Source: Natronolimnohabitans innermongolicus JCM 12255 (GTDB lineage Archaea > Halobacteriota > Halobacteria > Halobacteriales > Natrialbaceae). Taken from it: DNA of 64,000 nucleotides. The position numbers were made by a program, and so were the translations under genes. Of the stretch, positions 1-64,000 are shown in pieces (position 1 is the stretch's first letter; each line of letters opens with the position of its first letter). Below the pieces are notes generated by a model. That model searched no databases and was not told where the DNA came from. It saw nothing but the letters and a program-made list of their open reading frames with translations. The stretch spans positions 1 to 64,000 of the forward strand of contig NZ_AOHZ01000047.1 in the NCBI RefSeq assembly GCF_000337215.1, written 5' to 3'.

Positions 1-410
1 CTTGAGTGCGGGTTGGAACCTCGAACGCCACGCTCGGCGGAAATCCGATGGTCGGATTCCACGTCCTTCAGGGCGTGGAGGAGGTCAATTGTGATAGTCG
101 ACCGCTCAGATATGATCGTTCTCCTGAAGGCAGTCGAGTGCGAGTGCACAGGAGCCGACTCGTCGGCGGAGTAGCGATCGCGAGAATCGTATGGTACGTC
201 CGGGAACCAAGCGGTGCAACGACGTATCGACCCGCTCGGTGGGGAGCGCGATACTCGTCGTCCTCGCCGGATACGTCTCCGAGCGGACGGTCGATGGACG
301 TGAACGTCTGGATCGAGTTGCCCCACGACTCGCCACACGGCACCCCTCGAGAGCGGCGCGGACCGACGAACCCACGTCCTTTTTCTCCCTCCCACCCCTC
401 TCGAGGGACA
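1..410. other. No gene recognised before thrC
   Basis: Reading frames are open here on both strands, but their translations are rich in Arg, Ser and Pro. They lack the acidic composition of the real genes around them, so I see no convincing gene. The final 50 bases probably carry the thrC promoter. The upstream gene, if any, lies outside the window. Confidence 0.5.
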
Positions 411-1682
411 ATGAGCCTCAGTCTCTCCGCTGATCAGCCGGACGTACCCGCCGACGCCGACGACGGCGTCTGGCTCGAGTGTATCGAGTGCGGCGAAACG
501 TTCGCCCCGTTCGACGACGTCCGCTACACCTGCGACGAGTGCGACGGCCTCCTCGAGGCCCGCTACGAAGAGTTGCCGACGTTCGAGGACTTCGAGGGCG
601 AAGCGCCGGGCGTCTGGCGCTACAGCGCCGCCCTGCCGTTCGACGAGGGCGTCTCCATCCAGGAGGGTAACACGCCGCTGTACGAGGTACCCCGACTCGA
701 GGACGATCTCGGCGTCGAGGCGCTGCGGATCAAACACGAGGGGATGAACCCGACGGGCTCGTTCAAAGACCGCGGGATGACCGTCGGCGTCAAGGTCGCG
801 AAGGAACTCGGCGTCGGCCGCCTCGCCTGCGCGTCGACGGGCAACACGAGCGCCGCGCTGGCCGCCTACGGCTCCCGCGGCGGGATGGAGACGCTCGTGC
901 TCCTCCCCGCCGGGAAGGTCGCCGCCGGAAAGATCGCCCAGGCCAGCCTTCACGGCGCCCGAATTCTGGAGGTCGACGGCAACTTCGATGCCTGCCTCGA
1001 CATCGTTCAGGAACTCGCGGCGGACGGCGAGGCCTACCTGCTGAACTCGCTGAACCCGTTCCGGCTCGAGGGCCAGAAGACGATCGGCCTCGAGATCCTC
1101 GAGGGCTTCCTCGCGGACTACGACGCCGTCCCGGATCGGATCGTCCTCCCCGTGGGGAACGCGGGCAACACCTCGGCGCTGTACAAGGCCTTCCGCGAAC
1201 TCGTCCAGGCGGGCGCGCTCGCGGAGGACGACGTGCCGAAGCTCACCGGCGTCCAGGCCGAAGGCGCGGCGCCGATGGTCGAGGCCATCGAGAACGGCGC
1301 CGACGAGGTTCGCCGCTGGGAGGACGTCGAGACGCGCGCAACCGCGATCCGGATCGGCAACCCCGTCAACGCGCCGAAGGCCCTGCCCGGTATCCGCGAA
1401 ACCGGCGGCACCGCCGTCTCGGTCACGGACGAGGAGATCACCGACGCCCAGCGCGACCTCGCGGGCGAGGGGATCGGCGTCGAACCCGCTTCCGCGGCCT
1501 CCGTCGCCGGCTTGCGAAAGCTCCGCCGCGAGGGCGTCGTCGGCGACGACGAGCGCGTCGCCTGCCTGACGACCGGCCACCTGCTCAAAGACCCCGACGC
1601 CGCGGCCGCCGCGGGCGCCGATCCGGAGCCGGTGCCGGCGGATACCGACGCCGTTCTGGCTCACCTTCAGGACGCCGAGTGA
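411..1682 (+). CDS. thrC: Threonine synthase
   Basis: The 423-residue protein is a PLP-dependent threonine synthase. It converts O-phosphohomoserine to threonine and phosphate, the last step of threonine synthesis in the cytoplasm. Residues 24-44 form the N-terminal zinc-ribbon knuckle (C24, C27, C41, C44) common in archaeal ThrC. The PLP-lysine motif NPTGSFKDRG places the Schiff-base lysine at K119, and a CASTGNTSAA phosphate-binding loop follows. The ATG at 411 is preferred over starts further upstream because homologues begin just before the zinc ribbon and the upstream translation is not acidic. The gene is monocistronic as far as can be seen. Confidence 0.95.
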   Translation: MSLSLSADQPDVPADADDGVWLECIECGETFAPFDDVRYTCDECDGLLEARYEELPTFEDFEGEAPGVWRYSAALPFDEGVSIQEGNTPLYEVPRLEDDLGVEALRIKHEGMNPTGSFKDRGMTVGVKVAKELGVGRLACASTGNTSAALAAYGSRGGMETLVLLPAGKVAAGKIAQASLHGARILEVDGNFDACLDIVQELAADGEAYLLNSLNPFRLEGQKTIGLEILEGFLADYDAVPDRIVLPVGNAGNTSALYKAFRELVQAGALAEDDVPKLTGVQAEGAAPMVEAIENGADEVRRWEDVETRATAIRIGNPVNAPKALPGIRETGGTAVSVTDEEITDAQRDLAGEGIGVEPASAASVAGLRKLRREGVVGDDERVACLTTGHLLKDPDAAAAAGADPEPVPADTDAVLAHLQDAE

Positions 1683-1923
1683 CGACGCAGGGACGGTTCG
1701 GATACGTCCCGATACAGCGCCTAATGTTCGACTGTCTGACGATTTTCTGGCCGTCTGTGATACCCGATCACATGGGAGCCGAACGAGGACCGTCCGACGA
1801 GACGCCCGCTACCGACGACCGCTTGCGAGCGACCTCCTCTCCTCACCGGACGAGCACGATACACCGTATCGCACCGCCTCATTCCCTCGAGAGTGGCGAT
1901 CGCGAGTCTTCCTCGAGCGGGCG

Positions 1924-1961
1924 CTATAGTAGCCGCTGACCGTCACTGCACACCTGATCGC
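1924..1961 (+). repeat. Dispersed intergenic repeat, copy 1
   Basis: CTATAGTAGCC followed by a CTGA element, CGTC and then CTGATCGC. CTGATCGC begins exactly 30 bases after the first C. The same words with the same 30-base spacing recur at 40882-40919. In this copy the 3' hairpin arm is degraded. Confidence 0.55.
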
Positions 1962-2025
1962 CCGACGGACGCGCGGCGCGAAACGGAGTGAGCGCCGCGG
2001 AACCGCGACCGGGGAGAGACGACCC

Positions 2026-2208
2026 GTGAGCTGTGCGAGCAGTGTGGAACTCGTTTCAGTTGTTACGATAGCGACGAGCGAACGGCGTCGGCAGGCCGTG
2101 ATCGATCGGTACGAGACGCTGCTCGCGGCCCGGGACGATCGAACCGAGGGAGGCGTGGCGACCGACGAGCGGACGCCGTCCGTCGTCCGGCGACTCCTCG
2201 AGTTCTGA
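2026..2208 (+). CDS. Doubtful small ORF, 60 aa
   Basis: A GTG-started frame of 60 codons. The second half has high GC at third codon positions and a helical, charged character (an Arg/Glu-rich stretch ending RRLLEF), which resembles small haloarchaeal proteins. The first half has poor codon usage. I do not recognise a family. It could be the remnant of a longer gene or chance. Confidence 0.25.
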   Translation: MSCASSVELVSVVTIATSERRRQAVIDRYETLLAARDDRTEGGVATDERTPSVVRRLLEF

Positions 2209-2278
2209 GGCGGTCCCGGCTCCGCCATCGTCAGTGGTCACGCCACCATATAGTTAATTCTTCTTCGATAACCTATAT

Positions 2279-2286
2279 TTTAAATA
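2279..2286 (+). promoter_or_regulatory. TATA-like element TTTAAATA upstream of the first TFB gene
   Basis: An AT-rich TTTAAATA lies 41 bases before the ATG at 2327, in an otherwise GC-rich context. The same octamer precedes the second TFB gene at 33694-33701. Position and composition fit an archaeal box A with a short leader. Confidence 0.5.
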
Positions 2287-2326
2287 CTGTTAGGAATCTA
2301 ACCAGTTATGAAGGACGTACTTACCA

Positions 2327-3226
2327 ATGGTGGATGCCGATTCAGTTACCGTCTGTCCCGAGTGCGAGGGCAGGTTACGGACCAGTGGTGCCGAAACGAC
2401 CTGTGAAGACTGTGGGCTCGTTACTGCTGTGGATGCGATCGACCGCGGTCCGGAGTGGCGTTCGTTCGACGACGACGAAACTGACCGTCGCCGGACCGGC
2501 GCCCCCCTGACGCGGTCGCGACACGACCGCGGGCTCTCGACCGAGATTGGCTTCGGATCAGGGTCGAACGACGACTACAGGGCTCGATTGAGCGGACGGA
2601 AGCGCCGACAGATCGCCCGGTTGCGCCGCGAGCACAATCGGTCGCGAATCTCGTCGAAAGTCGAGCGAAACCAGGTCTACGGTTTCGCCGAGATACGGCG
2701 CGTTAACGCGTTGCTCTCCCTTCCTGATTGCATCCGCGAACAGTCTTGCTCGCTCTTCGAGTCCGCCCAGTCCGAGGGGTTGTTACAGGGACGGTCCCTC
2801 GAGGGATTCGCCGCCGCCTCGCTGTACGCGACCTGTCGAGCGCGCTCGCTGCCGCGAACCGTCGAAGAGATTACCGCCGTCGCTCGCGCGGACGAAGGTG
2901 AGCTTACCGCTGCCTACGACGCGCTCAACCGCGAACTCGGACTCCCGACGGGGCCGATCGATCCGACTCAGTACCTCCCACGATACGCCTCGAAACTCGG
3001 GCTCGAGACGCCCATCGAAAAACGCGCTCGAGCGCACGTCTCGGAGTTACTGCAAGCGGGGCTCGTCGTCGGCCGAAATCCGAGCGGAATCGCCGCAGCC
3101 TGCCTCTACAAAGCCGCCGGCGAGCGCGAGGAGTGGCCGGCGGTCACGCAGGCGGCCGCGGCCGACGTCGCCAACGTGGCGCCGGTGACGATTCGCTCGA
3201 CGGTCGTCAACTTACGAGAGTTATAG
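2327..3226 (+). CDS. tfb: Transcription initiation factor IIB (TFB), first paralogue
   Basis: The 299-residue archaeal TFB bridges the TBP-TATA complex and RNA polymerase. The N-terminal zinc ribbon uses C10, C13, C26 and C29. It is followed by the B-reader/linker region (RTGAPLTRSRHDRGLSTEIG) and two cyclin-fold repeats, roughly residues 105-200 and 205-299, that contact TBP and DNA around the BRE. Haloarchaea carry several TFBs used for alternative promoter selection. A close paralogue lies at 33806-34684 and shares long stretches of the linker and cyclin folds. An AT-rich region with TTTAAATA at 2279 precedes the gene. Confidence 0.95.
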   Translation: MVDADSVTVCPECEGRLRTSGAETTCEDCGLVTAVDAIDRGPEWRSFDDDETDRRRTGAPLTRSRHDRGLSTEIGFGSGSNDDYRARLSGRKRRQIARLRREHNRSRISSKVERNQVYGFAEIRRVNALLSLPDCIREQSCSLFESAQSEGLLQGRSLEGFAAASLYATCRARSLPRTVEEITAVARADEGELTAAYDALNRELGLPTGPIDPTQYLPRYASKLGLETPIEKRARAHVSELLQAGLVVGRNPSGIAAACLYKAAGEREEWPAVTQAAAADVANVAPVTIRSTVVNLREL

Positions 3227-3258
3227 CGAGCGAGGGCAGACTCGATCCCGCGCCGTGT

Positions 3259-3714
3259 TCAGAGTTCGATCGTGTAACTCGTGACCGCGTCCGATTCGTC
3301 GACGGTAACCTCGACCTCGAGTTCGTCGTCACCGCCGTCCGGGTTGACGATGTCGCGTACCGCCGCCTCGGGCCGGGGTGCGAGCGCCGACGGGAAGACG
3401 AGTTCGACCGTCCCGTCGACGTCGGGGCCGTGGCGTTCGGCCGTCGCCCGCACGACCGATTCGTCTTCGAAGTGGACGGTCACCGCGAGCGCCGGTCGCG
3501 TCGCCGATTCGGGCTCCGGATCGGATTCGAACGTGACGGCACGGACACCGTCGTCGCGCTCGAACGCGCGTCGGTTCTCGCTCGGTAGCGACGCGTCGTA
3601 AGACTCCTCGAGGTACGTCTCGAGCCGTTCGACGGACTCACTCTCGAGTGCGGCCTCGGCGAGTGCGTCGGCCTCGGCGTCCGAGAGCGCCGTCAGTCGC
3701 TGGTGGTCGTCCAT
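3259..3714 (-). CDS. Conserved haloarchaeal protein of unknown function, 151 aa
   Basis: An acidic soluble protein with no signal peptide or membrane segment. The N-terminal half is helical (Ala/Glu-rich). The C-terminal half alternates short beta-like stretches, ending in a VEVTVDESDAVTSYTIEL tail. The start at the ATG whose last base is 3714 is chosen because upstream translation loses acidic composition. It converges on the TFB gene, with 32 bases between the stops. I do not recognise the family and assign no function. Confidence 0.75.
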   Translation of the reverse strand: MDDHQRLTALSDAEADALAEAALESESVERLETYLEESYDASLPSENRRAFERDDGVRAVTFESDPEPESATRPALAVTVHFEDESVVRATAERHGPDVDGTVELVFPSALAPRPEAAVRDIVNPDGGDDELEVEVTVDESDAVTSYTIEL

Positions 3715-3932
3715 ATCGGTCGCCAGACCGAGCGAACCGAAAAGCCTTGGCGTCGCTATCGCTGCGTGCGACGTGCGTTGGCCCAGATATCGCCGCTGGC
3801 AACCGACCGCCGACGGCGCGGCCCCGGTGATCGGACGGCTGAAACCGCACAAAGTGTGGAATCGTGGGATTTGATCGCACGGCAGAGGGCGTATTCGGCC
3901 AGTGAGTATAACGGGGTGGTGTCGCAACGTCC

Positions 3933-5480
3933 ATGCGAATGAGGTCTGGGGACGACGAGATAACGGCTGCAGTACGACGGCGCGTCGACGGTGCACAGTT
4001 GATCGACGAGATCGGCATCGACGGACGCGAAATCGAGTGGCGCAAGGAGTTTACGGGCTTCGACGACGACGACCGACGACGTCTTCGAGAGATCGAGCCG
4101 GTCGTCGAACCGGCGATCGACGGGACGGTCGACGCCTTCTACGACACTCTCGAGTCCTACGACGAAACGCGAGAGATCTTCGGGCGATCGTCGAAGTCAG
4201 TCGATCAGCTCAAACAAACCCAGCGCCAGTATCTGGAGGGACTGTTCGACGGCCAGTACGGCCGGTCGCACTTCGACAACCGTGCCCGGATCGGGAAGAT
4301 CCACGATCTGCTCGATCTCGGGCCGAAGATCTATCTCGGCGCGTACACCGTCTTCTACGAACACCTGATCGACGCGCTCGTCGAGGATCTGAAGGCGGAC
4401 CTCGCACGACCCGACGGCGGCGCGGTGGCCCACGCCGATGCCGGCGAGGCACTGACCGGACCGGACGCGCTGGACGAGCTGGCGGCGCGGACGAAGACGC
4501 TGCTGACGGTCATGAACCTCGACCAGCAGGTCGCGATGGAGACCTACATCCACTCCTACAGCCAGCGACTGGACGACGTCATCGAGAACCAGGAGACGCT
4601 GATGAAACGGGTCAGCCGGGAAGTGCAGGAACCGATCGAGGACCTCGAGTCGTCGGTCGACGACGTCGCCGATAGCTCCGAGGCGATCAGTCGGGAAGCC
4701 CGCGCGCAGGCCGAGTCGATGGAAGACGTGACAAGCGAACTGACCGACATGTCGGCGACGGTCGAGGAGATCGCGTCGACGGCCGAAGAAGTGGCAACCA
4801 CTAGCGCACAGGCCGAAGAGCGAGCCGAAGAAGGACGGGAGGCGGCGACCGAAGCGATCGAACTGATGGAAGTGATCGACGAGTCGACGGCCGAGGCTGC
4901 AGACGACGTCGCCCGACTCGAAGAGCGGATCGACGAGATCGACGGGATCGTCGAGGTCATCAACGACATCGCCGATCAGACGAATCTGCTAGCACTAAAC
5001 GCGAGTATCGAGGCGGCGAGCGCCGGCAAATCCGGCAAACGGTTCGCCGTCGTCGCCGACGAGGTCAAATCGCTGGCCGAGGAGTCGAAAGAACACGCGA
5101 GCGAAATCGAGCAAATGGTCGACGACATCAAGACCGACAGCGCGAACGCGGTCGAGAGCTTAGAGGAGACCACGCGACAGATCGACGAGGGAATCACACA
5201 GGTCACCGACGCGATGGACACGCTTCAGGACATCGCCGAGTCCGTACAGGAGGCTTCCCACGGGATCAAAGGCGTCTCCGACGCGACCGACGATCAGGCG
5301 GCGAGTACCGAAGCGGTCGCCTCGATGGTCGACGACCTGCTGGAGCAGTCGGAACGCGTCGCCGACGAGATCGAACAGGTCGCCGACGCCAACGAGGACC
5401 AGGCCGCGACGGTCGAGGAGATCAGTTCGACGGTCACGCGCTTGGCCGAGGAGCGATCGAACGACCGACTGAACAGGTGA
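3933..5480 (+). CDS. hemAT: HemAT-type globin-coupled aerotaxis transducer
   Basis: The 515-residue cytoplasmic methyl-accepting transducer senses oxygen and signals to CheA/CheW. Residues 30-190 are a globin-coupled sensor domain. The signature [17 protein letters not shown] places the likely proximal heme histidine at H124. Residues 240-515 form the long coiled-coil signalling domain; the conserved hairpin tip ([18 protein letters not shown]) lies near 347-365. No membrane segments are visible, as expected for HemAT. Two ATGs lie at the start (3933 and 3939), and either could be used. The gene stands alone, without che or fla genes nearby. Confidence 0.93.
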
Positions 5481-5529
5481 CCGGTCTCGAGCCGATACCG
5501 TTTACTGACTAGTTCCCGTGCTGAACGAT

Positions 5530-6582
5530 ATGTCTAGAGGTATCAATGAATTCGAACCGATCCAGGCGGTGATCCCCGAGTGGGCGGCGATTCTGGTCGC
5601 GCTGCTCACGCAACTCGGTGACGTCTGGTTTCTGGCGCTCCTCGTCGGTGCCGTCTACTGGTTCGCGTCGAACAGACGCGAGGACGCGATGGTCGTCGTC
5701 GGCCTCACGTTAGCCGGCCTCTCGCTGATCACGGCCCTGAAACACGTCTTCGCGCTCCCCCGTCCGGGCGAGCCGCTGGTCGCGCTCGAGGCGCTCCCCG
5801 GACTCGTCCAACCGCTGTACGAAACGACGGCGATGGCCAGCGGCTACGGCTTTCCGAGCGGCCACGCCCTCATGACCACGGTCGTCTACGTCACGCTCGC
5901 GCGGCGTCTCTCGATCGGAACGTTCCGGACGCGACTCGCCGTCAGCGCGACGGTCATTGCACTCGTCGGACTCTCGCGGGTCGCACTCGGCGTCCACTAT
6001 CTCGTCGACATCGTCGCCGGCGTAGCCGTCGGCCTGACGTTTCTGTTCGTCGCCGAGCGGCTGCTCGCCCGGTACGCGGACGACCAGGGGACGGTCGCCC
6101 TCTCGCTTGCGGTCGTCGTGAGTGCGCTTTCGCTTCCGACGACGGGTCTCGACCCCGACGCGGTGCTCCTGTTCGGTGCCTCGCTCGGGGCGTTCGCCGG
6201 CTGGCAACTCGTCGCGCTCGGCCGAGATGCGTTCGCCGCCGACCGCCCGTCGACGGCGGCCCGTCCGCTCGCCCTCAGGGGAACGCTCGCGGCCGCAGCC
6301 TTCGCACCGCTCGTCGCCGCCCTCGAGTACTTCGAGGTGCTCTCCCTGCCGGCTGCCGGCGGCGCGCTGGGACTCGCGTTGGGTGCGTTCGTGACGGTTC
6401 CCGTACTTCGCCACTCCGAGCGGGCGACTCGAGTCTGGACATCGCTGATCTTCTGGCTCGCGGTCCTCGCGTTCGGGATCCGACAGCTCTTCCGACCTTC
6501 GACCTGGCGTCGCGGCTACACCGTCGGCAGCCACTACGCGAGTCGGTTCGGGCGATGGGTTCGGACGCGAACGTCTGGCTGA
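5530..6582 (+). CDS. PAP2-family membrane phosphatase
   Basis: A 350-residue polytopic membrane protein of the type 2 phosphatidic acid phosphatase superfamily. All three catalytic signatures are present: K71 to R78-P79, PSGH at 109-112 and SR at 149-150 with H156 and D160. About eight to ten hydrophobic helices are visible, with a C-terminal extension beyond the catalytic core. It probably removes phosphate from an isoprenoid or lipid phosphate at the membrane; the substrate cannot be read from sequence. A GTG at 5518 is an alternative start, and ATG 5530 is preferred. Confidence 0.85.
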   Translation: MSRGINEFEPIQAVIPEWAAILVALLTQLGDVWFLALLVGAVYWFASNRREDAMVVVGLTLAGLSLITALKHVFALPRPGEPLVALEALPGLVQPLYETTAMASGYGFPSGHALMTTVVYVTLARRLSIGTFRTRLAVSATVIALVGLSRVALGVHYLVDIVAGVAVGLTFLFVAERLLARYADDQGTVALSLAVVVSALSLPTTGLDPDAVLLFGASLGAFAGWQLVALGRDAFAADRPSTAARPLALRGTLAAAAFAPLVAALEYFEVLSLPAAGGALGLALGAFVTVPVLRHSERATRVWTSLIFWLAVLAFGIRQLFRPSTWRRGYTVGSHYASRFGRWVRTRTSG

Positions 6583-6669
6583 ACGCCGTACGCTTGCGTT
6601 CTGTGACTGTTCCAGCAGTCGAAACCGTCGAAACCGTACGTTTACCACGTCCCCCTCGAACGAACTCGT

Positions 6670-7281
6670 ATGGAGTCCGAGTCACGGATCCGCCTCGCAC
6701 GCCGCTCCGACGCGAGCGCGGTTCGCGACATCTACGCCCCGTTCTGTGAATCGACGCCGGTCACGTTCGAGGAGACGCCACCCGCCGCCGCCGAGATGGC
6801 CGACCGCATCGCGTCAACCCTCGAGACGTACCCGTGGCTCGTCTGCGAACTCGACGGCGAGGTCGTCGGGTACGCGTACGCGAGTCGGCTCCGGAAGCGA
6901 CGAGCCTACCAGTGGACCGTCGAACTCTCGGTGTACGTCGCCGAGAGCGCCCGCCAGTCCGGCGTCGGCCGCGCGCTCTACCAAGCGCTGTTCGCCGTTC
7001 TCGAGCGCCAGGGCGTCCGCGACGCCTACGCCGTCACGACGGTGCCCAATCCCGAAACGGAGCGATTTCACGAGCGGCTCGGCTTCGACCGCTGCGTCGA
7101 CTTTCCGGCGATCGGTTACACCGACGGTGACTGGTACGACGTCGCCTGGTGGCGCCGCCGGATCGGAGAGAAGGCGTCGGATCCGGAGCCGATCACGCCG
7201 CTTCCGGCGCTTCGAGAGCGACTCGACGACGCCGACTGGCACGGTCTCCTTCGCAGCGACGGGAACCGCCGCGAGCGATAG
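6670..7281 (+). CDS. GNAT-family N-acetyltransferase, phosphinothricin acetyltransferase-like
   Basis: A 203-residue acetyl-CoA-dependent acetyltransferase. The pattern matches the PAT subfamily: an N-terminal RLARRSDASAVRDIYAP stretch, a TVELSVYV beta strand, the acyl-CoA pyrophosphate-binding motif QSGVGRAL, then NPETERFHERLGF and DWYDVAWW. The family acetylates amino groups of phosphinothricin-like or methionine-derivative substrates; the true substrate here is unknown. The C-terminal tail of about 35 residues extends the usual fold. The gene converges on the HAD hydrolase gene with only 5 bases between the stops. Confidence 0.85.
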   Translation: MESESRIRLARRSDASAVRDIYAPFCESTPVTFEETPPAAAEMADRIASTLETYPWLVCELDGEVVGYAYASRLRKRRAYQWTVELSVYVAESARQSGVGRALYQALFAVLERQGVRDAYAVTTVPNPETERFHERLGFDRCVDFPAIGYTDGDWYDVAWWRRRIGEKASDPEPITPLPALRERLDDADWHGLLRSDGNRRER

Positions 7282-7286
7282 CCGTG

Positions 7287-7973
7287 TCACTCGAGTCGCG
7301 CGACCAGTTCGTCGAGTCCGTCACAGACGAGGTCGGGTTCGGCACCGAACGGATCCCACGGGTCACCCTTCCGATCGAGCCAGACGCCCTGCATTCCGGC
7401 GTTGCTGGCTCCCTGGACGTCGAACCACAGCGCCGAGACGTGGACGATTTCGTCGATCGGCGTTCCGGTCCGCCCCGCGGCGTGGCGGTACAGTTCGGGA
7501 TCGGGCTTGAACGTCTCGAGTTCGTCGGCGCTGATGGTGTCCGCGAGCAGGTCGCCGATATCGGCCCGCTCGACCATCGACTCGAGCATCTCGGGATTTC
7601 CGTTCGAGAGGACGTAGCAGTCGTAGCCAGCCTCGGCCAGCCGTTCGACGCTCGCTCTGACGTCGTCGAACACCCGGAGTTCGTGGTACGCCGAGAGGAT
7701 TTCCTCGCGTTCGTCCGCCGTCGAATCGACGCCGTGGGCCGCGAGGGCGTACTCGAGGGCGTCGCGGTTGACGTCGTAGAACGGTTCGTACGTCTCGGTG
7801 TGGTTGCCGACGAGGGTGTACTGCATCGACCGGCTGCGCCAGCGCCTCGAGATCGGTTCCGGGTCGTCGACGTCGGGATGGTCGGCCAGCGCGGTCTCGA
7901 CCGCGTCAACGTCGACGAGCGTGCTGTAGGAATCGAACGTGACGGTGCTCGCGCGAGCTGGATCGAACGCCAT
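7287..7973 (-). CDS. HAD-superfamily hydrolase, haloacid dehalogenase type II-like
   Basis: A 228-residue cytoplasmic HAD hydrolase. Motif I is the FDSYSTLVDV stretch near residue 13, whose first Asp is the nucleophile. Motif II is VLSNGNPEM, and motif III is the lysine in ETFKPDPELY. ALWFDVQGASNAGMQGVWLDR holds the motif IV region. The spacing matches type II 2-haloacid dehalogenases, where the first Asp attacks the substrate. In haloarchaea such proteins may act on phosphate esters instead, so the substrate is unsettled. It converges on the acetyltransferase gene. Confidence 0.85.
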   Translation of the reverse strand: MAFDPARASTVTFDSYSTLVDVDAVETALADHPDVDDPEPISRRWRSRSMQYTLVGNHTETYEPFYDVNRDALEYALAAHGVDSTADEREEILSAYHELRVFDDVRASVERLAEAGYDCYVLSNGNPEMLESMVERADIGDLLADTISADELETFKPDPELYRHAAGRTGTPIDEIVHVSALWFDVQGASNAGMQGVWLDRKGDPWDPFGAEPDLVCDGLDELVARLE

Positions 7974-8083
7974 GTGTGTAGCTTGCTACCACGGACCAAG
8001 AAGGTCGGAGTCCCGGAACCGACGGCGCGACGCTGTGGGACTGAACCACAGGCGCTTAGTGGCTCACCCTCGCCAGTTCGGAC

Positions 8084-8752
8084 ATGGACCCCTCGAGCTA
8101 CGGTACCTACCTCGTCACCCAGCAATCGATCTCCGCGGGCCGGTCGACGATCGCCGTCGTCGAGGACGCGACCGCGGGCGGCGTCGACGTCGTTCAGCTC
8201 CGCGAGAAAGAGACCGAGACGCGCCGGCGCTACGAGGTGGGCCTCGAGCTCCGGGAGCTGACCGCCGAGGCGGGCGTCGATCTGATCGTCAACGACCGCG
8301 TCGACGTCGCACAAGCGATCGACGCCGACGGCGTCCACGTCGGACAGTCGGACCTCCCGGTCGCGGTCATCCGCGAACTGCTCGGTTCCGACGCGGTGAT
8401 CGGCTGTTCGACGTCGACGGTCGACGAAGCTCGCGAGGCCGAGGCGGCGGGCGCGGATTATCTCGGCGTCGGCGCCGTCTACGGCACGTTCTCGAAGGAC
8501 GTGGCCGACGACGAGGACGGGATCGGTCTCGAGCGAATCGCCGCGATCGTCGACGCGGTCTCGATCCCGGTCGTCGGTATCGGCGGGATCACGGCGGACA
8601 ACGCGGGACCGGTCGTCGAGGCGGGCGCGACCGGCGTCGCCGTCATCTCCGAGATCACCGCCGCCGACGATCCGCGAGCGGCCACCGAACGGCTCGCTGA
8701 AACCGTCGAAACTGCGAAGGACGTAGAGGACGGATCGGTAGGTAATGAGTGA
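8084..8752 (+). CDS. thiE: Thiamine-phosphate synthase
   Basis: A 222-residue TIM-barrel enzyme that couples hydroxymethylpyrimidine diphosphate and thiazole phosphate to give thiamine phosphate. Family motifs are present in order: VVQLREKE (substrate pyrophosphate-binding Gln-Arg-Lys), LIVNDRVDVAQAIDADGVHVGQ (Asn-Asp metal and pyrophosphate site), GCSTSTVDEA, DYLGVGAVYGTFSK and IPVVGIGGI with the phosphate-binding GI. Length is normal for the family. The 3' end overlaps thiM by 8 bases, indicating a coupled two-gene thiamine operon. Confidence 0.95.
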   Translation: MDPSSYGTYLVTQQSISAGRSTIAVVEDATAGGVDVVQLREKETETRRRYEVGLELRELTAEAGVDLIVNDRVDVAQAIDADGVHVGQSDLPVAVIRELLGSDAVIGCSTSTVDEAREAEAAGADYLGVGAVYGTFSKDVADDEDGIGLERIAAIVDAVSIPVVGIGGITADNAGPVVEAGATGVAVISEITAADDPRAATERLAETVETAKDVEDGSVGNE

Positions 8753-9602
8753 GTCACCACCCACTGATATTACCGGCGACGACCTCGCGGAATCCCTCGC
8801 GGCGATCGACGAGCGGTCGCCGCTCGTCCAGCACCTGACCAACGAGGTCACCATGAACGACGTGGCAAACCTCACGCTGCACTGGGATGCACTGCCGGTG
8901 ATGGCCGACTCGCCGGGCGACGCCGGCGAGATGGCCGCCGGCGCCTCGGCGATCCTCTTCAATACCGGCCAGGTTCCGGCGGGAAAGGTCGAAGCGATGC
9001 ACGAGGCCGCCGAGACCGCGGCCGCGAACGATATTCCCGTCGTCCTCGATCCCGTCGGCGTCGGCTCGACGCCCACGCGGGAGTCGGTCGCCGAGGAGCT
9101 ACTCGAGGCCGTCGACTTCGCGGTCATCAAGGGTAACTACGGCGAGATCAGCGCGCTCGCGGGCGTCGAAGCCGAGGTGAAAGGCGTCGAGTCGGTCGGC
9201 GAGTACAACGAAATCGAGGACGCGGCGCGGTCGCTCGCCGAGTCGACCGGCGCGACGGTCGTCGCAAGCGGCGTCGCGGACGTCGTCGCCACCGGCGCGG
9301 GCGTCGTTCGGCTTACTGCGGGCCACGAGATGCTCGGCCAGGTCGTCGGCACCGGCTGCATGCTCGGTGGGACGATCGCCGCGTTCCACGGCGCCCTCGA
9401 GGACGCGACGACGGCCGCCCTCCACGGAACGCTCGCGTTCGGAATCGCCGGCGAACGCGCGGCCGAACTGGATTACAACGGTCCGGCGAGCTACGCGACG
9501 AACTTCCACGACGCGGTCGCCGGACTCGACGCCGAGACGGCCGCAGCGCTGGATCTCTCGGAGCGACTCGAGTCCGTCGAGTCCGTGGAGTCCGGTGAGT
9601 AG
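8745..9602 (+). CDS. thiM: Hydroxyethylthiazole kinase
   Basis: A 285-residue ribokinase-fold kinase that phosphorylates hydroxyethylthiazole for thiamine salvage. The recognisable blocks are PLVQHLTNEVTMNDVANLTL (substrate site), VVLDPVGVGSTPTR, VIKGNYGEISAL and GTGCMLGGTIAAF, the last holding the catalytic Cys/anion-hole region near residue 205. It starts inside the end of thiE (8-base overlap), so the two are translationally coupled and supply both halves of the last steps of thiamine phosphate formation. Confidence 0.95.
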   Translation: MSESPPTDITGDDLAESLAAIDERSPLVQHLTNEVTMNDVANLTLHWDALPVMADSPGDAGEMAAGASAILFNTGQVPAGKVEAMHEAAETAAANDIPVVLDPVGVGSTPTRESVAEELLEAVDFAVIKGNYGEISALAGVEAEVKGVESVGEYNEIEDAARSLAESTGATVVASGVADVVATGAGVVRLTAGHEMLGQVVGTGCMLGGTIAAFHGALEDATTAALHGTLAFGIAGERAAELDYNGPASYATNFHDAVAGLDAETAAALDLSERLESVESVESGE

Positions 9603-9688
9603 CGGACCGATATCGGCGTCTGCCGGAACCGTCCCGCACTCTCGGAACGAGTGAAACTGTTTTACTGCCGACGGGAGAACGCCACTCT

Positions 9689-9961
9689 ATGGCACGAGAA
9701 AACCTCGAAGACGCCGCTACAACGCTGCAAGAGGCCGCCGACGCTGCGGCCGACGGCGAAACGCGCGAACGCCTCGAGAGCCAGTCCGAACAGTTCGCGG
9801 ACCACGCAGCGGCCGACCGCGGCCCCGACCACGGAACACTCGCGCGCCACGAACACATCCTCACCGAAATCGCCGATCAGGAAGGAGGAGACGTCGCCGA
9901 GCACGTCGAGGACGCCCTCGAGTCGGTTCGAGCGTATCGATCGACCGTCGACGGCGTCTAG
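9689..9961 (+). CDS. Small acidic helical protein, conserved in haloarchaea
   Basis: A 90-residue soluble protein composed almost entirely of predicted helix. It is rich in Ala, Asp and Glu, with a HEHILTEIADQEGG segment. It resembles a family of short haloarchaeal proteins of unknown function. It has no cysteines, membrane segment or signal peptide. It lies downstream of thiM with its own spacing of 86 bases and converges on a rubrerythrin-like gene with 26 bases between stops. Function unknown. Confidence 0.75.
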   Translation: MARENLEDAATTLQEAADAAADGETRERLESQSEQFADHAAADRGPDHGTLARHEHILTEIADQEGGDVAEHVEDALESVRAYRSTVDGV

Positions 9962-9987
9962 AACGGGTAGCGGTTAGCCGTCAGCCG

Positions 9988-10623
9988 TCAGCAGACCGGC
10001 TTTGGGTTCGCACCCAGCGCCTCCATGTTCTCGACGTACTCCTCGTAGGCGGTCTCGATCGCGCCGTTTGCGGCCTCGAGCGCCGCCTCGCGGTCGTCGG
10101 CATCGTCGCAGACGTCATCGAGCAGCGCCGTCGCGCGCTCGAGTTGGCCGTCCAGATCGTCGCCGAACTCGCGGAAGACGCCAGCCGTCTGCGGGTCGGC
10201 GTCGCCGACGAAATAGCCGACGACCTGCTCTTTCGAGTGCTTGCTCGCGACGATGCGTCCGACGAACGCGCCGGCGCGGTCGACCGTCGACTCGAGGCCG
10301 CGCAGGTACTCGTGAAGCGCGGGGACGGCTTCGGGTTCGTACTCGTCGGCGTCGAGGCGGTCACGGACGGTCTCGTAGTGGTCGCGTTCCTCCTCGGCTG
10401 TCCGCTCGAAGGCTTCGCGAGCGGCGTCGTGAGCCTCGTCGTCGGCCCACTCGAGAAACGTCTGCCAGGCGGCGTACTCGGCGTCGGCCGTCGCCTCGAG
10501 AACCGGCTCGGTGTCGATGTCGCCGCCGGTGTCGGCGTAGAGCGACTTCGAAGAGCCGAGTCGGGAGAGCGCGGTCTGGTTGGTTTCGCGAACGGTCTCG
10601 ACGAACGACTCGGAGTCAACCAT
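9988..10623 (-). CDS. Rubrerythrin/ferritin-like helical protein
   Basis: A 211-residue soluble all-helical protein. An N-terminal helix pair contains AEYAAWQTFLEWADDEAHDAA and then EEERDHYETVRDRL, an E-x-x-H type carboxylate-histidine motif as in ferritin-like diiron proteins. A second half carries GYFVGDADPQTAGVFREF and a helical tail. It lacks the rubredoxin-like Cys4 domain of true rubrerythrin. A diiron or stress role is inferred from the fold only. The ATG at 10623 is the first good start. Confidence 0.65.
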   Translation of the reverse strand: MVDSESFVETVRETNQTALSRLGSSKSLYADTGGDIDTEPVLEATADAEYAAWQTFLEWADDEAHDAAREAFERTAEEERDHYETVRDRLDADEYEPEAVPALHEYLRGLESTVDRAGAFVGRIVASKHSKEQVVGYFVGDADPQTAGVFREFGDDLDGQLERATALLDDVCDDADDREAALEAANGAIETAYEEYVENMEALGANPKPVC

Positions 10624-10798
10624 ACCGACCGTTCGGTCGGACTCGAGTTAGGTCTGTCGAGCGACGGTTTCCACTCTCCTTGTCCGAGGGTCCATATCAG
10701 TAGCCTTGGCATTCTCCCGTCTAAGCACTGATTACTCCACCGAACTGAACACTAATCCGTTCATAACAATCACCCAAAGCCGACAGTCTTCGGTCGTA

Positions 10799-11992
10799 AT
10801 GAAACGACGAGCATACCTCGCGACGGCGACGGCGGCTGCGGCTGCGTTTGCCGGCTGTTCAGAGATGACCGGCTCGAGCGACGACGACGAAAACGGCGGC
10901 GACAACGGCGACGAGAACGGCAACGGATCCTCCGACCCGATCGACGAGGAGCCGGGCTCGTTCGACGAGTTCGAAGACCTCTCGAAATGGCACGTCGAAG
11001 AGGGCGCCCTCGAGGCCGACGGAGAGCGCTACTACACCGGTTCCCAGTCCGCGCGGATGATCGCCGAAGAGGGCGACACGCGCGTGATGATCAAACGCGA
11101 GTTCGACTCGCCGCGCGATCTCTCGACCGAGTTCCCTTCGCTCGCGTTCGCGAGCGATACCGACCTCAGTGTGACCCTCCAGCTGACGGACACCGACGGC
11201 GACCGGCTGCTCCTGCGAACGAGCGTCACCGCCGATTCCGGGTTCGTTCACCGCAACTTCGGCCTCGACAGAGTCGAGGGCGAACCGGATCTGAGCTCGA
11301 TCGAGCACACCAAGCTCTCGGTCTACGCCGGCGACCGCGAACTGTCCGTGTGGGCCGACGACTACCAGTTCGTCGAGCGTCCCGAGACCGGCAAAGTCCT
11401 CCTGCAGTTCCCCGACGAATCGGTCGCGCTCGACGCCGCTTCGACCGTCGCCGACTACGACGTCTCCGCGACGACGTTCGTTACCACCGACCGCGTCGGC
11501 GCCGAAGGCTACCCCTCGGTCGCCGCACTCGAGGACCTCGACGACGACGGCTGGACCATCGCCAGCAAGGGTGCGTCGACCAGCGACCTCACGCAGCTGA
11601 GCGAGTCCGAGCAGGAAGACCAGCTCACTTCCGCCGCCTCCTGGCTCGCGGACAACGGCTTCGAGAACAGCGTCTTCTCGTACCCGCTCAACCGGTACGA
11701 CGAGACGTCTATCGAACTCGTCGACGAACACTACGACGTCGGCTTCGCCTCCGGCTACGCGGGCCACGGCTACCTCAGCAACGCCGCGCTCGCACCGCGG
11801 GCCACCAACCCCGAACCCGACGAGACCGACACCCTCCTCCGGTGGGCCGCCGACACCGGAACGATCGCGACGCTGTCGTTCCGCACGCTCGACGACCTCG
11901 AAGCCTCCCTCGAGATCATCGACGACCTCCAGAGCGAGGGCGACCTCGAGGTCATCTCGTCGACGGACCTGGCCGCCGACTACCTGAACTGA
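10799..11992 (+). CDS. Lipoprotein with a degenerate polysaccharide-deacetylase-like domain
   Basis: A 397-residue secreted lipoprotein. The N-terminus is positively charged (MKRRAYL), then hydrophobic, with an FAGC lipobox near residue 20 and a Gly/Asn/Asp-rich linker. Residues about 45-195 look like a jelly-roll carbohydrate-binding module (an EEPGSFDEFEDLSKWHVEEG start is typical). Residues 200-397 follow the NodB/polysaccharide deacetylase fold, but the metal-binding residues are missing: the usual FDDG reads FPDES and the usual H-x3-H position lacks histidines. It probably binds rather than deacetylates glycans. The ATG at 10799 is chosen to give the signal peptide. Confidence 0.8.
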   Translation: MKRRAYLATATAAAAAFAGCSEMTGSSDDDENGGDNGDENGNGSSDPIDEEPGSFDEFEDLSKWHVEEGALEADGERYYTGSQSARMIAEEGDTRVMIKREFDSPRDLSTEFPSLAFASDTDLSVTLQLTDTDGDRLLLRTSVTADSGFVHRNFGLDRVEGEPDLSSIEHTKLSVYAGDRELSVWADDYQFVERPETGKVLLQFPDESVALDAASTVADYDVSATTFVTTDRVGAEGYPSVAALEDLDDDGWTIASKGASTSDLTQLSESEQEDQLTSAASWLADNGFENSVFSYPLNRYDETSIELVDEHYDVGFASGYAGHGYLSNAALAPRATNPEPDETDTLLRWAADTGTIATLSFRTLDDLEASLEIIDDLQSEGDLEVISSTDLAADYLN

Positions 11993-12014
11993 ACTGTCGC
12001 TGACCGCCGACCCG

Positions 12015-12323
12015 TTGTCGGACGTGTCGATCGTTTTTTCGCGCCACCGCACTGAACGCTGCGTCGAGGCTGTATCGTCCGTTCCGTTCGATCGCCGCCA
12101 CGACCACGACTCCCCTATACCGGTGTCGCATACAGCGGTGCGAGATGGCGCTCTGATCGTGATACATCTACGCGCTGGAGCCCCTGTGTATCGCGGCCGC
12201 GGTGGGAAATCGATTCTCAAGCTCCTCGTCGGCGGAGACCCTTCCGTTGAGGAAACGGTCGGCGAACTCGAAGCGCCGAACGAACGTCTAGAGCAGTTCG
12301 TATCGAACTGTCGGGGCTCGTGA
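12015..12323 (+). CDS. Doubtful ORF, possibly a gene fragment
   Basis: A TTG-started frame of 102 codons. Only the last 45 residues (from VYRGRGGKSILKLLVGG) read like protein-coding sequence, ending in a charged helix. The N-terminal part is not acidic and overlaps the terminator-like T run. This may be the 3' remnant of a lost gene. No family recognised. Confidence 0.25.
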   Translation: MSDVSIVFSRHRTERCVEAVSSVPFDRRHDHDSPIPVSHTAVRDGALIVIHLRAGAPVYRGRGGKSILKLLVGGDPSVEETVGELEAPNERLEQFVSNCRGS

Positions 12324-12355
12324 CGACCTGGAAGGTGAATCCAGCCCGACTAAGC

Positions 12356-12505
12356 TCAAGCGGGTGATTCCACTCTCACTGAATTTCCAGACGGGAGTTC
12401 GGTCCCAACTCGATCTGAAAACGTCTGTACTGCCTGCTGCGCGCTTTGGATATCTGGTGAAAGTTCACTGAGCTGATGCCCAGCAAATCTCTGATCTCTT
12501 AGATC
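12356..12505 (-). pseudogene. Possible gene remnant without a start codon
   Basis: On the minus strand a frame of 49 codons before a TGA reads plausibly (DLRDQRFAGHQLSELSPDIQ and onward). It has no start codon in context and lies directly downstream of the Cys-rich secreted protein gene in another frame. It may be the 3' end of a gene disrupted when the AT-rich island formed, or a frameshifted continuation. Confidence 0.25.
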
Positions 12506-12527
12506 GGTACGGCTAGCATGGGGACGG

Positions 12528-13109
12528 TTAGTCGCCGATCGCTTCGACCGAGACGGTCTCTGGAGACGTGTCTATCTCATACTCGTCCGCAAACTCTTGA
12601 CTGACGATCCATTCGTTTTCATCGAGATCCGATTTATCCTCCTGTTCAGTAGCTGCTTCTTGAGCGAATGGCGAGGGCAGGGAGGGGCGGTGCTCGTTGA
12701 TAAGATCTATCAGGAAACTAGTTGGGTTGGGAATACACTGCGGGATGACCACGTAAGGCTGGGGCATAAAGGGAGGGACGCTGTACAGATCGATCTCACA
12801 TCCGGACCAGCCCAATCGGTCGAGTGTTTCATACGCGAAACAACCCGCGCTGCCGACGACACAGCCTTTAGCTGCCACGCTGCCTGCCGGGGTCGGAATC
12901 AGAAGACACATTCCGGCTGCTGCGTAGCAGATATCGTCGCCGTCGAACGTTTTGACGTGGGTTACTCCAGGAACCGAGGACTGTGGTTCGACCTGTTCGT
13001 CCGAAGCGGTTGCCGAGCCACTAACTGCCGGCGTCGCAATGGCAGCGCCTCCAACAATACCCATGCTTTTCAATACGCTTCGCCTGTTATTGTCAAACTC
13101 ATCGGACAT
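12528..13109 (-). CDS. Tat-secreted six-cysteine protein, halocin-like candidate
   Basis: A 193-residue protein. The N-terminus has twin arginines (R9-R10-SVLK) and a hydrophobic stretch to about residue 35, a Tat signal. A compact glycine/alanine/cysteine-rich region follows, with C61, C68, C83, C90, C104 and C125, and then an acidic C-terminal tail (residues 140-193). The Cys-rich, hydrophobic middle resembles in style, not in proven homology, the mature peptide of the haloarchaeal bacteriocin halocin C8, which is also Tat-exported and cut from a larger precursor. GC is lower than in neighbouring genes. It is transcribed divergently from a small membrane protein (13357), and the two share identical TTTATATT promoter boxes. 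It could instead be another secreted Cys-rich protein. Confidence 0.7.
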   Translation of the reverse strand: MSDEFDNNRRSVLKSMGIVGGAAIATPAVSGSATASDEQVEPQSSVPGVTHVKTFDGDDICYAAAGMCLLIPTPAGSVAAKGCVVGSAGCFAYETLDRLGWSGCEIDLYSVPPFMPQPYVVIPQCIPNPTSFLIDLINEHRPSLPSPFAQEAATEQEDKSDLDENEWIVSQEFADEYEIDTSPETVSVEAIGD

Positions 13110-13135
13110 TGAAGTTAGATTTTCATTCTGTGAAT

Positions 13136-13143
13136 AATATAAA
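13136..13143 (-). promoter_or_regulatory. TATA box TTTATATT for the Cys-rich secreted protein
   Basis: Read on the minus strand, TTTATATT ends 27 bases before the ATG at 13109. This is the spacing expected for a leaderless haloarchaeal transcript starting at or next to the start codon. Confidence 0.6.
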
Positions 13144-13324
13144 TCTTTACCTGTATTATAAATCTAATGTATATACACAAATAATGAAGTTTAAGATATA
13201 TAGTGTAATGAAGAATTTTGATTTTTGCCCGGTAGTATAAGTACCCTCTATACTGATCACTCCAATCTAATTAATAATAATTATTATTTATAATAGAAAT
13301 AAAATAGCCAATTATGGATGAAAA

Positions 13325-13332
13325 TTTATATT
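13325..13332 (+). promoter_or_regulatory. TATA box TTTATATT for the small membrane protein
   Basis: TTTATATT ends 25 bases before the ATG at 13357. It is the same octamer with almost the same spacing as the divergent promoter at 13136-13143, inside a roughly 240-base AT-rich stretch. Confidence 0.6.
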
Positions 13333-13356
13333 GTGGTTGAGGGATAAATTCGGACT

Positions 13357-13566
13357 ATGAGCGTTGTAGAAGCTGTTTTAGACACAGATATTACTGAAGG
13401 AAAAGCGAAAAGTTACAGGAATAGCTTCACCGTTGCCCTCGTCGCTACGTTCGTCGTTCTGTCGTATCAGTACTGGATTGTTGGAAGCCTTGCAATTGAA
13501 ACGTTAGGTGTGTTCTTTTCTACAGCCCTCACGTTCGTCGCATCACAATATATCTACGACCGCTAA
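13357..13566 (+). CDS. Small two-helix membrane protein
   Basis: A 69-residue protein with a short charged N-terminus (residues 1-22) and two hydrophobic segments, about 25-44 and 48-66, ending in a charged Asp-Arg. Codon usage is less GC-biased than elsewhere. No family recognised. It faces the Cys-rich secreted protein across an AT-rich shared promoter region, so it could be an immunity or export partner; this is inference from context only. Confidence 0.65.
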   Translation: MSVVEAVLDTDITEGKAKSYRNSFTVALVATFVVLSYQYWIVGSLAIETLGVFFSTALTFVASQYIYDR

Positions 13567-13783
13567 TACCGACCAGTTGTGGTGGCCGATCGGCTGAGTC
13601 CAGAAGAATTGAACCATCCAAACGCTGGATCTGGCCGACGCCCAACCGACACCACAGAACAGATCCAAGGTCACTGGATGATCGCCGAGGCCACACGTCA
13701 GATCCTCACGTGGCTGTGGCGGGATTCTCTTCAATTTTCAGGATTGCAAGACGGTCGCGTTCGCTTTCTTGAGGCATCCTATT
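13567..13783. other. Non-coding remainder of the AT-rich island
   Basis: About 217 bases. A GTG frame (13579 onward) runs through into the repeat array but has no haloarchaeal protein character beyond its first 40 codons. I see no firm gene; it could be the remnant of one. Confidence 0.4.
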
Positions 13784-14070
13784 GGTCGCCGCTCCGCTAC
13801 GACGCAGCCTCCTGCACTCCGTTTAGTCGTCGGCCTCGCCCTGCTCCATGGCTCACTTCGTTCGCCGTTCCGCTACGAGGCCTCGTTTCACTCGGCTTCG
13901 CCTTTCTCCGCAGGTCGCTTGCGCTCCCCGTTCCGATACGAAGCTTCCGCTTTCGCTACGCTCAATTGTCGGCTTCGCCCTGCACCACGGGTCGGCTACG
14001 CCTCCCCGCTCCACTACGAAGCCGACTCAATCACTCCGTTCAGTCGTCGGCTTCGCCTTTCTCTATCGGC
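13784..14070 (-). repeat. Degenerate tandem repeat derived from the sulfurtransferase gene 3' end
   Basis: Four diverged units of about 65-78 bases follow one another. Each contains, on the plus strand, a CCCCGTTCCGCTACGAAGCC-like block followed by a GTCGGCTTCGCC-like block. The fourth unit overlaps the last codons and stop of the sulfurtransferase gene (stop at 14040-14042). The other three lie beyond its stop. The array appears to have grown by repeated duplication of the gene's 3' end. Confidence 0.6.
14017..14055 (-). terminator. Stem-loop around the sulfurtransferase stop codon
   Basis: CGAAGCCGAC at 14017-14026 and GTCGGCTTCG at 14046-14055 form a perfect 10-bp inverted repeat with a 19-base loop that contains the stop codon of the 14040-14909 gene. 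It may act in transcript 3'-end formation or stability. Confidence 0.45.
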
Positions 14071-14909
14071 GCGTTGACCAAATTGCCCCACTCGGTCCAG
14101 GAGCCGTCGTAGTTGACGGTGTCCTCGTAGCCGAGCAGTTCGTGCAGCGCGAACCACGCAACCGACGATCGCTCGCCGATGCGGCAGTAGGCGACGGTCG
14201 TCTCGTTGCCGTCGATCCCCTCCTCGCCGTAGAGTTCCTCGAGTTCCTCGCGCGTCTTGAACGTCCCGTCGTCGTTGGTGACGGCGGCCCACGAAATGTT
14301 CTTCGCGCCGGGAATGTGGCCGCCGCGCTGGGCGGTCTCCTGGAGTCCCGGCGGGGCAAGAATCTCGCCTTTGAACTCCTCGGGCGAGCGAACGTCGACC
14401 AGCGGCACGCCGCGGTCGATCGCGTTCTCGACATCCTCGCGGTAGGCGCGGATGCTCTCGCGCGGGCCGGCGGCGTCGTACTCGACGTCCGAGAACTCCG
14501 GCACTTCGTCCGTCGTGGGGTAGTCGTTCTCGAGCCAGTAGCTCCGTGCGCCGTCGAGCAGGTAGACGTCCTCGTGACCGTAGTACTTGAACTGCCAGTA
14601 GGCGTAGGCGGCGAACCAGTTGGCGTTGTCGCCGTAGAGGACGACCGTCGAGTCCTCGCTGATGCCGTGGGAGCCGAGCAGGTCTTCGAAATCTTCCTTC
14701 GAAAGGATGTCGCGGGTCGTCTGATCCTGAAGCTGGGTCTCCCAGTTGAATCCGATCGCACCCGGTGCATGTTCGTCCTCGTAGGCCTCCGTGTCGACGT
14801 CGACCTCCACCAGTCGGAGGTCGGCGTCGTCGTCCTGGAACTCCTCGAGTCGGTCTTCGACCCAATCGGCGCTGACGAGTACGTCGTTGGCGTAGTCTGC
14901 GTCTGCCAT
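14040..14909 (-). CDS. Two-domain sulfurtransferase (rhodanese)
   Basis: A 289-residue thiosulfate or 3-mercaptopyruvate sulfurtransferase. The N-terminal rhodanese domain (about 10-135) is the inactive copy. The C-terminal domain (about 155-285) carries the active loop CRIGERS with catalytic C242. Conserved LVDVRSPEEF and HIPGAKNISW blocks are present. It transfers sulfane sulfur to cyanide or cellular acceptors in the cytoplasm. It is divergent from a second sulfurtransferase (15193), with 283 bases between starts. The ATG ending at 14909 is chosen because the upstream extension is not conserved-looking. Its 3' end seeds the adjacent tandem repeat. Confidence 0.92.
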   Translation of the reverse strand: MADADYANDVLVSADWVEDRLEEFQDDDADLRLVEVDVDTEAYEDEHAPGAIGFNWETQLQDQTTRDILSKEDFEDLLGSHGISEDSTVVLYGDNANWFAAYAYWQFKYYGHEDVYLLDGARSYWLENDYPTTDEVPEFSDVEYDAAGPRESIRAYREDVENAIDRGVPLVDVRSPEEFKGEILAPPGLQETAQRGGHIPGAKNISWAAVTNDDGTFKTREELEELYGEEGIDGNETTVAYCRIGERSSVAWFALHELLGYEDTVNYDGSWTEWGNLVNAPIEKGEADD

Positions 14910-15192
14910 ACTCGTTCGAAGGTCCCCCGGACTCATAGTGGCTCTCGAAGCGGACAATTCGGACAGTGGTCGACCGTGTCGGACACTGTTGCCGCTACCT
15001 GAAACGCCCGTTTTCGGCAGAAGAAGCGGTGCGCGCCTACTGCCAGCATGATATAGTCACGGCCGTCGTATGTCGGGTGTCGCCGTCGCGTCGAATCCCC
15101 ATCTGGCGGTAATACTTGCTACTACCTCGGTACCACGGGGAGCGCTGCCGGGACCGGTGTGTACTCGAGTGCCTGCCCGAAATGATCGATCG

Positions 15193-15993
15193 ATGGACGA
15201 ATCCGTCGTCGTCAGCCCGGACTGGCTCGCCGCGCGACTCGAGGATCCGCAGGTACGCATCGTCGACGTCAGGGACGCCTGGGAGTACGACGGCATCGGT
15301 CACGTTCCCGGCGCCGTCAGCGTGCCCTTCGAAAGCTACCGCGACGAGAGCGACGTCGATCGCGGAACGCTGCCGGGTGTCGACGCCTTCGCCGAGTTGC
15401 TCACCGAGGCCGGCGTTTCGCCGTCGGACACGGTGGTCGCCTACGACGACATGCACGGCGTCTTCGCCGCCCGATTCGTGCTGACGGCCCTCGAGTACGG
15501 TCACGACGACGTTCGGCTGCTCGACGGCGACTACAGCGCCTGGAGCCGGGAACACGAGACCACGAGCGACGAACCAGCGATCGAACCGACCGACTACGAG
15601 GCCGACCCGCTTTCGCGCGATGAGAGTCCGCTGGTCGGCTTCGACGCCGTCGCAGAGGCCCTCGAGCGCGACGCCATCTTCGTCGACACCCGCGAGACCC
15701 ACGAGTTCGAGGAGGCGCGTCTCCCGGGGGCCGTCCGCTTCGACTGGCGCGAGGTCGTCGATGACGAGACGCGGCGGCTGAAACCCGAAGCCGAACTCGA
15801 GGAGTTGCTGGCCGACCACGGCATCACGCGCGACCGCGAGGTCGTCCTCTACTGCAATACGGCCCGGCGGATCAGCCACACCTACGTCGTCCTGCGGGCG
15901 CTGGGCTACGAGGACGTCGCCTTCTACGAGGGGAGTTTGACGGAGTGGATGGCGAACGACGGCGAGGTAGTAAGCGGCGAGGTCGACGACTGA
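15193..15993 (+). CDS. Two-domain sulfurtransferase (rhodanese), second copy
   Basis: A 266-residue protein with two rhodanese domains, roughly 5-125 and 145-262. The active Cys is C221 in the loop CNTARRI of the C-terminal domain. The loop differs from the CRIGERS loop of its divergent neighbour, so substrate preference may differ. Blocks such as VRIVDVRDAWEYDGIGHVPGA and FVDTRETHEFEEARLPGAVRF are typical. The start at 15193 is the first ATG that directly precedes the domain. It converges on the disulfide reductase gene, with 55 bases between the stops. Confidence 0.92.
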   Translation: MDESVVVSPDWLAARLEDPQVRIVDVRDAWEYDGIGHVPGAVSVPFESYRDESDVDRGTLPGVDAFAELLTEAGVSPSDTVVAYDDMHGVFAARFVLTALEYGHDDVRLLDGDYSAWSREHETTSDEPAIEPTDYEADPLSRDESPLVGFDAVAEALERDAIFVDTRETHEFEEARLPGAVRFDWREVVDDETRRLKPEAELEELLADHGITRDREVVLYCNTARRISHTYVVLRALGYEDVAFYEGSLTEWMANDGEVVSGEVDD

Positions 15994-16048
15994 ACGCAGT
16001 GGGGGCGACCGCACGTACAGACGTTGCGTCGGCGAGTGTGCCGTCTCG

Positions 16049-17488
16049 CTACAGGCTCGTCTCCGACCAATCCGGCGCCGTCGAGAACGCACTCGAGGAC
16101 AGTTCGCTGAACGCCGTGTAGACGGCCTCCGAGAGCGCCGGGTGGACGTGGACCGACTCGGCGACGTCTTCGACCCGTCCGTCGGCTCGGTCCATCGCGA
16201 CGACGACCTCCTGAATCAGCGTCGACGCCTGCGGTCCCGCGATGTGACAGCCGAGAATCTCGCCGTCGGGCGCCGCCAGCGCCTTCACGAGACCGTCGTC
16301 GACGTCCATAATCATCCCCAGCGGCGCGGTATCGAAGGGGATCGTCGCCGACTCGTACTCGAGCCCGTTCTCCTCGAGTTCGGCTTCCGTCCGCCCGACG
16401 CTCGCGACCTGCGGCTCGGTGAAGATGGCGTGGGGCATCGCCGCGTAGTCGGCTTCTCTGTTTGCATCCTCGAGGACGTTCGCCGAGACGATTTCCGCCT
16501 CGTAGTCGGCCGCGTGTTTGTACGGCTCCCGGCCGACGATATCGCCGAGCGCCCAGACCCCGTCGACGGTCGTCTCGAGCGTCTCGTCGACGACGAGGTG
16601 ATCTTCGTCGTCCGTCTCGATACCCGTCTCGTCGAGGTTCAGCGTATCCGTATTGGGTCGGCGGCCGGTCGCCAGCAGGAGGTCGTCGGCCTCGATTTCG
16701 ACCGGGTCGTCGCCGCCCTCGCCGTCGCTCGGCTCCGCGGTGACGACCACGCCGGCTCCGGCTTCCACGACCGACGCCGCCTCGTATCCCGCGTGGACGT
16801 CGGCGTAGCGCTCGAGCGACCGCGTGATGACTTCGCTGATCTCGTCGTCCTCTCGAGGGACCAGTTGCTCGCTGCGACCGATCATCGAGACCTCGGTGCC
16901 CAGCGCGGCGAAGAAGTAGCCCAGTTCGGCACCGATGTAGCCGCCGCCGACGACGACCAGCGAGTCGGGTCGCTCGTCCAGATAGAGGGCGTCGTCGCTC
17001 GTCAGGAAATCGGTGGTATCGAGGCCGTCGATCGGCGGAACCATCGGCCGACTCCCGACCGCGACGACGATCGTCTCGGCACGGAGTTCGACGGTGTCGC
17101 CGTCGTTCAGATCGACCTCGAGCGCTCGATCGTCGACGAATCGGCCTTCGCCGTCGTACAGCGTCAGGTGCTCCGTCTCCTCGAGGCTCTCTGCTTGTCG
17201 CTCGGCCTTCTCGTAGACCGCCTCGCGAATCGCGTCCGTGAACTCGCCGTAGTCGACGGCCTCGAGGTCGACGGTTGCCGGAATGCCGAACTCGCCGGCT
17301 CGCCGGACCTCCTCGGCGAGGTCCGCACGGTGGATGAGCGCCTTCGAGGGGATACAGCCCCGCGTGATGCAGGCGCCGCCGAGCGGTCCGCGCTCGATGA
17401 CGGCCGCCTCGAGTCCGCGTTCGGCCGCGGCGGTCGCGACCTGATTCCCCGATCCGCCGCCGATAACGATGACGTCGTATTCGTCCAT
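16049..17488 (-). CDS. Pyridine nucleotide-disulfide oxidoreductase, class I
   Basis: A 479-residue FAD/NAD(P)H flavoenzyme. The N-terminal FAD motif is VIGGGSGNQVA. The redox-active disulfide is C40-x4-C45 in GGACITRGCIPSK. The NAD(P) motif is VVVGGGYIGAELGYF near residue 172, and the second FAD block is TVDGVWALGD. The C-terminal HVHPALSE supplies H449 and E453, the base pair of this family. It may be a dihydrolipoyl dehydrogenase, a mercuric reductase-like enzyme, or the haloarchaeal bis-gamma-glutamylcystine reductase, whose genes are often mislabelled merA. No 2-oxoacid dehydrogenase genes are adjacent, and a glutamate-cysteine ligase lies in this window, so the last option is attractive but unproven. 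Confidence 0.88.
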   Translation of the reverse strand: MDEYDVIVIGGGSGNQVATAAAERGLEAAVIERGPLGGACITRGCIPSKALIHRADLAEEVRRAGEFGIPATVDLEAVDYGEFTDAIREAVYEKAERQAESLEETEHLTLYDGEGRFVDDRALEVDLNDGDTVELRAETIVVAVGSRPMVPPIDGLDTTDFLTSDDALYLDERPDSLVVVGGGYIGAELGYFFAALGTEVSMIGRSEQLVPREDDEISEVITRSLERYADVHAGYEAASVVEAGAGVVVTAEPSDGEGGDDPVEIEADDLLLATGRRPNTDTLNLDETGIETDDEDHLVVDETLETTVDGVWALGDIVGREPYKHAADYEAEIVSANVLEDANREADYAAMPHAIFTEPQVASVGRTEAELEENGLEYESATIPFDTAPLGMIMDVDDGLVKALAAPDGEILGCHIAGPQASTLIQEVVVAMDRADGRVEDVAESVHVHPALSEAVYTAFSELSSSAFSTAPDWSETSL

Positions 17489-17567
17489 GGCTGGGTCTCA
17501 CCACGGGCAAACCCGTAAAACGGGAGCGTGCTGTGGCCGGTCTCGGACGGACGACGAGACGAGACGC

Positions 17568-17816
17568 TCAGAGCCAGTCGTCGCCGGGGTCGTCGTCGGT
17601 CGCCTCGCGGTACGACCGGACCGCTTCGGCGAGATTTCGGAGAGCGTCCTCGGGCGTCGGTCCCTGACTCGAGACGCCGGTCACCTCGTCGTCGGCGATG
17701 TGAAGGCCGTGCTCGTTTTCGCGCATGGTGACGTCGGCGTCCTCGAGGGCGTCGTACTGGTCGGGATCGACGTCGACGTCGTCGACTGCGTTCCCATCCG
17801 GATCGTCTGCGCTCAT
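17568..17816 (-). CDS. HicB-like small protein
   Basis: An 82-residue acidic protein. The core (DADVTMRENEHGLHIADDEVTGVSSQGPTPEDALRNLAEAVRSYRE) matches the partial RNase H-fold HicB antitoxin layout: a beta hairpin, then SxGxTxxEAxxNLxEA and a helix. No HicA toxin or DNA-binding tail is visible, so it is an orphan HicB-type protein whose role may not be antitoxic. It is divergent from ffh, with 108 bases between the starts. Confidence 0.75.
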   Translation of the reverse strand: MSADDPDGNAVDDVDVDPDQYDALEDADVTMRENEHGLHIADDEVTGVSSQGPTPEDALRNLAEAVRSYREATDDDPGDDWL

Positions 17817-17924
17817 GGGAGGGCGTTGGCCGGGTCGAGTGAAATACGCATCGACGGCGGCCTCGATCTGTCGGGCAACGGTGTAGAAAAAGCCTTTAAC
17901 GACGTCGCCCCGTAGAAGTGGCAA

Positions 17925-19322
17925 ATGGTACTCGACGATCTCGGGAGTTCTCTGCGGGGAACCCTCGACAAGCTCCGCGGGAAGTCCCGCATCAGCGAGG
18001 AGGACATCGAGGAGATCGTCAAGGAGATCCAGCGCTCCTTGCTCTCCGCCGACGTCGACGTCTCGCTCGTGATGGAGCTGTCGGACAACATCAAAGAGCG
18101 CGCCCTGGAAGAGGAACCGCCCGCGGGGACGCCGGCGCGGGATTTCGTCCTCCGCATCGTCTACGAGGAACTGGTCGGTCTCATCGGCGACTCGACGGAG
18201 TTGCCCCTCGAAGAACAGACCATCCTGCTCGCCGGCCTGCAGGGTTCGGGGAAGACGACCTCGTCGGCCAAGATGGCCTGGTGGTTCTCGACGAAGGGAC
18301 TGCGCCCGGCGGTCATCCAGACCGACACCTTCCGACCCGGCGCCTACCAGCAGGCAAAGGAGATGTGTGAACGCGCGGAGGTCGACTTCTACGGCAACCC
18401 GGACAACGACGACCCCGTCGAAATCGCTCGAAACGGACTCGAGGAGACCAGCGACGCCGACGTTCACATCGTGGACACGGCGGGTCGCCACGCGCTCGAG
18501 GACGACCTGATCGACGAAATCGAAGACATCGAGGGCGTCGTCCAGCCCGATACTTCCTTGCTCGTCCTGGACGCGGCGATCGGGCAGGGCGCGAAAGACC
18601 AGGCCCAGCAGTTCGACGAGTCCATCGGCATCGACGGCGTCGTCATCACGAAGATCGACGGGACGGCGAAAGGTGGCGGCGCGCTGACGGCCGTCGACCA
18701 GACCGATTCGTCGATCGCCTTCCTCGGGACCGGCGAAGAGGTCCAGGACATCGAACGCTTCGAGCCCGACGGCTTCATTTCCCGGCTGCTGGGGATGGGC
18801 GACCTCGGCCAGCTCGCCGAACGCGTCGAGCGCGCGATGGAACAGACCCAGGTCGAAGAGGACGACTGGGATCCCGAGGACATGCTCCAGGGCTCGTTTA
18901 CCCTCCACGACATGCAAAAGCAGATGGAGGCGATGAACAACATGGGGCCGCTCGATCAGGTCATGGACATGATCCCCGGCTTCGGCGGCGGGATCAAAGA
19001 CCAGCTCCCCGACGATGCGATGGACGTCACACAGGATCGCATGCGGAAGTTCTCGGTCATCATGGACTCGATGACCGAGGCCGAAAAGGAGTATCCGAAG
19101 GCCATCGGCGCCAGTCAGATCGAACGCATCGCCCGCGGCTCGGGCACCAGCGAAGAGGACGTCCGCGAACTGCTCCAGCAGTACAAGATGATGGAAAAGA
19201 CCATCAAGCAGTTCCAGGGGATGGGCTCGGACAAGGAGATGCAGCGCATGATGAAACAGATGCAACAGCAAGGCGGCGGTGGCGGCGGTGGCGGAATGGG
19301 CGGCATGGGGCCGTTCGGCTGA
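17925..19322 (+). CDS. ffh: Signal recognition particle protein SRP54
   Basis: The 465-residue GTPase binds 7S RNA and signal sequences and docks with FtsY to deliver nascent membrane and secreted proteins. The N domain (1-95) is followed by the G domain with GLQGSGKTT (P-loop near 105-113), [17 protein letters not shown] and [12 protein letters not shown]. The Met-rich M domain (about 300-440) ends in a poly-Gly/Met tail. The length and domain order are normal. It stands as a single gene here; the 7S RNA gene is not in this window. Confidence 0.97.
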
Positions 19323-19483
19323 GGCTGATCGCACTCCCAAGTGCCGACTGTTCTCTCCTCTCGGCGACTCGAGGGGCCCACGTCGTCTCGTCCAGTTCGG
19401 TCTGATTCTCGTTTTCGGGTACGACAGCCAACGTACACGATGCCAGTACGTTCATGACCTTCTAGACGTATCCTCCGGTATCG

Positions 19484-20452
19484 ATGAACCGTCGGCAGTA
19501 TCTCATTCGAACCGGCGCCGGCGCTAGTGCGGTCGCGTCGACCGCCCTTGCTGGCTGTCTCGGGAGCGTCACCGGTGGCGACGAAACCGTCTCTGTCGCG
19601 AACCGAACCGGCGACCGCGAACTCTCGCGCGCGATCGGCGACCTGAACGACGCCGCCCTCGCGTTGCTCGTCGACGACGACCTCGAGGATCCCGCCGACC
19701 TCGAGTTCGATCCCGACGATCCGCTGGCCAGTATCGACAGCGCACGCGAGCGCCTCGAGACCGCCGCGACCGAACTCGACGACCGAGACGACGACGTTTC
19801 GCTCCTCCGAACGTACGCCGACGTCCTCGAGCGACTGGTCGCGGTGACCGAGACGGTTACCGACGACACGCTCGAGTCGGACATCGACGCTGTCTTCGCG
19901 GCGATCGACGGCGATGGCGATCTCGAGTCCGCGTCCGCGACGCTCGACGAGCGGATCGACGAACTCGACGGTGCACAGGAAAACCACGACGAGGCAGCGG
20001 CGGACGTTCGAGACTTCGACGACGATTTCGAGGAGCTCGTTCGAATCGATCGCGCGGAACTCGAGGACGGCGTCGAAGCGCTCGGGGACGTCCTGTCCCC
20101 GCTCGTCACCCTCGGTGACGGCCTCGACGCGATGCTCGAGGGCTACGATGCGCTCGAGCGCGGCCGAGACGCCCTCGAAAACGAGGCGTTCGACGACGCC
20201 GAAGACGAGTTCGACGCGGCCGAATCGGCCTTCTCGACGTCGGGTGAGACGCTCGAGTCCGAACCGGAGCCCCCGTCCGGACTCGCGGACACGTTCGCGG
20301 AGACGCGCTGTCGGAGCGGCCACCTGGCGACGGCCGCCGCGGAATTTGGCGATAGCGCGGCCGCGGCCGCGGACGGGGACGTCATCACCGCGGCGAACCA
20401 CCGGTCGAACGCCGAGGACGCACTCGAGGACGCGCGCAACTGTTCGCGGTAA
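19484..20452 (+). CDS. Tat lipoprotein, helical, unknown function
   Basis: A 322-residue secreted protein. MNRRQYLIRTGAG begins a twin-arginine signal ending in the lipobox LAGC near residue 25. The rest is almost entirely acidic helix with repeated ALxxAxxxLxxxD patterns, resembling substrate-free helical bundle lipoproteins. Two late cysteines (in CRSGHLAT and the C-terminal NCSR) could form a disulfide outside the cell. No family recognised beyond haloarchaeal lipoprotein. Confidence 0.8.
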   Translation: MNRRQYLIRTGAGASAVASTALAGCLGSVTGGDETVSVANRTGDRELSRAIGDLNDAALALLVDDDLEDPADLEFDPDDPLASIDSARERLETAATELDDRDDDVSLLRTYADVLERLVAVTETVTDDTLESDIDAVFAAIDGDGDLESASATLDERIDELDGAQENHDEAAADVRDFDDDFEELVRIDRAELEDGVEALGDVLSPLVTLGDGLDAMLEGYDALERGRDALENEAFDDAEDEFDAAESAFSTSGETLESEPEPPSGLADTFAETRCRSGHLATAAAEFGDSAAAAADGDVITAANHRSNAEDALEDARNCSR

Positions 20453-20634
20453 CACCACCGTTCTGCCGAACTTGGTCGAGCGTTCGAATCCGACAGGGTC
20501 GCTCGAGTGCGCTCCGCGGCGGCGATCGCGTTTGTTCCCTCCTCGAGTCGCTACTACGAGCTCTCGCCACGGTGGGTGTTCGATGTACTACGGCCGTCGA
20601 CTCGACGGCGAAAATTCGCTGCGGTCGCTCCCGC
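20453..20634. other. Intergenic stretch between convergent genes
   Basis: About 180 bases between the Tat lipoprotein and the UPF0201 gene. Nothing beyond ordinary GC-rich spacer is seen. Confidence 0.4.
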
Positions 20635-21048
20635 TCAGCTCTCGACCGGCCGCCCGTCTTCCGTCGGCGGCGCGATGTGGTCGACGTACTCCTCGACGGT
20701 CGGTTCTTCGACGCGGACGCGGACGCTGATCTCGCCGAGTTCGTCCGGTTCGCCCACCGAGAAGTTCACGCGGTCCTCGAAGGCCGCCTGCTTCTTTAGC
20801 GCGAAGGTGAACGTATCGTCCTCGCGGTTCGCGAAGAACTCGCCGCGGGCCGTATCGAGGATCTCCTGGCGGTGGAGCAGTTCGGAGAAGTGATCCATCG
20901 AGTGAGCCTCGGCGTGAATCTCGCCGAAGGACTCCTCGAGGTCGGCGTTGGGGAAGATGTTCGCGACGGCGTCGGCGACGCGACTGGTGACCTCGGTGTC
21001 GTAGACGGGCGCCGTCACCTCGACGTCGACGCGGTAGATGTCGGTCAT
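20635..21048 (-). CDS. UPF0201 family protein (RNA-binding-like fold)
   Basis: A 137-residue archaeal protein of the UPF0201 type, a family with a ribosomal L5-like fold. Readable blocks are YRVDVEVTAPVYDTEVTSRVADAVANIFPNA, HSMDHFSELLHRQEILDTAR and the Phe/Lys-rich DTFTFALKKQAAF segment. Its start overlaps the stop of the UPF0200 gene by 4 bases (ATGA), so the two are translationally coupled. In some archaea both are fused in one polypeptide, which supports a joint role, still unknown. Confidence 0.9.
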   Translation of the reverse strand: MTDIYRVDVEVTAPVYDTEVTSRVADAVANIFPNADLEESFGEIHAEAHSMDHFSELLHRQEILDTARGEFFANREDDTFTFALKKQAAFEDRVNFSVGEPDELGEISVRVRVEEPTVEEYVDHIAPPTEDGRPVES

Positions 21049-21668
21049 CGGTCTGTCTCCGCGTTCGACGCCGAGCCCGGTTTAGGTTCCGATTCCGGGT
21101 CGGTTCCGTCCGCAGCGTCGGCCGTCCCGTCGCGGATGACGGCCTCGATGCGGTCGTGAAACGCCTCGAGCGTGTCGGTGTTCTCGACGACGACGTCGGC
21201 GCGGTCCATCGCGTCGTCCATCCCGAACCCGCGCTCGCGTTCGTCCCTGGCGGCCAGTCCCTCGCCGCCCTCGTCCGCCCCGACGTCCCGGCCGCGGTCG
21301 TCGATCCGCTCGGCCCGGACCTCGAAGGGCGCCTCGATGCTGACCAGCGTAAAGGCCTCGCCGAAGCGCTCCTCGAAGACGTCGACCTCGGTTCCCGAGC
21401 GCAGCCCGTCGACCAGGACGGTGTCGTGATTCTCGAGGCGGTCTTCGATCATCGGCAGCGAGCGCTCGGCGATCGCCGTCGGCCCGTTCTCGTCGCGCAG
21501 CGCCTGTGCGACGTCGCCGTGATCTTTCGTCGGATCGAGTCCGCGGTCGGCCGTCTCCTGGCGGACGACGTCGCCCATCGTCACCACGGGGATGGCGTGT
21601 TCGCGCGCGACGGTTGCGGCCTCGCCCTTCCCGCTGCCGGGCAGTCCCACCGTTCCGATGACGTGCAT
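21045..21668 (-). CDS. UPF0200 family nucleotide kinase-like ATPase
   Basis: A 207-residue P-loop protein. Walker A is GLPGSGKGEA at residues 8-17. The middle resembles adenylate or dephospho-CoA kinase (VVTMGDVVRQET, TVLVDGLRSGTEVDVFEERF, IEAPFEVRAERI, a RERGFG lid and VVENTDTLEAF). The C-terminal 25 residues are an acidic, low-complexity tail. The ATG ending at 21668 places the P-loop at the usual distance from the N-terminus. It is the first gene of a two-gene unit with UPF0201. Confidence 0.9.
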   Translation of the reverse strand: MHVIGTVGLPGSGKGEAATVAREHAIPVVTMGDVVRQETADRGLDPTKDHGDVAQALRDENGPTAIAERSLPMIEDRLENHDTVLVDGLRSGTEVDVFEERFGEAFTLVSIEAPFEVRAERIDDRGRDVGADEGGEGLAARDERERGFGMDDAMDRADVVVENTDTLEAFHDRIEAVIRDGTADAADGTDPESEPKPGSASNAETDR

Positions 21669-22034
21669 CGGGCGAACGTATCGGCGAGACGGGCATAAGC
21701 GCTGTGTTCGGTCGCGAGCAAACGCGGCCCGTTCGCCGATCGAAGCGGAACGGTTGCAGCACGCGAAACGTCGGTAGGTCCGTTCTAACGGCCAGTATTC
21801 GAGATTCAGCGTGGTTTCAGCATCGTCGACGTGATCGTTCCGCGCGCAGACACCGTGCTTAGTTCTCGGGTAGCACCCAGGGGCCCGTCGATTGTCGAGT
21901 ACAAAACGGCGCTCGATTTCGCAATCGTCTCCGCCGACCGCGTTAACAGCACGCAATCCATTCGAATTCGGACTAACCGTCGAAACGGACTGTCGTCGTT
22001 ATTTACCACTCGGTCGTCGCCTCGAACGCACGCT
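21669..22034. other. Intergenic stretch, nothing recognised
   Basis: About 366 bases between divergent genes. Plus-strand codons are open here but non-acidic. The last 60 bases presumably hold the promoter of the repeat lipoprotein. No RNA gene was seen. Confidence 0.4.
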
Positions 22035-22409
22035 ATGACAGCACCAAAACTCGACCGACGGCGGTTTACGGCTGCGCTCGGCACTGGACTGGTTGCTGCG
22101 ATCGCCGGCTGTGCGGACGACGACGATGAAGAAGACGACGGCCCCGCGGACGAAAACGGGGACGAAAACGGCCTCGAGAACGGCGACGACGACGAAAACG
22201 GCCTCGAGGACGACGAAGACGACGAAAACGGCCTCGAGGACGACGAAGATGACGAAAACGGCCTCGAGGACGACGACGAAGATGACGAAAACGGCCTCGA
22301 GGACGACGACGAAGATGACGAAAACGGCCTCGAGGACGACGACGAAGATGACGAAAACGGCCTCGAGAACGGCGACGAAGACGACGATCTGATGGACGAC
22401 GCGCTGTAA
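22035..22409 (+). CDS. Acidic repeat lipoprotein
   Basis: A 124-residue protein. Its twin-arginine N-terminus (DRRRFTAALGTGL) and lipobox IAGC predict a lipid-anchored secreted protein. Everything after it is Asp, Glu, Asn and Gly with a repeating ENGLEDD(D)EDD unit. The tail ends DLMDDAL. No fold is predicted; it could be a charged surface tether or cation buffer. The start at 22035 is the first ATG before the signal. The repeat DNA is described separately. Confidence 0.75.
   Translation: MTAPKLDRRRFTAALGTGLVAAIAGCADDDDEEDDGPADENGDENGLENGDDDENGLEDDEDDENGLEDDEDDENGLEDDDEDDENGLEDDDEDDENGLEDDDEDDENGLENGDEDDDLMDDAL
22161..22380 (+). repeat. In-frame tandem repeat, 30- and 33-bp units
   Basis: The block GACGAAAACGGCCTCGAG starts at 22161, 22191, 22221, 22251, 22284, 22317 and 22350. 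The first three intervals are 30 bases and the last three are 33, all multiples of three. The array adds 10- or 11-residue units to the lipoprotein without shifting frame. Confidence 0.9.
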
Positions 22410-22722
22410 CGGATCGACTGTTACGTCCGCCACCGTCTGGCCCTCTTTTTCGACCCCTCGAACGGCCGTCTACGCTGCTCAACGAATAGCCTCGAGTCCC
22501 GGTCTCGGCGACGAACGCCGCGATCGCTGTAACTGTCCAGACCTGTGCGTTTCAGACGGGACGAGATGACGCAACGGTCGCTCTGGTTTCTGGTCGTCGC
22601 CGTCCGGTCGCGATCCGGATGACCCACCGACTGCCGTTCGTAACGGCGCTATCCCGTTTCCACGGGTAACTGGGAAGTAAATCCACACTGTTTATGCCAA
22701 TCCGTCGTGGATTCGTACTCGA
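22410..22722. other. Intergenic stretch before tRNA-Arg
   Basis: About 310 bases. A CTCTTTTTCG run at 22442-22451 may terminate the lipoprotein transcript, and a tRNA box A lies at the end. I see no gene. Confidence 0.45.
22691..22696 (+). promoter_or_regulatory. Box A (TTTATG) of tRNA-Arg
   Basis: TTTATG lies 27-32 bases before the mature 5' end at 22723, the normal place for an archaeal tRNA TATA element. Confidence 0.6.
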
Positions 22723-22797
22723 GGGCGCGTAGCTCAGTCCGGATAGAGCGTCGGACTTCTAATCCGACGGTCGTGGGTTCGAATCCCATCGCGCCCG
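22723..22797 (+). tRNA. tRNA-Arg (anticodon TCT)
   Basis: A cloverleaf of 75 bases including discriminator G. The acceptor stem GGGCGCG pairs with CGCGCCC. The anticodon stem TCGGA/TCCGA encloses the loop CTTCTAA. The T arm is GTGGG-TTCGAAT-CCCAT. The anticodon TCT reads AGA/AGG arginine codons. No intron; CCA is not encoded. Confidence 0.95.
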
Positions 22798-22989
22798 TGC
22801 AACGAGTCGCGTAGCGACGAGTGAACCGGCACGTGGGATTCGAACGAGGCGGCGGCGAGCGATAGCGAGCCGACGACGTGGTTCAACTTCTACCGAGACA
22901 TCGCGCTGTCACGATTGCCCCGTGAGCGACAGCAGAGCAACACGATCGTTCCGTTCACAAGACCTAACTTACAGAAATATGGTTATTGT

Positions 22990-23790
22990 ATGCAACGCCG
23001 AACACTGGTTGCGCTCGTCGGGACGGGAATGTACGCTGCACTGGCAGGGGGTTCCACCGACGGAAACGAGGCGGCTACAAAGGGGAACGAGACGGCTGAT
23101 GACGGGAGCGACGCTTCGAACGGTAGAGACGACAGTGGGACCGACATCGAGTACCGAAACGCCGACGAACTGTCGTCTCTCAAATCGATTCGAAACGATA
23201 CGGACCGCCACGGTGCAGTCACACACTCCTTCTCCGGGAGCGGCGATACGGTAACCGAAACGGCCGAACTGGACGCCGGAGTGATGATCGCGATTTTCGA
23301 CCACGAGGGAGACGGCGATCTCCGGGTCGAACGGATCGACAGTGACGGTCGAATCTCTGGTGGGATCATCACTAGCGGGATTCAGCCCGATAGGGGCGCC
23401 GTGGCGGTCCCGACTGGCGGTGGCGAGTACGGGCTCGAGGTGACCACTGACGGCGAGTGGTCGGTCGAACTCGTCCAGCCCGAACCGTCCGTTGTCGACC
23501 ACTCGCCGGCCGAGGCCAGTGGCGAGGGGTTCGACGTCCTTGGTCCGGTCGGAATCGAAGGCGAAACTACAATCCAGGTCGCGGGCGAAGTTCGACCCGA
23601 TGGAGACAACTTTCGAAACATCCAGGTCCTCGATCAGGACGCAACGGCCATAGCAGACACGGAACCCGTGACTCAGGGCCACGGCGACTTCGACCACGAG
23701 GTAACGATCAACCAGACCGGAGACCCCGTCGACGGAACCGTCTGGATTTCCGTCGAAGTCGACGGCGAGTGGTCGATCGAGATCGAGTGA
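22990..23790 (+). CDS. Secreted protein with an apparently lost lipobox cysteine
   Basis: A 266-residue protein. MQRRTLVALVGTGMYAALAGGS looks like a haloarchaeal lipoprotein signal, but the position of the invariant Cys is Gly21 (codon GGT instead of TGT, one base away). A Gly/Asn/Asp linker and two beta-rich domains follow, about 60-160 and 175-266. The second ends in VSVEVDGEWSIEIE-like repeats (compare TTDGEWSVELVQP near 155). This suggests a duplicated beta-sandwich. Function unknown. Confidence 0.75.
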   Translation: MQRRTLVALVGTGMYAALAGGSTDGNEAATKGNETADDGSDASNGRDDSGTDIEYRNADELSSLKSIRNDTDRHGAVTHSFSGSGDTVTETAELDAGVMIAIFDHEGDGDLRVERIDSDGRISGGIITSGIQPDRGAVAVPTGGGEYGLEVTTDGEWSVELVQPEPSVVDHSPAEASGEGFDVLGPVGIEGETTIQVAGEVRPDGDNFRNIQVLDQDATAIADTEPVTQGHGDFDHEVTINQTGDPVDGTVWISVEVDGEWSIEIE

Positions 23791-24267
23791 GTTGCTCGTG
23801 TGACTACTCCCACGAGTTCAGTCGTGGGCTTTCTCCTCGAATCTCTGTACTCCGTTCTAAAATTGCCCTCGCTTCGTCCACCGCAAATCCCTTTCCGGAT
23901 CACGACTCGAGTCTCGAACGTGATTGGATTTTGGAATCGAGACACTATCGTACTGGCACCGTGATTCACCCTCGGATGACTCCCATCGATTCCCCTACCG
24001 GTGAACTAATTACTGTTGATGATTTTAACTACTGTGTCGGCAGAGCCGGAAACGGCACCACATGGGGAAAGGGGGGTAGAACCGATCATCGCGACACGCG
24101 ACGATCACCGATCCCCGCTGCCGACGTGCGTACACCCACACAGCAATCGCACGTCACCGGCGTCACGACGCCGTCGATGGGGGTCGACGCGTCGGACGTC
24201 GGTGTTCCACCACGGAACAAGACAATTCAGGCCCGCGATACACTTGTGTAGAGTCCGTGGTCCAGGT
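23791..24267. other. Intergenic stretch with an IS200/IS605-like end remnant
   Basis: About 477 bases. The 5' part holds a hairpin and short frame resembling the right end of a TnpB-type element on the minus strand (next entry). The rest has no gene; its plus-strand frame is continuous with the following gene but not protein-like. Confidence 0.4.
23803..23890 (-). mobile_element. Possible right-end remnant of an IS200/IS605-type element
   Basis: CCCACGA (23809-23815) and TCGTGGG (23822-23828) enclose the loop GTTCAG. On the minus strand the hairpin is preceded by AGAAAG and by an open frame of about 17 codons ending at the hairpin (VDEARAILERSTEIRGESP...). This arrangement, a tnpB 3' end running into a terminal GTGGG hairpin, is typical of haloarchaeal TnpB elements. 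No other part of a transposase remains. Confidence 0.35.
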
Positions 24268-25485
24268 ATGGATGATACAGCCGTCGAGTCGGCCGCATAC
24301 ACCGATTTGCGGACGGACGTCGACTCGTTTGCCGACCACGCACGCCACCGCGCCGAAACCGAACGCGAGGTCGTCGAGTGGGCCATGGACGAACTCGAGA
24401 CGCTGATCGACGAGCGCGACGTCGACCTCGAGCCCCTGCTCGAGTACGGCCGACGAAGTCGAGAGAGTCTGCCGGATCGCCATCGACGGGCCTACGAGGC
24501 GATGGCCGAGGTGTTCGACGTCGACCCCGAGGTCTACGACGTCTACGTCTTCGCCTACTCGGAGCTCTGCGAGGAACTGGCCGAAGGCGAGGGACGCTCC
24601 GAGAAACACCCCAAGGGCTGTACGAACGCGCTCGTTTCGACGCCGAAGGCCGAGACGGCGAGCGTCGACGGCGGTGACAATAACCGTGTCAGCGACGCCG
24701 ATACCGGCGGCCCGATGGTGCTCAAGAACCGCGACATCGCGGGCCGAGGCCTCCGCCCGAAGTCGATCGTCGAGCAGCCGGCGTTCGAGGACACCTACGG
24801 AATCCTGACGGTCGACACCTGCGGGACGATTTCGATGTTCAAAGGCGTCAACGACCAGGGATTGGTCGCCGCCAACACGTTCATCGACAGCGAGCGTGCG
24901 GACGTCGACCCCGAAAACCAGCTTCGAAACGGGACGGTCATCCGGATGATTCTGGAGGAGTGTTCGACCGTCGGCGAGGCTCGAACGCTGCTCGAGTCCT
25001 ATCCGACTCGACAGCTCTGCGGACAGACGCTGTTCCTCGCGGACGCGACCGACGCCGTCTTGCTCGAGGTCGATCCCGTCGCCGAACGCATCACCGTCGA
25101 CGACGACCAGGTCGTTACCCGAACCAATCACTTCGTCCACGCTCGTTCCACACAGACCGAGAGTTCGACGAAGCGACGCCAGCGCGCCCTCGAGCTACTC
25201 GAGGGGGACCATCGACTGGACCGAGACGATCTCTGGCGATTCGCACAGGATCACGAGAACGGCCCCGGCGACGACTCGATCTGTCGCCATCCCGAGCCGG
25301 ACGTCGGCGAGCACGCCTTCGGGCAGCTAACGACCGCGAGCACGGCTATCTTCGAAGGCGGTTCGGCTACGGTCGACCTCGGGATGGGCAACCCCTGCGA
25401 GACCGAACGAACCCGCTGTCGGTTCGGCGAGGAGATTCCGATGGATCTGCGTACCGGCGACCGCTGGCTCGATCGCCTCCACTGA
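24268..25485 (+). CDS. Acyltransferase of the peptidase C45 / isopenicillin N acyltransferase-like Ntn family
   Basis: A 405-residue protein. The first 110 residues are a helical domain. C118 in the block KGCTNALVS is the probable N-terminal nucleophile exposed by autocleavage, as in acyl-CoA:6-aminopenicillanate acyltransferase-like proteins. Following strands (GPMVLKNRDIAGRG, YGILTVDTCGTISMFKGVNDQGLVAANTF) are typical of the fold: a beta strand carrying NRD, and then GxNxxGL. Substrate unknown; an amide bond-forming or -cleaving role is inferred. The gene is monocistronic. Confidence 0.8.
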   Translation: MDDTAVESAAYTDLRTDVDSFADHARHRAETEREVVEWAMDELETLIDERDVDLEPLLEYGRRSRESLPDRHRRAYEAMAEVFDVDPEVYDVYVFAYSELCEELAEGEGRSEKHPKGCTNALVSTPKAETASVDGGDNNRVSDADTGGPMVLKNRDIAGRGLRPKSIVEQPAFEDTYGILTVDTCGTISMFKGVNDQGLVAANTFIDSERADVDPENQLRNGTVIRMILEECSTVGEARTLLESYPTRQLCGQTLFLADATDAVLLEVDPVAERITVDDDQVVTRTNHFVHARSTQTESSTKRRQRALELLEGDHRLDRDDLWRFAQDHENGPGDDSICRHPEPDVGEHAFGQLTTASTAIFEGGSATVDLGMGNPCETERTRCRFGEEIPMDLRTGDRWLDRLH

Positions 25486-25627
25486 GTTGGCGTTGAGAAT
25501 TGCGTCGGCTCGAAGTGTGCGGCATCTACGAAGCTATCGCCAGTTCGAAACTGTGTTCGGTCAGCTGACGGTGTACACAAGACCTGAACCCGATACGACT
25601 CACACGAACGGAGTCGTCTCCAGAGGC

Positions 25628-26716
25628 TCAAACCGTCGACGACGGCGCGGGACGCTGTGCGACCTCGGCCTCGAGGCCGCGCGCAGCCTCGAGACGGAGG
25701 CGTTTCGCGTCGCGTTTCGAGAGTCGATCGTCGGGTAACTGATTTGCCAGCGGCTCGTATTCCGACGGCGAGAACCCGAGCGTTCGCAGGTAGTTCGTGA
25801 CCCGCGAGTCGTCGACGCCGTTGTAGACCGCCGCGTCGGTCGCCGATTCGACGGCGTCGAACGAGGGAAGCGAAAGCGTGTCCTCGACAGTTGCAACCGA
25901 TCCATCGTCGATAGTAGTTCCGCGTGCGTCGGCGTAGGTGACGAGCGAACGAACCGCTTCGGCAAGTTGCAAGATCTGACTCGGCAGCGCCGCATCGGGC
26001 GAGCGCCACTCGACGGTCGGCATGGCTTTCCGGAGCCTGACGGGCGTCCAGACGGCGTCGTAGGGGTCGAATTCGTCGTCGAACGCGTCGGGGTCGATAC
26101 CGCGCTCGAGTGCGCGCTCGCGGAAGCACCGGTAGGCGCCCTCGAGGTGCGTCTCCCACTCGTCGACGCTGTCGACGTACGGCCAGAGCTGTCCCTGATC
26201 GGGGCAGGTCTCGTAGCACGAGCGGCGGTAGAGAAACGGCCGTGCGCACTCGAGGATGTGCTCGCCGCGGTAGTGCGAGGAACTGTTGACGAGCGCGAAA
26301 GCGGGGTCGAGGGCGGTGAGCGTGTTGAGCTGGTCGACGACGTTGGACTGCTCGAAGTGAATGTGCGTTCCCGCACAGACGCGCGCGTCGTCGAACGCGG
26401 GGCCGACGATCCGTCGCTGGAGGTCGGTACTGTCCTTGTCGCGATACGGAATCTCCGCCGGTGCGGCGGATAGCGGCGTCGCCAGCGGGACCAGGTGTTT
26501 GTCCCGGTCGCGGGCTTCGTCGACCGCCTGTTCGACGAGCGTGAAAAACTCCTCGCGGAGCTCCGCCATCGACGAACACGGCGTCGTTTTGATCTCGAGC
26601 ATCGGCTCGACGAACTCCGGATCGAACTGCTCGGAGACGTCGAGCAGTGAGTCGGGTGCGACCAGGTCACCATCGTCGTCGATGACCCAGTACTCTACCT
26701 CGAGGCTTGTGTTCAT
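25628..26716 (-). CDS. gshA: Glutamate-cysteine ligase family protein
   Basis: A 362-residue enzyme of the GCS2-like carboxylate-amine ligase group. The N-terminus is LEVEYWVID. Later blocks are EPMLEIKTTPCSS (metal-binding Glu), ARVCAGTHIHF (GTHIH motif) and MPTVEWRSPDAALP (the substrate-binding E-R-x-PD block). Haloarchaea use gamma-glutamylcysteine instead of glutathione as a main thiol, and this enzyme would make it from glutamate and cysteine with ATP. The start at 26716 gives the LEVEYW motif at the usual distance from the N-terminus. A candidate reductase for the oxidised thiol is encoded at 16049-17488. Confidence 0.85.
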   Translation of the reverse strand: MNTSLEVEYWVIDDDGDLVAPDSLLDVSEQFDPEFVEPMLEIKTTPCSSMAELREEFFTLVEQAVDEARDRDKHLVPLATPLSAAPAEIPYRDKDSTDLQRRIVGPAFDDARVCAGTHIHFEQSNVVDQLNTLTALDPAFALVNSSSHYRGEHILECARPFLYRRSCYETCPDQGQLWPYVDSVDEWETHLEGAYRCFRERALERGIDPDAFDDEFDPYDAVWTPVRLRKAMPTVEWRSPDAALPSQILQLAEAVRSLVTYADARGTTIDDGSVATVEDTLSLPSFDAVESATDAAVYNGVDDSRVTNYLRTLGFSPSEYEPLANQLPDDRLSKRDAKRLRLEAARGLEAEVAQRPAPSSTV

Positions 26717-27180
26717 GGATATCTCCGTTGGATTGCAGGTGTAGGCCCTCGAGCGAACCGTCACCGGGCCGTGGCTAGTGATCGATACCGGGTACGGGGA
26801 CGTCCTCGGTCGCGGACGAGGCCGCGATCGGCCGCAACCGCGGGGCGGCGACTGTCCCGGCGGCACCCGGTCGCTCTCCTGTATCGAATTAGTTAGGTCG
26901 AGCCACCCGAAGCCATTGAGCCTGCATGCGCCAGCCGGAAAGTCCGCGTTACAGCGACTCTAGGACAGGTATACTGACGTTCCACGTTCTCTGGAAGTCA
27001 GCCTGAAAGAACTATCTACGATGGTTCACTAGTGGGATATTGCACCATCTTCGCCCGCGGTTCCGAGCCGTACTCGAGCCGACATCCCGCGGCCGCAGAT
27101 GGACCGGTAACACGCGTGTCACGTGGTTGTCCTGAGGTTTCTGCGGGGTTCATACGTCTGCGGTAACATTGTGTAACTAC
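26717..27180. other. Intergenic stretch, nothing recognised
   Basis: About 460 bases between divergent genes. A 45-codon minus-strand frame (27152-27016) starts with ATG but has mixed codon usage and no acidic bias. I treat it as chance. Promoters for both neighbours must lie here. Confidence 0.4.
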
Positions 27181-27807
27181 ATGAGCGACGATACGACTGC
27201 AGACGAACGCGAAGACGAACTGAACGCCTCGGTACTCGTCGTCGGCGGCGGTCCCGCCGGCCTGAGCGCCGCGCTGTTCGCCGAAAAGAACGGCCTCGAA
27301 ACGACGGTGTTCGACACCGACGAGACGTGGATGCACAAGGCCCACCTGTTCAACTATCTCGGAATCGGCTCGGTCGGCGGCAGCGAGTTTATGGCCACCG
27401 CGCGCCAGCAGGTCGACGACTTCGGCGCCGACCGCCACCAGGGCGAGGCGGTTACCGCAGTCGAGGAGAACGGCGACGGATTCACCGTCGAAACGGAAGA
27501 CGACTCCTACGAGGCCGACTACGTCGTCCTCGCGACGGGCGCGAACCGCGACATCGCCGAGGATCTCGGCTGTGAATTCACCGACGAGGACGTCGTCGAC
27601 GTCGACGTCGACATGGAGACCAGCGTCGAGGGCGTCTACGCGACCGGCGCGATGGTCCGTCCCGAAGAGTGGCAGGCCGCCATCGCCGTCGGCGACGGCG
27701 CCGCCGCGGCGCTGAACATCCTCTCGAACGAGAAAGGCGAGTACTACCACGACTTCGACGTCCCCGCCGACGCCGAGCGCATCTTCGGCGAGGAACTCGC
27801 GGAGTAA
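27181..27807 (+). CDS. Thioredoxin reductase-like FAD oxidoreductase lacking the redox cysteines
   Basis: A 208-residue flavoprotein. The FAD dinucleotide motif VLVVGGGPAGLSAAL lies near residue 20. Then come HLFNYLGIGSVGGSEFM, a DYVVLATGANR strand and the second FAD-binding block SVEGVYATGAM. The NAD(P) domain of classical thioredoxin reductase and its CxxC pair are missing, and only one cysteine is seen. Such short TrxR-like flavoproteins occur in haloarchaea; the electron donor and acceptor are unknown. ATG 27181 is preferred over an ATG four codons earlier. Confidence 0.85.
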   Translation: MSDDTTADEREDELNASVLVVGGGPAGLSAALFAEKNGLETTVFDTDETWMHKAHLFNYLGIGSVGGSEFMATARQQVDDFGADRHQGEAVTAVEENGDGFTVETEDDSYEADYVVLATGANRDIAEDLGCEFTDEDVVDVDVDMETSVEGVYATGAMVRPEEWQAAIAVGDGAAAALNILSNEKGEYYHDFDVPADAERIFGEELAE

Positions 27808-27912
27808 CCCGCGAGGAGCCACGCAGCGACGACGGACGACCGACGACCGGTCGCCAACCCGTACCGCAACTCGATCCACCGACCACACATACCCACCAAC
27901 CACGTCCCACCC

Positions 27913-28530
27913 ATGTCCGACGACTCCCAACCGCCGGTTACGCCAGCACCGCCCGACAGTCCGGTCCACATGTCTGGAACCGACCACATCACCATCTGGG
28001 GGAGCAACGCCGAGGACACGATCGCGTTCTACCGCGACCTCCTCGGAATGCCCCTCGTCCTCCGGCAGCCGAATCTCGACGATCCCTCGCAGACCCACCT
28101 GTTCTTCGATACGGGCGACGGGCGGATCCTCACGTTTTTCGTAAGCGACGACCGCCCCTCCGCGAAGGGACAGCGCGGCGGCGTCGGCGCCGTCCATCAC
28201 CTCTGTTTCAGCGTCGATCCCGACGAGTACGAGGACACGATGGACGCACTCGAGGAGGCCGGCCACCGCTACAACGTCTTCGATCGGGGGATCTTCCACT
28301 CGATCTACACCCACGACAACAACGGACTCGTGATCGAACTCTCGACGGACAAGTACGAGATTCCGGACGACCGCCGCGGCGAGGTGCTGGCGAAGGCCCA
28401 GGAACTTCGCGAGGACGACGGCGCCGAGTACGCCAAGGACGAACACCTCCGCGGCGCGATCGAAGCGCTCGGCCTCGAGGTCGTCGAACACGACCTCCCC
28501 GAGGCCAGCGCGGGGACCGGTGGCCTCTGA
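27913..28530 (+). CDS. VOC-family metalloenzyme (glyoxalase/dioxygenase-like)
   Basis: A 205-residue protein with two vicinal-oxygen-chelate beta-alpha-beta-beta-beta modules. Module 1 starts at GTDHITIWGSNAEDTIAFYRDLLGMPLVLRQ and module 2 at GVGAVHHLCFSVDPDEYEDTM. Candidate metal ligands are the His in TDHIT, the second His of VHHLCF and the Glu in LVIELSTDKY. The overall pattern fits glyoxalase I or ring-cleaving dioxygenases; the substrate cannot be told. The stop overlaps the start of the following esterase (TGATG), so they form an operon. Confidence 0.85.
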   Translation: MSDDSQPPVTPAPPDSPVHMSGTDHITIWGSNAEDTIAFYRDLLGMPLVLRQPNLDDPSQTHLFFDTGDGRILTFFVSDDRPSAKGQRGGVGAVHHLCFSVDPDEYEDTMDALEEAGHRYNVFDRGIFHSIYTHDNNGLVIELSTDKYEIPDDRRGEVLAKAQELREDDGAEYAKDEHLRGAIEALGLEVVEHDLPEASAGTGGL

Positions 28531-29231
28531 TGGGCGGCGAAGGCGGAGACGACGGAGACGGCGGAGTCACCCTCGACTACGACGTCGACGGTCCCCACCA
28601 GGACCAGCCGCTCGCGACCGCCGGAACCGACCTCGAGGACGCGACGGCTGCCGTCGTCCTCACCCACGGCCGCGGCGCAACCGCCCAGAGCATGCTCCAG
28701 CTAGCCCGAGAGGTCCACCACGACGGCGTCGTCTTCCTCGCGCCACAGGCCGCACGCCGGACGTGGTATCCGAACTCCTTTCTCGCGCCCGTCGAGCAAA
28801 ACGAGCCCGGCCGCACCTCGGGGCTGCGAGCCATCGCCGACGCGGTCGGCCGAGCGACCGACAGCGGGATTCCGCTCGAGCGAGTCGCGTTCGTCGGCTT
28901 CTCCCAGGGCGCCTGCCTCGCCAGCGAGTTCGTCGGCCGCAATCCGCGCCGGTACGGCGGGCTGGCCGCCCTGAGCGGCGGCCTCATCGGCGACTCGGTC
29001 GATCCCGAGGACTACCTCGATGACGGCGCCGATCTCGAGGGAACGCCCGTCTTCCTCGGCTGCAGCGACGTCGATCCACACATTCCCGAGGAGCGCGTCC
29101 ACGAAACCGCCGACGTCCTCGAGGCGATGAACGGCGACGTCACCGAGCGCCTCTACGAGGGGATGGGCCACGGCGTCAACGAGGACGAACTCGCGTTCGT
29201 CTCGGAGCTGGTCGCTGCGCTCGTCGACTGA
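28530..29231 (+). CDS. Alpha/beta hydrolase, phospholipase/carboxylesterase family
   Basis: A 233-residue serine hydrolase. The nucleophile elbow GFSQGACLA supplies the catalytic Ser. The Asp is in GCSDVDPHIPEERV and the His in GMGHGVNEDEL. An oxyanion loop LTHGRGATAQSM precedes them. This is the layout of short-chain carboxylesterase/acyl-protein thioesterase-type enzymes. It follows the VOC gene with a 1-base TGATG overlap, which is consistent with joint degradation of an aromatic or ester substrate; this pairing is inference. Confidence 0.88.
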   Translation: MGGEGGDDGDGGVTLDYDVDGPHQDQPLATAGTDLEDATAAVVLTHGRGATAQSMLQLAREVHHDGVVFLAPQAARRTWYPNSFLAPVEQNEPGRTSGLRAIADAVGRATDSGIPLERVAFVGFSQGACLASEFVGRNPRRYGGLAALSGGLIGDSVDPEDYLDDGADLEGTPVFLGCSDVDPHIPEERVHETADVLEAMNGDVTERLYEGMGHGVNEDELAFVSELVAALVD

Positions 29232-29460
29232 GACGGTCTGCCGTTCCGATGTACCGGTGCAACCGCGGATCGTTCTGCGGTTGCACCGTCAATGACGGTC
29301 AGTAGTCCGTATAAGACGGCCGCTCTCTCGCCTCGATTCCCGACACGGCCGCGACCCGAGAGCGACGCGTCAGCAACTCCGTCTGACTCCGTATCAGTGC
29401 GACCGACACTCCTGCTCGAGCGAACGGCGACTTATTTCGCTCTGCCACGTAGTGGCGACG

Positions 29461-29994
29461 ATGAGCCCTCACGGAACGGATCGACGCGCGGTTCTCGCGG
29501 GCGTCGCCGGCGCGCTCGCGACGCTTCCCCTCGCGGGGTGTCTGGACGGCGACGAAGACGACGAACCGGAGGAACCCGGCGTCGACGCCGCCGAGTACGT
29601 CGAGGGAGACACCGACCCCGGCTCGTGGGCGGACGTCGACGAGATCCGCTTCGACGGCTGGGTCGGCGGCTGGGTCGGCGTCGAACCGGCGGCCATCGAC
29701 CGCGTCGAAAACCCGTCGCTCGTGCTCGTCGAGGGGCGGGAGTACGAACTCACGTGGGAGAACATGGACGGCGTCCACCACAACGTCGCCCTCTGGGACG
29801 AAGACGAGGAGGTCGTCGACGGCTACTCGACCGACGGCAACGAAATCGTCGGCGAAGTGGAGACGCTCGTGTTCGAGGCGACCGCCGAGATGGACACGTA
29901 TCGATGCGAGTACCAACAGGCAGGGCAGGTCGGCGACGTGATTCTCGTCGACGAATCCGACGTCGCCGACGATCCCGGTTCAGAGACGGATTGA
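29461..29994 (+). CDS. Cupredoxin-like lipoprotein with degenerate copper site
   Basis: A 177-residue Tat lipoprotein (DRRAVLAGVAGAL, lipobox LAGC27). The C-terminal 90 residues follow the plastocyanin/halocyanin fold: EYELTWENMDGVHHNVALWD with H106/H107, and later YRCEYQQAGQVGDVIL with C149. The usual second His and the Met ligand of type-1 copper sites are Gln here (Q152 and Q156 by alignment to the C-x2-H-x3-4-M pattern). Copper binding and electron transfer are therefore doubtful. A GTG at 29452 is an alternative start. Confidence 0.8.
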   Translation: MSPHGTDRRAVLAGVAGALATLPLAGCLDGDEDDEPEEPGVDAAEYVEGDTDPGSWADVDEIRFDGWVGGWVGVEPAAIDRVENPSLVLVEGREYELTWENMDGVHHNVALWDEDEEVVDGYSTDGNEIVGEVETLVFEATAEMDTYRCEYQQAGQVGDVILVDESDVADDPGSETD

Positions 29995-30113
29995 AGATAG
30001 AAGGCTAACTCGATACTCGATTTGCGTTCGAGCGCGAGCACGAGCGCGAACGTAACGGCGACGCCAGCGAGACCGACTGACCGAATCGATACCGATCGAG
30101 ACGGCGCCGGCGA

Positions 30114-30530
30114 TTACCGGACGACCGTCACCGACACGGGCGACCGACGAACGACCTGCTCGGCGACGCTGCCGAGGAGGACCCTCGAGACGCCTTTTCG
30201 GCCGTGGCTCCCGACGATGATGTGATCGATGTCGTGTTCCTCGGCGAAGGAGACGATTTCGCGCGCCGGCGCGCCGGCGGCGACCTCGGTCCGGAAATCG
30301 ACGTCGGTCGTATCGACCAGTTCGGAGAGATCCTCGCGGAGATTGGCGGCGGCCGACTCACGCTCGTCGTTGAGCAGGTCCTGGACCGCCTTGATACCAG
30401 CCCCCGTGTAGCCGCCGGCGAATTCGACGACGCGTAACAGGACGATCTCTTCGTCACCGTACTCGTCGAACGCGCGTTTGATCGCCTTCTGTGCCGGCTC
30501 CGAACCGTCGTACGCGACGAGAACTGTCAT
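30114..30530 (-). CDS. Universal stress protein (UspA family)
   Basis: A 138-residue UspA-fold protein. The N-terminal strand MTVLVAYDGSEPAQKA is followed by an alpha/beta core and the ATP-binding signature GSHGRKGVSRVLLGSVAEQVV near the C-terminus (G-x2-G-x9-G-S pattern). It probably binds ATP or AMP and acts in stress response; its partner is unknown. The ATG ending at 30530 is supported by the canonical strand starting directly. Confidence 0.93.
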   Translation of the reverse strand: MTVLVAYDGSEPAQKAIKRAFDEYGDEEIVLLRVVEFAGGYTGAGIKAVQDLLNDERESAAANLREDLSELVDTTDVDFRTEVAAGAPAREIVSFAEEHDIDHIIVGSHGRKGVSRVLLGSVAEQVVRRSPVSVTVVR

Positions 30531-30642
30531 ACACGTAGCTACTGGGGCCGTCGATAAAAAGCCGCCCACTCCGGCCAACGTCCGGGAATTCGCCTTGCGG
30601 TCTAGTTTGAAAAAGCCGCGACTCACTCCGTTCGTCGCGGTA

Positions 30643-31737
30643 CTATTCGGCGAACCCGTCTTCGAACCGGAAGGTGCCGTCCCGCTGGACGACCTCTCCG
30701 TCGACCTCGATGTACGAATCCTCGCTCATGTCGACGATCATGTCGACGTGGACGGCGGAGTCGTTTGCTTCGTTGTCCTCGCCGACGGTGTCGTCGTAGG
30801 CGCGGCCGACGGCCATGTGGACCGTATCGCCCATCTTCTCGTCGAAGAGCATGTTGTAGGTGAACCGGTCGATATCCCGGTTCATCCCGATGCCCAGCTC
30901 GCCGAGTCTGCGCGCGCCGTCGTCGGTGTTGAGAACCTCCGTGAGGACGTCCTCGTTTTTCGCCGCCGCGTGGTCGACGACCTCGCCGCCCTCGAACTCG
31001 AGGGAGACGTCCGTGATCTCGCGACCCTGGTGATAGAGCGGCATGTCGAACAGTACCTCGCCCTCGACGCTGTCGGGCTGGGGTGCGGTGAACACCTCCC
31101 CGCCCGGCAGATTGTGCTCGCCGTGGTCGTTGAGCGTCGGATTGCCGTCGATCGACATCGTCACGTCGGTCGTGTCGCCGCTGACGATGCGGATCTCTTC
31201 GGCCGGGTCCATGATCTCGACCATATTCTCCTGGTGGTCGCGCTGTTCGTCCCAGTCCTTGTTGACGGCGTCCCAGACGAAGTTCTCGTAGCCCTCCGTG
31301 CTCATCTCGGCGAGCTGGGCGTTGGCCGGGGCGGGATACTGCGTGAGACACCACCGGGTCGAGAGCCGCTCCTCGAGAATGGGGCGGTGGGCCTGCTGAT
31401 AGGCCGCCTGCGTCTCGGGATCGACGTCGCTGGTCTGAGTGACGTTATCCGAGGCGCGGATCGCGATGTAGACGTCCGTGTTCTGGATGAGCGCGAGTTC
31501 GTGCTCGGGGGTGTCGTAGTCGTCGTCTCCAGCCCGAAGGAACGCGCGCTGCTGGCGTTTGCCCGTCCGCTGGCTCGTCGTCACCGGGTTCGCGCCGATA
31601 TCGCCGATCACTTCGTGGAGGGCAACGACCAGGTCCTCGGCGACGGGGTGAGCGTCGACGACGACGTTGTCACCGTCCTGCAGATCGACCGAGTGGTTCG
31701 CGATGATCTCCGCGTGCTCGCGGATTCGTGGATCCAT
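30643..31737 (-). CDS. Aminopeptidase, M29 (thermophilic metalloprotease) family
   Basis: A 364-residue cytoplasmic metallo-aminopeptidase. Family features are visible in order: GDNVVVDAHPVAEDLV, an FDMPLYHQGREITDVSLEFEGGEVV region, LGELGIGMN (the metal-binding Glu region), DEKMGDTVHMAVG (Glu and His ligands) and AVHVDMIVDM (His, Asp ligands). It releases N-terminal residues from peptides. The length is normal for M29 enzymes. The gene is followed by the UspA gene on the same strand, 112 bases further. Confidence 0.9.
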   Translation of the reverse strand: MDPRIREHAEIIANHSVDLQDGDNVVVDAHPVAEDLVVALHEVIGDIGANPVTTSQRTGKRQQRAFLRAGDDDYDTPEHELALIQNTDVYIAIRASDNVTQTSDVDPETQAAYQQAHRPILEERLSTRWCLTQYPAPANAQLAEMSTEGYENFVWDAVNKDWDEQRDHQENMVEIMDPAEEIRIVSGDTTDVTMSIDGNPTLNDHGEHNLPGGEVFTAPQPDSVEGEVLFDMPLYHQGREITDVSLEFEGGEVVDHAAAKNEDVLTEVLNTDDGARRLGELGIGMNRDIDRFTYNMLFDEKMGDTVHMAVGRAYDDTVGEDNEANDSAVHVDMIVDMSEDSYIEVDGEVVQRDGTFRFEDGFAE

Positions 31738-31826
31738 GTGTCAGACGTCTCCGAGCGCCGGGATACCGTTTTCGCATCCGAAATTCGCCCGAATCGAGTT
31801 CGGCGACGACGACGCTGCCACCGGCC

Positions 31827-32036
31827 TCAGTCGCGGTTCGCCAGAAAGATCCCCAGATAGATCGACGCCAGCGCGCAGGCGACGCCGAGGCCGAACGCGA
31901 GGGTGTACGGCGATTCGAGGGAGACCTCGCCGCCGTCGTCGAACACCCAGCCGCTAAAGCCGACGGCGAGCAGCGCAAACGCCGCGAGCCGAAACGCCGA
32001 GACGAGGGTGACCGCACGATCGGAGTGTTCGCCCAT
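31827..32036 (-). CDS. Small two-helix membrane protein
   Basis: A 69-residue protein with two hydrophobic helices, about 9-30 and 43-65 (LVSAFRLAAFALLAVGFSG and a Leu/Ala-rich second helix). It ends in a short FLANRD tail. High GC at third positions supports coding. The ATG ending at 32036 is chosen because the upstream codons read as non-membrane, non-acidic sequence. It is divergent from the threonine aldolase gene. Function unknown. Confidence 0.7.
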   Translation of the reverse strand: MGEHSDRAVTLVSAFRLAAFALLAVGFSGWVFDDGGEVSLESPYTLAFGLGVACALASIYLGIFLANRD

Positions 32037-32181
32037 ACGTTCGCCACTGGTCGACGGCGTAGAAAACGTTGGGATTTCGATGTGTCGGTCGGAGTTCGAA
32101 GCCGAGTCGCGGCGCAAAACGCCAGCTCGGATCGCCGCCGGGAACGTCGCCTATATCCCCTCTCGCGGACCATCTCGAGCC

Positions 32182-33198
32182 ATGATCGACCTGCGTTCCG
32201 ACACGGTGACGAAACCTGATGACGCCATGCGAGAGGCCGCCCGCACGGCCGACGTCGGCGACGACGTCTACGGCGAGGATCCGACGGTCAACGAACTCGA
32301 GGCCCGCGTCGCCGAGGCGGTCGGCAAGGACGCGGCGCTCTACGTTCCGAGCGGGACGATGGGCAATCAGATCGCGGCCCGCGTCCATACCGAGCGCGGC
32401 CAGGAGGTCCTCGCGGATCGCGAGAGCCACGTCGTCGCGTACGAACTCGGCGGCTTCGCCCAGCACGCGAATCTGCAGGTCCGAACGCTCGAGACCGATC
32501 GCGGCGTCCCGACGCCCGAACAGATCGCCGACGAGTACGTCACGGAGGATCTCCACCGGCCCGGAACCGGACTACTCTGTCTCGAGAACACGCACAACGC
32601 CCGCGGCGGCCTCGCGATCGACCCCGAGCGGATCGCCGCCGCTGCCGAGGCGGCCCGCGAGCGCCACGTTCCGGTCCACCTCGACGGGGCGCGCGTCTTC
32701 AACGCCGCGATGGCGCTCGACGTCCCCGTCACCGAGATCACCGATCCCGTCGACTCGGTTTCCGTCTGTCTCTCGAAGGGACTCGGCGCGCCGGTCGGAT
32801 CGGTGCTGGCCGGCGACGAGGCGTTCGTCGAGCGGGCCCGACGGGTTCGCAAACTCCTCGGCGGCGGGATGCGCCAGGCCGGTATCATCGCCGGCCCCGG
32901 ACTCGAGGCGCTCGAGAACGTCTCGGAACTCGAGTCCGACCACGAGAACGCGCAAGCGCTGGCGGACGGGCTGGCGGCCGTTCCGGGATTCGACGTTCGG
33001 GAACCGGAGACGAACATCGTCCTCGCGGATATCAGCGGGACGGGACTCGAGACGGCCGCGGTCGTCGAACGACTTCGCGACCGCGACGTTCTCGCGAGCG
33101 AGTTCGGACCGGCGACGGTACGGTTTTGTACCCACCGTGACGTCTCACGGGCGGATATCGGACGCGCGCTCGAGAAGATCACTGAGACGTTCGAGTGA
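32182..33198 (+). CDS. ltaE: Threonine aldolase family PLP enzyme
   Basis: A 338-residue fold-type I PLP enzyme. The N-terminal signature is MIDLRSDTVTKPDDAMREA. Then come VPSGTMGNQIAA, the LDGARVFNAA Asp that contacts PLP, and the Schiff-base lysine K199 in SVCLSKGLGAPVGS. It cleaves L-threonine or L-allo-threonine to glycine and acetaldehyde. ATG 32182 gives the conserved N-terminus at residue 1. Together with thrC elsewhere in the window it would connect threonine and glycine pools. Confidence 0.93.
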   Translation: MIDLRSDTVTKPDDAMREAARTADVGDDVYGEDPTVNELEARVAEAVGKDAALYVPSGTMGNQIAARVHTERGQEVLADRESHVVAYELGGFAQHANLQVRTLETDRGVPTPEQIADEYVTEDLHRPGTGLLCLENTHNARGGLAIDPERIAAAAEAARERHVPVHLDGARVFNAAMALDVPVTEITDPVDSVSVCLSKGLGAPVGSVLAGDEAFVERARRVRKLLGGGMRQAGIIAGPGLEALENVSELESDHENAQALADGLAAVPGFDVREPETNIVLADISGTGLETAAVVERLRDRDVLASEFGPATVRFCTHRDVSRADIGRALEKITETFE

Positions 33199-33211
33199 TC
33201 GACAGCGGTGA

Positions 33212-33337
33212 CTACCGCATTCCGTCTCGAAACTCGAGGACGGTCCGTCGAATCAGCAGATACGTAAAGAAGATTAGCGAGAGAAGGATCACGACGATCG
33301 CGATGATAACGGGGTCGTCAGGGAGGAAGCCGAGCAT
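33212..33337 (-). CDS. 41-residue single-helix membrane protein
   Basis: On the minus strand an ATG ending at 33337 opens 41 codons. They encode a short GFLPDDP start, a strongly hydrophobic helix (residues 9-29: VIIAIVVILLSLIFFTYLL) and a basic-acidic tail RRTVLEFRDGMR. The positive-inside tail and clean TAG stop argue for a real small membrane protein. It converges on the threonine aldolase gene with 13 bases between the stops. Confidence 0.7.
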   Translation of the reverse strand: MLGFLPDDPVIIAIVVILLSLIFFTYLLIRRTVLEFRDGMR

Positions 33338-33500
33338 ACCGGGGATACCGTGTCAGTATTCAAAATCGTTTCGACCTCGCACACACGACGCACAGATAAT
33401 ACGAAACCTCGGTGAAACCGATCGTTTCGGGACGTTCGTTAACTCAAACGTCTCTTTTACCTTGCGATTGGTATATCGGTAGTGCCATCGTACGGCTAGT

Positions 33501-33548
33501 CGGGTCCCGACTGGCGGCCCCCTCCACCGCCCTCGGGGCAGGGACCCG
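33501..33548 (+). ncRNA. Structured RNA element (nested hairpin), leader or small RNA
   Basis: The outer stem CGGGTCCC (33501-33508) pairs with GGGACCCG (33541-33548). The inner stem GGCGG (33513-33517) pairs with CCGCC (33527-33531). A TATA-like box at 33471 would start a transcript close to 33497, placing the structure at its 5' end. No known riboswitch class is recognised. Confidence 0.4.
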
Positions 33549-33620
33549 ATTACACACGACCACCATCATCACCACTACCGTCCCCGTTTTCGCGTCGAGT
33601 CGCGATGTGAGTGTCCGACG

Positions 33621-33698
33621 ATGACCGAGACGACTTGTTCCGCGACTGACGGACGGTGTTGTCCCCGCTGGCGCGACGGCTCGCCCGCAGCAATTTAA
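33621..33698 (+). CDS. Possible 25-residue cysteine-containing peptide
   Basis: ATG at 33621 opens MTETTCSATDGRCCPRWRDG and five more residues before TAA at 33696. Three cysteines in 25 residues are unusual for haloarchaea. The same frame upstream contains the five-histidine run but no start codon. There is no clear ribosome-binding site. It could be a leader peptide or chance. Confidence 0.25.
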   Translation: MTETTCSATDGRCCPRWRDGSPAAI

Positions 33699-33701
33699 AT
33701 A
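33694..33701 (+). promoter_or_regulatory. TATA-like element TTTAAATA upstream of the second TFB gene
   Basis: The same octamer stands before the first TFB gene (2279-2286). Here it is 105 bases before the start at 33806, so either the TFB mRNA has a leader of about 80 bases or a closer box is used. Confidence 0.4.
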
Positions 33702-33805
33702 TTACTACTCATCCTACTGTGAATACCGCCACAGACATCAAAATTTAATACATATTGGTGCAGAGCCGTTTTCACGCCAACACGTTCGGGCGGTTTGGGG
33801 TTGCC

Positions 33806-34684
33806 ATGGGAACGACACAGCAGCAAGATCGATGTCCCGAGTGTAGTGGAACCGTACGACAGTCGAACAACGAGCGCATCTGTGAGGGGTGTGGTCTCGT
33901 CGTTGGACGAGAACAACTCGATCACGGTCCCGAATGGCGGTGCGGTGACGGCGATCGAGAGGGGGCTCGCCGGACCGGTGCACCACTCGAGCGCTCGCGC
34001 CACGATCGGGGGCTCTCGACCGAGATCGGGTTCGGCACCGGAACGGATATTTCAGCGCCACGAAAGCGCCAGCTCGTTCGAATGCGCAAACAGCACAATC
34101 AGGCGCGGTTCGACTCGAAGGCGGACCGAAACCGGGCCTACGGCTTTGCGGAGATCCGACGAATCGTCTCGGCGCTGTCGCTCCCGACGTCGCTTCGCGA
34201 GCAGTCCTGTGCCCTGTTCGAGTCCGCACAGTCCGCGGAGTTGCTCTACGGCCGCTCGCTCGAGGGATTCGCTGCGGCCTGTATCTACGCGACGTGTCGC
34301 GTCCAGTCGATCGCGCGGACGATCGACGAAATCGTCGGCGTCGCACGCGCCGATCGAAACGAGTTGAAAGCCGCTTACGACGCCCTCAATCGGGAGCTGG
34401 GGCTTCCCGTCGGCCCCATTTCGCCGACGGAGTACCTGCCGCGGTACGCGACCGAACTCGAGGTCGAAGCCGACGTGGAGTGTCGCGCCCGCGAGTACGT
34501 CACCTGGCTCTCCGAGCAGGGAAGAATCGGCGGCAAGAATCCGAGCGGCGTGGCGGCGGCCTGCCTGTACGTTGCGGCTTACGACCACGGCGTCGACGTC
34601 ACGCAGACCGAACTCGCGGAGTTGGCCGGCGTCTCGCGAATGACGATCCGGTCGACGGTGACGGATCTGCCACAGCGGCAGTGA
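33806..34684 (+). CDS. tfb: Transcription initiation factor IIB (TFB), second paralogue
   Basis: A 292-residue TFB. The zinc ribbon is C10, C13, C26, C29. The linker RTGAPLERSRHDRGLSTEIGFGTG and two cyclin folds follow, the second including GRIGGKNPSGVAAACLYVAA and ending with a helix-turn-helix (ELAELAGVSRMTIRSTVTDL). It is closely similar to the TFB at 2327-3226, particularly across the linker and the first cyclin fold (RNxxYGFAEIRR, SLREQSC, GRSLEGFAAA). ATG 33806 puts the zinc ribbon at its usual place. The two probably arose by duplication and may serve different promoter sets. Confidence 0.95.
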   Translation: MGTTQQQDRCPECSGTVRQSNNERICEGCGLVVGREQLDHGPEWRCGDGDREGARRTGAPLERSRHDRGLSTEIGFGTGTDISAPRKRQLVRMRKQHNQARFDSKADRNRAYGFAEIRRIVSALSLPTSLREQSCALFESAQSAELLYGRSLEGFAAACIYATCRVQSIARTIDEIVGVARADRNELKAAYDALNRELGLPVGPISPTEYLPRYATELEVEADVECRAREYVTWLSEQGRIGGKNPSGVAAACLYVAAYDHGVDVTQTELAELAGVSRMTIRSTVTDLPQRQ

Positions 34685-34735
34685 TCGGTCGATCCGTGTA
34701 CACGTTCAAATGGGAAGCCGACGCCTAATCGAGAC

Positions 34736-36082
34736 ATGATCGCAATCGCCGGTGCAAAAGGCGGCTGTGGGAAGACGACGACGACGCTCGGTCTCGCCGA
34801 GGCGTTCGGTCGTACCGGAACGCCAGCGCTCGCCGTCGACGCCGACCGACAGCTTCCGAATCTCCACGTCAGAGGCGAGGTCGACCGTGAACCGACGCTG
34901 GCGGCCGTCGACGGCAGCGACGACCTCGTCCAGGTCGCACAGAAGAATCCGCGAGCGCCGAACGTCGGGTTGCTTCCGGCGCCGAAATCCAGCGAACAGG
35001 TCGACCTCGCGGAGGCGCTCGAGCGACTGACGCTCGACTCGGTGCAGGTGCTCGTCGATTGTCCCTCCGGAGCGGGACCTGACGCCGTCGATCCGCTCTC
35101 GGTCGCCGACGGCGTAATCGTCGTCACGACCGACGACGAGCGCAGCCTCGAGGCCGCGGAAACGACGATCGAGATGGCCTCCCGACTCGGCGTTCCCGTC
35201 CTCGGCGTCGTCGGCAATCGGTGTTCGTCCGTCCCTGATGCGGTCGACTCGTGGGTTGATGTGCCGGTACTCGGCGTCGTTCCCGACGTCGAGGCGCCAC
35301 GCTCGAACGAGGATGCACGCGCAGCCTACGACGAGATCGTCAGCGCGCTCCAGACGAAAAACGCGACCTCGCGGACGCCGCCGGAGTACGCGGACGAACT
35401 GCTCGCGACCGGTGTCGACGCGCTCGACCGGCGACTCGGTGGCGGCGTCAGACCGGGCAGCGTGGTCGCGCTGACGGCCGACCCGGCGAGTCAGGGCGAA
35501 CAGCTACTGTACCAACTCACCGCCGTACGCGGCACGCTGTACGTCACGACGTGTCGCTCCGAACGCGGCGTCGACCGCGCGATCGAATCGTCGACGCTCG
35601 AGACCGGATCGCCGACGATTCGCCGCGTCGACCGGACCAGCCCGTTCGACCAGTTGCGAACGGTACTCGGGAAACTGCCCGACGGTGCGAACCTGATCGT
35701 CGACGTGGCGGACACGCTCGAGCGACAGGACAGAGACGCCTACGTCGAGTTCCTCAACGATCTCGAGGAGCGGATGGTCGAGACCAACAGCGTCGCCGTC
35801 CTCTACTGTACACAGACGGCGTCGACACCAGCAAACCGCGACATCACGACGCACGTCGCGGACATCGTCTTCGACCTCGAGGCGACCGTTCCCGTGACAG
35901 GGGCGGACGTCGAACACTACCTCTCGGTGCCGAAACACCGCACCGACTGTGGCTTCTCGGAGACGATCGAACTCGCGTTCGACGGCGCGACCGACGCGGT
36001 GACGGTGCCAGCCGACGCCGTGTCGGAATCGCCAGCGGCGTCTCCACCGACGTTCCCGGAGGAGGGGTCCTCGGACGACTGA
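34736..36082 (+). CDS. ParA/MinD-type ATPase fused to a degenerate RecA/KaiC-like domain
   Basis: A 448-residue protein. Residues 1-205 are a deviant-Walker-A ATPase (KGGCGKTTT at 8-16, signature lysine K8; VDADRQLPNL; LVDCPSGAGPDAV; VTTDDERSLEAAETT). Residues 220-410 resemble RecA/KaiC family domains (TGVDALDRRLGGGVRPGSVVAL), but the second P-loop reads TADPASQGEQ and lacks the GKT, so it probably does not hydrolyse ATP. It lies 51 bases after a TFB gene and converges on a MinD-like gene, with 6 bases between the stops. A positioning or partitioning role is likely; the cargo is unknown. Confidence 0.85.
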   Translation: MIAIAGAKGGCGKTTTTLGLAEAFGRTGTPALAVDADRQLPNLHVRGEVDREPTLAAVDGSDDLVQVAQKNPRAPNVGLLPAPKSSEQVDLAEALERLTLDSVQVLVDCPSGAGPDAVDPLSVADGVIVVTTDDERSLEAAETTIEMASRLGVPVLGVVGNRCSSVPDAVDSWVDVPVLGVVPDVEAPRSNEDARAAYDEIVSALQTKNATSRTPPEYADELLATGVDALDRRLGGGVRPGSVVALTADPASQGEQLLYQLTAVRGTLYVTTCRSERGVDRAIESSTLETGSPTIRRVDRTSPFDQLRTVLGKLPDGANLIVDVADTLERQDRDAYVEFLNDLEERMVETNSVAVLYCTQTASTPANRDITTHVADIVFDLEATVPVTGADVEHYLSVPKHRTDCGFSETIELAFDGATDAVTVPADAVSESPAASPPTFPEEGSSDD

Positions 36083-36088
36083 CCGCGA

Positions 36089-36787
36089 TCACAGCACGCC
36101 GATCCGACTCGAGAGTCGTTGTTCACAGCGTTGGATAGTCCAGGCGAGGTCGTCGAACGCGCCGACCGCGGGACACTCTGGCTCGAACTCGGCGACAGGA
36201 CGCCACCGAGTCTGAGCCTCGTCGACGGCCGACCGTTCTTCGACGATCGTCGTCACCGCCCCGAACCGTTCTTCGATGCGACTCGCGAGGTCGGCGTGGT
36301 CGTCCGTCCGCGCCCGATTGAGCGCGATCGAGGCGACCGGCGTCTCGAGGTCGGCCGCGAGCCGTCGCGTCCGGAGCGCGTCGACGAGTGCGGCGTCGTC
36401 CGGCGCCGTGACGAGGACGGCGAGGTGTGCCGCCTCGAGTTGTGTTCCGACGTCGCGTGCGAGGCCGGCGGGACAGTCGATGACGACCCGTCCACACTCG
36501 CGCTCGAGTCGATCGACGACGCGGCCGAACGCGGAGAGATCCGCGGCGCGGGCGCCAGCCAGCGTTCGCCCGCACGGGAGGTACCGAATCGGGCCGATGC
36601 GCTCGACCGCCGCCATCGGCTCGACGCGGCCAGCTAACACGTCGTGAAGGTCCGGTCCGCTCCCCGCCGGAAGATCCGCCGCCGTGAGATCGCCGTCGAC
36701 GACGACGGCGTCGAGTTCGTAGCCGAGGTTCAGCGAGGTCGTCGACTTGCCGACGCCGCCTTTGCCGCCAGCGACGGCGACGATCAT
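36089..36787 (-). CDS. MinD/ParA-type ATPase
   Basis: A 232-residue P-loop ATPase with the deviant Walker A KGGVGKST at 9-16 (signature K9). It also has VVVDGDLTAADLP, the DCPAGLARDV Walker B-like strand and the VTAPDDAALVDALRT switch region. It lacks an obvious C-terminal amphipathic membrane-targeting helix. The start at 36787 overlaps the stop of the DUF gene upstream by 4 bases (ATGA), so they form a two-gene unit. Opposite, a larger ParA-RecA fusion converges on it. Confidence 0.9.
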   Translation of the reverse strand: MIVAVAGGKGGVGKSTTSLNLGYELDAVVVDGDLTAADLPAGSGPDLHDVLAGRVEPMAAVERIGPIRYLPCGRTLAGARAADLSAFGRVVDRLERECGRVVIDCPAGLARDVGTQLEAAHLAVLVTAPDDAALVDALRTRRLAADLETPVASIALNRARTDDHADLASRIEERFGAVTTIVEERSAVDEAQTRWRPVAEFEPECPAVGAFDDLAWTIQRCEQRLSSRIGVL

Positions 36788-37152
36788 AGCTCCCGTGAGA
36801 GGACGTCGGACGGCGGCGCCCACGCCTCGAGGTCGTCGACGGCCGTCCGCGACGTCGCCGGTTCGTCGTCGGTGCGCCGCGCGCCGACGAGTTCGATCGG
36901 CGTCTCGACGGGTGGCGCCGGACTGGCGAACCCGAGCCCGCGCGTTCGGCCGGGCCGGACAGTCGCCGTCCAACTGCCCTCGTCGGCGTCCCACGCCGGA
37001 ACCGCAATCGTCGTTCCGTCCGGCGTCCAGACCGGACCCTCGAGTCGGCTCCGCAGGCGAATCCGTTGCGGTGTCGATCGTGTGTTCGTGACCAGTCCCC
37101 GAACGAGCGTCACGTCTCCGCGTCGGTCACACGTCGCTTCCACCTCGACCAT
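36784..37152 (-). CDS. Conserved haloarchaeal protein, beta-rich, partner of a MinD-like ATPase
   Basis: A 122-residue protein. The first 80 residues form an immunoglobulin-like beta pattern (VEVEATCDRRGDVTLVRGLVTNTR, RIRLRSRLEGPVWTPDG, SWTATVRPGRTRGLGF). The rest is a Pro/Asp-rich tail. I recognise it only as a conserved haloarchaeal family. The overlapping ATGA junction with the MinD-like gene shows translational coupling, so the two proteins likely act together. Confidence 0.75.
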   Translation of the reverse strand: MVEVEATCDRRGDVTLVRGLVTNTRSTPQRIRLRSRLEGPVWTPDGTTIAVPAWDADEGSWTATVRPGRTRGLGFASPAPPVETPIELVGARRTDDEPATSRTAVDDLEAWAPPSDVLSREL

Positions 37153-37326
37153 ATCTCAATTATCGCGCTCGATGACGTATAAACCCAGTCACCAGTCTCG
37201 TCACCGACATCCGTCCGCCGGCCGTCCGAACGGCTACTGGAATGCGCGTAAAACTCTCCGTCGAGTTAAAATCGATCGAGGAGCCTCGAAACGGTTATCC
37301 CCCTCGGTAGTGGACTCCCGCACAGA

Positions 37327-38340
37327 ATGATTCAGGTCGCGATCAACGGCTACGGCACGATCGGAAAACGCGTCGCGGACGCCGTCCGGCAGCAACCCGA
37401 CATGGAGGTACTCGGCGTCGCCAAGACGCGGCCGAACTTCGAGGCCGAGACGGCAATCGACAAGGGATTCTCGCTCTACGCCGCCATCGAGGACCGTGCA
37501 GATCAGTTCGCCGAGGCCGGCCTCGAGATCGCCGGTCCCGTCGAGGACCTCGTCGACGGAGCCGACGTCGTCGTCGACGCCACGCCGTCGGGCATCGGCG
37601 CGGAGAACAAGTCGATGTACGAAGCGTACGACACGCCCGCGCTCTACCAGGGCGGCGAAGACGCCGACCTCGTCGACGTCAGCTTCAACGCGCGCTCGAA
37701 CTTCGAAGACGCTACGGGCGCCGACCACGTCCGCGTCGTCTCCTGTAACACGACCGGACTCTCCCGCGTGATCGCGCCGCTTCGCGAAGCGTACGGCGTC
37801 GAGAAGGTCCGCGCGACGCTCGTCCGCCGCGGCGGCGACCCCGGCCAGACCTCCCGCGGTCCGATCAACGACATCCTGCCGAATCCGGTCACGATCCCAT
37901 CCCACCACGGTCCCGACGTCGAAACCATCTTCGACGACCTGGACATCGACACGCTCGGGATGAAGGTGCCGGCGACGCTGATGCACATGCACAGCCTGAA
38001 CGTCACCCTCGAGGAGGAAGTCGACGCCGAAACGGTTCGCGACCTGTTCGCCGACGAATCCCGTCTCTTTCTCATTCCCGAGCGGATGGATATCGACGGC
38101 AGCGGCAAACTCAAGGAGTACGCCATGGACGCGGGTCGCCCGCGCGGCGACATCTGGGAGAACTGCATCTGGGAGGAGTCCATCTCGACGGTCGGGACGG
38201 ACCTCTATCTCTTCCAGGGCATCCACCAGGAATCCGACGTCGTGCCGGAGAACGTCGACGCCATCCGGGCAGTGCTTGGCGAAGCCGACGCCGAGGAGAG
38301 CATCGAGACGACCAACGAAACGATGGGCGTCGGGCTGTAG
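37327..38340 (+). CDS. gap: Glyceraldehyde-3-phosphate dehydrogenase, archaeal type
   Basis: A 337-residue phosphorylating GAPDH of the archaeal class. The Rossmann motif is [17 protein letters not shown]. The catalytic Cys is C140 in [32 protein letters not shown] and [11 protein letters not shown] are typical archaeal blocks. It acts on glyceraldehyde 3-phosphate and 1,3-bisphosphoglycerate, mainly in gluconeogenesis in haloarchaea that carry this type. The length is normal and the start leaves no extension before the nucleotide motif. It is divergent from the DUF-MinD unit. Confidence 0.96.
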
Positions 38341-38475
38341 GTCGACTCCGACGGTCGGTCGTCGATTCGCTCACTGACCGGCTTTCAACGACATCGACAC
38401 GAGTTTCGGTTCGGTTCCGCTCGAACAACTAGGGACGACAGAAAGTTTTTGCCGCGCCGTCTACTACCGTTGGGT

Positions 38476-38877
38476 ATGCGCCGAGACGACCGCGACGAAC
38501 CCTTCGACGACCTGTTCCGCGAAATCGAACGAATGATGAACGAAATGATGAACGGCGCGGACACGAACGTCGACTTCGCCGCCTCGAGCGACGTCGACAA
38601 CGGATTCGGGATGGATACCCACGTCGACATCCACGAGACCGACGACGAAGTTCGCGTCGTCGCCGACCTGCCAGGCGTCGAGAAGGACAACATCGAACTC
38701 GAGTGCGACGGCAAGACGCTGACCATCTCCGCCTCGAGCGACCACCGCCAGTACGACGAGCGCGTCTCCCTGCCCCAGCGCGTCAACGAACACACCGCCT
38801 CCGCAACATACAACAACGGCGTCCTCGAGGTCGTCTTCGAACCCGCAGAGCAGTCCTCGGGGATCAGCCTCGAGTGA
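38476..38877 (+). CDS. hsp20: Small heat shock protein, Hsp20/alpha-crystallin family
   Basis: A 133-residue chaperone. An N-terminal amphipathic helix (DEPFDDLFREIERMMNEMM) precedes the alpha-crystallin domain from about 50 to 130 (VDIHETDDEVRVVADLPGVEKDNIELECDGKTLTISA, then ERVSLPQRVNEHTASATYNNGVLEVVF). A C-terminal I-x-L anchoring motif appears as ISLE. It holds unfolding proteins and oligomerises. ATG 38476 is chosen over a start nine codons earlier. It converges on an ATP-grasp gene. Confidence 0.93.
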   Translation: MRRDDRDEPFDDLFREIERMMNEMMNGADTNVDFAASSDVDNGFGMDTHVDIHETDDEVRVVADLPGVEKDNIELECDGKTLTISASSDHRQYDERVSLPQRVNEHTASATYNNGVLEVVFEPAEQSSGISLE

Positions 38878-39004
38878 GGTCGCCGTCGCGGTCGCCGTCC
38901 AGTTGCAGCCACGGTCGCAGTCGAACCGTTTTCACATCGCAGTCGCTCGTTTTTCGGACGCGAACGAACGCAGACGAACCCGGACGCTCGCCGGACCGGA
39001 GCAC

Positions 39005-39874
39005 TCACTCGAGCGTCCCGCAGATCGCCGCCGCGAGCCGGTCGTAAAAGTCCGACTCGTACTTGGTCTCCTCGTCGATCGTCGGCCGCGCGTTCGTCTC
39101 GTTGACCACCACCCGATCGTCGGTCTCGAGCAGGTCGACGCCGAGAAACGGGATTTCGAGTTCGCTGGCGACGGATTCGGCGAGGTCGCGCAACTCGAGC
39201 GGGAGGTCGACGCCGGTCGCCTTGGCGCCGCGGTGGACGTTGTGTTTCCACTGGCCCTCCGAAACGGCCGCGTCGGGGAGCCGTCGCTCGACCGCGCCGA
39301 CGTACTCGCCCTCAAGGACCATCACGCGGTAGTCGGTCGCGTCGGGGAGATACTCCTGGACGAGAAACGATCGGTCGCCGGTCGCCTGATAGTCGTGGAC
39401 CAGCGAGAGGTAGTCACAGATTCCCAGAAACGAATCGAGGTCGTGAGCTTTCGCGACGCCGACGCCGCGCGTCGTCGAGTTCGGTTTGACGACGACGGGC
39501 GGTTCGAACCGATCGAAGACGTTGGTTAACTCGTCCTCTCCGACGTCGTTCGAGACGTAGACCGACTCCGGCACTGGCAGATCAGCCTGCCCGAGCCGGG
39601 CGATCACTTCGGCCTTGTTCCGCGAGGTCAGGACGGTCTCGTGGTCGTTGAGCCACGGTATCTCGAGCAAAGCGTCGGCGACGCCGCCCTCCATGAGTCG
39701 CCCCGGATAGACGAACCCCGCGTCGTACTCCTCGCCCGACCACGGCGAATCCGCACCTAGGGGCACCACGCGCTCGCTCGCGGGCACGTGGTGAACCCGT
39801 ATCCCGCGCTCGGCGAGAGGGGCGCGCATCCGCCGAAACGTCTCCTGATCGTTCGCGACCGCCAGATCGATCAT
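39005..39874 (-). CDS. ATP-grasp enzyme, RimK-like
   Basis: A 289-residue ATP-grasp ligase. An N-terminal Rossmann-like half (IDLAVANDQETFRRMRAPLAERG) is followed by the ATP-grasp core: PVVVKPNSTTRGVGVAKA (ATP-binding Lys and Gly loop), FLVQEYLPDATDYRVMVLEGEYVGAV, and the metal-binding FLGVDLLETDDRVVVNETNARP. RimK-type enzymes add glutamate or other amino acids to proteins or small molecules; the substrate here is unknown. It is divergent from the symporter-like gene, with 133 bases containing an AT-rich GATATATACC box. Confidence 0.85.
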   Translation of the reverse strand: MIDLAVANDQETFRRMRAPLAERGIRVHHVPASERVVPLGADSPWSGEEYDAGFVYPGRLMEGGVADALLEIPWLNDHETVLTSRNKAEVIARLGQADLPVPESVYVSNDVGEDELTNVFDRFEPPVVVKPNSTTRGVGVAKAHDLDSFLGICDYLSLVHDYQATGDRSFLVQEYLPDATDYRVMVLEGEYVGAVERRLPDAAVSEGQWKHNVHRGAKATGVDLPLELRDLAESVASELEIPFLGVDLLETDDRVVVNETNARPTIDEETKYESDFYDRLAAAICGTLE

Positions 39875-40007
39875 GCTCGAGAATCGGGACGGGAACGGCA
39901 AAAAAGGTGCCTCGCCTCGAGCGGTGGTGAATCCCACGCCGGCGACGTCGAGTAACGAACGATATATACCGGTCGTTTCGTTACAGTTTAAACACCGTGA
40001 TAGACGA

Positions 40008-40877
40008 ATGGTAACGGTTCCCGTCGACGCGATCGTCGACGCCGCGACGACCGTCTTCGTTCTCTCGACGATGCTCGCGATGGGTCTCGAGCTCGCTCCC
40101 GCTCAGTTGGTGAACGCGCTCAGGAGGCGACGGCTGCTGGCGAAGTCGCTGCTCGTGAACCTCGTCCTCGTCCCGCTGGTCGCGTACGCTATCGTCCGGC
40201 TCATCCCGATGAGCACGGGACACGCGGTCGGAATCCTGTTGATCGCCATGGCGCCAGGTGCTCCCTTCGGCCCGAAGATCGCAGAAATCTCCGAGAGCGA
40301 CATCGCGTTTGCAAGCGGACTCATGGCCGTCCTGGGGATTCTCTCCGTCGTGTCGGTTCCGGTTACAGCCGCGCTTCTCATCCCTGGCGACGTCACGGCC
40401 GATCCTCTCGGAATCGCGCAGTTAGTCGTCGCCGTACAGCTCGTCCCGCTGGTCGCCGGACTCGCTATCGACGTCCGTTACAGAGCCGTTTCCGACCGGC
40501 TGTATCCACCGATTCAGCGACTCTCCGACTATTCGTTCGCCTTCTTGCTCGTCCTGCTGGTGGTCGTCTACGCCGACGACATGCTCCGTCTCGTCGGCAC
40601 CGGGACGCTGTTGGCCTCGAGTCTCATCGTCGTCGCCGCGTTGCTGGCCGGGTACGTCCTCGGCGGACCGACTCGCACCACGCGTGAAGTACTGGCAACG
40701 ACGACCGCCGCCCGAAACGCCGCGCTCGCGCTGTTCATCGCGACGACGAGCTTTTCCGACCCAACTGTCCTCACAATGGTGCTCGCCTTCTCGTTTATCG
40801 GCGTCTTCGTTCCCGTGGCGGTCGCCGGCGCGTGGCGACGACGGCCCCGATCCGATGGCCGTCTCGTGGAAACGTAA
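40008..40877 (+). CDS. Bile acid:sodium symporter family transporter (BASS-like)
   Basis: A 289-residue membrane protein with about nine hydrophobic helices. The pattern MGLELAPAQLVNALRRRRLLAKSLLVNLVLVPLVAY and the unwound APGAPFGPKIAEISESDIAFASGLM segment are typical of the SBF/BASS fold, with crossing helices near residue 90. It probably imports an organic anion with sodium. ATG 40008 is preferred because the upstream extension has no membrane character. It converges on L10e across a hairpin-containing repeat. Confidence 0.85.
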   Translation: MVTVPVDAIVDAATTVFVLSTMLAMGLELAPAQLVNALRRRRLLAKSLLVNLVLVPLVAYAIVRLIPMSTGHAVGILLIAMAPGAPFGPKIAEISESDIAFASGLMAVLGILSVVSVPVTAALLIPGDVTADPLGIAQLVVAVQLVPLVAGLAIDVRYRAVSDRLYPPIQRLSDYSFAFLLVLLVVVYADDMLRLVGTGTLLASSLIVVAALLAGYVLGGPTRTTREVLATTTAARNAALALFIATTSFSDPTVLTMVLAFSFIGVFVPVAVAGAWRRRPRSDGRLVET

Positions 40878-40881
40878 GCGA

Positions 40882-40946
40882 CTATAGTAGCCACTGAACG
40901 TCGATACGTCCCTGATCGCACGCCGACTGTGCGATCAGTAGATAAC
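40882..40946 (+). repeat. Dispersed intergenic repeat, copy 2, with hairpin
   Basis: CTATAGTAGCCACTGAACGTC at the 5' side and CTGATCGC 30 bases after its start match copy 1 at 1924-1961 in words and spacing. Here the 3' part forms a perfect 10-bp hairpin. A GATAACCAG-type tail follows. It sits between two convergent genes. Confidence 0.6.
40912..40938. terminator. Bidirectional hairpin between convergent genes
   Basis: CTGATCGCAC (40912-40921) pairs with GTGCGATCAG (40929-40938) around a 7-base loop. Placed between the transporter stop (40877) and the L10e stop (40967), it could end transcripts from both sides. Confidence 0.5.
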
Positions 40947-40966
40947 CAGTTTCGGTCGAAGCGAGA

Positions 40967-41497
40967 TTACGCGATCAGCTGCTCTTCGCCCTTCTCGACG
41001 ACGACGCGACACGGCGGCGAGATCTTGTTGTAGGAGCGACGAAGCGCCTCCTTGGCGAAGTCGGCGTCGTCGACGTCACACCAGATCGTGAAGATGCGGT
41101 CGCCGGCGTCGATGCGCGCGGCGGTGCCGACGATCTTCCCGAAGGCCTGGCGCATCCCGTCGGAAACACGGTCTGCACCCGCACCCGTCGCCTGCTTGTT
41201 CTCGCGGATGACGTGGTGGGGGAACTTCCGGAGGATCATCTTGTAGTTGCCCTCACCGGCGTTTTTCAGCATGTGGCGGTTCGCCGACAGGCGCGAGGCC
41301 TCGAGGCTCCCGTGTCGGATCTGAACCTCCTCTTCGGTGACGAGGCTGATCTGAACGGGGTAGTCCTCGGGGTCGGCGCTGATGTCGCCCATCTTGTGCT
41401 GTGCAATCTTCGAACCCGGGATCCCAGTAATGTACTCGCGGCGCGTGTAGGCCGGCTTACTGATTTCCCGATACATTGAGGCGGGTTTGTCGGACAT
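40967..41497 (-). CDS. rpl10e: Ribosomal protein L10e (uL16)
   Basis: The 176-residue large-subunit ribosomal protein of the archaeal/eukaryotic L10e type. The conserved N-terminus [28 protein letters not shown] is visible. [51 protein letters not shown] forms the rRNA-binding core near the peptidyl transferase centre. Length is normal. The gene is isolated from other ribosomal protein genes. Confidence 0.98.
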
Positions 41498-41666
41498 GGT
41501 TGTGGTTACTTACGAAAACGCAGGCCTACCGTGCGGATAAAGGCTTCGAACCACGTGCCAGGAACGCGGTCGAGAGCGGACGGCACTGGGGTGACGTGCG
41601 AATGCTGGTGTGAAAAGAAGTCCCACCAATCGCGTCGGCGACACGCGCCAGCAGGGACCGACCGCC

Positions 41667-41912
41667 TCAGTTCGTCACGTAGGTATCGCCGCGTTTGTCG
41701 ATCAGTTCACGGCTCGAGAGGCAGTTCAGGACGCTCAGGATCGTGAGCTTCTTCAGCGTCAGGAGTGCCTCGAGTTCCTCGAGCGTCGCTCCCTCGGTCG
41801 CCTCGAGCGAGAGGTAGACGAGTTTCCCCTGCGTGGAGTCGATTTCGGCTGGTAGTCGGCGGAGTTCGGTGGCGGTTGCAGTCGTGGTGACGGTGGTTGC
41901 GTGCGATTCCAT
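41667..41912 (-). CDS. Small winged helix-turn-helix regulator (TrmB-like)
   Basis: An 81-residue protein. A 16-residue Thr/Ala-rich start is followed by a compact winged-helix layout: KLVYLSLEATEGATLEELEALLTLKKLTILSVLNCLSSRELIDKRGDTYVTN. The second and third helices form the helix-turn-helix and RGDTYV the wing. It probably binds DNA as a dimer; no ligand domain is attached. The target is unknown. The gene lies behind L10e on the same strand. Confidence 0.75.
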   Translation of the reverse strand: MESHATTVTTTATATELRRLPAEIDSTQGKLVYLSLEATEGATLEELEALLTLKKLTILSVLNCLSSRELIDKRGDTYVTN

Positions 41913-42208
41913 CGTTCTACCACTGACGACAGCGAGCTCACATATAAACGTGTTGTGGGGAGGGATACATACTGGCTAGTAGATAAATATGCCATTATAT
42001 GTATTAGCGACCGTGTGGCGCGGGGAACGCTCGAAGATCGGGGACCGACACGCACTGGATCGAACGCACCGCGGCCGGTCGGCGTCCGTAGGCGTTTCGA
42101 CGTGAGCGGAGTGGATCGGCGCCAGCGATTGCGGTCAGTGGGTTACCAGAACCGGCGAAACGGGACCCCGGCGGCGTGTTTAAGGGGCTTCCACAGGTAG
42201 CATGAGGC

Positions 42209-43408
42209 ATGATGAAGAGCTTCAAGATCGGTTCCCTCTTCGGGATTCCGATCAAGTTGGATCTCACGTTCTTGCTCGTGTTGCCGCTGTTCGCGTATCT
42301 CATCGGCGTGCAACTCGAGCCCGTCGTCGAGATTCTCAACGTGACGATGGGGGCAGGAATCGACGCCGACGCGCTGACGACCGAGTGGTGGCTGCCGTAT
42401 CTGGTCGGGTTGATCGCGGCGATCGGCCTGTTCGTCGGGGTCGTCCTCCACGAACTCGGCCACTCGCTGACCGCCCAGCGCTACGGCTTTCCGATCGATT
42501 CGATCACGCTGTGGCTGCTCGGCGGCATCGCCGCGCTCACGGAGATGCCCGAGGACTGGCGACAGGAGTTTACGATCGCCATCGCCGGACCGATCGTCTC
42601 CGTGCTCGTCGGCATCGGCTCGTACGTCGTCTTTTTCTTCCTGCCCGAAACGTTCGACGGCGCTCGGTTCGTGTTCGGCTACCTCGCCATCCTGAACGTT
42701 TTCCTCGCCGTCTTCAATATGATCCCCGCGTTCCCGATGGACGGCGGTCGCGTGCTCCGCGCGTTTCTCGCCCGCAACCAGCCGTACGCGAAGGCCACCC
42801 AGCAGGCCGCGAGCATCGGCAAGCTCTTCGCGATCCTGATGGGGCTGTTCGGACTGATTCCGCCGTTCAATATTATTCTCCTGGGGCTGGCGTTTTTCGT
42901 CTATATCGCCGCCTCGAGCGAGGCCCAGCAGGTGACGATGAAAGCGGCCTTCCAGGACGTGACCGTCGGCGACATCATGACGCCCGCGGGCGATCTCCAC
43001 ACCGTCGAACCCGACACGACGGTATCGGAACTGATCCAGCGGATGTTCACGGAGCGACACACGGGGTATCCGGTCATCGAACGAGACGCCTACGGCGAGC
43101 GGCTCGTCGGGCTCGTGACGCTTACGGACGCCCGCGAAATCGATCCGGTCGAACGCGAAGCGTACACGGTCGAGGACGTGATGACGACCGACCTGAAGAC
43201 GATCTCGCCGGATTCGGACGCGATGACGGCGATCGACGACATGCGCGAGTCGAACATCGGCCGACTGCTGGTCGTCGACGACGAGGACCTCGTCGGTCTG
43301 ATCTCCCGGTCGGACGTGATGACCGCCTTCGACATCGTCCAGAAAAGCGGCGCCGTCAATCCGGCAGGCGCACCGCGAGCGCGCGACCAGCCAGACCTGC
43401 CGAACTGA
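42209..43408 (+). CDS. Site-2 protease-like M50 metalloprotease with CBS domains
   Basis: A 399-residue membrane protease. Hydrophobic helices carry the zinc motif HELGH (H81, E82, H85) and the NMIPAFPMDGGRVLRA motif (Asp ligand). Two C-terminal CBS domains (about 250-310 and 325-375: VGDIMTPAGDLHTVEPDTTVSELI and VEDVMTTDLKTISPDSDAMTAI) could bind adenine nucleotides. It would cleave membrane-anchored substrates, such as anti-regulators, in response to energy state; the substrate is unknown. ATG 42209 is followed directly by MKSFKIG. Confidence 0.9.
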   Translation: MMKSFKIGSLFGIPIKLDLTFLLVLPLFAYLIGVQLEPVVEILNVTMGAGIDADALTTEWWLPYLVGLIAAIGLFVGVVLHELGHSLTAQRYGFPIDSITLWLLGGIAALTEMPEDWRQEFTIAIAGPIVSVLVGIGSYVVFFFLPETFDGARFVFGYLAILNVFLAVFNMIPAFPMDGGRVLRAFLARNQPYAKATQQAASIGKLFAILMGLFGLIPPFNIILLGLAFFVYIAASSEAQQVTMKAAFQDVTVGDIMTPAGDLHTVEPDTTVSELIQRMFTERHTGYPVIERDAYGERLVGLVTLTDAREIDPVEREAYTVEDVMTTDLKTISPDSDAMTAIDDMRESNIGRLLVVDDEDLVGLISRSDVMTAFDIVQKSGAVNPAGAPRARDQPDLPN

Positions 43409-43500
43409 GCGGGGACGACGAACCGGCAACATGGTCCGAATCGGCCGTCTCGGGCGCCCAGATCAACATTCTTAACCGCGGCGCCGGCTGAGATCCGCCG

Positions 43501-44556
43501 ATGCCACCGGCCATCGAGACCGTCGATCTCGTGAAAGAATACGGCGAGTTACGCGCCCTGCAGGGGCTCTCACTGACCGTCGAGGAGGGCGAGTTCTTCG
43601 GCCTGCTCGGCCCCAACGGGGCAGGGAAAACGACGTTCATCAACACGCTGGTCGGCCTGGTCCGAAAGACCGGCGGCGACGCCCGGGTCTTCGGCCACGA
43701 CATCGAAGCCGACTACCAGCAGGCCCGCGATTCGATCGGGCTGGCGCCACAGGAGTTTAACGTCGATCGGTTCTTCCCCATTCGGGAGGTACTGATCCAC
43801 AAGGCCGGCTACCACGGGATTCCCGAAGCGGAGGCCGGAGAGCGCGCCGACGAAGTGCTCAAACGCGTCGGCATCTACGACAAACGCAACGAGCGCTTCG
43901 ACTGGCTCTCCGGCGGGATGAAACGCCGCTTGCTGCTCGCACGCGCGCTCGTCACCGATCCGGACCTGCTCATTCTCGACGAGCCCACCGCGGGCGTCGA
44001 CGTCCAGTTGCGCCACGACCTCTGGGACCTCGTCACCGAACTCAACGACGAGGGGACGACTATCCTCCTCACCACCCACTACATCGAGGAAGCCGAGCGT
44101 CTCTGTGACCGCGTCGCGATCATGAACGAGGGCCGGAAGGTGACCGTCGCGACCCCCGACGAACTCAAACAGCGTGGCACCGACACCATCTCGCTGCGCC
44201 TCGAGTCGTCCGTCACCTCCTCTGCCGCGGCCGACCTCGAGACCGAACTCGACGCCTACGCCCACGACGTCTCGACCTCGCCGGCCGGCGACGGCCTCGA
44301 GGTGCGCGTCGACGACGGCGGCTCGACCGCGCCGCGACTGCTGAACGACCTCGAGTCGCGAGGGTACGAGATCGCCGACCTCGAGATCTCTCGCACCTCG
44401 CTCGAGGAGATTTTCGTCGATCTGACCCGAAGCGAGGATCGGACGGTGACCCGGTCGTCGGCCTCGAGTTCGAGTGCGGGCGGGACGGACGAGACGGATG
44501 CCGACGCCGAACGGAGCGGAGAACGAACCGAGACCGAACAGGAGGGGGTCGCCTGA
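43501..44556 (+). CDS. ABC transporter ATP-binding protein, multidrug/DrrA-like
   Basis: A 351-residue ATPase. Walker A is GPNGAGKTT. The Q-loop is LAPQEFNVDRFF, the signature LSGGMKRRLLLARAL, Walker B LLILDEPTAGVD and the switch TTHYIEEAE. The C-terminal 120 residues follow the DrrA-type extension (degradation-resistance/antibiotic exporter class), then an acidic low-complexity tail. The stop overlaps the permease start by 1 base (TGATG), giving an operon for a heterodimeric or homodimeric exporter. Substrate unknown. Confidence 0.93.
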   Translation: MPPAIETVDLVKEYGELRALQGLSLTVEEGEFFGLLGPNGAGKTTFINTLVGLVRKTGGDARVFGHDIEADYQQARDSIGLAPQEFNVDRFFPIREVLIHKAGYHGIPEAEAGERADEVLKRVGIYDKRNERFDWLSGGMKRRLLLARALVTDPDLLILDEPTAGVDVQLRHDLWDLVTELNDEGTTILLTTHYIEEAERLCDRVAIMNEGRKVTVATPDELKQRGTDTISLRLESSVTSSAAADLETELDAYAHDVSTSPAGDGLEVRVDDGGSTAPRLLNDLESRGYEIADLEISRTSLEEIFVDLTRSEDRTVTRSSASSSSAGGTDETDADAERSGERTETEQEGVA

Positions 44557-45356
44557 TGCTCTCGGTCGGGTTCCGGGCGCTGTTTCGCCGCGAGGTGTTG
44601 CGGTTCATCCGCCGGCCGAAGAACACGTTCATGCCGCCGGCGATCACGAACGTGCTCTACTTCGCCGTCTTCGGGCTGATCCTGGGCGGTCGGATCGACG
44701 AGCCGGTCGAGGGAATCGGCTACATCCTCTTTCTGGTCCCCGGGCTCGTCGTGCTCGGGACGATCTCGAACGCCTTCGAGAACGCCTCGTTCTCGATCTT
44801 CCACGGCCGCTGGAACGAGTACATCCACGAGACGCTGACCTCGCCGCTTTCCTACGCCGAGATGGTCGTCGCCTACGTCGGCTCGAGCGCGGTCCGCGGA
44901 CTGATCGTCGGCGTCATCATCGCCGTCATCGGACGGCTGTTCGTCCCGATCTCGATCGAGAACGGGCTGTTCCTGGTCGCGACGATGGTCGTCATCGCCG
45001 CGCTCTTTGCCGGCTTCGGGATCATCGGCGGCCTCGTGGCGCGGGACTTCGACGATCTGACGGTGATGAACCAGTTCATCCTGCGCCCGCTCGTGTTCTT
45101 CGGGGCCGTCTTCTACTCCCTCGAGATGTTCGACCACGCCTGGCAGGTGTACCTCTCGCTGCTGAACCCGATGGTCTACATGGTCGACAGCGTCCGATAC
45201 GGCCTGCTCGGCCACTCGGACATGCACTACGTCGCGCCGGCCGCCTACGCCGAGTTCGCCCCCTACGCGTCGCTCGGCGTCCTGACCGTCCTCACCGCGG
45301 TCGTCATCGCGGTCGACGTCTACCTGTTCAAGATCGGCTACGGGTTGACCGACTGA
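44556..45356 (+). CDS. ABC transporter permease, ABC-2 type
   Basis: A 266-residue permease with six hydrophobic helices in the ABC2_membrane pattern (ALFRREVLRFIRRPKNTFMPPAITNVLYFAVFGLILG, YILFLVPGLVVLGTISNAFENASFSIFHGRWN, then four more). It begins inside the stop of the ATP-binding gene (TGATG). The pair likely exports a drug-like, lipid or polysaccharide compound. Confidence 0.92.
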   Translation: MLSVGFRALFRREVLRFIRRPKNTFMPPAITNVLYFAVFGLILGGRIDEPVEGIGYILFLVPGLVVLGTISNAFENASFSIFHGRWNEYIHETLTSPLSYAEMVVAYVGSSAVRGLIVGVIIAVIGRLFVPISIENGLFLVATMVVIAALFAGFGIIGGLVARDFDDLTVMNQFILRPLVFFGAVFYSLEMFDHAWQVYLSLLNPMVYMVDSVRYGLLGHSDMHYVAPAAYAEFAPYASLGVLTVLTAVVIAVDVYLFKIGYGLTD

Positions 45357-45414
45357 CGGGGCCGACGACGGCGTTCTGAATACAATTATCACGCTCGCCG
45401 ACCGCTGTTGTGCC

Positions 45415-45879
45415 GTGAGCAACTACTGCGAATACTGCGGGGCGTCGCTCGAGCCACGCGCGAATTTCTGTAGCGAGTGTGGCGAGCCGGTCACCGCTGA
45501 TGAGTGGGGTGCTCGGAGCCGAAGCGCCGGGGCGGAGACGCGGACACACGCACGCAGCGCCGAAGCGGAGCGCAAGAACGGAACGACGCTCGCGGGGATC
45601 ACGCACGCGCTGGCACTGTTTACGTGGGTTTTCGGTCCGCTGATCGTCCTCGTCGTGACGGACGACGAGTTCGCGGCCGAAAACGCGAAGAACGCGGTGA
45701 ACTGGCAGCTGATGCTGACGATTTATCTGTTAGTCTCGATGCTGCTCACGGCCGTTCTCGTCGGATTCGTGTTCCTCTTCGTGCTTCCAATCCTCAACAT
45801 CGTCGTCTGCGTCGTCGCCGCGATCAAGGCCCTCGACGGAGACGCGTGGACGTACCCGGCGACGCCGCGGCTTCTCTAG
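45415..45879 (+). CDS. Zinc-ribbon membrane protein, DUF4870-like
   Basis: A 154-residue protein. An N-terminal zinc ribbon (CEYCGASLEPRANFCSECG) is followed by a basic linker and two or three hydrophobic helices with the signature GITHALALFTWVFGPLIVLVVTDDEFAAENAKNAVNWQLMLTIYLLV of the DUF4870 family. It begins with GTG at 45415. Function unknown; possibly membrane regulation. It converges on an oxidoreductase gene across a 13-bp inverted repeat. Confidence 0.85.
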   Translation: MSNYCEYCGASLEPRANFCSECGEPVTADEWGARSRSAGAETRTHARSAEAERKNGTTLAGITHALALFTWVFGPLIVLVVTDDEFAAENAKNAVNWQLMLTIYLLVSMLLTAVLVGFVFLFVLPILNIVVCVVAAIKALDGDAWTYPATPRLL

Positions 45880-45899
45880 TGGCGGTCCAAGCCTGAACC

Positions 45900-45939
45900 G
45901 ATGGGGCGAATCATGCGGTGTGGTCCGATTCGCCCCATC
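45900..45939. terminator. 13-bp perfect inverted repeat, bidirectional terminator
   Basis: GATGGGGCGAATC (45900-45912) and GATTCGCCCCATC (45927-45939) pair perfectly around a 14-base loop. The structure lies between the ends of two convergent genes (stops at 45879 and 45960), where it could stop transcription from both sides. Confidence 0.65.
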
Positions 45940-45959
45940 AGCCGACGGTTGGGACGGTA

Positions 45960-46979
45960 CTAAGCGTGCTGTCCGTCGGCGACCTTGACGACCTGCTTCC
46001 CGATGTTCTCGCCCTCGAACAGTCCGAGGAACGCGTCGGGCGCGTTCTCGAAGCCCTCGACCACGTTCTCGCGGTACTGGATGTCGCCGCTCTGAACGAA
46101 CTGCGAGAGTCGCTGCAGGGCCTGTCCCCACCGCTGCTGGTAGTCGCTGACGAGCAGCCCTTCGACCGTCGCGCGGGTCTCGATGAGTTTGGTGAGCTTT
46201 CGCGGCCCCGTCGGCACCTCGGTCTCGTTGTACAGCGCGATCTGGCCGCAGACGGCGACGCGGGCGTCGACGTTGAGCCGCGGCCAGACGGCGTCCGTGA
46301 TCGGGCCGCCGACGTTATCGAAGTAACAGTCGACGCCGTTCGGACAGGCCTCCTTGACCGCACTCGAGAGGTCGTCGGTCTCCTTGTAGTTGATCGCCGC
46401 GTCGAAGCCGAGCTCGTCGGTCAGCCAGTCGATCTTGGCTTCGCTGCCGGCGGTCCCGACGACGCGGGCGCCCGACAGTTTGGCGAGTTGGCCGACCACG
46501 GAGCCGACCGCGCCGGCCGCGGCGGAGACGAAGACCGTGTCGCCGGGTTTCGGATCACAGACGTCGTTCAGTCCCCAGTAGCCCGTCACGCCGGGCATAC
46601 CGAGGACGCCGAGCGCCGTCGAGATCGGGCCGTGATCGGGGTCGACCCGCTGGAGTTCTCCCGCGTCTGCGACGGCGTGTTCGGCCCACAGGAGGTCGCC
46701 GGTGACGATATCCCCCTCGTCGTACTCGGCGGCGTTGGACTCGACGACCTCGCCGACGACGCTGGCTTTCATCGGCTCGCCCACGTCCCACGGCTCGGCG
46801 TAGGATTCTGCATCGCGCATGCGGCCGCGCATGTAGGGGTCGACCGACTGGTACAGCGTCTTCACGAGGACCTCGTTGGCCTCGGGTTCGGGTCTGTCGA
46901 CGGTGACGAGTTCGAAGTTCTCTTCGGTCGGTTCGCCGACCGGACGACTCGCGAGGTGCCACTGTCTGGTTTCTGCCAT
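45960..46979 (-). CDS. NADP-dependent oxidoreductase of the MDR superfamily
   Basis: A 339-residue medium-chain reductase without the zinc ligands. It resembles leukotriene B4 12-hydroxydehydrogenase/curcumin reductase proteins: RQWHLASRPVGEPTEENF, QSVDPYMRGRM, GVLGMPGVTGYWGL, the nucleotide motif VFVSAAAGAVGSVVGQLAKLSGARVVGTAGS, and DCYFDNVGGPITDAVWPRL. It reduces carbon-carbon double bonds of enones with NADPH. It is divergent from the carbonic anhydrase gene, with 188 bases between the starts. Confidence 0.93.
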   Translation of the reverse strand: MAETRQWHLASRPVGEPTEENFELVTVDRPEPEANEVLVKTLYQSVDPYMRGRMRDAESYAEPWDVGEPMKASVVGEVVESNAAEYDEGDIVTGDLLWAEHAVADAGELQRVDPDHGPISTALGVLGMPGVTGYWGLNDVCDPKPGDTVFVSAAAGAVGSVVGQLAKLSGARVVGTAGSEAKIDWLTDELGFDAAINYKETDDLSSAVKEACPNGVDCYFDNVGGPITDAVWPRLNVDARVAVCGQIALYNETEVPTGPRKLTKLIETRATVEGLLVSDYQQRWGQALQRLSQFVQSGDIQYRENVVEGFENAPDAFLGLFEGENIGKQVVKVADGQHA

Positions 46980-47167
46980 ACGCTCACATGATTGCGCCCG
47001 TAGGAGAAGATTGGGCTCGCGGAACCGGTCGCCGGAGAGTACGATGCAGCGTCGTGGCGCCCCTCGAGAACCGGTCCCGAGAGTCGAACGCGGGCTCGAG
47101 ACGACTCACCGACGCAAAATCGGACCGAAGAGCAACTATTTTCATTACTATCCGTGATCGTTCTCCT

Positions 47168-47869
47168 ATGAGCGCCGAACACGACGTGCTCCACGAGCTG
47201 CTCGCGGGCAACGAACGCCACGTCGAATCGCTTCCCGACGACTACTTCTCGGCGGTTCAGACCGGCCAACAGCCCGACGTCGTCACGATCTGTTGTTCGG
47301 ACTCCCGCGTCCCACAGGAGCGAATGTGGGGCGTCGACGACCCCGGATCGGTGTTTACGCCGAGCAACATCGGCAATCAGGTCTGGGACGTAGACGACGG
47401 CGAACGGATCGTCGACGGCGGAATGTTGTATCCGATCCACCACGCCGGAACGGACGTCGCGGCCGTCGTCGGTCACACCGGCTGTGGCGCCGTCACCGCC
47501 GCCTACCAGGTCGCAACCGGCGGCGACCGCCCCGGCCCGCGCGGCGTCGACAAGTGGGTCGAGCTACTCGTCCCCGTCGTCGAGGACGCCCTCGAGAGCG
47601 ACCTCGTGGACGCCGAGGCCGACGAGGAGACGGTGATCAACCAGCTCGTCGAGTACAACGTCGACAGGCAGGCGCGATTCCTCCGGGAAGCCGACGAGAT
47701 CCCGGATGACGTCGACGTCTACGGCTTCGTCTACGACTTCCAGGGCGTCTACGGCAACGAACACGGCCGAACGTACCTCGTCAACGTCAACGGCGAGACC
47801 GACCCGGACGCGATCGCCGAACTGATCCCCGAGGAGTACGCGACGGCGACCGACAGCCTCCTCTACTGA
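47168..47869 (+). CDS. Beta-class carbonic anhydrase
   Basis: A 233-residue zinc enzyme for CO2 hydration. The zinc ligands are C43 (in CSDSR), H103 and C106 (in GHTGCGAV). The catalytic Asp-Arg dyad is D45-R47. The SNIGNQV block is also typical. The first 60 codons of the longer open frame before 47168 are not acidic, so the ATG at 47168 is the start. In haloarchaea it may supply bicarbonate for carboxylases. Confidence 0.95.
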   Translation: MSAEHDVLHELLAGNERHVESLPDDYFSAVQTGQQPDVVTICCSDSRVPQERMWGVDDPGSVFTPSNIGNQVWDVDDGERIVDGGMLYPIHHAGTDVAAVVGHTGCGAVTAAYQVATGGDRPGPRGVDKWVELLVPVVEDALESDLVDAEADEETVINQLVEYNVDRQARFLREADEIPDDVDVYGFVYDFQGVYGNEHGRTYLVNVNGETDPDAIAELIPEEYATATDSLLY

Positions 47870-47996
47870 CCCGCGTCCAGTCGAGACCGACGCGTTCCAG
47901 ACTCGCACTCGCGTCGAACTCGCAGGCGCGCGCCCGAATCGAACGCCGACGGCCGACGTCGATATCATTTTGTCACCCGCTGCGAAAGAGACGGGT

Positions 47997-48215
47997 ATGC
48001 GGGAGTTTCTCGAGTCCGACACGGGCTTTTACTACGCTATCGGCCTCTTCACGATCGCCGTGTTTCTCGGGGCGTTAGCGATGCTCGCGGTCGTCACTCC
48101 GGGCGGTATCGGCGCGCTCGAACTCGGCGGACTCGTCGTCGGGTTCGGCCTCTTCATGCTCGTCTACTTCGTCTCGATCACGATCCACCAACTCGAGGAC
48201 CGCGAGGAACTGTGA
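47997..48215 (+). CDS. Small two-helix membrane protein, conserved-looking
   Basis: A 72-residue protein with two hydrophobic helices (about 12-35 and 40-62), a FLESDTGFYYAIGLFT start and an acidic tail ending HQLEDREEL. The ATG at 47997 is the second in frame and fits the membrane protein better. Function unknown. Confidence 0.75.
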   Translation: MREFLESDTGFYYAIGLFTIAVFLGALAMLAVVTPGGIGALELGGLVVGFGLFMLVYFVSITIHQLEDREEL

Positions 48216-48323
48216 GCGACGGAAACTGGCCGTAGTCGAGAGAAACGCCACTCGCCGTCGGCCTATCAACGACCAAACCGAGACGCAGCCTTTATGAGTG
48301 TCGGGGCGTTCTCTTTAGAAGCA

Positions 48324-48518
48324 ATGGCGAAAGGAACCGTTGATTTCTTCAACGACACTGGCGGTTACGGATTCATCGAAACTGAGGACGCGGACGAGGA
48401 CGTCTTCTTCCACATGGAAGACATCGGCGGCCCGGACCTCGAGGAAGGACAGGAGCTCGAATTCGACATCGAGCAGGCCCCCAAGGGCCCGCGCGCGACG
48501 AACGTCGAGCGCCTGTAA
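48324..48518 (+). CDS. cspA: Cold shock protein, CspA family
   Basis: A 64-residue OB-fold nucleic-acid chaperone. The RNP1 motif reads GGYGFIET and RNP2 DVFFHMEDI, with the AKGTVDFFNDT N-terminus typical of haloarchaeal Csps. It binds single-stranded RNA or DNA. The ATG at 48324 is supported by the MAKGTVDFF start; the upstream ATG would add ten non-conserved residues. Confidence 0.96.
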   Translation: MAKGTVDFFNDTGGYGFIETEDADEDVFFHMEDIGGPDLEEGQELEFDIEQAPKGPRATNVERL

Positions 48519-48651
48519 GGTAGATTCGTAGCGGTATCGGCACTTGATTGCAGTATTTTATATCGGTGAGCGACGGCGCTGGCAGTAGTGATCGATCGGT
48601 AGACGTGTCATCGATCAGAACGGAGATGCTATCGACGAGAGGAGCAGCCGT
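48519..48651. other. Short intergenic stretch
   Basis: About 130 bases after cspA with a CAGTATTTTATATCGG region at 48550 that looks like a TATA box for the small ORF at 48652. Nothing else seen. Confidence 0.4.
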
Positions 48652-48771
48652 ATGACCGTTCCGGCCATTGGTGGCCCCGAACGGCCGATCCTCCTGTTCA
48701 ATCTCGCACTCGTCCTCGGTGCGCTCGGCGGTGTCTGGTCTCTCTTCGCCCGGCTGCGTCGGGCGCTGTAG
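48652..48771 (+). CDS. 39-residue single-helix membrane protein
   Basis: ATG at 48652 opens MTVPAIGGPERPILLFNLAL and a continuing hydrophobic helix (LVLGALGGVWSLFA), then a basic RLRRAL end. Clean codon usage with high GC at third positions and the positive-inside tail support a real small membrane protein. An AT-rich TATA-like stretch precedes it. No family recognised. Confidence 0.6.
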   Translation: MTVPAIGGPERPILLFNLALVLGALGGVWSLFARLRRAL

Positions 48772-48812
48772 CGACCCGGACCGTTTTGCGGATTCGGCTC
48801 CAACTCGAAGAC

Positions 48813-49178
48813 ATGACCGAACCACTGATCCGCCACAGTAACGAGATCGAGTACGAACCGGTCGAAGCCGCCGACGGCCTCGAGAAGGGCGTCCTCATCG
48901 ACGGCGAACACGGCGCGCCGAACTTCGCGATTCGGCGGTTCGTCCTCGAGCCCGGCGCCGAGGTCCCCGAACATACGAACGAGGTCGAACACGAGCAATA
49001 CGTCCTCGAGGGCGAGTACACCGTCGGTCTCGGAGACGAAGAGCACGAAGTCGAACCGGGCGACTCGCTGCTTATCCCGAGCGGGACGGTCCACTGGTAT
49101 CGCAACGAAGGCGACGAACCGGGCGCATTCCTCTGTGCCGTCCCGAACGGCGACGACGCGATCGAACTGCTCGAGTGA
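48813..49178 (+). CDS. Cupin-domain protein
   Basis: A 121-residue single cupin. Motif 1 reads PGAEVPEHTNEVEHEQYVLEGEYTVG, with H, H, E and Q in the metal site positions, and motif 2 PGDSLLIPSGTVHWYRNEG with the third His. It resembles small cupins that bind metal and act as isomerases or dioxygenases; function unknown. The ATG at 48813 is followed by MTEPLIRHSN. Confidence 0.88.
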   Translation: MTEPLIRHSNEIEYEPVEAADGLEKGVLIDGEHGAPNFAIRRFVLEPGAEVPEHTNEVEHEQYVLEGEYTVGLGDEEHEVEPGDSLLIPSGTVHWYRNEGDEPGAFLCAVPNGDDAIELLE

Positions 49179-49340
49179 GACGGGCTTCCGAACCGATCAC
49201 GGCGGTGCTGCTGTCGATCGTTGCACCGACGGTCGCTGCTTCGGCCGAGCGCGTCCGGAGCGGCGACCGTGATCGATCGGTTTCAGCGACCGAAGCGGCG
49301 GAGCAGTTATTTCCGGGCGATCGTTGAACCGCCGAGTGAC

Positions 49341-50873
49341 GTGAACGTTCTCGTCGTTCTCGGTCACCCCCGAACCGACAGCTACTGCGGCGCGCTCGCC
49401 GAGGCGTACCGCGAGGGCGCCGACGAGGCTGGCGTGGACGTCCGCGAGCTCGCCGTCGCCGACTGCGAATTCGATCCCGACGTCCACGCGGAGAGTCCGG
49501 CCGAGCAATCTCTCGAGCCGGATCTGCGGGACGCTCAGCGCGATATCGAGTGGGCGGACCACCTCGTCTTCGTCTATCCGAACTGGTGGGCGACAATGCC
49601 CGCGCGGCTCAAGGGCTTCTTCGACCGCGTGTTCGAACCCGGGTTCGCCTTCGCGGACTACGACGAGGGCGAGGGAGCCGGTCACGCGGAGTTACTCGAC
49701 GACAAAACCGCAGAGCTGATCGTCACGATGGATATGCCGCCGTGGGTCTACCGCTGGCTCTACCGCCGGCCCGGAACGAACGCCATCGAACGCGGGACGC
49801 TCGGCTACGCGGGCGTGCGAACCACACGCGTGACGGAACTGGGCCCGATCGAGGGGTCGTCCCTCGAGGAACGCGAGGGGTGGCTCGAGGACGTCCGCGG
49901 TCTGGGTCGATCCCTCGAGTCGGGACCCGAATCGACTCGACAGCGGGCGATGCGGAAGGCGACGACGTGGCTCGGCGCGCTTCGATTGCAGTTTCACCCG
50001 ATGGCCTGGATCGCGTACACGATCGGCGCGCTGGCGGCCGTCGGCTCGACGGCCGTCTTCCAGTCGTCGGCCTACTGGTTCGGCCTCGGATTCCTGTTCT
50101 TCCTCGAGGCTGCGACGGTGTTTGCGAACGAGTACTACGACTACGAAACCGACCGAGAGAATACCTTCGCCGGGCCGTTCACGGGCGGCTCACAGGTTCT
50201 GGTCGACGATCGACTCTCGTTCGGCGAACTCCGGGTCGGGATCGGCGTTACGGCGGCACTCTCAGCGCTCTTCGGACTGTCCACGCTCGTCGCCGCTGAC
50301 GGTTCGACGGTCGCGCTCGGCGGCGCGATGGCCGCACTCGCGATTCCGGCGCTCGGCTACACGGTCCCGCCGCTACAGCTGTCCTACCGAACGCTCGGAG
50401 AGGTGACCGTCGCCTGGACGCACAGCATCGCCGTCCTCCTGATCGGGTTCGTCGCCGTCGGTGGCTCGTGGCGCACGCCGGAGCCGTGGCTGCTCGGCCT
50501 GCCGTACGCCCTTTCGATCCTGCCGGCGATCACGCTCGCGGGCGTGCCCGACGTTGCCGCCGACCGAGCCGCCGGAAAGCGAACGATCGCCGCTCGATTC
50601 GGCGTCGACGGCGCCGCCCGATTCGCGATCGTAGCGACCGTGTTGGCCGCCGTGACGGGACTTGCCTGGATCGCCTTCGACGTCGTTCCAGCGGCGTACG
50701 GATCCGTGATCGCGTTGAGTACCGTTCACGCGCTCGGACTCTGCTGGCTGCTTCACCGTCGGCTGACCGATGCGACCGGGGCCCAGCAGATCACGACGCT
50801 GCTGATCGCGTCGCTGAGCTATCTCACCTGGTTCGCCGTGGTTCCGCTGCTCGAACTGCTCGAGGTGCTGTAG
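49341..50873 (+). CDS. Fusion of flavodoxin-fold NAD(P)H oxidoreductase and UbiA prenyltransferase
   Basis: A 510-residue two-part protein. Residues 1-195 are an NQO/KefF-type flavodoxin-fold oxidoreductase (MNVLVVLGHPRTDSYCGALAEAYREGA, HLVFVYPNWWATMPARLKGFFDRVF). Residues 215-510 are a membrane UbiA-family prenyltransferase with about eight helices and both Asp-rich motifs intact: N263-x3-D267-x3-D271 and D404-x3-D408. UbiA enzymes attach isoprenoid chains to aromatic rings, as in menaquinone or lipid synthesis. The fusion could link a quinone reductase to prenylation. The start is GTG 49341; the frame upstream is not protein-like. Confidence 0.88.
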   Translation: MNVLVVLGHPRTDSYCGALAEAYREGADEAGVDVRELAVADCEFDPDVHAESPAEQSLEPDLRDAQRDIEWADHLVFVYPNWWATMPARLKGFFDRVFEPGFAFADYDEGEGAGHAELLDDKTAELIVTMDMPPWVYRWLYRRPGTNAIERGTLGYAGVRTTRVTELGPIEGSSLEEREGWLEDVRGLGRSLESGPESTRQRAMRKATTWLGALRLQFHPMAWIAYTIGALAAVGSTAVFQSSAYWFGLGFLFFLEAATVFANEYYDYETDRENTFAGPFTGGSQVLVDDRLSFGELRVGIGVTAALSALFGLSTLVAADGSTVALGGAMAALAIPALGYTVPPLQLSYRTLGEVTVAWTHSIAVLLIGFVAVGGSWRTPEPWLLGLPYALSILPAITLAGVPDVAADRAAGKRTIAARFGVDGAARFAIVATVLAAVTGLAWIAFDVVPAAYGSVIALSTVHALGLCWLLHRRLTDATGAQQITTLLIASLSYLTWFAVVPLLELLEVL

Positions 50874-51033
50874 GCGATACTCGAAGATCCGTCGATGGAA
50901 ACCGAACGCGGAGACCGGATGCCGACCGCCGTAACGGAGCGACCGCGTCAAAACACCCGCAACGGAACGGTGAACGAACGGACGGTAGCCCGAGTCCGAA
51001 CCGCTCAAGTACGCCACGCTGTTACTCCCGTTC

Positions 51034-53103
51034 GTGTCGAAGCAGGTCCAGGACGTCGAAACGATCTTCTGCCATCAGACGGGTGACGACTACCTCGTCG
51101 TCGTCGAACGCGACGGCAAGCGGCTGTTCCGGGCGAAGCTCGGACTCTCGGAAACGTCCGCGGGTCCCCGTCCGGCGAAGTTTCGCCTGAAAGACGGCTC
51201 GAGCGAGGAACCCCGCCAGCCCGACGAGTTCGTCGAACTCGCGCGCCGAGCACAGCGGATCCGCATCTCCGAACAGACCGCCCCCGAGAAGCGCCGCGAA
51301 CTGACGGAGATGCTCTCGGGCTACCAGCTCGAGGAGAAGACCAAAGCCGTCCGGACCTGTCGCTACTGCGCCTCTGCGGGCCGGTACTCGCCGATCACGA
51401 CCGAAACGGCGATCAAGGACGACAACGACTGGATCTGTCGTGACTGTGCACGCCAGGAACTCGAGCGCCAACTTTCCTACGCGGGCTCGAGCGGCCGCGT
51501 GACGGGTGCGGCGAAAGAACGCCTCGAGGATCTCATGCTCGAGGTACAGGAACTGGATCGGATCATCAACCTCCTCAAGGGGGAGCTGGATCCCGACCTG
51601 ACGAAGTTCGATACCATCTCCGCGACGACCGACGAGGTCGACCCCGTTCGCGTGGACTCGCTTTCCCTGCATCCGGGCCTGCAGAACTTGCTCGAGGACC
51701 GATTCGAGACGCTGCTCCCGGTCCAGAGTCTGGCCGTCGAGAACGGCCTCTTCGACGGCGACGATCAGATGGTCGTCTCCGCGACGGCGACGGGGAAGAC
51801 CCTCGTCGGCGAGATGACCGGGATCGACCGCGTCTTGAACGGCAAGGGGAAGATGCTGTTTCTCGTCCCCCTCGTCGCGCTCGCGAATCAGAAACACGAG
51901 GATTTCGAGGACGAGTACGGCCACCTCGTCGACGTCTCCATCCGCGTCGGCGCGAGTCGGATCACGGACGACGGCAACCAGTTCGACCCGAACGCCGACG
52001 TCATCGTCGGCACCTACGAGGGGATCGACCACGCCCTGCGGACGGGCAAGGACATGGGCGACATCGGAACCGTCGTCATCGACGAGGTCCACACCCTCAA
52101 GGAAGAAGAGCGCGGGCATCGACTGGACGGTCTCATCTCGCGGCTCAAGTACACGTGTGAACAACGGGCGAAGCAACGGGACGACTACCAAGGAGCACAG
52201 TGGGTCTATCTCTCCGCGACCGTCGGCAATCCGGAGGAACTCGCCGCGTCGCTCGAGTCGACACTCATCGAGTTCGAGGAGCGTCCCGTCCCGATCGAGC
52301 GCCACGTCACGTTCGCCGACGGCCAGGAGAAGGTCCGCATCGAGAACAAACTCGTCAGACGGGAGTTCGACACCGAGTCCTCGAAGGGGTATCGCGGGCA
52401 GACGATCATCTTCACGAACTCCCGCAGACGGTGTCACGAGATCTCCCGAAAGCTGGATTACTCCGCGGCGCCCTACCACGCCGGCCTCGATTACAAGCGC
52501 CGAAAGCAGGTCGAACGCCAGTTCGGCGAGCAGGAACTCGCCGCCGTGGTCACGACCGCCGCCCTCGCCGCGGGGGTCGACTTCCCGGCCTCGCAGGTCG
52601 TCTTCGACTCGCTGGCGATGGGTATCGAGTGGCTCTCCGTCCAGGAGTTCCACCAGATGCTCGGGCGCGCGGGACGTCCCGACTACCACGACGAGGGGAA
52701 AGTGTACGTCCTCGTCGAACCCGACACCGCCTACCACAACTCGATGGAGATGACCGAAGACGAGGTGGCGTTCAAGCTCCTGAAAGGAGAGATGGAGTCG
52801 GTGATGACCCACTACGACGAGGGCGCCGCCGTCGAGGAAACTCTCGCGAACGTCACCGTCGGCGGAAAGGCCGCCAAATCGCTCAACGACCGGATGATCG
52901 GCGACGTGCCGACGAAACACGCCCTCGGCAAACTGCTGCAGTACGAGTTCATCGACGGCTTCGAACCGACGCCACTCGGGCAAGTCGTCACCCAGCACTT
53001 CCTGGAACCCGGCGAAGCCTTCACCCTCGTCGACGGGATCCGAAAGGACGCCCATCCGTACGAACTCGTCGCCGACATCGAACTTCGCGAAACCGAGCTG
53101 TAA
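51034..53103 (+). CDS. DEAD/DEAH-box helicase with N-terminal zinc ribbon
   Basis: A 689-residue superfamily 2 helicase. Residues 1-100 form an unknown N-terminal domain, then comes a zinc ribbon (C109, C112, C135, C138). The helicase core has Walker A ATATGKT (G254-K255-T256), DEVH at 350-353, SAT motif III, then the C-terminal RecA domain with TIIFTNSRRRCHE, AALAAGVDFPASQ and QMLGRAGRPDY. A helical C-terminal part follows, as in Ski2-like families. It probably unwinds RNA or DNA in a Hel308/Ski2-like manner; the biological target is unknown. GTG 51034 is the start. Confidence 0.9.
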   Translation: MSKQVQDVETIFCHQTGDDYLVVVERDGKRLFRAKLGLSETSAGPRPAKFRLKDGSSEEPRQPDEFVELARRAQRIRISEQTAPEKRRELTEMLSGYQLEEKTKAVRTCRYCASAGRYSPITTETAIKDDNDWICRDCARQELERQLSYAGSSGRVTGAAKERLEDLMLEVQELDRIINLLKGELDPDLTKFDTISATTDEVDPVRVDSLSLHPGLQNLLEDRFETLLPVQSLAVENGLFDGDDQMVVSATATGKTLVGEMTGIDRVLNGKGKMLFLVPLVALANQKHEDFEDEYGHLVDVSIRVGASRITDDGNQFDPNADVIVGTYEGIDHALRTGKDMGDIGTVVIDEVHTLKEEERGHRLDGLISRLKYTCEQRAKQRDDYQGAQWVYLSATVGNPEELAASLESTLIEFEERPVPIERHVTFADGQEKVRIENKLVRREFDTESSKGYRGQTIIFTNSRRRCHEISRKLDYSAAPYHAGLDYKRRKQVERQFGEQELAAVVTTAALAAGVDFPASQVVFDSLAMGIEWLSVQEFHQMLGRAGRPDYHDEGKVYVLVEPDTAYHNSMEMTEDEVAFKLLKGEMESVMTHYDEGAAVEETLANVTVGGKAAKSLNDRMIGDVPTKHALGKLLQYEFIDGFEPTPLGQVVTQHFLEPGEAFTLVDGIRKDAHPYELVADIELRETEL

Positions 53104-53267
53104 GCGACTGCAGGTTCGATAGACGGCTGCGGTCTCGAGTCGAGCCGTGTGACACTCGCCGCCACGCACTCTCGGCCGGAACGCTTTTGCTCGACATATC
53201 AGCGGCCGGAACGGTAAAGAGCGAGACGCCCCATCGTTGTGACACGCCGGGAGCGCCCGGGAGAGTC

Positions 53268-53990
53268 ATGGACCCTGTCACCCCAGCCGAGATCGATCCA
53301 CCGGCGAACGTCTTGCTCGTCCACGAGCACCAGTGTGAGACCGACATCTGTGAGTCGCTTTGCCACGGCGTCGACTCGTCGGCGGATCTACGGGTTTCGT
53401 TCGCGGACAAACAGCCCGAGCGGCCGGACCCCGACTGCGTACCCGGCCACGTCGGCCTCCTGACCGTCGGCGACGTCTTGCTCGAGGAGACGCCCGACTC
53501 GGCGTCGGATTTCGACGCCCCCGTCGTCGTCGATACGGTGCGGGATCCGACCGATCTCGCCGCGATCGGCGTCGCCGTCAGCCGATTCTGCAAACACTGG
53601 GCGGACGAGGATCTCGGCGTCTGTTTCGACTCGCTGGATTCGCTCTTGCGACACACGCCGCCGAAGACGGTCTTCGAGTTCACCTACGTGCTCGCGACTC
53701 GACTCTCGAGCGTTGACGCGTACGCACACTTTCACTTCGATCCGCGCCACCACGAGGATCGCGTCGTCTCGACGTTCGGGACGATCTTCGACGCGGTCGT
53801 CGCCGAGGAGGGCAGCGAGGGATCGGTACCGGAGGCGACCGACGACGAGGTCGCGGCGCTGTTAGCGGAGTGGAGCGAGACCGACGAGGACGGTGCTGCC
53901 GCGACCGACGACACCGGTGAATTCGTCTTCGAGCAGGCGATGGCGGCCGAGGCGACCGACGAGGACGTGGCACGGCTTCTGGGGCGGTAG
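53268..53990 (+). CDS. Haloarchaeal DUF7504-like protein, degenerate RecA fold
   Basis: A 240-residue protein resembling the RecA/KaiC-like domain without a Walker A: NVLLVHEHQCETDICESLCHG at the P-loop place, then APVVVDTVRDPTDLAAIG, LGVCFDSLDSLLRHTPPKTVFEFTYVLATRLSSVDAYAHFHFDP. The final 55 residues are acidic low complexity. The same kind of domain occurs at the C-terminus of the ParA fusion at 34736-36082. Function unknown, possibly a non-hydrolysing partner of signalling ATPases. ATG 53268 is chosen. Confidence 0.7.
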   Translation: MDPVTPAEIDPPANVLLVHEHQCETDICESLCHGVDSSADLRVSFADKQPERPDPDCVPGHVGLLTVGDVLLEETPDSASDFDAPVVVDTVRDPTDLAAIGVAVSRFCKHWADEDLGVCFDSLDSLLRHTPPKTVFEFTYVLATRLSSVDAYAHFHFDPRHHEDRVVSTFGTIFDAVVAEEGSEGSVPEATDDEVAALLAEWSETDEDGAAATDDTGEFVFEQAMAAEATDEDVARLLGR

Positions 53991-54126
53991 ATCGCGCCGG
54001 CTGTCGGTGAGCATACAGTCGGTCGGTACAGAGTCGGGGTGGAGGAGAGAGGTGGACGGCGGGAACGAAACTGCGCGTGGCAACGAGAGCGGAAAACGGG
54101 AATGCAACGGCGCGGGAGGACTTTTT
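53991..54126. other. Spacer between convergent genes
   Basis: About 136 bases. A GACTTTTTTC run at 54118-54127 could end the plus-strand transcript. No gene seen. Confidence 0.4.
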
Positions 54127-54381
54127 TCAGGGAACGAACGCGACTCCGAACGCGGCGAGGACGATGACCGCGATCGCGCCGAGGATCCCGCCGAGGGCGA
54201 CGATCAACAGGACCACGGGCGTGATCGCGATCGAGAGGCCGAAGACGGCGTGGCCGAGGAACAACACCAGCAGTCCGGCGATCGCGTTGACGATGAAGGG
54301 AGCGAGTGCGCGGATGAGGGTCGCGGCGATCAGGACGCCGACGAGAGCGAGGACTAACAGCAGGATTTCGATACCGGTCAT
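54127..54381 (-). CDS. BofA-like small membrane protein
   Basis: An 84-residue protein consisting of three hydrophobic helices: ILLLVLALVGVLIAATLIRAL, then the conserved APFIVNAIAGLLVLFLGHAVFGLSIAITPVVLLIVALGGILGAIAVIVLAAFG. The N-A-I-x-G-L segment and length match the pro-sigmaK processing inhibitor BofA superfamily, whose archaeal role is unknown. The ATG ending at 54381 is the natural start. It lies upstream of tRNA-Pro on the opposite strand. Confidence 0.8.
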   Translation of the reverse strand: MTGIEILLLVLALVGVLIAATLIRALAPFIVNAIAGLLVLFLGHAVFGLSIAITPVVLLIVALGGILGAIAVIVLAAFGVAFVP

Positions 54382-54436
54382 GTGTCCGGCCGGTATCACG
54401 GCGACCGGTAAAACCGTTCGGCTCGTAACGAAACGC

Positions 54437-54442
54437 TTTATG
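54437..54442 (+). promoter_or_regulatory. Box A (TTTATG) of tRNA-Pro
   Basis: TTTATG ends 26 bases before the tRNA 5' end at 54468, as for tRNA-Arg at 22691. Confidence 0.6.
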
Positions 54443-54467
54443 GGGTGCGGCCAGAAGTAGGGTGTAC

Positions 54468-54540
54468 GGGATCGTGGGTTAGCTTGGTATACTTCGGGCC
54501 TTGGGTGCCCGTGACCCCGGTTCAAATCCGGGCGATCCCA
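54468..54540 (+). tRNA. tRNA-Pro (anticodon TGG)
   Basis: A 73-base cloverleaf. The acceptor GGGATCG pairs with CGATCCC, discriminator A. The anticodon stem CGGGC/GCCCG encloses the loop CTTGGGT (anticodon TGG). The T arm is CCCGG-TTCAAAT-CCGGG. No intron; CCA not encoded. A decayed mobile element begins behind it, as expected for a tRNA integration hot spot. Confidence 0.95.
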
Positions 54541-54619
54541 TACTGTATAAAAGTGAAGCGGCGCGTTTTGCCGCTTCACACTCAGGATTCTCACACCGAC
54601 CAGCGACCGCCTTCGGGAG

Positions 54620-54862
54620 GTGGTCGGCGTGACGGTCGCCCCGTGGCCGTCGGCAGGCACCGATTCGACGTGCTGTCACTGCGAAGCACATGTTTCCGAC
54701 CGATTCTGTCGCGTTTGCGGAGATAACAGCGATCGTGCCCACCGCTGTTCCGAGTGCGATTCCTACCGACGCCTGACCCGCGGGTCCGCAGTTGGAAAAG
54801 ACGTCTCGATTCCCGATCCGGAGATTGCCGAGGGTCACCACGGAGGTGAGGCCACTGTCTGA
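54620..54862 (+). CDS. Small zinc-finger protein, DUF7563-like
   Basis: An 80-residue protein with GTG start. The core CCHCEAHVSDRFCRVCGDNSDRAHRCSECDSYRRLTRGSAVGKDV has paired cysteines, CxxC at either end and extra Cys and His between. It looks like a family of tiny haloarchaeal provirus zinc-finger proteins ending in GxAxGxDV. An N-terminal extension of about 17 residues may be artificial, because no better start codon is available. It overlaps the next frame by 17 bases. Confidence 0.55.
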   Translation: MVGVTVAPWPSAGTDSTCCHCEAHVSDRFCRVCGDNSDRAHRCSECDSYRRLTRGSAVGKDVSIPDPEIAEGHHGGEATV

Positions 54863-55295
54863 GTTCGTCCCGGCCAGCGAACGCTACGACCTCGAGAGTC
54901 AGACGCCCATAGCCCATCCAGCCCATCAAGCGACCGACGCCGACGTTCGGCGTGCGCTCGAGCAGCGAGAGGTTCGGGCCGACGACGGACACTCCTCGAG
55001 CGGTACTGATCAGTCCGATACGCCACCAAATCCTTGGTTGGTAGAATCGGTAACGGGTTCGAATACATCCGACCCGCATTGGCACCCTTGTGGCCTGCCT
55101 ATAGGAAGCAGCTTCTCTTCCGAAGCCCGCTTTCCTGCGAATACGGAACTGCACGACCTACATACAATTACCAATTTTTCCACATCGTCTCCGCCTTTCA
55201 CTCCGCCCTGTAGTTCTCGAACAAGCATAAACAGCCCGTCAGAATCCCGAGACTATCCGATCATCTGGTCAGTACATACGGGTGGTGATCGATGA
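54846..55295 (+). CDS. Small provirus-type ORF, N-terminal half credible
   Basis: A GTG frame of 149 codons. The first 65 residues (LSEFVPASERYDLESQTPIAHPAHQATDADVRRALEQREVR) look coding. The remainder is Ser/Pro/Thr-rich and overlaps a better minus-strand zinc-ribbon gene (55010-55228), so the 3' half is probably not coding or has been replaced by insertion. Its stop overlaps the ATG of the next gene (ATGA at 55292). Confidence 0.35.
   Translation: MRPLSEFVPASERYDLESQTPIAHPAHQATDADVRRALEQREVRADDGHSSSGTDQSDTPPNPWLVESVTGSNTSDPHWHPCGLPIGSSFSSEARFPANTELHDLHTITNFSTSSPPFTPPCSSRTSINSPSESRDYPIIWSVHTGGDR
55010..55228 (-). CDS. Zinc-ribbon protein, paralogue of the 57264-57431 gene
   Basis: A 72-residue protein. 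VIVCRSCSSVFAGKRASEEKLLPIGRPQGCQCGSDVFEPV has CxxC and CxC pairs. It matches the layout of VICADCGSICAGNVTPDGTVRSIGRPDGCDCGSREFVLP encoded at 57264-57431 on the same strand. An internal GTG about 15 codons in is a possible start. It appears to have inserted within a plus-strand gene series. Confidence 0.6.
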   Translation of the reverse strand: MLVRELQGGVKGGDDVEKLVIVCRSCSSVFAGKRASEEKLLPIGRPQGCQCGSDVFEPVTDSTNQGFGGVSD

Positions 55296-55457
55296 GTCGC
55301 CTCGTCGACGGCGACGAGTGCGAGCGGTGTGAGGACGTATCGGTTCCCGCAACCCAGCGGCTCTGTTCAAGTTGCGCTCGAGAGATTCGGCGCGCTCGAG
55401 GAGGTCCGTCGTGGGTTCGCGACGCTCGGCTCTCGAGAGTCCGAAGGCCAGCGGTGA
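55292..55457 (+). pseudogene. Frameshifted small Cys-motif gene
   Basis: ATG 55292 begins MSRLVDGDECERCEDVSVPA and continues QRLCSSCARE, with two CxxC pairs, a small zinc-binding protein. Around 55385-55400 the coding frame shifts: the next frame reads FGALEEVRRGFATLGSRES and ends at TGA 55455-55457, while the original frame runs into Arg-rich text and stops at 55465. A single-base change would restore a protein of about 54 residues. Confidence 0.5.
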
Positions 55458-55475
55458 CGCCCTGAAGCGGAGATC

Positions 55476-55891
55476 GTGCAGACGGTCGACGCCCTCGAGT
55501 ACGTCAGTGATCGGATCGCCACCTGGCACGACGCGCGGACAACGGCCGTCCTCGAGGCGAGCCGATCGCTGCCGTTCTACGGCATCGTTCTCGTCGAACC
55601 CGAGACGGCGATCGATCGACGCGCGGACGCTTCTACGTCAAGCTCCAGGCGCACTGTCAGCTCCTCGAGGCGGGCGGGATGTACCTGTTCGTGGTCTACC
55701 CGCCGCGACCGGGATTGCCCCAGGTCGCCCGCGCGATCGTGCCGGCGACGCTCGTCGACGAGTTGCTGTCCGGCCGATGGTACGAGGTCGGCGGCTCGCG
55801 GTCGGAACAGGAGGTCGCGAAGCTGACCTGGTCGCACGTGATCGATCCGGCGGGCGTCGACCCGTCGGTGACCGTGGATGGATCGCGATGA
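55476..55891 (+). pseudogene. Frameshifted provirus-type gene
   Basis: GTG 55476 opens VDALEYVSDRIATWHDARTTAV and continues to PETAIDR. Near 55612-55630 the coding sense moves to another frame, which reads FYVKLQAHCQLLEAGGMYLF and onward (YPPRPGLPQVARAIVPATLVDELLSGRWYEVGG) to the stop at 55891. The two halves together would give about 138 residues. Its stop overlaps the start of the next gene (ATGA), as in an operon of small genes. Confidence 0.55.
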
Positions 55892-56409
55892 GCGTCGACG
55901 CCGATCGCGACCTCGAGGGCAAACTGGCGAGCGCGAGCGCTGGCCGCCGAGGGATTCCGGTCGACGCGATCTGCGTGGGCTGTGGGCGGACGCACGTCAA
56001 ACGCGCTAGTCCCGAGGAGATGGATCAGCACCCGCAGGTTGATCCGACTCCCCTCGAGGCGAGCGACTGCACGTCGTTCACGCACGTCTGCTACCGCTGT
56101 GGCGGCGCCGAGTGGTGGAATCCCATCGCCGTCCTCACCGGCCTCCTCGAGTGCGACGACCTCACGCACGAGCAGCGCCGAGGGATCGCCGAGACGCTCT
56201 CGACGAGAGCGACGACGTTCGATGTAGAACAGGCAGCAACCGTCGATCACATTAGCACCACTGGGAGGGGACAATCTTGTTGTGGAGCGCTGAAGGCGCA
56301 GAGTACGTCTGCGTATCGGTCACGAATTGATTTGTCACCCGAAGCCCGAACTACAGTTGTGGCCAAAGATCAGTTGTGGCCAAAGATCAATTCAGCTACG
56401 AGCCGATAG
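55888..56409 (+). CDS. Zinc-ribbon protein of provirus type
   Basis: A frame of 173 codons with ATG 55888 overlapping the previous stop. The part up to about residue 120 is credible: CVGCGRTHVKRASPEEMDQHPQ, then CYRCGGAEWWNPIAVLTGLLECDDLTHEQRRGI. The four cysteines (CxxC and CxxC) suggest a zinc ribbon. From residue 125 the composition changes (Ser/Thr-rich, CCG, then a duplicated DNA unit), so the native C-terminus was probably replaced by the neighbouring insertion. Confidence 0.5.
   Translation: MSVDADRDLEGKLASASAGRRGIPVDAICVGCGRTHVKRASPEEMDQHPQVDPTPLEASDCTSFTHVCYRCGGAEWWNPIAVLTGLLECDDLTHEQRRGIAETLSTRATTFDVEQAATVDHISTTGRGQSCCGALKAQSTSAYRSRIDLSPEARTTVVAKDQLWPKINSATSR
56355..56388 (+). repeat. 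17-bp perfect tandem duplication at the TrmO start
   Basis: AGTTGTGGCCAAAGATC occurs at 56355-56371 and again directly at 56372-56388. The second copy contains the GTG start of the TrmO gene. The first copy would give GTGGCCAAAGAT in another frame. This looks like an insertion or replication-slippage scar. Confidence 0.85.
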
Positions 56410-56867
56410 GAGTAATCCGGACACCTTTCGAATCACCAGATGGGATGCCTATCCAACCGGTCGGAGACGCTGCTGTGGAGGGGACTATCGAACTCAAAGA
56501 AGCGTACGCAGATGGACTCAAAGATCTCGACGGATTTACGCACTGTATCGTATTGTATCATTTCCATGTGTCTGACGACACTGCCCCTCTGGAGGTCGAA
56601 CCGTTCCTCGATGACGAACAGCGGGGAATATTTGCTACACGAGCTCCGCAGCGGCCGAATCCAATCGGTCTCTCTGTTGTCGGGATCGAATCGATCAAAG
56701 AAGAAATGGTAACCGTCACCGGTATCGATGTCGTCGATCAGACACCATTGCTGGACATTAAGCCATTTGTTCCAGAGTTCGACGTTCCATCTGACGCCGA
56801 TACCGGGTGGCTCACCGCTTCGGAGTCAACGATTCGATCAAAACAAGCTGACGAACGGTTTCTTTGA
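56376..56867 (+). CDS. trmO: TrmO-like tRNA methyltransferase (YaeB/TsaA family)
   Basis: A 163-residue SAM-dependent enzyme of the family that N6-methylates threonylcarbamoyladenosine at position 37 of tRNA. Signature blocks are YEPIGVIRTPFESPDGMP, LKDLDGFTHCIVLYHFH, GIFATRAPQRPNPIGLSVV (SAM site) and VDQTPLLDIKPFVPEFD. Codon usage is far less GC-rich than in neighbours (for example TAT, AAA and GAT codons are common), so it was probably acquired. Start GTG 56376 lies in a 17-bp duplication. It is the only full-length metabolic-type gene within the decayed element. Confidence 0.85.
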   Translation: MAKDQFSYEPIGVIRTPFESPDGMPIQPVGDAAVEGTIELKEAYADGLKDLDGFTHCIVLYHFHVSDDTAPLEVEPFLDDEQRGIFATRAPQRPNPIGLSVVGIESIKEEMVTVTGIDVVDQTPLLDIKPFVPEFDVPSDADTGWLTASESTIRSKQADERFL

Positions 56868-56938
56868 TGGATTTTTACTCTGTACTTGTCTCGAGTTTTA
56901 CGGCCAATTTGAACGTGGAAATCGGGACCTGCCTACTG
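56868..56938. other. Short spacer
   Basis: About 70 AT-richer bases between the TrmO stop and the stop of the minus-strand gene. Nothing recognised. Confidence 0.4.
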
Positions 56939-57352
56939 TTAGAAGATATCACTAATTCCAATCTTGGCTTGCTTGGTCCCGCGGTGATCGCCGCCACCGC
57001 GCCAACGCAGTAGCGGGAGATCGCTCGAGCGACCCATCTTGTCCTGGACGACAGTACAACCGCTTCTGCCGCGTGGACGGTAGACGACGAAACAGTCCCA
57101 GCCGTTCGCTCGCCGAAGCTTCTCGTGGTACTCTCGATAGATCTTGAGGTTCCCCGGCTGGCCGTCGCTGTGCTCGAGCACGGTGCTCTTGATCTCGTCG
57201 GGCGTTCCGTTGCCGAACCTGGCGTCATGCCGGCTGGCCCGCCCGAGCTCAGTCGTCTCCCCCCTACCCGACAGACGAGTCGGTCGGCAGCACGAACTCC
57301 CGGCTGCCGCAGTCACAACCGTCCGGGCGTCCGATGCTCCGAACCGTCCCAT
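56939..57352 (-). CDS. Provirus-type basic protein, start uncertain
   Basis: The credible part is about 100 residues: SRHDARFGNGTPDEIKSTVLEHSDGQPGNLKIYREYHEKLRRANGWDCFVVYRPRGRSGC, then KMGRSSDLPLLRWRGGGDHRGTKQAKIGISDIF. It resembles a family of small basic proteins on haloarchaeal plasmids and proviruses. No ATG lies directly before it; the only in-frame ATG (57352) is inside the upstream zinc-ribbon gene. The start codon may be mutated (AGG GGG GAG ACG where ATG AGC might be expected), making it a possible pseudogene. Confidence 0.55.
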   Translation of the reverse strand: MGRFGASDARTVVTAAAGSSCCRPTRLSGRGETTELGRASRHDARFGNGTPDEIKSTVLEHSDGQPGNLKIYREYHEKLRRANGWDCFVVYRPRGRSGCTVVQDKMGRSSDLPLLRWRGGGDHRGTKQAKIGISDIF

Positions 57353-57431
57353 CCGGCGTTACGTTGCCGGCACAGATAGACCCGCAGTCGGCACAGATGA
57401 CGATCGTCCGCTGGCTCTCGTTCCGATTCAT
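57264..57431 (-). CDS. 55-residue zinc-ribbon protein
   Basis: ATG ending at 57431 opens MNRNESQRTIVICADCGSIC, then AGNVTPDGTVRSIGRPDGCDCGSREF and VLPTDSSVG. Cysteines are in CxxC, single C and CxC positions, so it is likely to bind one zinc ion. It matches the protein at 55010-55228 (shared IGRPxGCxCGS). Stop TAG at 57264 lies just before the basic protein gene, and the two probably form an operon. Confidence 0.65.
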   Translation of the reverse strand: MNRNESQRTIVICADCGSICAGNVTPDGTVRSIGRPDGCDCGSREFVLPTDSSVG

Positions 57432-57691
57432 AGCGTGCTGTACGACGACCGTACGCGCTCACCCTATAACTCGAGTCGCTTCGTTCACACCGGTTCAATA
57501 GTTACGACTGTTCAGTGAACCATTTACTCCGGTATCCATGAGGGTACAGATCGAAAACAGCGTACGGAACGGTTCGAGTCGACACGCCGAGCGATACAGC
57601 GGCCGACGGCCGGCACCGCGAACCCGTCGCCTGTAGAGACTATCAATGCAAGCCGAACGGCTTCCCCGCTGGTACGAGTTATCCCGTCCGT
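57432..57691. other. Intergenic stretch at the right edge of the element
   Basis: About 260 bases with no secure gene. An ATG at 57646 opens a frame that does not look coding. It carries promoters for genes on both sides. The right junction of the element should lie in or near here. Confidence 0.4.
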
Positions 57692-58363
57692 ATGGCGTCT
57701 CCTCGAGGAGGTCTCCAGTCACGCGTCAAGCGCTGGCTCGTCAACGGGATCGCGCTGACGATTCCGCTCGTGATCACGCTCATCCTCCTCATCGTCGTCG
57801 TGGATTTCGTCCTCGGAATCATGGATCCGGTCGTTCAGGGCGTCATTTACGTCTGGCCGAACGACCCGCCGACGGTGATCGTCCAGTCGGCGACGCTGCT
57901 GTCGTTGGTCGCGTTCTTTTTGCTGGTCGGTATCGCCGCCGAGTACACCCCGGGACGGTACATCTCCCAGCGCGTTCACGCGACGATGGAGACGATTCCC
58001 GGCGTCAGTGCGATCTACGAGAGCATTCGCCGGGCGAGCAAGCTCCTGGTCGACGACGATACGGATCAGTTCAAGGACGTCAAACTCGTCGAGTTTCCCC
58101 ACCGAAACGCGTACATGCTCGGCTTTCTCACCGCTGAGACGCCGCCGGTCGTCGAAGAGCGCGTCGACGACGAGGCGATGGTGACGATTATGGTTCCGCT
58201 GGGTCCGAACCCGACCACCAATGGGTTCGTTATGCACATGCCCGAAGAACGCGTCCACGACGTCGATATCACCGTCGAGGAAGCGATTCGTTCGATCGCG
58301 ACGCTGGGCGTCGCCTCCGACGGACTCGGGGAAGACTCCCGCGTGGAGCGACGCTCGCGGTAA
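57692..58363 (+). CDS. DUF502 membrane protein
   Basis: A 223-residue protein. Two hydrophobic helices (about 17-40 and 68-88) are separated by a loop with VWPNDPPTV. A soluble domain follows with the DUF502 signature IPGVSAIYESIRRASKLL and FPHRNAYMLGFLTAETP. A charged tail ends the protein. The family is widespread but has no known function. ATG 57692 is preferred to an out-of-frame ATG at 57646. Confidence 0.9.
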   Translation: MASPRGGLQSRVKRWLVNGIALTIPLVITLILLIVVVDFVLGIMDPVVQGVIYVWPNDPPTVIVQSATLLSLVAFFLLVGIAAEYTPGRYISQRVHATMETIPGVSAIYESIRRASKLLVDDDTDQFKDVKLVEFPHRNAYMLGFLTAETPPVVEERVDDEAMVTIMVPLGPNPTTNGFVMHMPEERVHDVDITVEEAIRSIATLGVASDGLGEDSRVERRSR

Positions 58364-58732
58364 TCGACGCTCGGCGGAAACGCCACCACTGCTTCGCTAC
58401 GTATCTGCTCGATGTCGTGACGTTCACCTCAGATACCAAAACAGATTGGCCGTACATACATACTCGAGGGAACGAAATGAGACACCGTGGCCACGGCGGC
58501 TCGGACTACAGGGATCCGGCGTGTGTGGCCCGGCGTGAAGCGCCGCGGCCGAACTCAACAGGCGACGTGGCCCCGCAATACCGATCACCACCTTCTGTAA
58601 TGTATCTGTGCCGAGCGACAGCGTCGACCCTCTCCGTGAACCGACGCTCGAGGGCCGCGACCAGTTCGGCTCAGTTCAGTTTCGCCCCGCTTTGCCCACA
58701 TTTATACCGCGTGGCGCCCCTATGACAGTGCA
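58364..58732. other. Intergenic stretch before mcm
   Basis: About 370 bases. Open frames have non-acidic translations and no RNA gene is recognised. The final part contains the mcm TATA element. Confidence 0.45.
58702..58707 (+). promoter_or_regulatory. TATA box of mcm
   Basis: TTTATA in CATTTATACCGC ends 25 bases before the ATG at 58733, consistent with a leaderless mRNA. Confidence 0.6.
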
Positions 58733-60835
58733 ATGGCGCAAGCGGGAAATACGGAACTCGTCGACGCATTCGAGCAGTTCTTCCGCAACTACTACGACAA
58801 CGAAATCAAGCAGCTTGCGCAGCAGTATCCCAACGAGCAGCGCTCGCTCCACGTCGACTGGCAAGATCTCTACCGGTACGATCCCGACCTCGCCGACGAC
58901 TTTCTGAATCAGCCCGAACAGCTCCAGCGCTACGCCGAGGAGGCGCTGCGACTCTACGACCTCCCGATCGACGTCAGCCTCGGACAGGCCCACGTCCGGA
59001 TCCGGAACCTTCCCGAGACCGAGACACCCGAGATCCGGGAGATCCGCGCCCGCGATATGAACTCGCTGGTGCAGGTCCACGGCATCGTCCGGAAGGCCAC
59101 CGACGTCCGCCCGAAGATCGAGGAAGCCGCCTTCGAGTGCCAGCTCTGTGGCACCCTCTCCCGCGTTCCCCAATCGAGCGGCGACTTCCAGGAACCCCAC
59201 GAGTGTCAAGGCTGTGAGCGACAGGGCCCCTTCCGCGTCAACTTCGACCAATCGGAGTTCGTCGACTCCCAGAAGCTTCGCATTCAGGAGAGCCCCGAAG
59301 GACTGCGCGGCGGGGAGACACCCCAGGCGCTCGACATCCACGTCGAAGACGACATCACCGGCGAAGTCACCCCCGGCGACCACGTCTCTGCGACCGGCGT
59401 CCTCCGCCTCGAGCAACAGGGCGACGGTCAGGACAAATCGCCCGTGTTCGACTTCTACATGGAGGGCATGTCCGTCGACATCGACGAAGAGCAGTTCGAG
59501 GACATGGACATCACCGAGGAGGACAAAGCGGAGATCGTTCGCCTCTCCTCGAACGATGACATCTACGAGAAGATGGTCGCTTCCATCGCGCCCTCCATCT
59601 ACGGCTACGACCAGGAGAAACTCGCGATGATCCTCCAGTTGTTTTCGGGGGTCACGAAGGAGTTGCCGGACGGCTCGAGGATTCGCGGTGACCTGCATAT
59701 GCTGCTTATCGGGGATCCGGGTACCGGTAAGTCTCAAATGCTAGGGTATATCCAAAATATTGCACCTCGATCCGTATACACCTCTGGGAAAGGTTCGTCC
59801 TCGGCGGGTCTCACCGCCGCTGCCGTTCGCGACGACTTCGGCGACGGCCAGCAGTGGACCCTCGAGGCTGGCGCACTGGTCCTCGCCGATCAGGGAATCG
59901 CGGCGGTCGACGAGCTAGATAAGATGCGGAGCGAGGATCGAAGTGCCATGCACGAGGCCTTAGAGCAACAGAAGATCTCCGTCTCGAAGGCCGGCATCAA
60001 CGCGACGCTCAAGTCCCGCTGTTCGCTGCTGGGTGCGGCAAACCCCAAGTACGGTCGTTTCGACCACTACGAGCCGATCAGCGAGCAGATCGACTTAGAG
60101 CCCGCCCTGATCTCCCGGTTCGACCTGATCTTCACGGTGACCGACCAGCCCGACGAGGAAAAGGACAAGAACCTCGCCGAGCACATCATCACGACCAACT
60201 ACGCGGGCGAGTTGACCACCCAGCGCGAGCAGATGAACCAGATGGAGGTCACCCAGGACGAGATCGACGAGATGACCGATCAGGTCGATCCCGAGATCGA
60301 CGCCGAACTCCTGCGCAAGTACATCGCCTACGCGAAACAGAACTGTCACCCGCGGATGACGGAGGCGGCCCGGGAGGCGATCCGTGACTTCTACGTCGAT
60401 CTTCGCTCGCAGGGGACCGACGAAGACGCCGCCGTCCCGGTCACGGCGCGAAAGCTCGAGGCGCTCGTTCGCCTCTCGGAAGCGAGCGCTCGCGTGCGGC
60501 TGTCGGATACGGTCGAGGAACACGACGCCGAACGGGTGATCGAGATCGTCCGCTCGTGTCTGCAGGATATCGGCGTCGATCCGGAGACGGGCGAGTTCGA
60601 CGCGGACATCGTCGAGGCCGGAACCTCGAAGTCCCAGCGCGACCGGATCAAGAACCTGAAGCAACTGATCAGCGACATCGAAGAGGAGTACGACGAAGGG
60701 GCGCCGGTCGATATCGTCCTCGATCGGGCCCAAGAGGTCGGCATGGACAACTCCAAGGCCGAACACGAGATCGAGAAGTTGAAGCAGAAAGGCGAGGTCT
60801 ACGAGCCGAGTACCGATACGCTCCGGACGACGTAG
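58733..60835 (+). CDS. mcm: Replicative DNA helicase MCM
   Basis: A 700-residue AAA+ helicase that unwinds DNA at the replication fork as a hexamer. The N-terminal domain includes a zinc ribbon (C136, C139, C158, C161) and the OB fold. The AAA+ core has Walker A GDPGTGKS (K333), the sensor-type GKGSSSAGLTAA loop, Walker B AAVDELDKM and the arginine finger SRFDLIF. The C-terminal winged helix ends at about 700. No intein is present, but the codons at K333 are unusual (separate entry). The length is normal for an intein-free archaeal MCM. Confidence 0.97.
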   Translation: MAQAGNTELVDAFEQFFRNYYDNEIKQLAQQYPNEQRSLHVDWQDLYRYDPDLADDFLNQPEQLQRYAEEALRLYDLPIDVSLGQAHVRIRNLPETETPEIREIRARDMNSLVQVHGIVRKATDVRPKIEEAAFECQLCGTLSRVPQSSGDFQEPHECQGCERQGPFRVNFDQSEFVDSQKLRIQESPEGLRGGETPQALDIHVEDDITGEVTPGDHVSATGVLRLEQQGDGQDKSPVFDFYMEGMSVDIDEEQFEDMDITEEDKAEIVRLSSNDDIYEKMVASIAPSIYGYDQEKLAMILQLFSGVTKELPDGSRIRGDLHMLLIGDPGTGKSQMLGYIQNIAPRSVYTSGKGSSSAGLTAAAVRDDFGDGQQWTLEAGALVLADQGIAAVDELDKMRSEDRSAMHEALEQQKISVSKAGINATLKSRCSLLGAANPKYGRFDHYEPISEQIDLEPALISRFDLIFTVTDQPDEEKDKNLAEHIITTNYAGELTTQREQMNQMEVTQDEIDEMTDQVDPEIDAELLRKYIAYAKQNCHPRMTEAAREAIRDFYVDLRSQGTDEDAAVPVTARKLEALVRLSEASARVRLSDTVEEHDAERVIEIVRSCLQDIGVDPETGEFDADIVEAGTSKSQRDRIKNLKQLISDIEEEYDEGAPVDIVLDRAQEVGMDNSKAEHEIEKLKQKGEVYEPSTDTLRTT
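59695..59800 (+). other. Atypical-codon patch at the MCM P-loop
   Basis: Codons 323-353 include CTT, TCT, CAA, CTA, TAT, CAA, AAT, ATT, GCA, CCT, GTA and AAA, all rare in this genome and in the rest of the gene. The patch is centred on Walker A (GDPGTGKSQ), a known intein insertion site in archaeal mcm genes. The codons recover their normal bias after about 59815. Confidence 0.7.
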
Positions 60836-61037
60836 TCGGTTCTCGGATCCAGTTCGGTCGAATACGGCCTTACGGCTCCGTTGAAATCCTCAATGGATGA
60901 TAAGTACTGACTGCTGAATACAGCGGCTGCATACAGTCGGTGAGGGGTTTTTGAGCGACAGTCCTATCATCGGACTACCGTTTCAGCAGGAGGTCTGTGG
61001 CACCGAGACTGGCGGTAGTGTTGACGGCGCACCAGAA
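60836..61037. other. Spacer between convergent genes
   Basis: About 200 bases. A GGGGTTTTTGAG run near 60944-60955 may end the mcm transcript. No gene or hairpin was seen. Confidence 0.4.
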
Positions 61038-61718
61038 TCAAGCGTATTTATCGTATAGTGGCCCCGCAAGCAACATAATCCCTCCAATAGCCGTCAGATA
61101 CAACCCGATACCAGTGTCAACTAACATTTCAGCATTTTCCGGTGGATTTTCGTCAACACCCATCCACGGATCGTTAATATACCCCATCGCAAGAAATGCA
61201 ACAAATACACCAATCAGCGTGACACCGATCCAGGTTTTTCGACCCCAACTGCCGAGACGAGAACGCCCAACAACAACAACCGCGACGACAGCCAGTATCA
61301 GCGTGAAGACGCCATCGCCATCGATCCCAGAATTACTAATTGATGATCCCAGAAACTCCACAGAGAACCACGGAAGGAAAGCCCCGATAATCGTAATACC
61401 CCCACCGGCAAGCCCCAACTTCTTTCCAAGTGAAATCTCGGAGAGATGGCTCCAGGACGGCTGATCTGTTGGTTCTGATCCTACCTGCGATGTTTCGCTC
61501 GTTTGTGACGATTGGGCTTTGGTAGGCGGGTCCGATGGCTGCTGCTGTGGTCGCTCCCCCTGTAAGGGCCGCTGTGGTCCCGTTTCGGACTGGCCATTTT
61601 CTGCTTGGTGTGACTGATGACTTTTGGAATCCTGCGATGGATCCAATTCAGCACCACATTCGCTGCAGAAGCGGGACGCTGGCTCGATCTCGGTTCCGCA
61701 ATTCCGACAGTATGACAC
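61038..61718 (-). CDS. Zinc-ribbon membrane protein
   Basis: A 226-residue protein with GTG start. The N-terminal zinc ribbon CRNCGTEIEPASRFCSECGAEL is followed by a 65-residue Gln/Ser/Pro-rich linker, then four hydrophobic helices (about 105-122, 135-155, 165-183 and 203-220). The linker and lower GC codons differ from most genes in this window. Zinc-ribbon membrane proteins like this are common in haloarchaea but without known function. It converges on mcm. Confidence 0.75.
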   Translation of the reverse strand: MSYCRNCGTEIEPASRFCSECGAELDPSQDSKSHQSHQAENGQSETGPQRPLQGERPQQQPSDPPTKAQSSQTSETSQVGSEPTDQPSWSHLSEISLGKKLGLAGGGITIIGAFLPWFSVEFLGSSISNSGIDGDGVFTLILAVVAVVVVGRSRLGSWGRKTWIGVTLIGVFVAFLAMGYINDPWMGVDENPPENAEMLVDTGIGLYLTAIGGIMLLAGPLYDKYA

Positions 61719-61932
61719 GAATATGAAAATACATTATATCGTGAAAAGGCTACTGGCGGATCAGGCCAAACTGTCATCTCCCCTCACAGTGGGCAGATCC
61801 ACTAAATCGTACTGGTTAATCCTTACTTTAAATATAATATAGTCTCTGTGCAACAAATACGTTCTATATTCAGCAAGACAGCTGGAATATCTCTTTGGTT
61901 GAATGGTTCAGCAAAGCTGGCCTTGCTGGTCG
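61719..61932. other. AT-rich intergenic stretch
   Basis: About 214 bases, notably AT-rich around 61825-61870. It carries promoters for the minus-strand membrane gene and perhaps a 3' end for the FrhB-like gene. No gene seen. Confidence 0.4.
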
Positions 61933-63711
61933 TTAGTGTCCCTGATCGTGAGGGTTCATCGCCGTGCCGTAGTTCTCGGCGTGGTCGGTGTAGTCGATGA
62001 ATCGCGGCGCATCGGGATCGAACGGCCGCGCTAAGCTCTCGAAGGCTTTCTTCTTGTCCCAGCCCTGGAGTTTGCCGACCGCCGATTTGTCCTCGAGGTC
62101 GTGATAGTCGAGTTTCGGCTCGGTGAGGTCCCACGCGTTCATCCCCTGTTCGGTGCGGAGGATGACGCTCGAGTACTCGTCGCTCGAACCGACGGAGCCG
62201 ACGGTGATGTCCGAACAGAAGCCGGTGAAGTCGGCACACTCGTCACAGCCCTTGAGCGCGGCGTCGTGGAAGTTCTCGACGTCTTCCTCTACGATCATCT
62301 CGCCGTCGTGATCGTAGACCATCAGCTTGCCGTGGAGGACGTCCATCTTGCCGATTTCGTCGGGCGAGACGTCGCGTTTCTCCTCGAGTTGCTCGCCGAT
62401 GAGGCTGTAGTAGTTAAAGTTCTTCGTACACATCAGCGAGATCGTGTACTCGACCGCGCGGATGCCCTCGTTCTGTTTCTGGTAGTCCCACTCGAAGTCC
62501 TGGAGCGCGCGGAGGCCTTCGATCTCGCAGGGCGTCCCCACGAGCGCGAGCGCGAGGTCGTCCCAGTCTTTGTCGGGAAGCTTGTGCTCCCACTGTTTGA
62601 GGTCGAGGTTCCCCAGTGCGAGCGTCTGGTTGTAGACGGTGCCCGCATTCTCGATGAGTTCTTCTTCCGTGGTCGCGAGGAAGCTCTCGGCTTTCCAGGG
62701 TTCGTCCTCGGATTCGGTTGCGATCAGCGCGCCGTCGATCTCGCCTTCCTCGAGTAACGTCGCGAGGATGCCGGTGACGACGCCGCCGTCCTGAGCGGCG
62801 TCGGTCCAGTCGTCCTCGACCGTCGCGGAGAACTCCGTGATCGGGTCGCCGGCGCCTTTGACGTTGTCATCGCCGCCGGTGATCTTCCACTGGCGTTCGT
62901 ACCGGAGGCCGCCGCGGGGACAGAAGTCCCAGCAGAGCGAACAGCCGGTACACATCTTGACGAGCTTTGGAAGGTCGTCCTCGCCGACGCCGATCGAGTC
63001 GGAGGGACAGGCGGCGACGCAGGTCCCACACTGGATACAACGGCCGTCGCCGATGACGGCCTCGTCCAGTTCCATGAACCAGGTCTTCTCGTCGGGCGTC
63101 TCGATGTCGTTCATCTCCGAGCGGATCGAGTACTCCGGCGTGTCGAGGTCGACGCCCTCGGGAACGCCGACGCGCGTGTCGGGGGCGTCGTCGTAGACGT
63201 CCTGGCTCACGTTCTCAGCGGGCTCGGTGAACTCGATGTCGCCGAGTTCGCCCGTCTCGTCGACGTTTGCAGCGCCCGCTCCGTCCGCGGCGATGCGCTT
63301 CTCGCCGCTCGAGTCAGCGTCGGCCGCGGGAGCCGTCTTCTCGCCGCACGTACAGGTGTCGGGCGAGCAGCTCTCGCCCTCACCGCCGGCGTCGATGGCG
63401 CCGTCGCGGGCGTGCTCGCTTCCTTCGCGGGAGCGCGGCGCAGCGCTGCCAGCGTCGGGGAACCGAACCGCTTCGTCGTCGTCGTCCGACTCCGGAACGC
63501 CCGGGAAATTGCGCTCCGAGGACCCGCTTCGCTCGTCCTCGCGGCTCGCGTGTCGCTTCTCGCTCGAGTTCCCGGGATCTTCGCGTCGCTTCGATCCCGC
63601 TGCTCCCGCTCGCTTCTTCGAGGACTCGCTTCGCTCGTCCTCGCGGCTCGCGGTTTCACCGCTCACTTTGTCCGAGACCTCCCTTCGGTCGGTCTCGCTA
63701 TCAATCCCCAT
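61933..63711 (-). CDS. FrhB/FqoF-like iron-sulfur flavoprotein (coenzyme F420 hydrogenase/dehydrogenase beta family)
   Basis: A 592-residue protein. Residues 1-205 are an acidic, low-complexity extension with an SREDERS unit repeated at 22-28 and 56-62. Residues 220-268 bind two [4Fe-4S] clusters (C225, C228, C231, C235 and C254, C257, C260, C264). The FrhB-type F420/flavin domain runs from about 290 to the end (TGILATLLEEGEIDGALIA, ALVGTPCEIEGLRALQ, KGCDECADFTGFCSDITVGSVGS). It likely passes electrons from reduced F420 or ferredoxin. Its start overlaps the 3' end of the nitrite/sulfite reductase gene by 11 bases. Confidence 0.88.
   Translation of the reverse strand: MGIDSETDRREVSDKVSGETASREDERSESSKKRAGAAGSKRREDPGNSSEKRHASREDERSGSSERNFPGVPESDDDDEAVRFPDAGSAAPRSREGSEHARDGAIDAGGEGESCSPDTCTCGEKTAPAADADSSGEKRIAADGAGAANVDETGELGDIEFTEPAENVSQDVYDDAPDTRVGVPEGVDLDTPEYSIRSEMNDIETPDEKTWFMELDEAVIGDGRCIQCGTCVAACPSDSIGVGEDDLPKLVKMCTGCSLCWDFCPRGGLRYERQWKITGGDDNVKGAGDPITEFSATVEDDWTDAAQDGGVVTGILATLLEEGEIDGALIATESEDEPWKAESFLATTEEELIENAGTVYNQTLALGNLDLKQWEHKLPDKDWDDLALALVGTPCEIEGLRALQDFEWDYQKQNEGIRAVEYTISLMCTKNFNYYSLIGEQLEEKRDVSPDEIGKMDVLHGKLMVYDHDGEMIVEEDVENFHDAALKGCDECADFTGFCSDITVGSVGSSDEYSSVILRTEQGMNAWDLTEPKLDYHDLEDKSAVGKLQGWDKKKAFESLARPFDPDAPRFIDYTDHAENYGTAMNPHDQGH
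63517..63652 (-). repeat. 34-bp repeat pair inside the FrhB-like N-terminal extension
   Basis: A 34-base block (plus strand starting CGAGGACCCGCTTCGCTCG) at 63517-63550 recurs at 63619-63652 with one mismatch (CCC to CTC near the middle). The spacing is 102 bases, so the reading frame is preserved. The unit encodes the repeated SREDERS segment. Confidence 0.85.
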
Positions 63712-64000
63712 GGGCAACACCTCGTGCGACCGGGGCGTCGGCCCCTTGCATGATCCGTCGGAGTCGCTCGTTGTCGACGCGGCGGGTCCACTCGTAGAAC
63801 CGCTCGCCGTCGTCGCGCTCGTCGCCGTAGGCCTCAAAGAGTTGCTCGAGCGCCGGAAGCACCGACTGTGCGGGAACGGCGTTCTCTACCCAGTCTACGA
63901 ACTCGTTGTCGGCGCCCAGTGAGCCGCCGAGCCCGAAGTCCATCCCCTCGACGATGTTGTCGCCTTCCTCGTTGGTGCTGTTCTCGTCCTCGAGTTTGAC
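63701..64000 (-). CDS. Ferredoxin-dependent nitrite/sulfite reductase, C-terminal part (cut by window edge)
   Basis: Only the last 99 codons are inside the window. They read VKLEDENSTNEEGDNIVEG and then MDFGLGGSLGADNEFVDWVENAVPAQSVLPALEQLFEAYGDERDDGERFYEWTRRVDNERLRRIM. This matches the C-terminal extension of haloarchaeal NirA-type siroheme reductases, with VENxxPAxxVxxALExLFxAYxxERxDGExFYxWxxR. The siroheme and [4Fe-4S] cysteines would be upstream of the window. The last 11 bases overlap the FrhB-like gene start. It could reduce nitrite or sulfite. Confidence 0.7.
   Translation of the reverse strand, partial: VKLEDENSTNEEGDNIVEGMDFGLGGSLGADNEFVDWVENAVPAQSVLPALEQLFEAYGDERDDGERFYEWTRRVDNERLRRIMQGADAPVARGVAHGD

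Follow-up and report, generated by a model that had tools for sequence, protein, structure and literature searches.

We suggest that ORF A of Natronolimnohabitans innermongolicus JCM 12255 probably encodes the precursor of a secreted, disulfide-bonded peptide with six cysteines, and we tentatively read it as a compact, divergent, self-exporting, halocin-style relative of a six-cysteine family found in other haloarchaea. The halocin-style part of this reading comes from those relatives: in their intact cassettes the six-cysteine gene accompanies a gene whose Tat-signal product shares homology with the HalI region of halocin C8 precursors and, mostly, a gene for a small membrane protein. We infer the homology of A to the family, as well as its export, processing and killing activity and the immunity discussed below, from sequence. 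All positions refer to the window, that is, the whole stretch of 64,000 nucleotides analysed, unless a locus is named (Table 1).

Table 1. Positions of ORF A and its parts, the adjoining intergenic region, ORF B, and six-cysteine cassettes in other genomes
Feature	Position	Strand	Remark
ORF A, 193 aa, ATG start	12528..13109	-	Tat signal, six-Cys core and acidic tail
Tat signal peptide of A, ~residues 1-36, RRSVLK motif	13002..13109	-	cleavage point inferred
Six-Cys core of A, C61 to C125, C-x6-C-x14-C-x6-C-x13-C-x20-C	12735..12929	-	
Acidic C-terminal tail of A, residues 126-193	12531..12734	-	basis: sequence
Divergent A-B intergenic region, AT-rich, 24% GC	13110..13356		both promoters presumed there
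ORF B, 69 aa, ATG start, two hydrophobic segments	13357..13566	+	five homologues elsewhere
Cassettes of Tat HalI-like, six-Cys and small membrane genes, at least four haloarchaeal genomes	L153:4477-5895, L132:5568-6945, L134:4888-6213, L180:4865-6194		

ORF A, ORF B and the low-GC island

The first-pass annotation had described two ORFs here and assigned to A a Tat signal, six cysteines and an acidic C-terminus; all of these features are present in the DNA. A begins with NNRRSVLKSMG, a haloarchaeal-type Tat signal; six other haloarchaeal proteins have Tat-type N-termini that match this segment at 37–59% identity, and the Pfam model TAT_signal matches it at E 0.063, which falls short of the curated cut-off. 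A gap of only ~25 residues separates the signal from C61, which is followed by C68, C83, C90, C104 and C125 and then by a tail of 68 residues that is acidic and without cysteine. The ORF has a GC content of 55% and a haloarchaeal acidic composition, and its opposite strand carries an overlapping ORF of 171 aa. For the mature part of A we found no homologue at E ≤ 0.001 in ~400 genomes of the order and in other collections: searches that used A itself as the query returned only matches to the Tat signal or hits at chance level; and queries of genome contigs, viral contigs, plasmids, phages, PDB, PHROGs and PADLOC returned no relatives. The AlphaFold models of A alone (pLDDT 50) and of the G174 member of the family described below (three-sequence alignment; pLDDT 38) are, at these pLDDT values, too poor for a fold search.

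GC3 is 0.59 in A and 0.47 in B, compared to 0.85–0.88 in three neighbouring genes. G338 (same genus) and G335 lack the stretch that runs from ~10.66 kb to 13.89 or 14.06 kb, and in G189 the polysaccharide-deacetylase-like gene is kept and a histidine-kinase-like gene replaces A and B; none of the relatives examined therefore carries the island at this site. The low-GC island is strain-specific among these relatives, and its composition and its absence from them fit a recent gain, in agreement with the recent transfer proposed on first reading. Only part of the accompanying picture of an AT-rich island bounded by repeats and gene fragments stood: the GC and GC3 values confirm the AT-richness, whereas neither kind of border did. 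The direct repeats at 13786–14066 (spacing ~77 bp, with a range of ~62–78 bp), which adjoin the sulfurtransferase gene, are found at the same place beside that gene in relatives G338, G189 and G273; because they also occur in relatives that are free of the island, they do not mark its insertion, and we rejected them as a border. No gene fragment was confirmed: 12015–12320 had no useful match in Pfam, NCBIfam or PHROGs that would identify it as one, and a border search of plasmids returned the sulfurtransferase only.

ORF B, with hydrophobic peaks at residues 26–42 and 41–57, has homologues in five other genomes of the family Natrialbaceae (54–67% identity; one with an internal stop), and this conservation indicates that B is not a chance ORF. 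The homologues lie in unrelated surroundings (thymidylate-kinase-like, CPBP-like membrane and Orc1/Cdc6-like genes and others, labelled by eye); none of the five has a six-cysteine (Tat) neighbour; and A and B are found together in this genome alone. A search of viral contigs with B gave no matches, and a two-helix likeness of B to branched-chain amino-acid permease-like proteins of ~680 aa was discarded as without meaning. The small membrane protein B is genuine and stands alone; its link to A is one of adjacency only. The proposal that B serves A in immunity or export, for which co-occurrence of the two genes in other haloarchaea had been named as a check, is thus unsupported: the five B homologues lack a six-cysteine neighbour, and A itself has no close homologue. 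The B homologue in G335 (L048:6343-9514) lies among several other hydrophobic small proteins of 61–72 aa, near Orc1/Cdc6-like and transposase-like genes (by eye).

A six-cysteine family and its cassettes

The entry point to the family was an ORF of 135 aa in G280, which a search with A returned at E 0.063 for one genome and which has the same cysteine order as A. Its Smith-Waterman score against A (77) exceeded those of 5000 of 5000 shuffles, which is not proof of relationship, as the ORF was picked from many matches. Relatives of this ORF were found in G286 (Halobacteria archaeon HArc-gm2; 5e-33), in two further copies in G280, in G177 and in G131; further family matches came from plasmids of Halobacterium hubeiense and Haloarcula hispanica; and profile searches added G174 (Natronobiforma cellulositropha; 4.6e-39), G170 and G218. 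The G174 member was found without using A. Alignment A4, in contrast, included A, and its recovery of A is by construction. Intact members are 175–188 aa long and have six cysteines (seven in G280c), no obvious signal peptide and an acidic tail, and the family is coherent, with leave-one-out scores of 63–167 bits for true members. No NCBIfam or Pfam model scored above cut-off for the family proteins tested, the literature searched holds no description of the family, and the viral contigs searched gave no matches to it.

In G174, G286, G280c, G170, G218 and G125, the six-cysteine gene begins a few bases from the end of a gene for a Tat-signal protein of 176–211 aa. These partners score 14–31 bits on an HMM of 36 HalI regions (0 of 500 shuffles as good in each case) and reach an hhalign probability of 95; the reverse test, in which a six-sequence partner model was compared with single C8 precursors, was weaker and mixed. 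By these profile comparisons, the Tat-signal partner and the HalI region of halocin C8 precursors are homologous. The six-cysteine proteins themselves have no similarity to the C8 domain (hhalign probability 0.5). Downstream, every locus except G170 encodes a membrane protein of 51–70 aa, mostly with two hydrophobic peaks and, in G218 and G125, with one (simple hydropathy rule).

Several loci carry a damaged six-cysteine gene. In the G125 cassette (L182:2992-4019) the cysteine core has been deleted in frame, with no damage to the genes for the HalI-like and the small membrane protein. In G131/H. hispanica N601, in H. hubeiense and in two G280 copies, the six-cysteine gene is without its N-terminal part and the small membrane gene is intact; on pHH126 (Haloarcula hispanica N601; L197:4381-5071) and pSTJ001 (Halobacterium hubeiense; L137:4986-5424), the truncated gene is followed by an intact gene for a membrane protein of 60 or 51 aa. 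A membrane gene kept beside a broken six-cysteine gene gives the picture that would be expected of effector loss with immunity kept, which is not proof of it. ProC8 is one precursor, with the C8 peptide at the C-terminus behind the HalI region (PMC11509114), and the cassette may represent this halocin C8 logic divided among separate genes.

Resemblance of A to the family

The resemblance of A to the six-cysteine family is suggestive. A shares with the family (G174, G286, G280, G170, G177 and G218, with partial members on pHH126 and pSTJ001) the order of the six cysteines, the exact C3-x6-C4 spacing and the acidic tail; its IDLY segment aligns with the [ILV][DEG][VF][YF] strand motif of the members; and its VIPQC end compares with VPxC in close members ([VI]-P-x-C in the closest). 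The combination of C3-x6-C4, the strand motif and a hydrophobic stretch before C6 is found in A, with P=0.003 for a motif that was defined after seeing A. The comparison with the G174 protein, the member found without A, also gave P=0.003; an HMM of G174 and G286 gave P=0.007; and the family HMM without the A-selected member gave P=0.045. On the nine-member HMM A scores 4.5 bits, with P=0.018 when compared to Cys-fixed shuffles; true members score 63–167 bits, and the score of A overlaps the background, as some unrelated cysteine-containing ORFs reach as much. A has no significant similarity to several single members, and when the genome that encodes A was searched with a profile that left A out, A was not among the hits.

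The differences concern both the protein and its surroundings: A has C4-x13-C5 where members have x11, a shorter C1-C3 spacing and a Tat signal of its own, whereas family members have no obvious signal and their gene follows a Tat HalI-like gene. A search with the HalI HMM found no HalI-like gene beside A, and A itself has no HalI region. The small membrane gene of the cassettes lies downstream on the same strand, which is not so for A: its neighbour B points away from it on the opposite strand and has a history of its own. Weighing these observations, we put the chance that A is homologous to the family near one half.

Alternative readings, possible mechanism and significance

A rival that we regard as nearly as likely as the reading of A as a halocin-style relative is that A is an orphan, a Tat-exported cysteine-rich protein that serves another purpose, as a surface or structural protein or in metal or redox binding, and whose likeness to the family reflects convergence among small, disulfide-rich, Gly/Ala-rich proteins. 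The lack of a homologue for the mature part of A across the collections searched and a family profile score within the background range argue for it; the shared cysteine order, the exact C3-x6-C4, the strand and terminal motifs and the P value against a member not chosen with A argue against it. That A and B are a pair of genes for an antagonistic peptide and its immunity or export protein seems improbable to us: the two are divergent neighbours within one low-GC island, and most six-cysteine cassettes elsewhere have small membrane proteins, but the homologues of B do without a six-cysteine neighbour, the orientation of B differs from that of the cassette membrane genes, and no other genome has both genes. 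Less probable still is a reading of A as an ORF that arose by chance or as a functionless gene in decay, to which its missing close homologues, low GC3 and overlapping antisense ORF might point; against it stand a correct Tat motif at the N-terminus, the haloarchaeal type of acidic composition, cysteines in even number and in a family-like layout, and an open frame kept over its full length at 55% GC.

The comparison of A with halocin C8-type precursors made in the first-pass annotation is the most doubtful of these alternatives when taken literally, that is, as membership of A, however divergent, in the halocin C8 family. Like ProC8, A is a haloarchaeal precursor with a Tat-type export signal and a hydrophobic, Gly/Ala-rich, cysteine-containing peptide, and its C-x6/7-C-x13/14-C-x6/7-C spacing recalls part of the C8 domain. 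However, the C8 peptide is C-terminal and has ten cysteines (about ten in the C8 layout), whereas A has six, in a core that comes right after the signal and is followed by an acidic tail, and it has no HalI part. TIGR04449 (halocin_C8_dom) was found in 24 of 125 genomes of the family and, at E ≤ 0.1, in 66 of 392 of the order, and is absent from this genome; A gave no halocin match in NCBIfam at E ≤ 10; and on an HMM built from the halocin C8 domains collected in this analysis A scored -0.0 bits, with 378 of 500 Cys-fixed shuffles equal or better. On these sequence grounds we rejected A as a halocin C8. The looser idea of a halocin-style layout is revived indirectly, through the six-cysteine family and its HalI-homologous partner, to which the link of A is suggestive.

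If A is indeed a halocin-style relative of the family, it would exit through the Tat pathway on its own signal, fold and form its disulfides around the time of export, be cut from the signal and perhaps also from the acidic tail, and act on haloarchaeal cells nearby, with the membrane as the probable site of action. In full cassettes, the six-cysteine protein would be carried out in complex with the Tat HalI-like partner, which may also keep it inactive, and the small downstream membrane protein would give the producer immunity. No HalI-like gene adjoins A in the window, and A itself carries the signal. A more specific version, which we consider possible but unlikely, is a split-halocin system consisting of a Tat HalI-type gene, a signal-less six-cysteine effector and a membrane immunity gene, in which the effector would leave the cell already folded, with its HalI-like partner taking it through Tat, and of which A would be a stripped-down descendant that gained a Tat signal. 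HmHapP (HFX_0892) of Haloferax mediterranei, likened to A by description, is a precedent for a longer protein whose active portion is cut from its N-terminus: proteolysis of this secreted precursor releases an antagonistic fragment from that end. Its activity rests on two alpha-helical motifs, and the word cysteine is absent from the text of that report (PMC12893001).

Few halocins are known at the sequence level, and A may represent an archaeal antimicrobial of a new kind. If the halocin-style reading is true, a second cysteine-rich family would be tied to HalI-like proteins, widening the archaeal antimicrobial repertoire; immunity and effector would be genetically separate, making the role of HalI directly testable; and a partner that carries a folded, disulfide-rich peptide out through Tat would be suggested. 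For the window alone the claim is smaller, namely one strain-specific secreted six-cysteine protein.

The window also holds, 8.8 kb from A, an ORF of 151 aa without a Tat signal (3259–3714, minus strand). It has no NCBIfam match and scores 21.7 bits on the HalI-region HMM, with 0 of 1000 shuffles as good; it is possible that this ORF encodes a stand-alone HalI-like protein.
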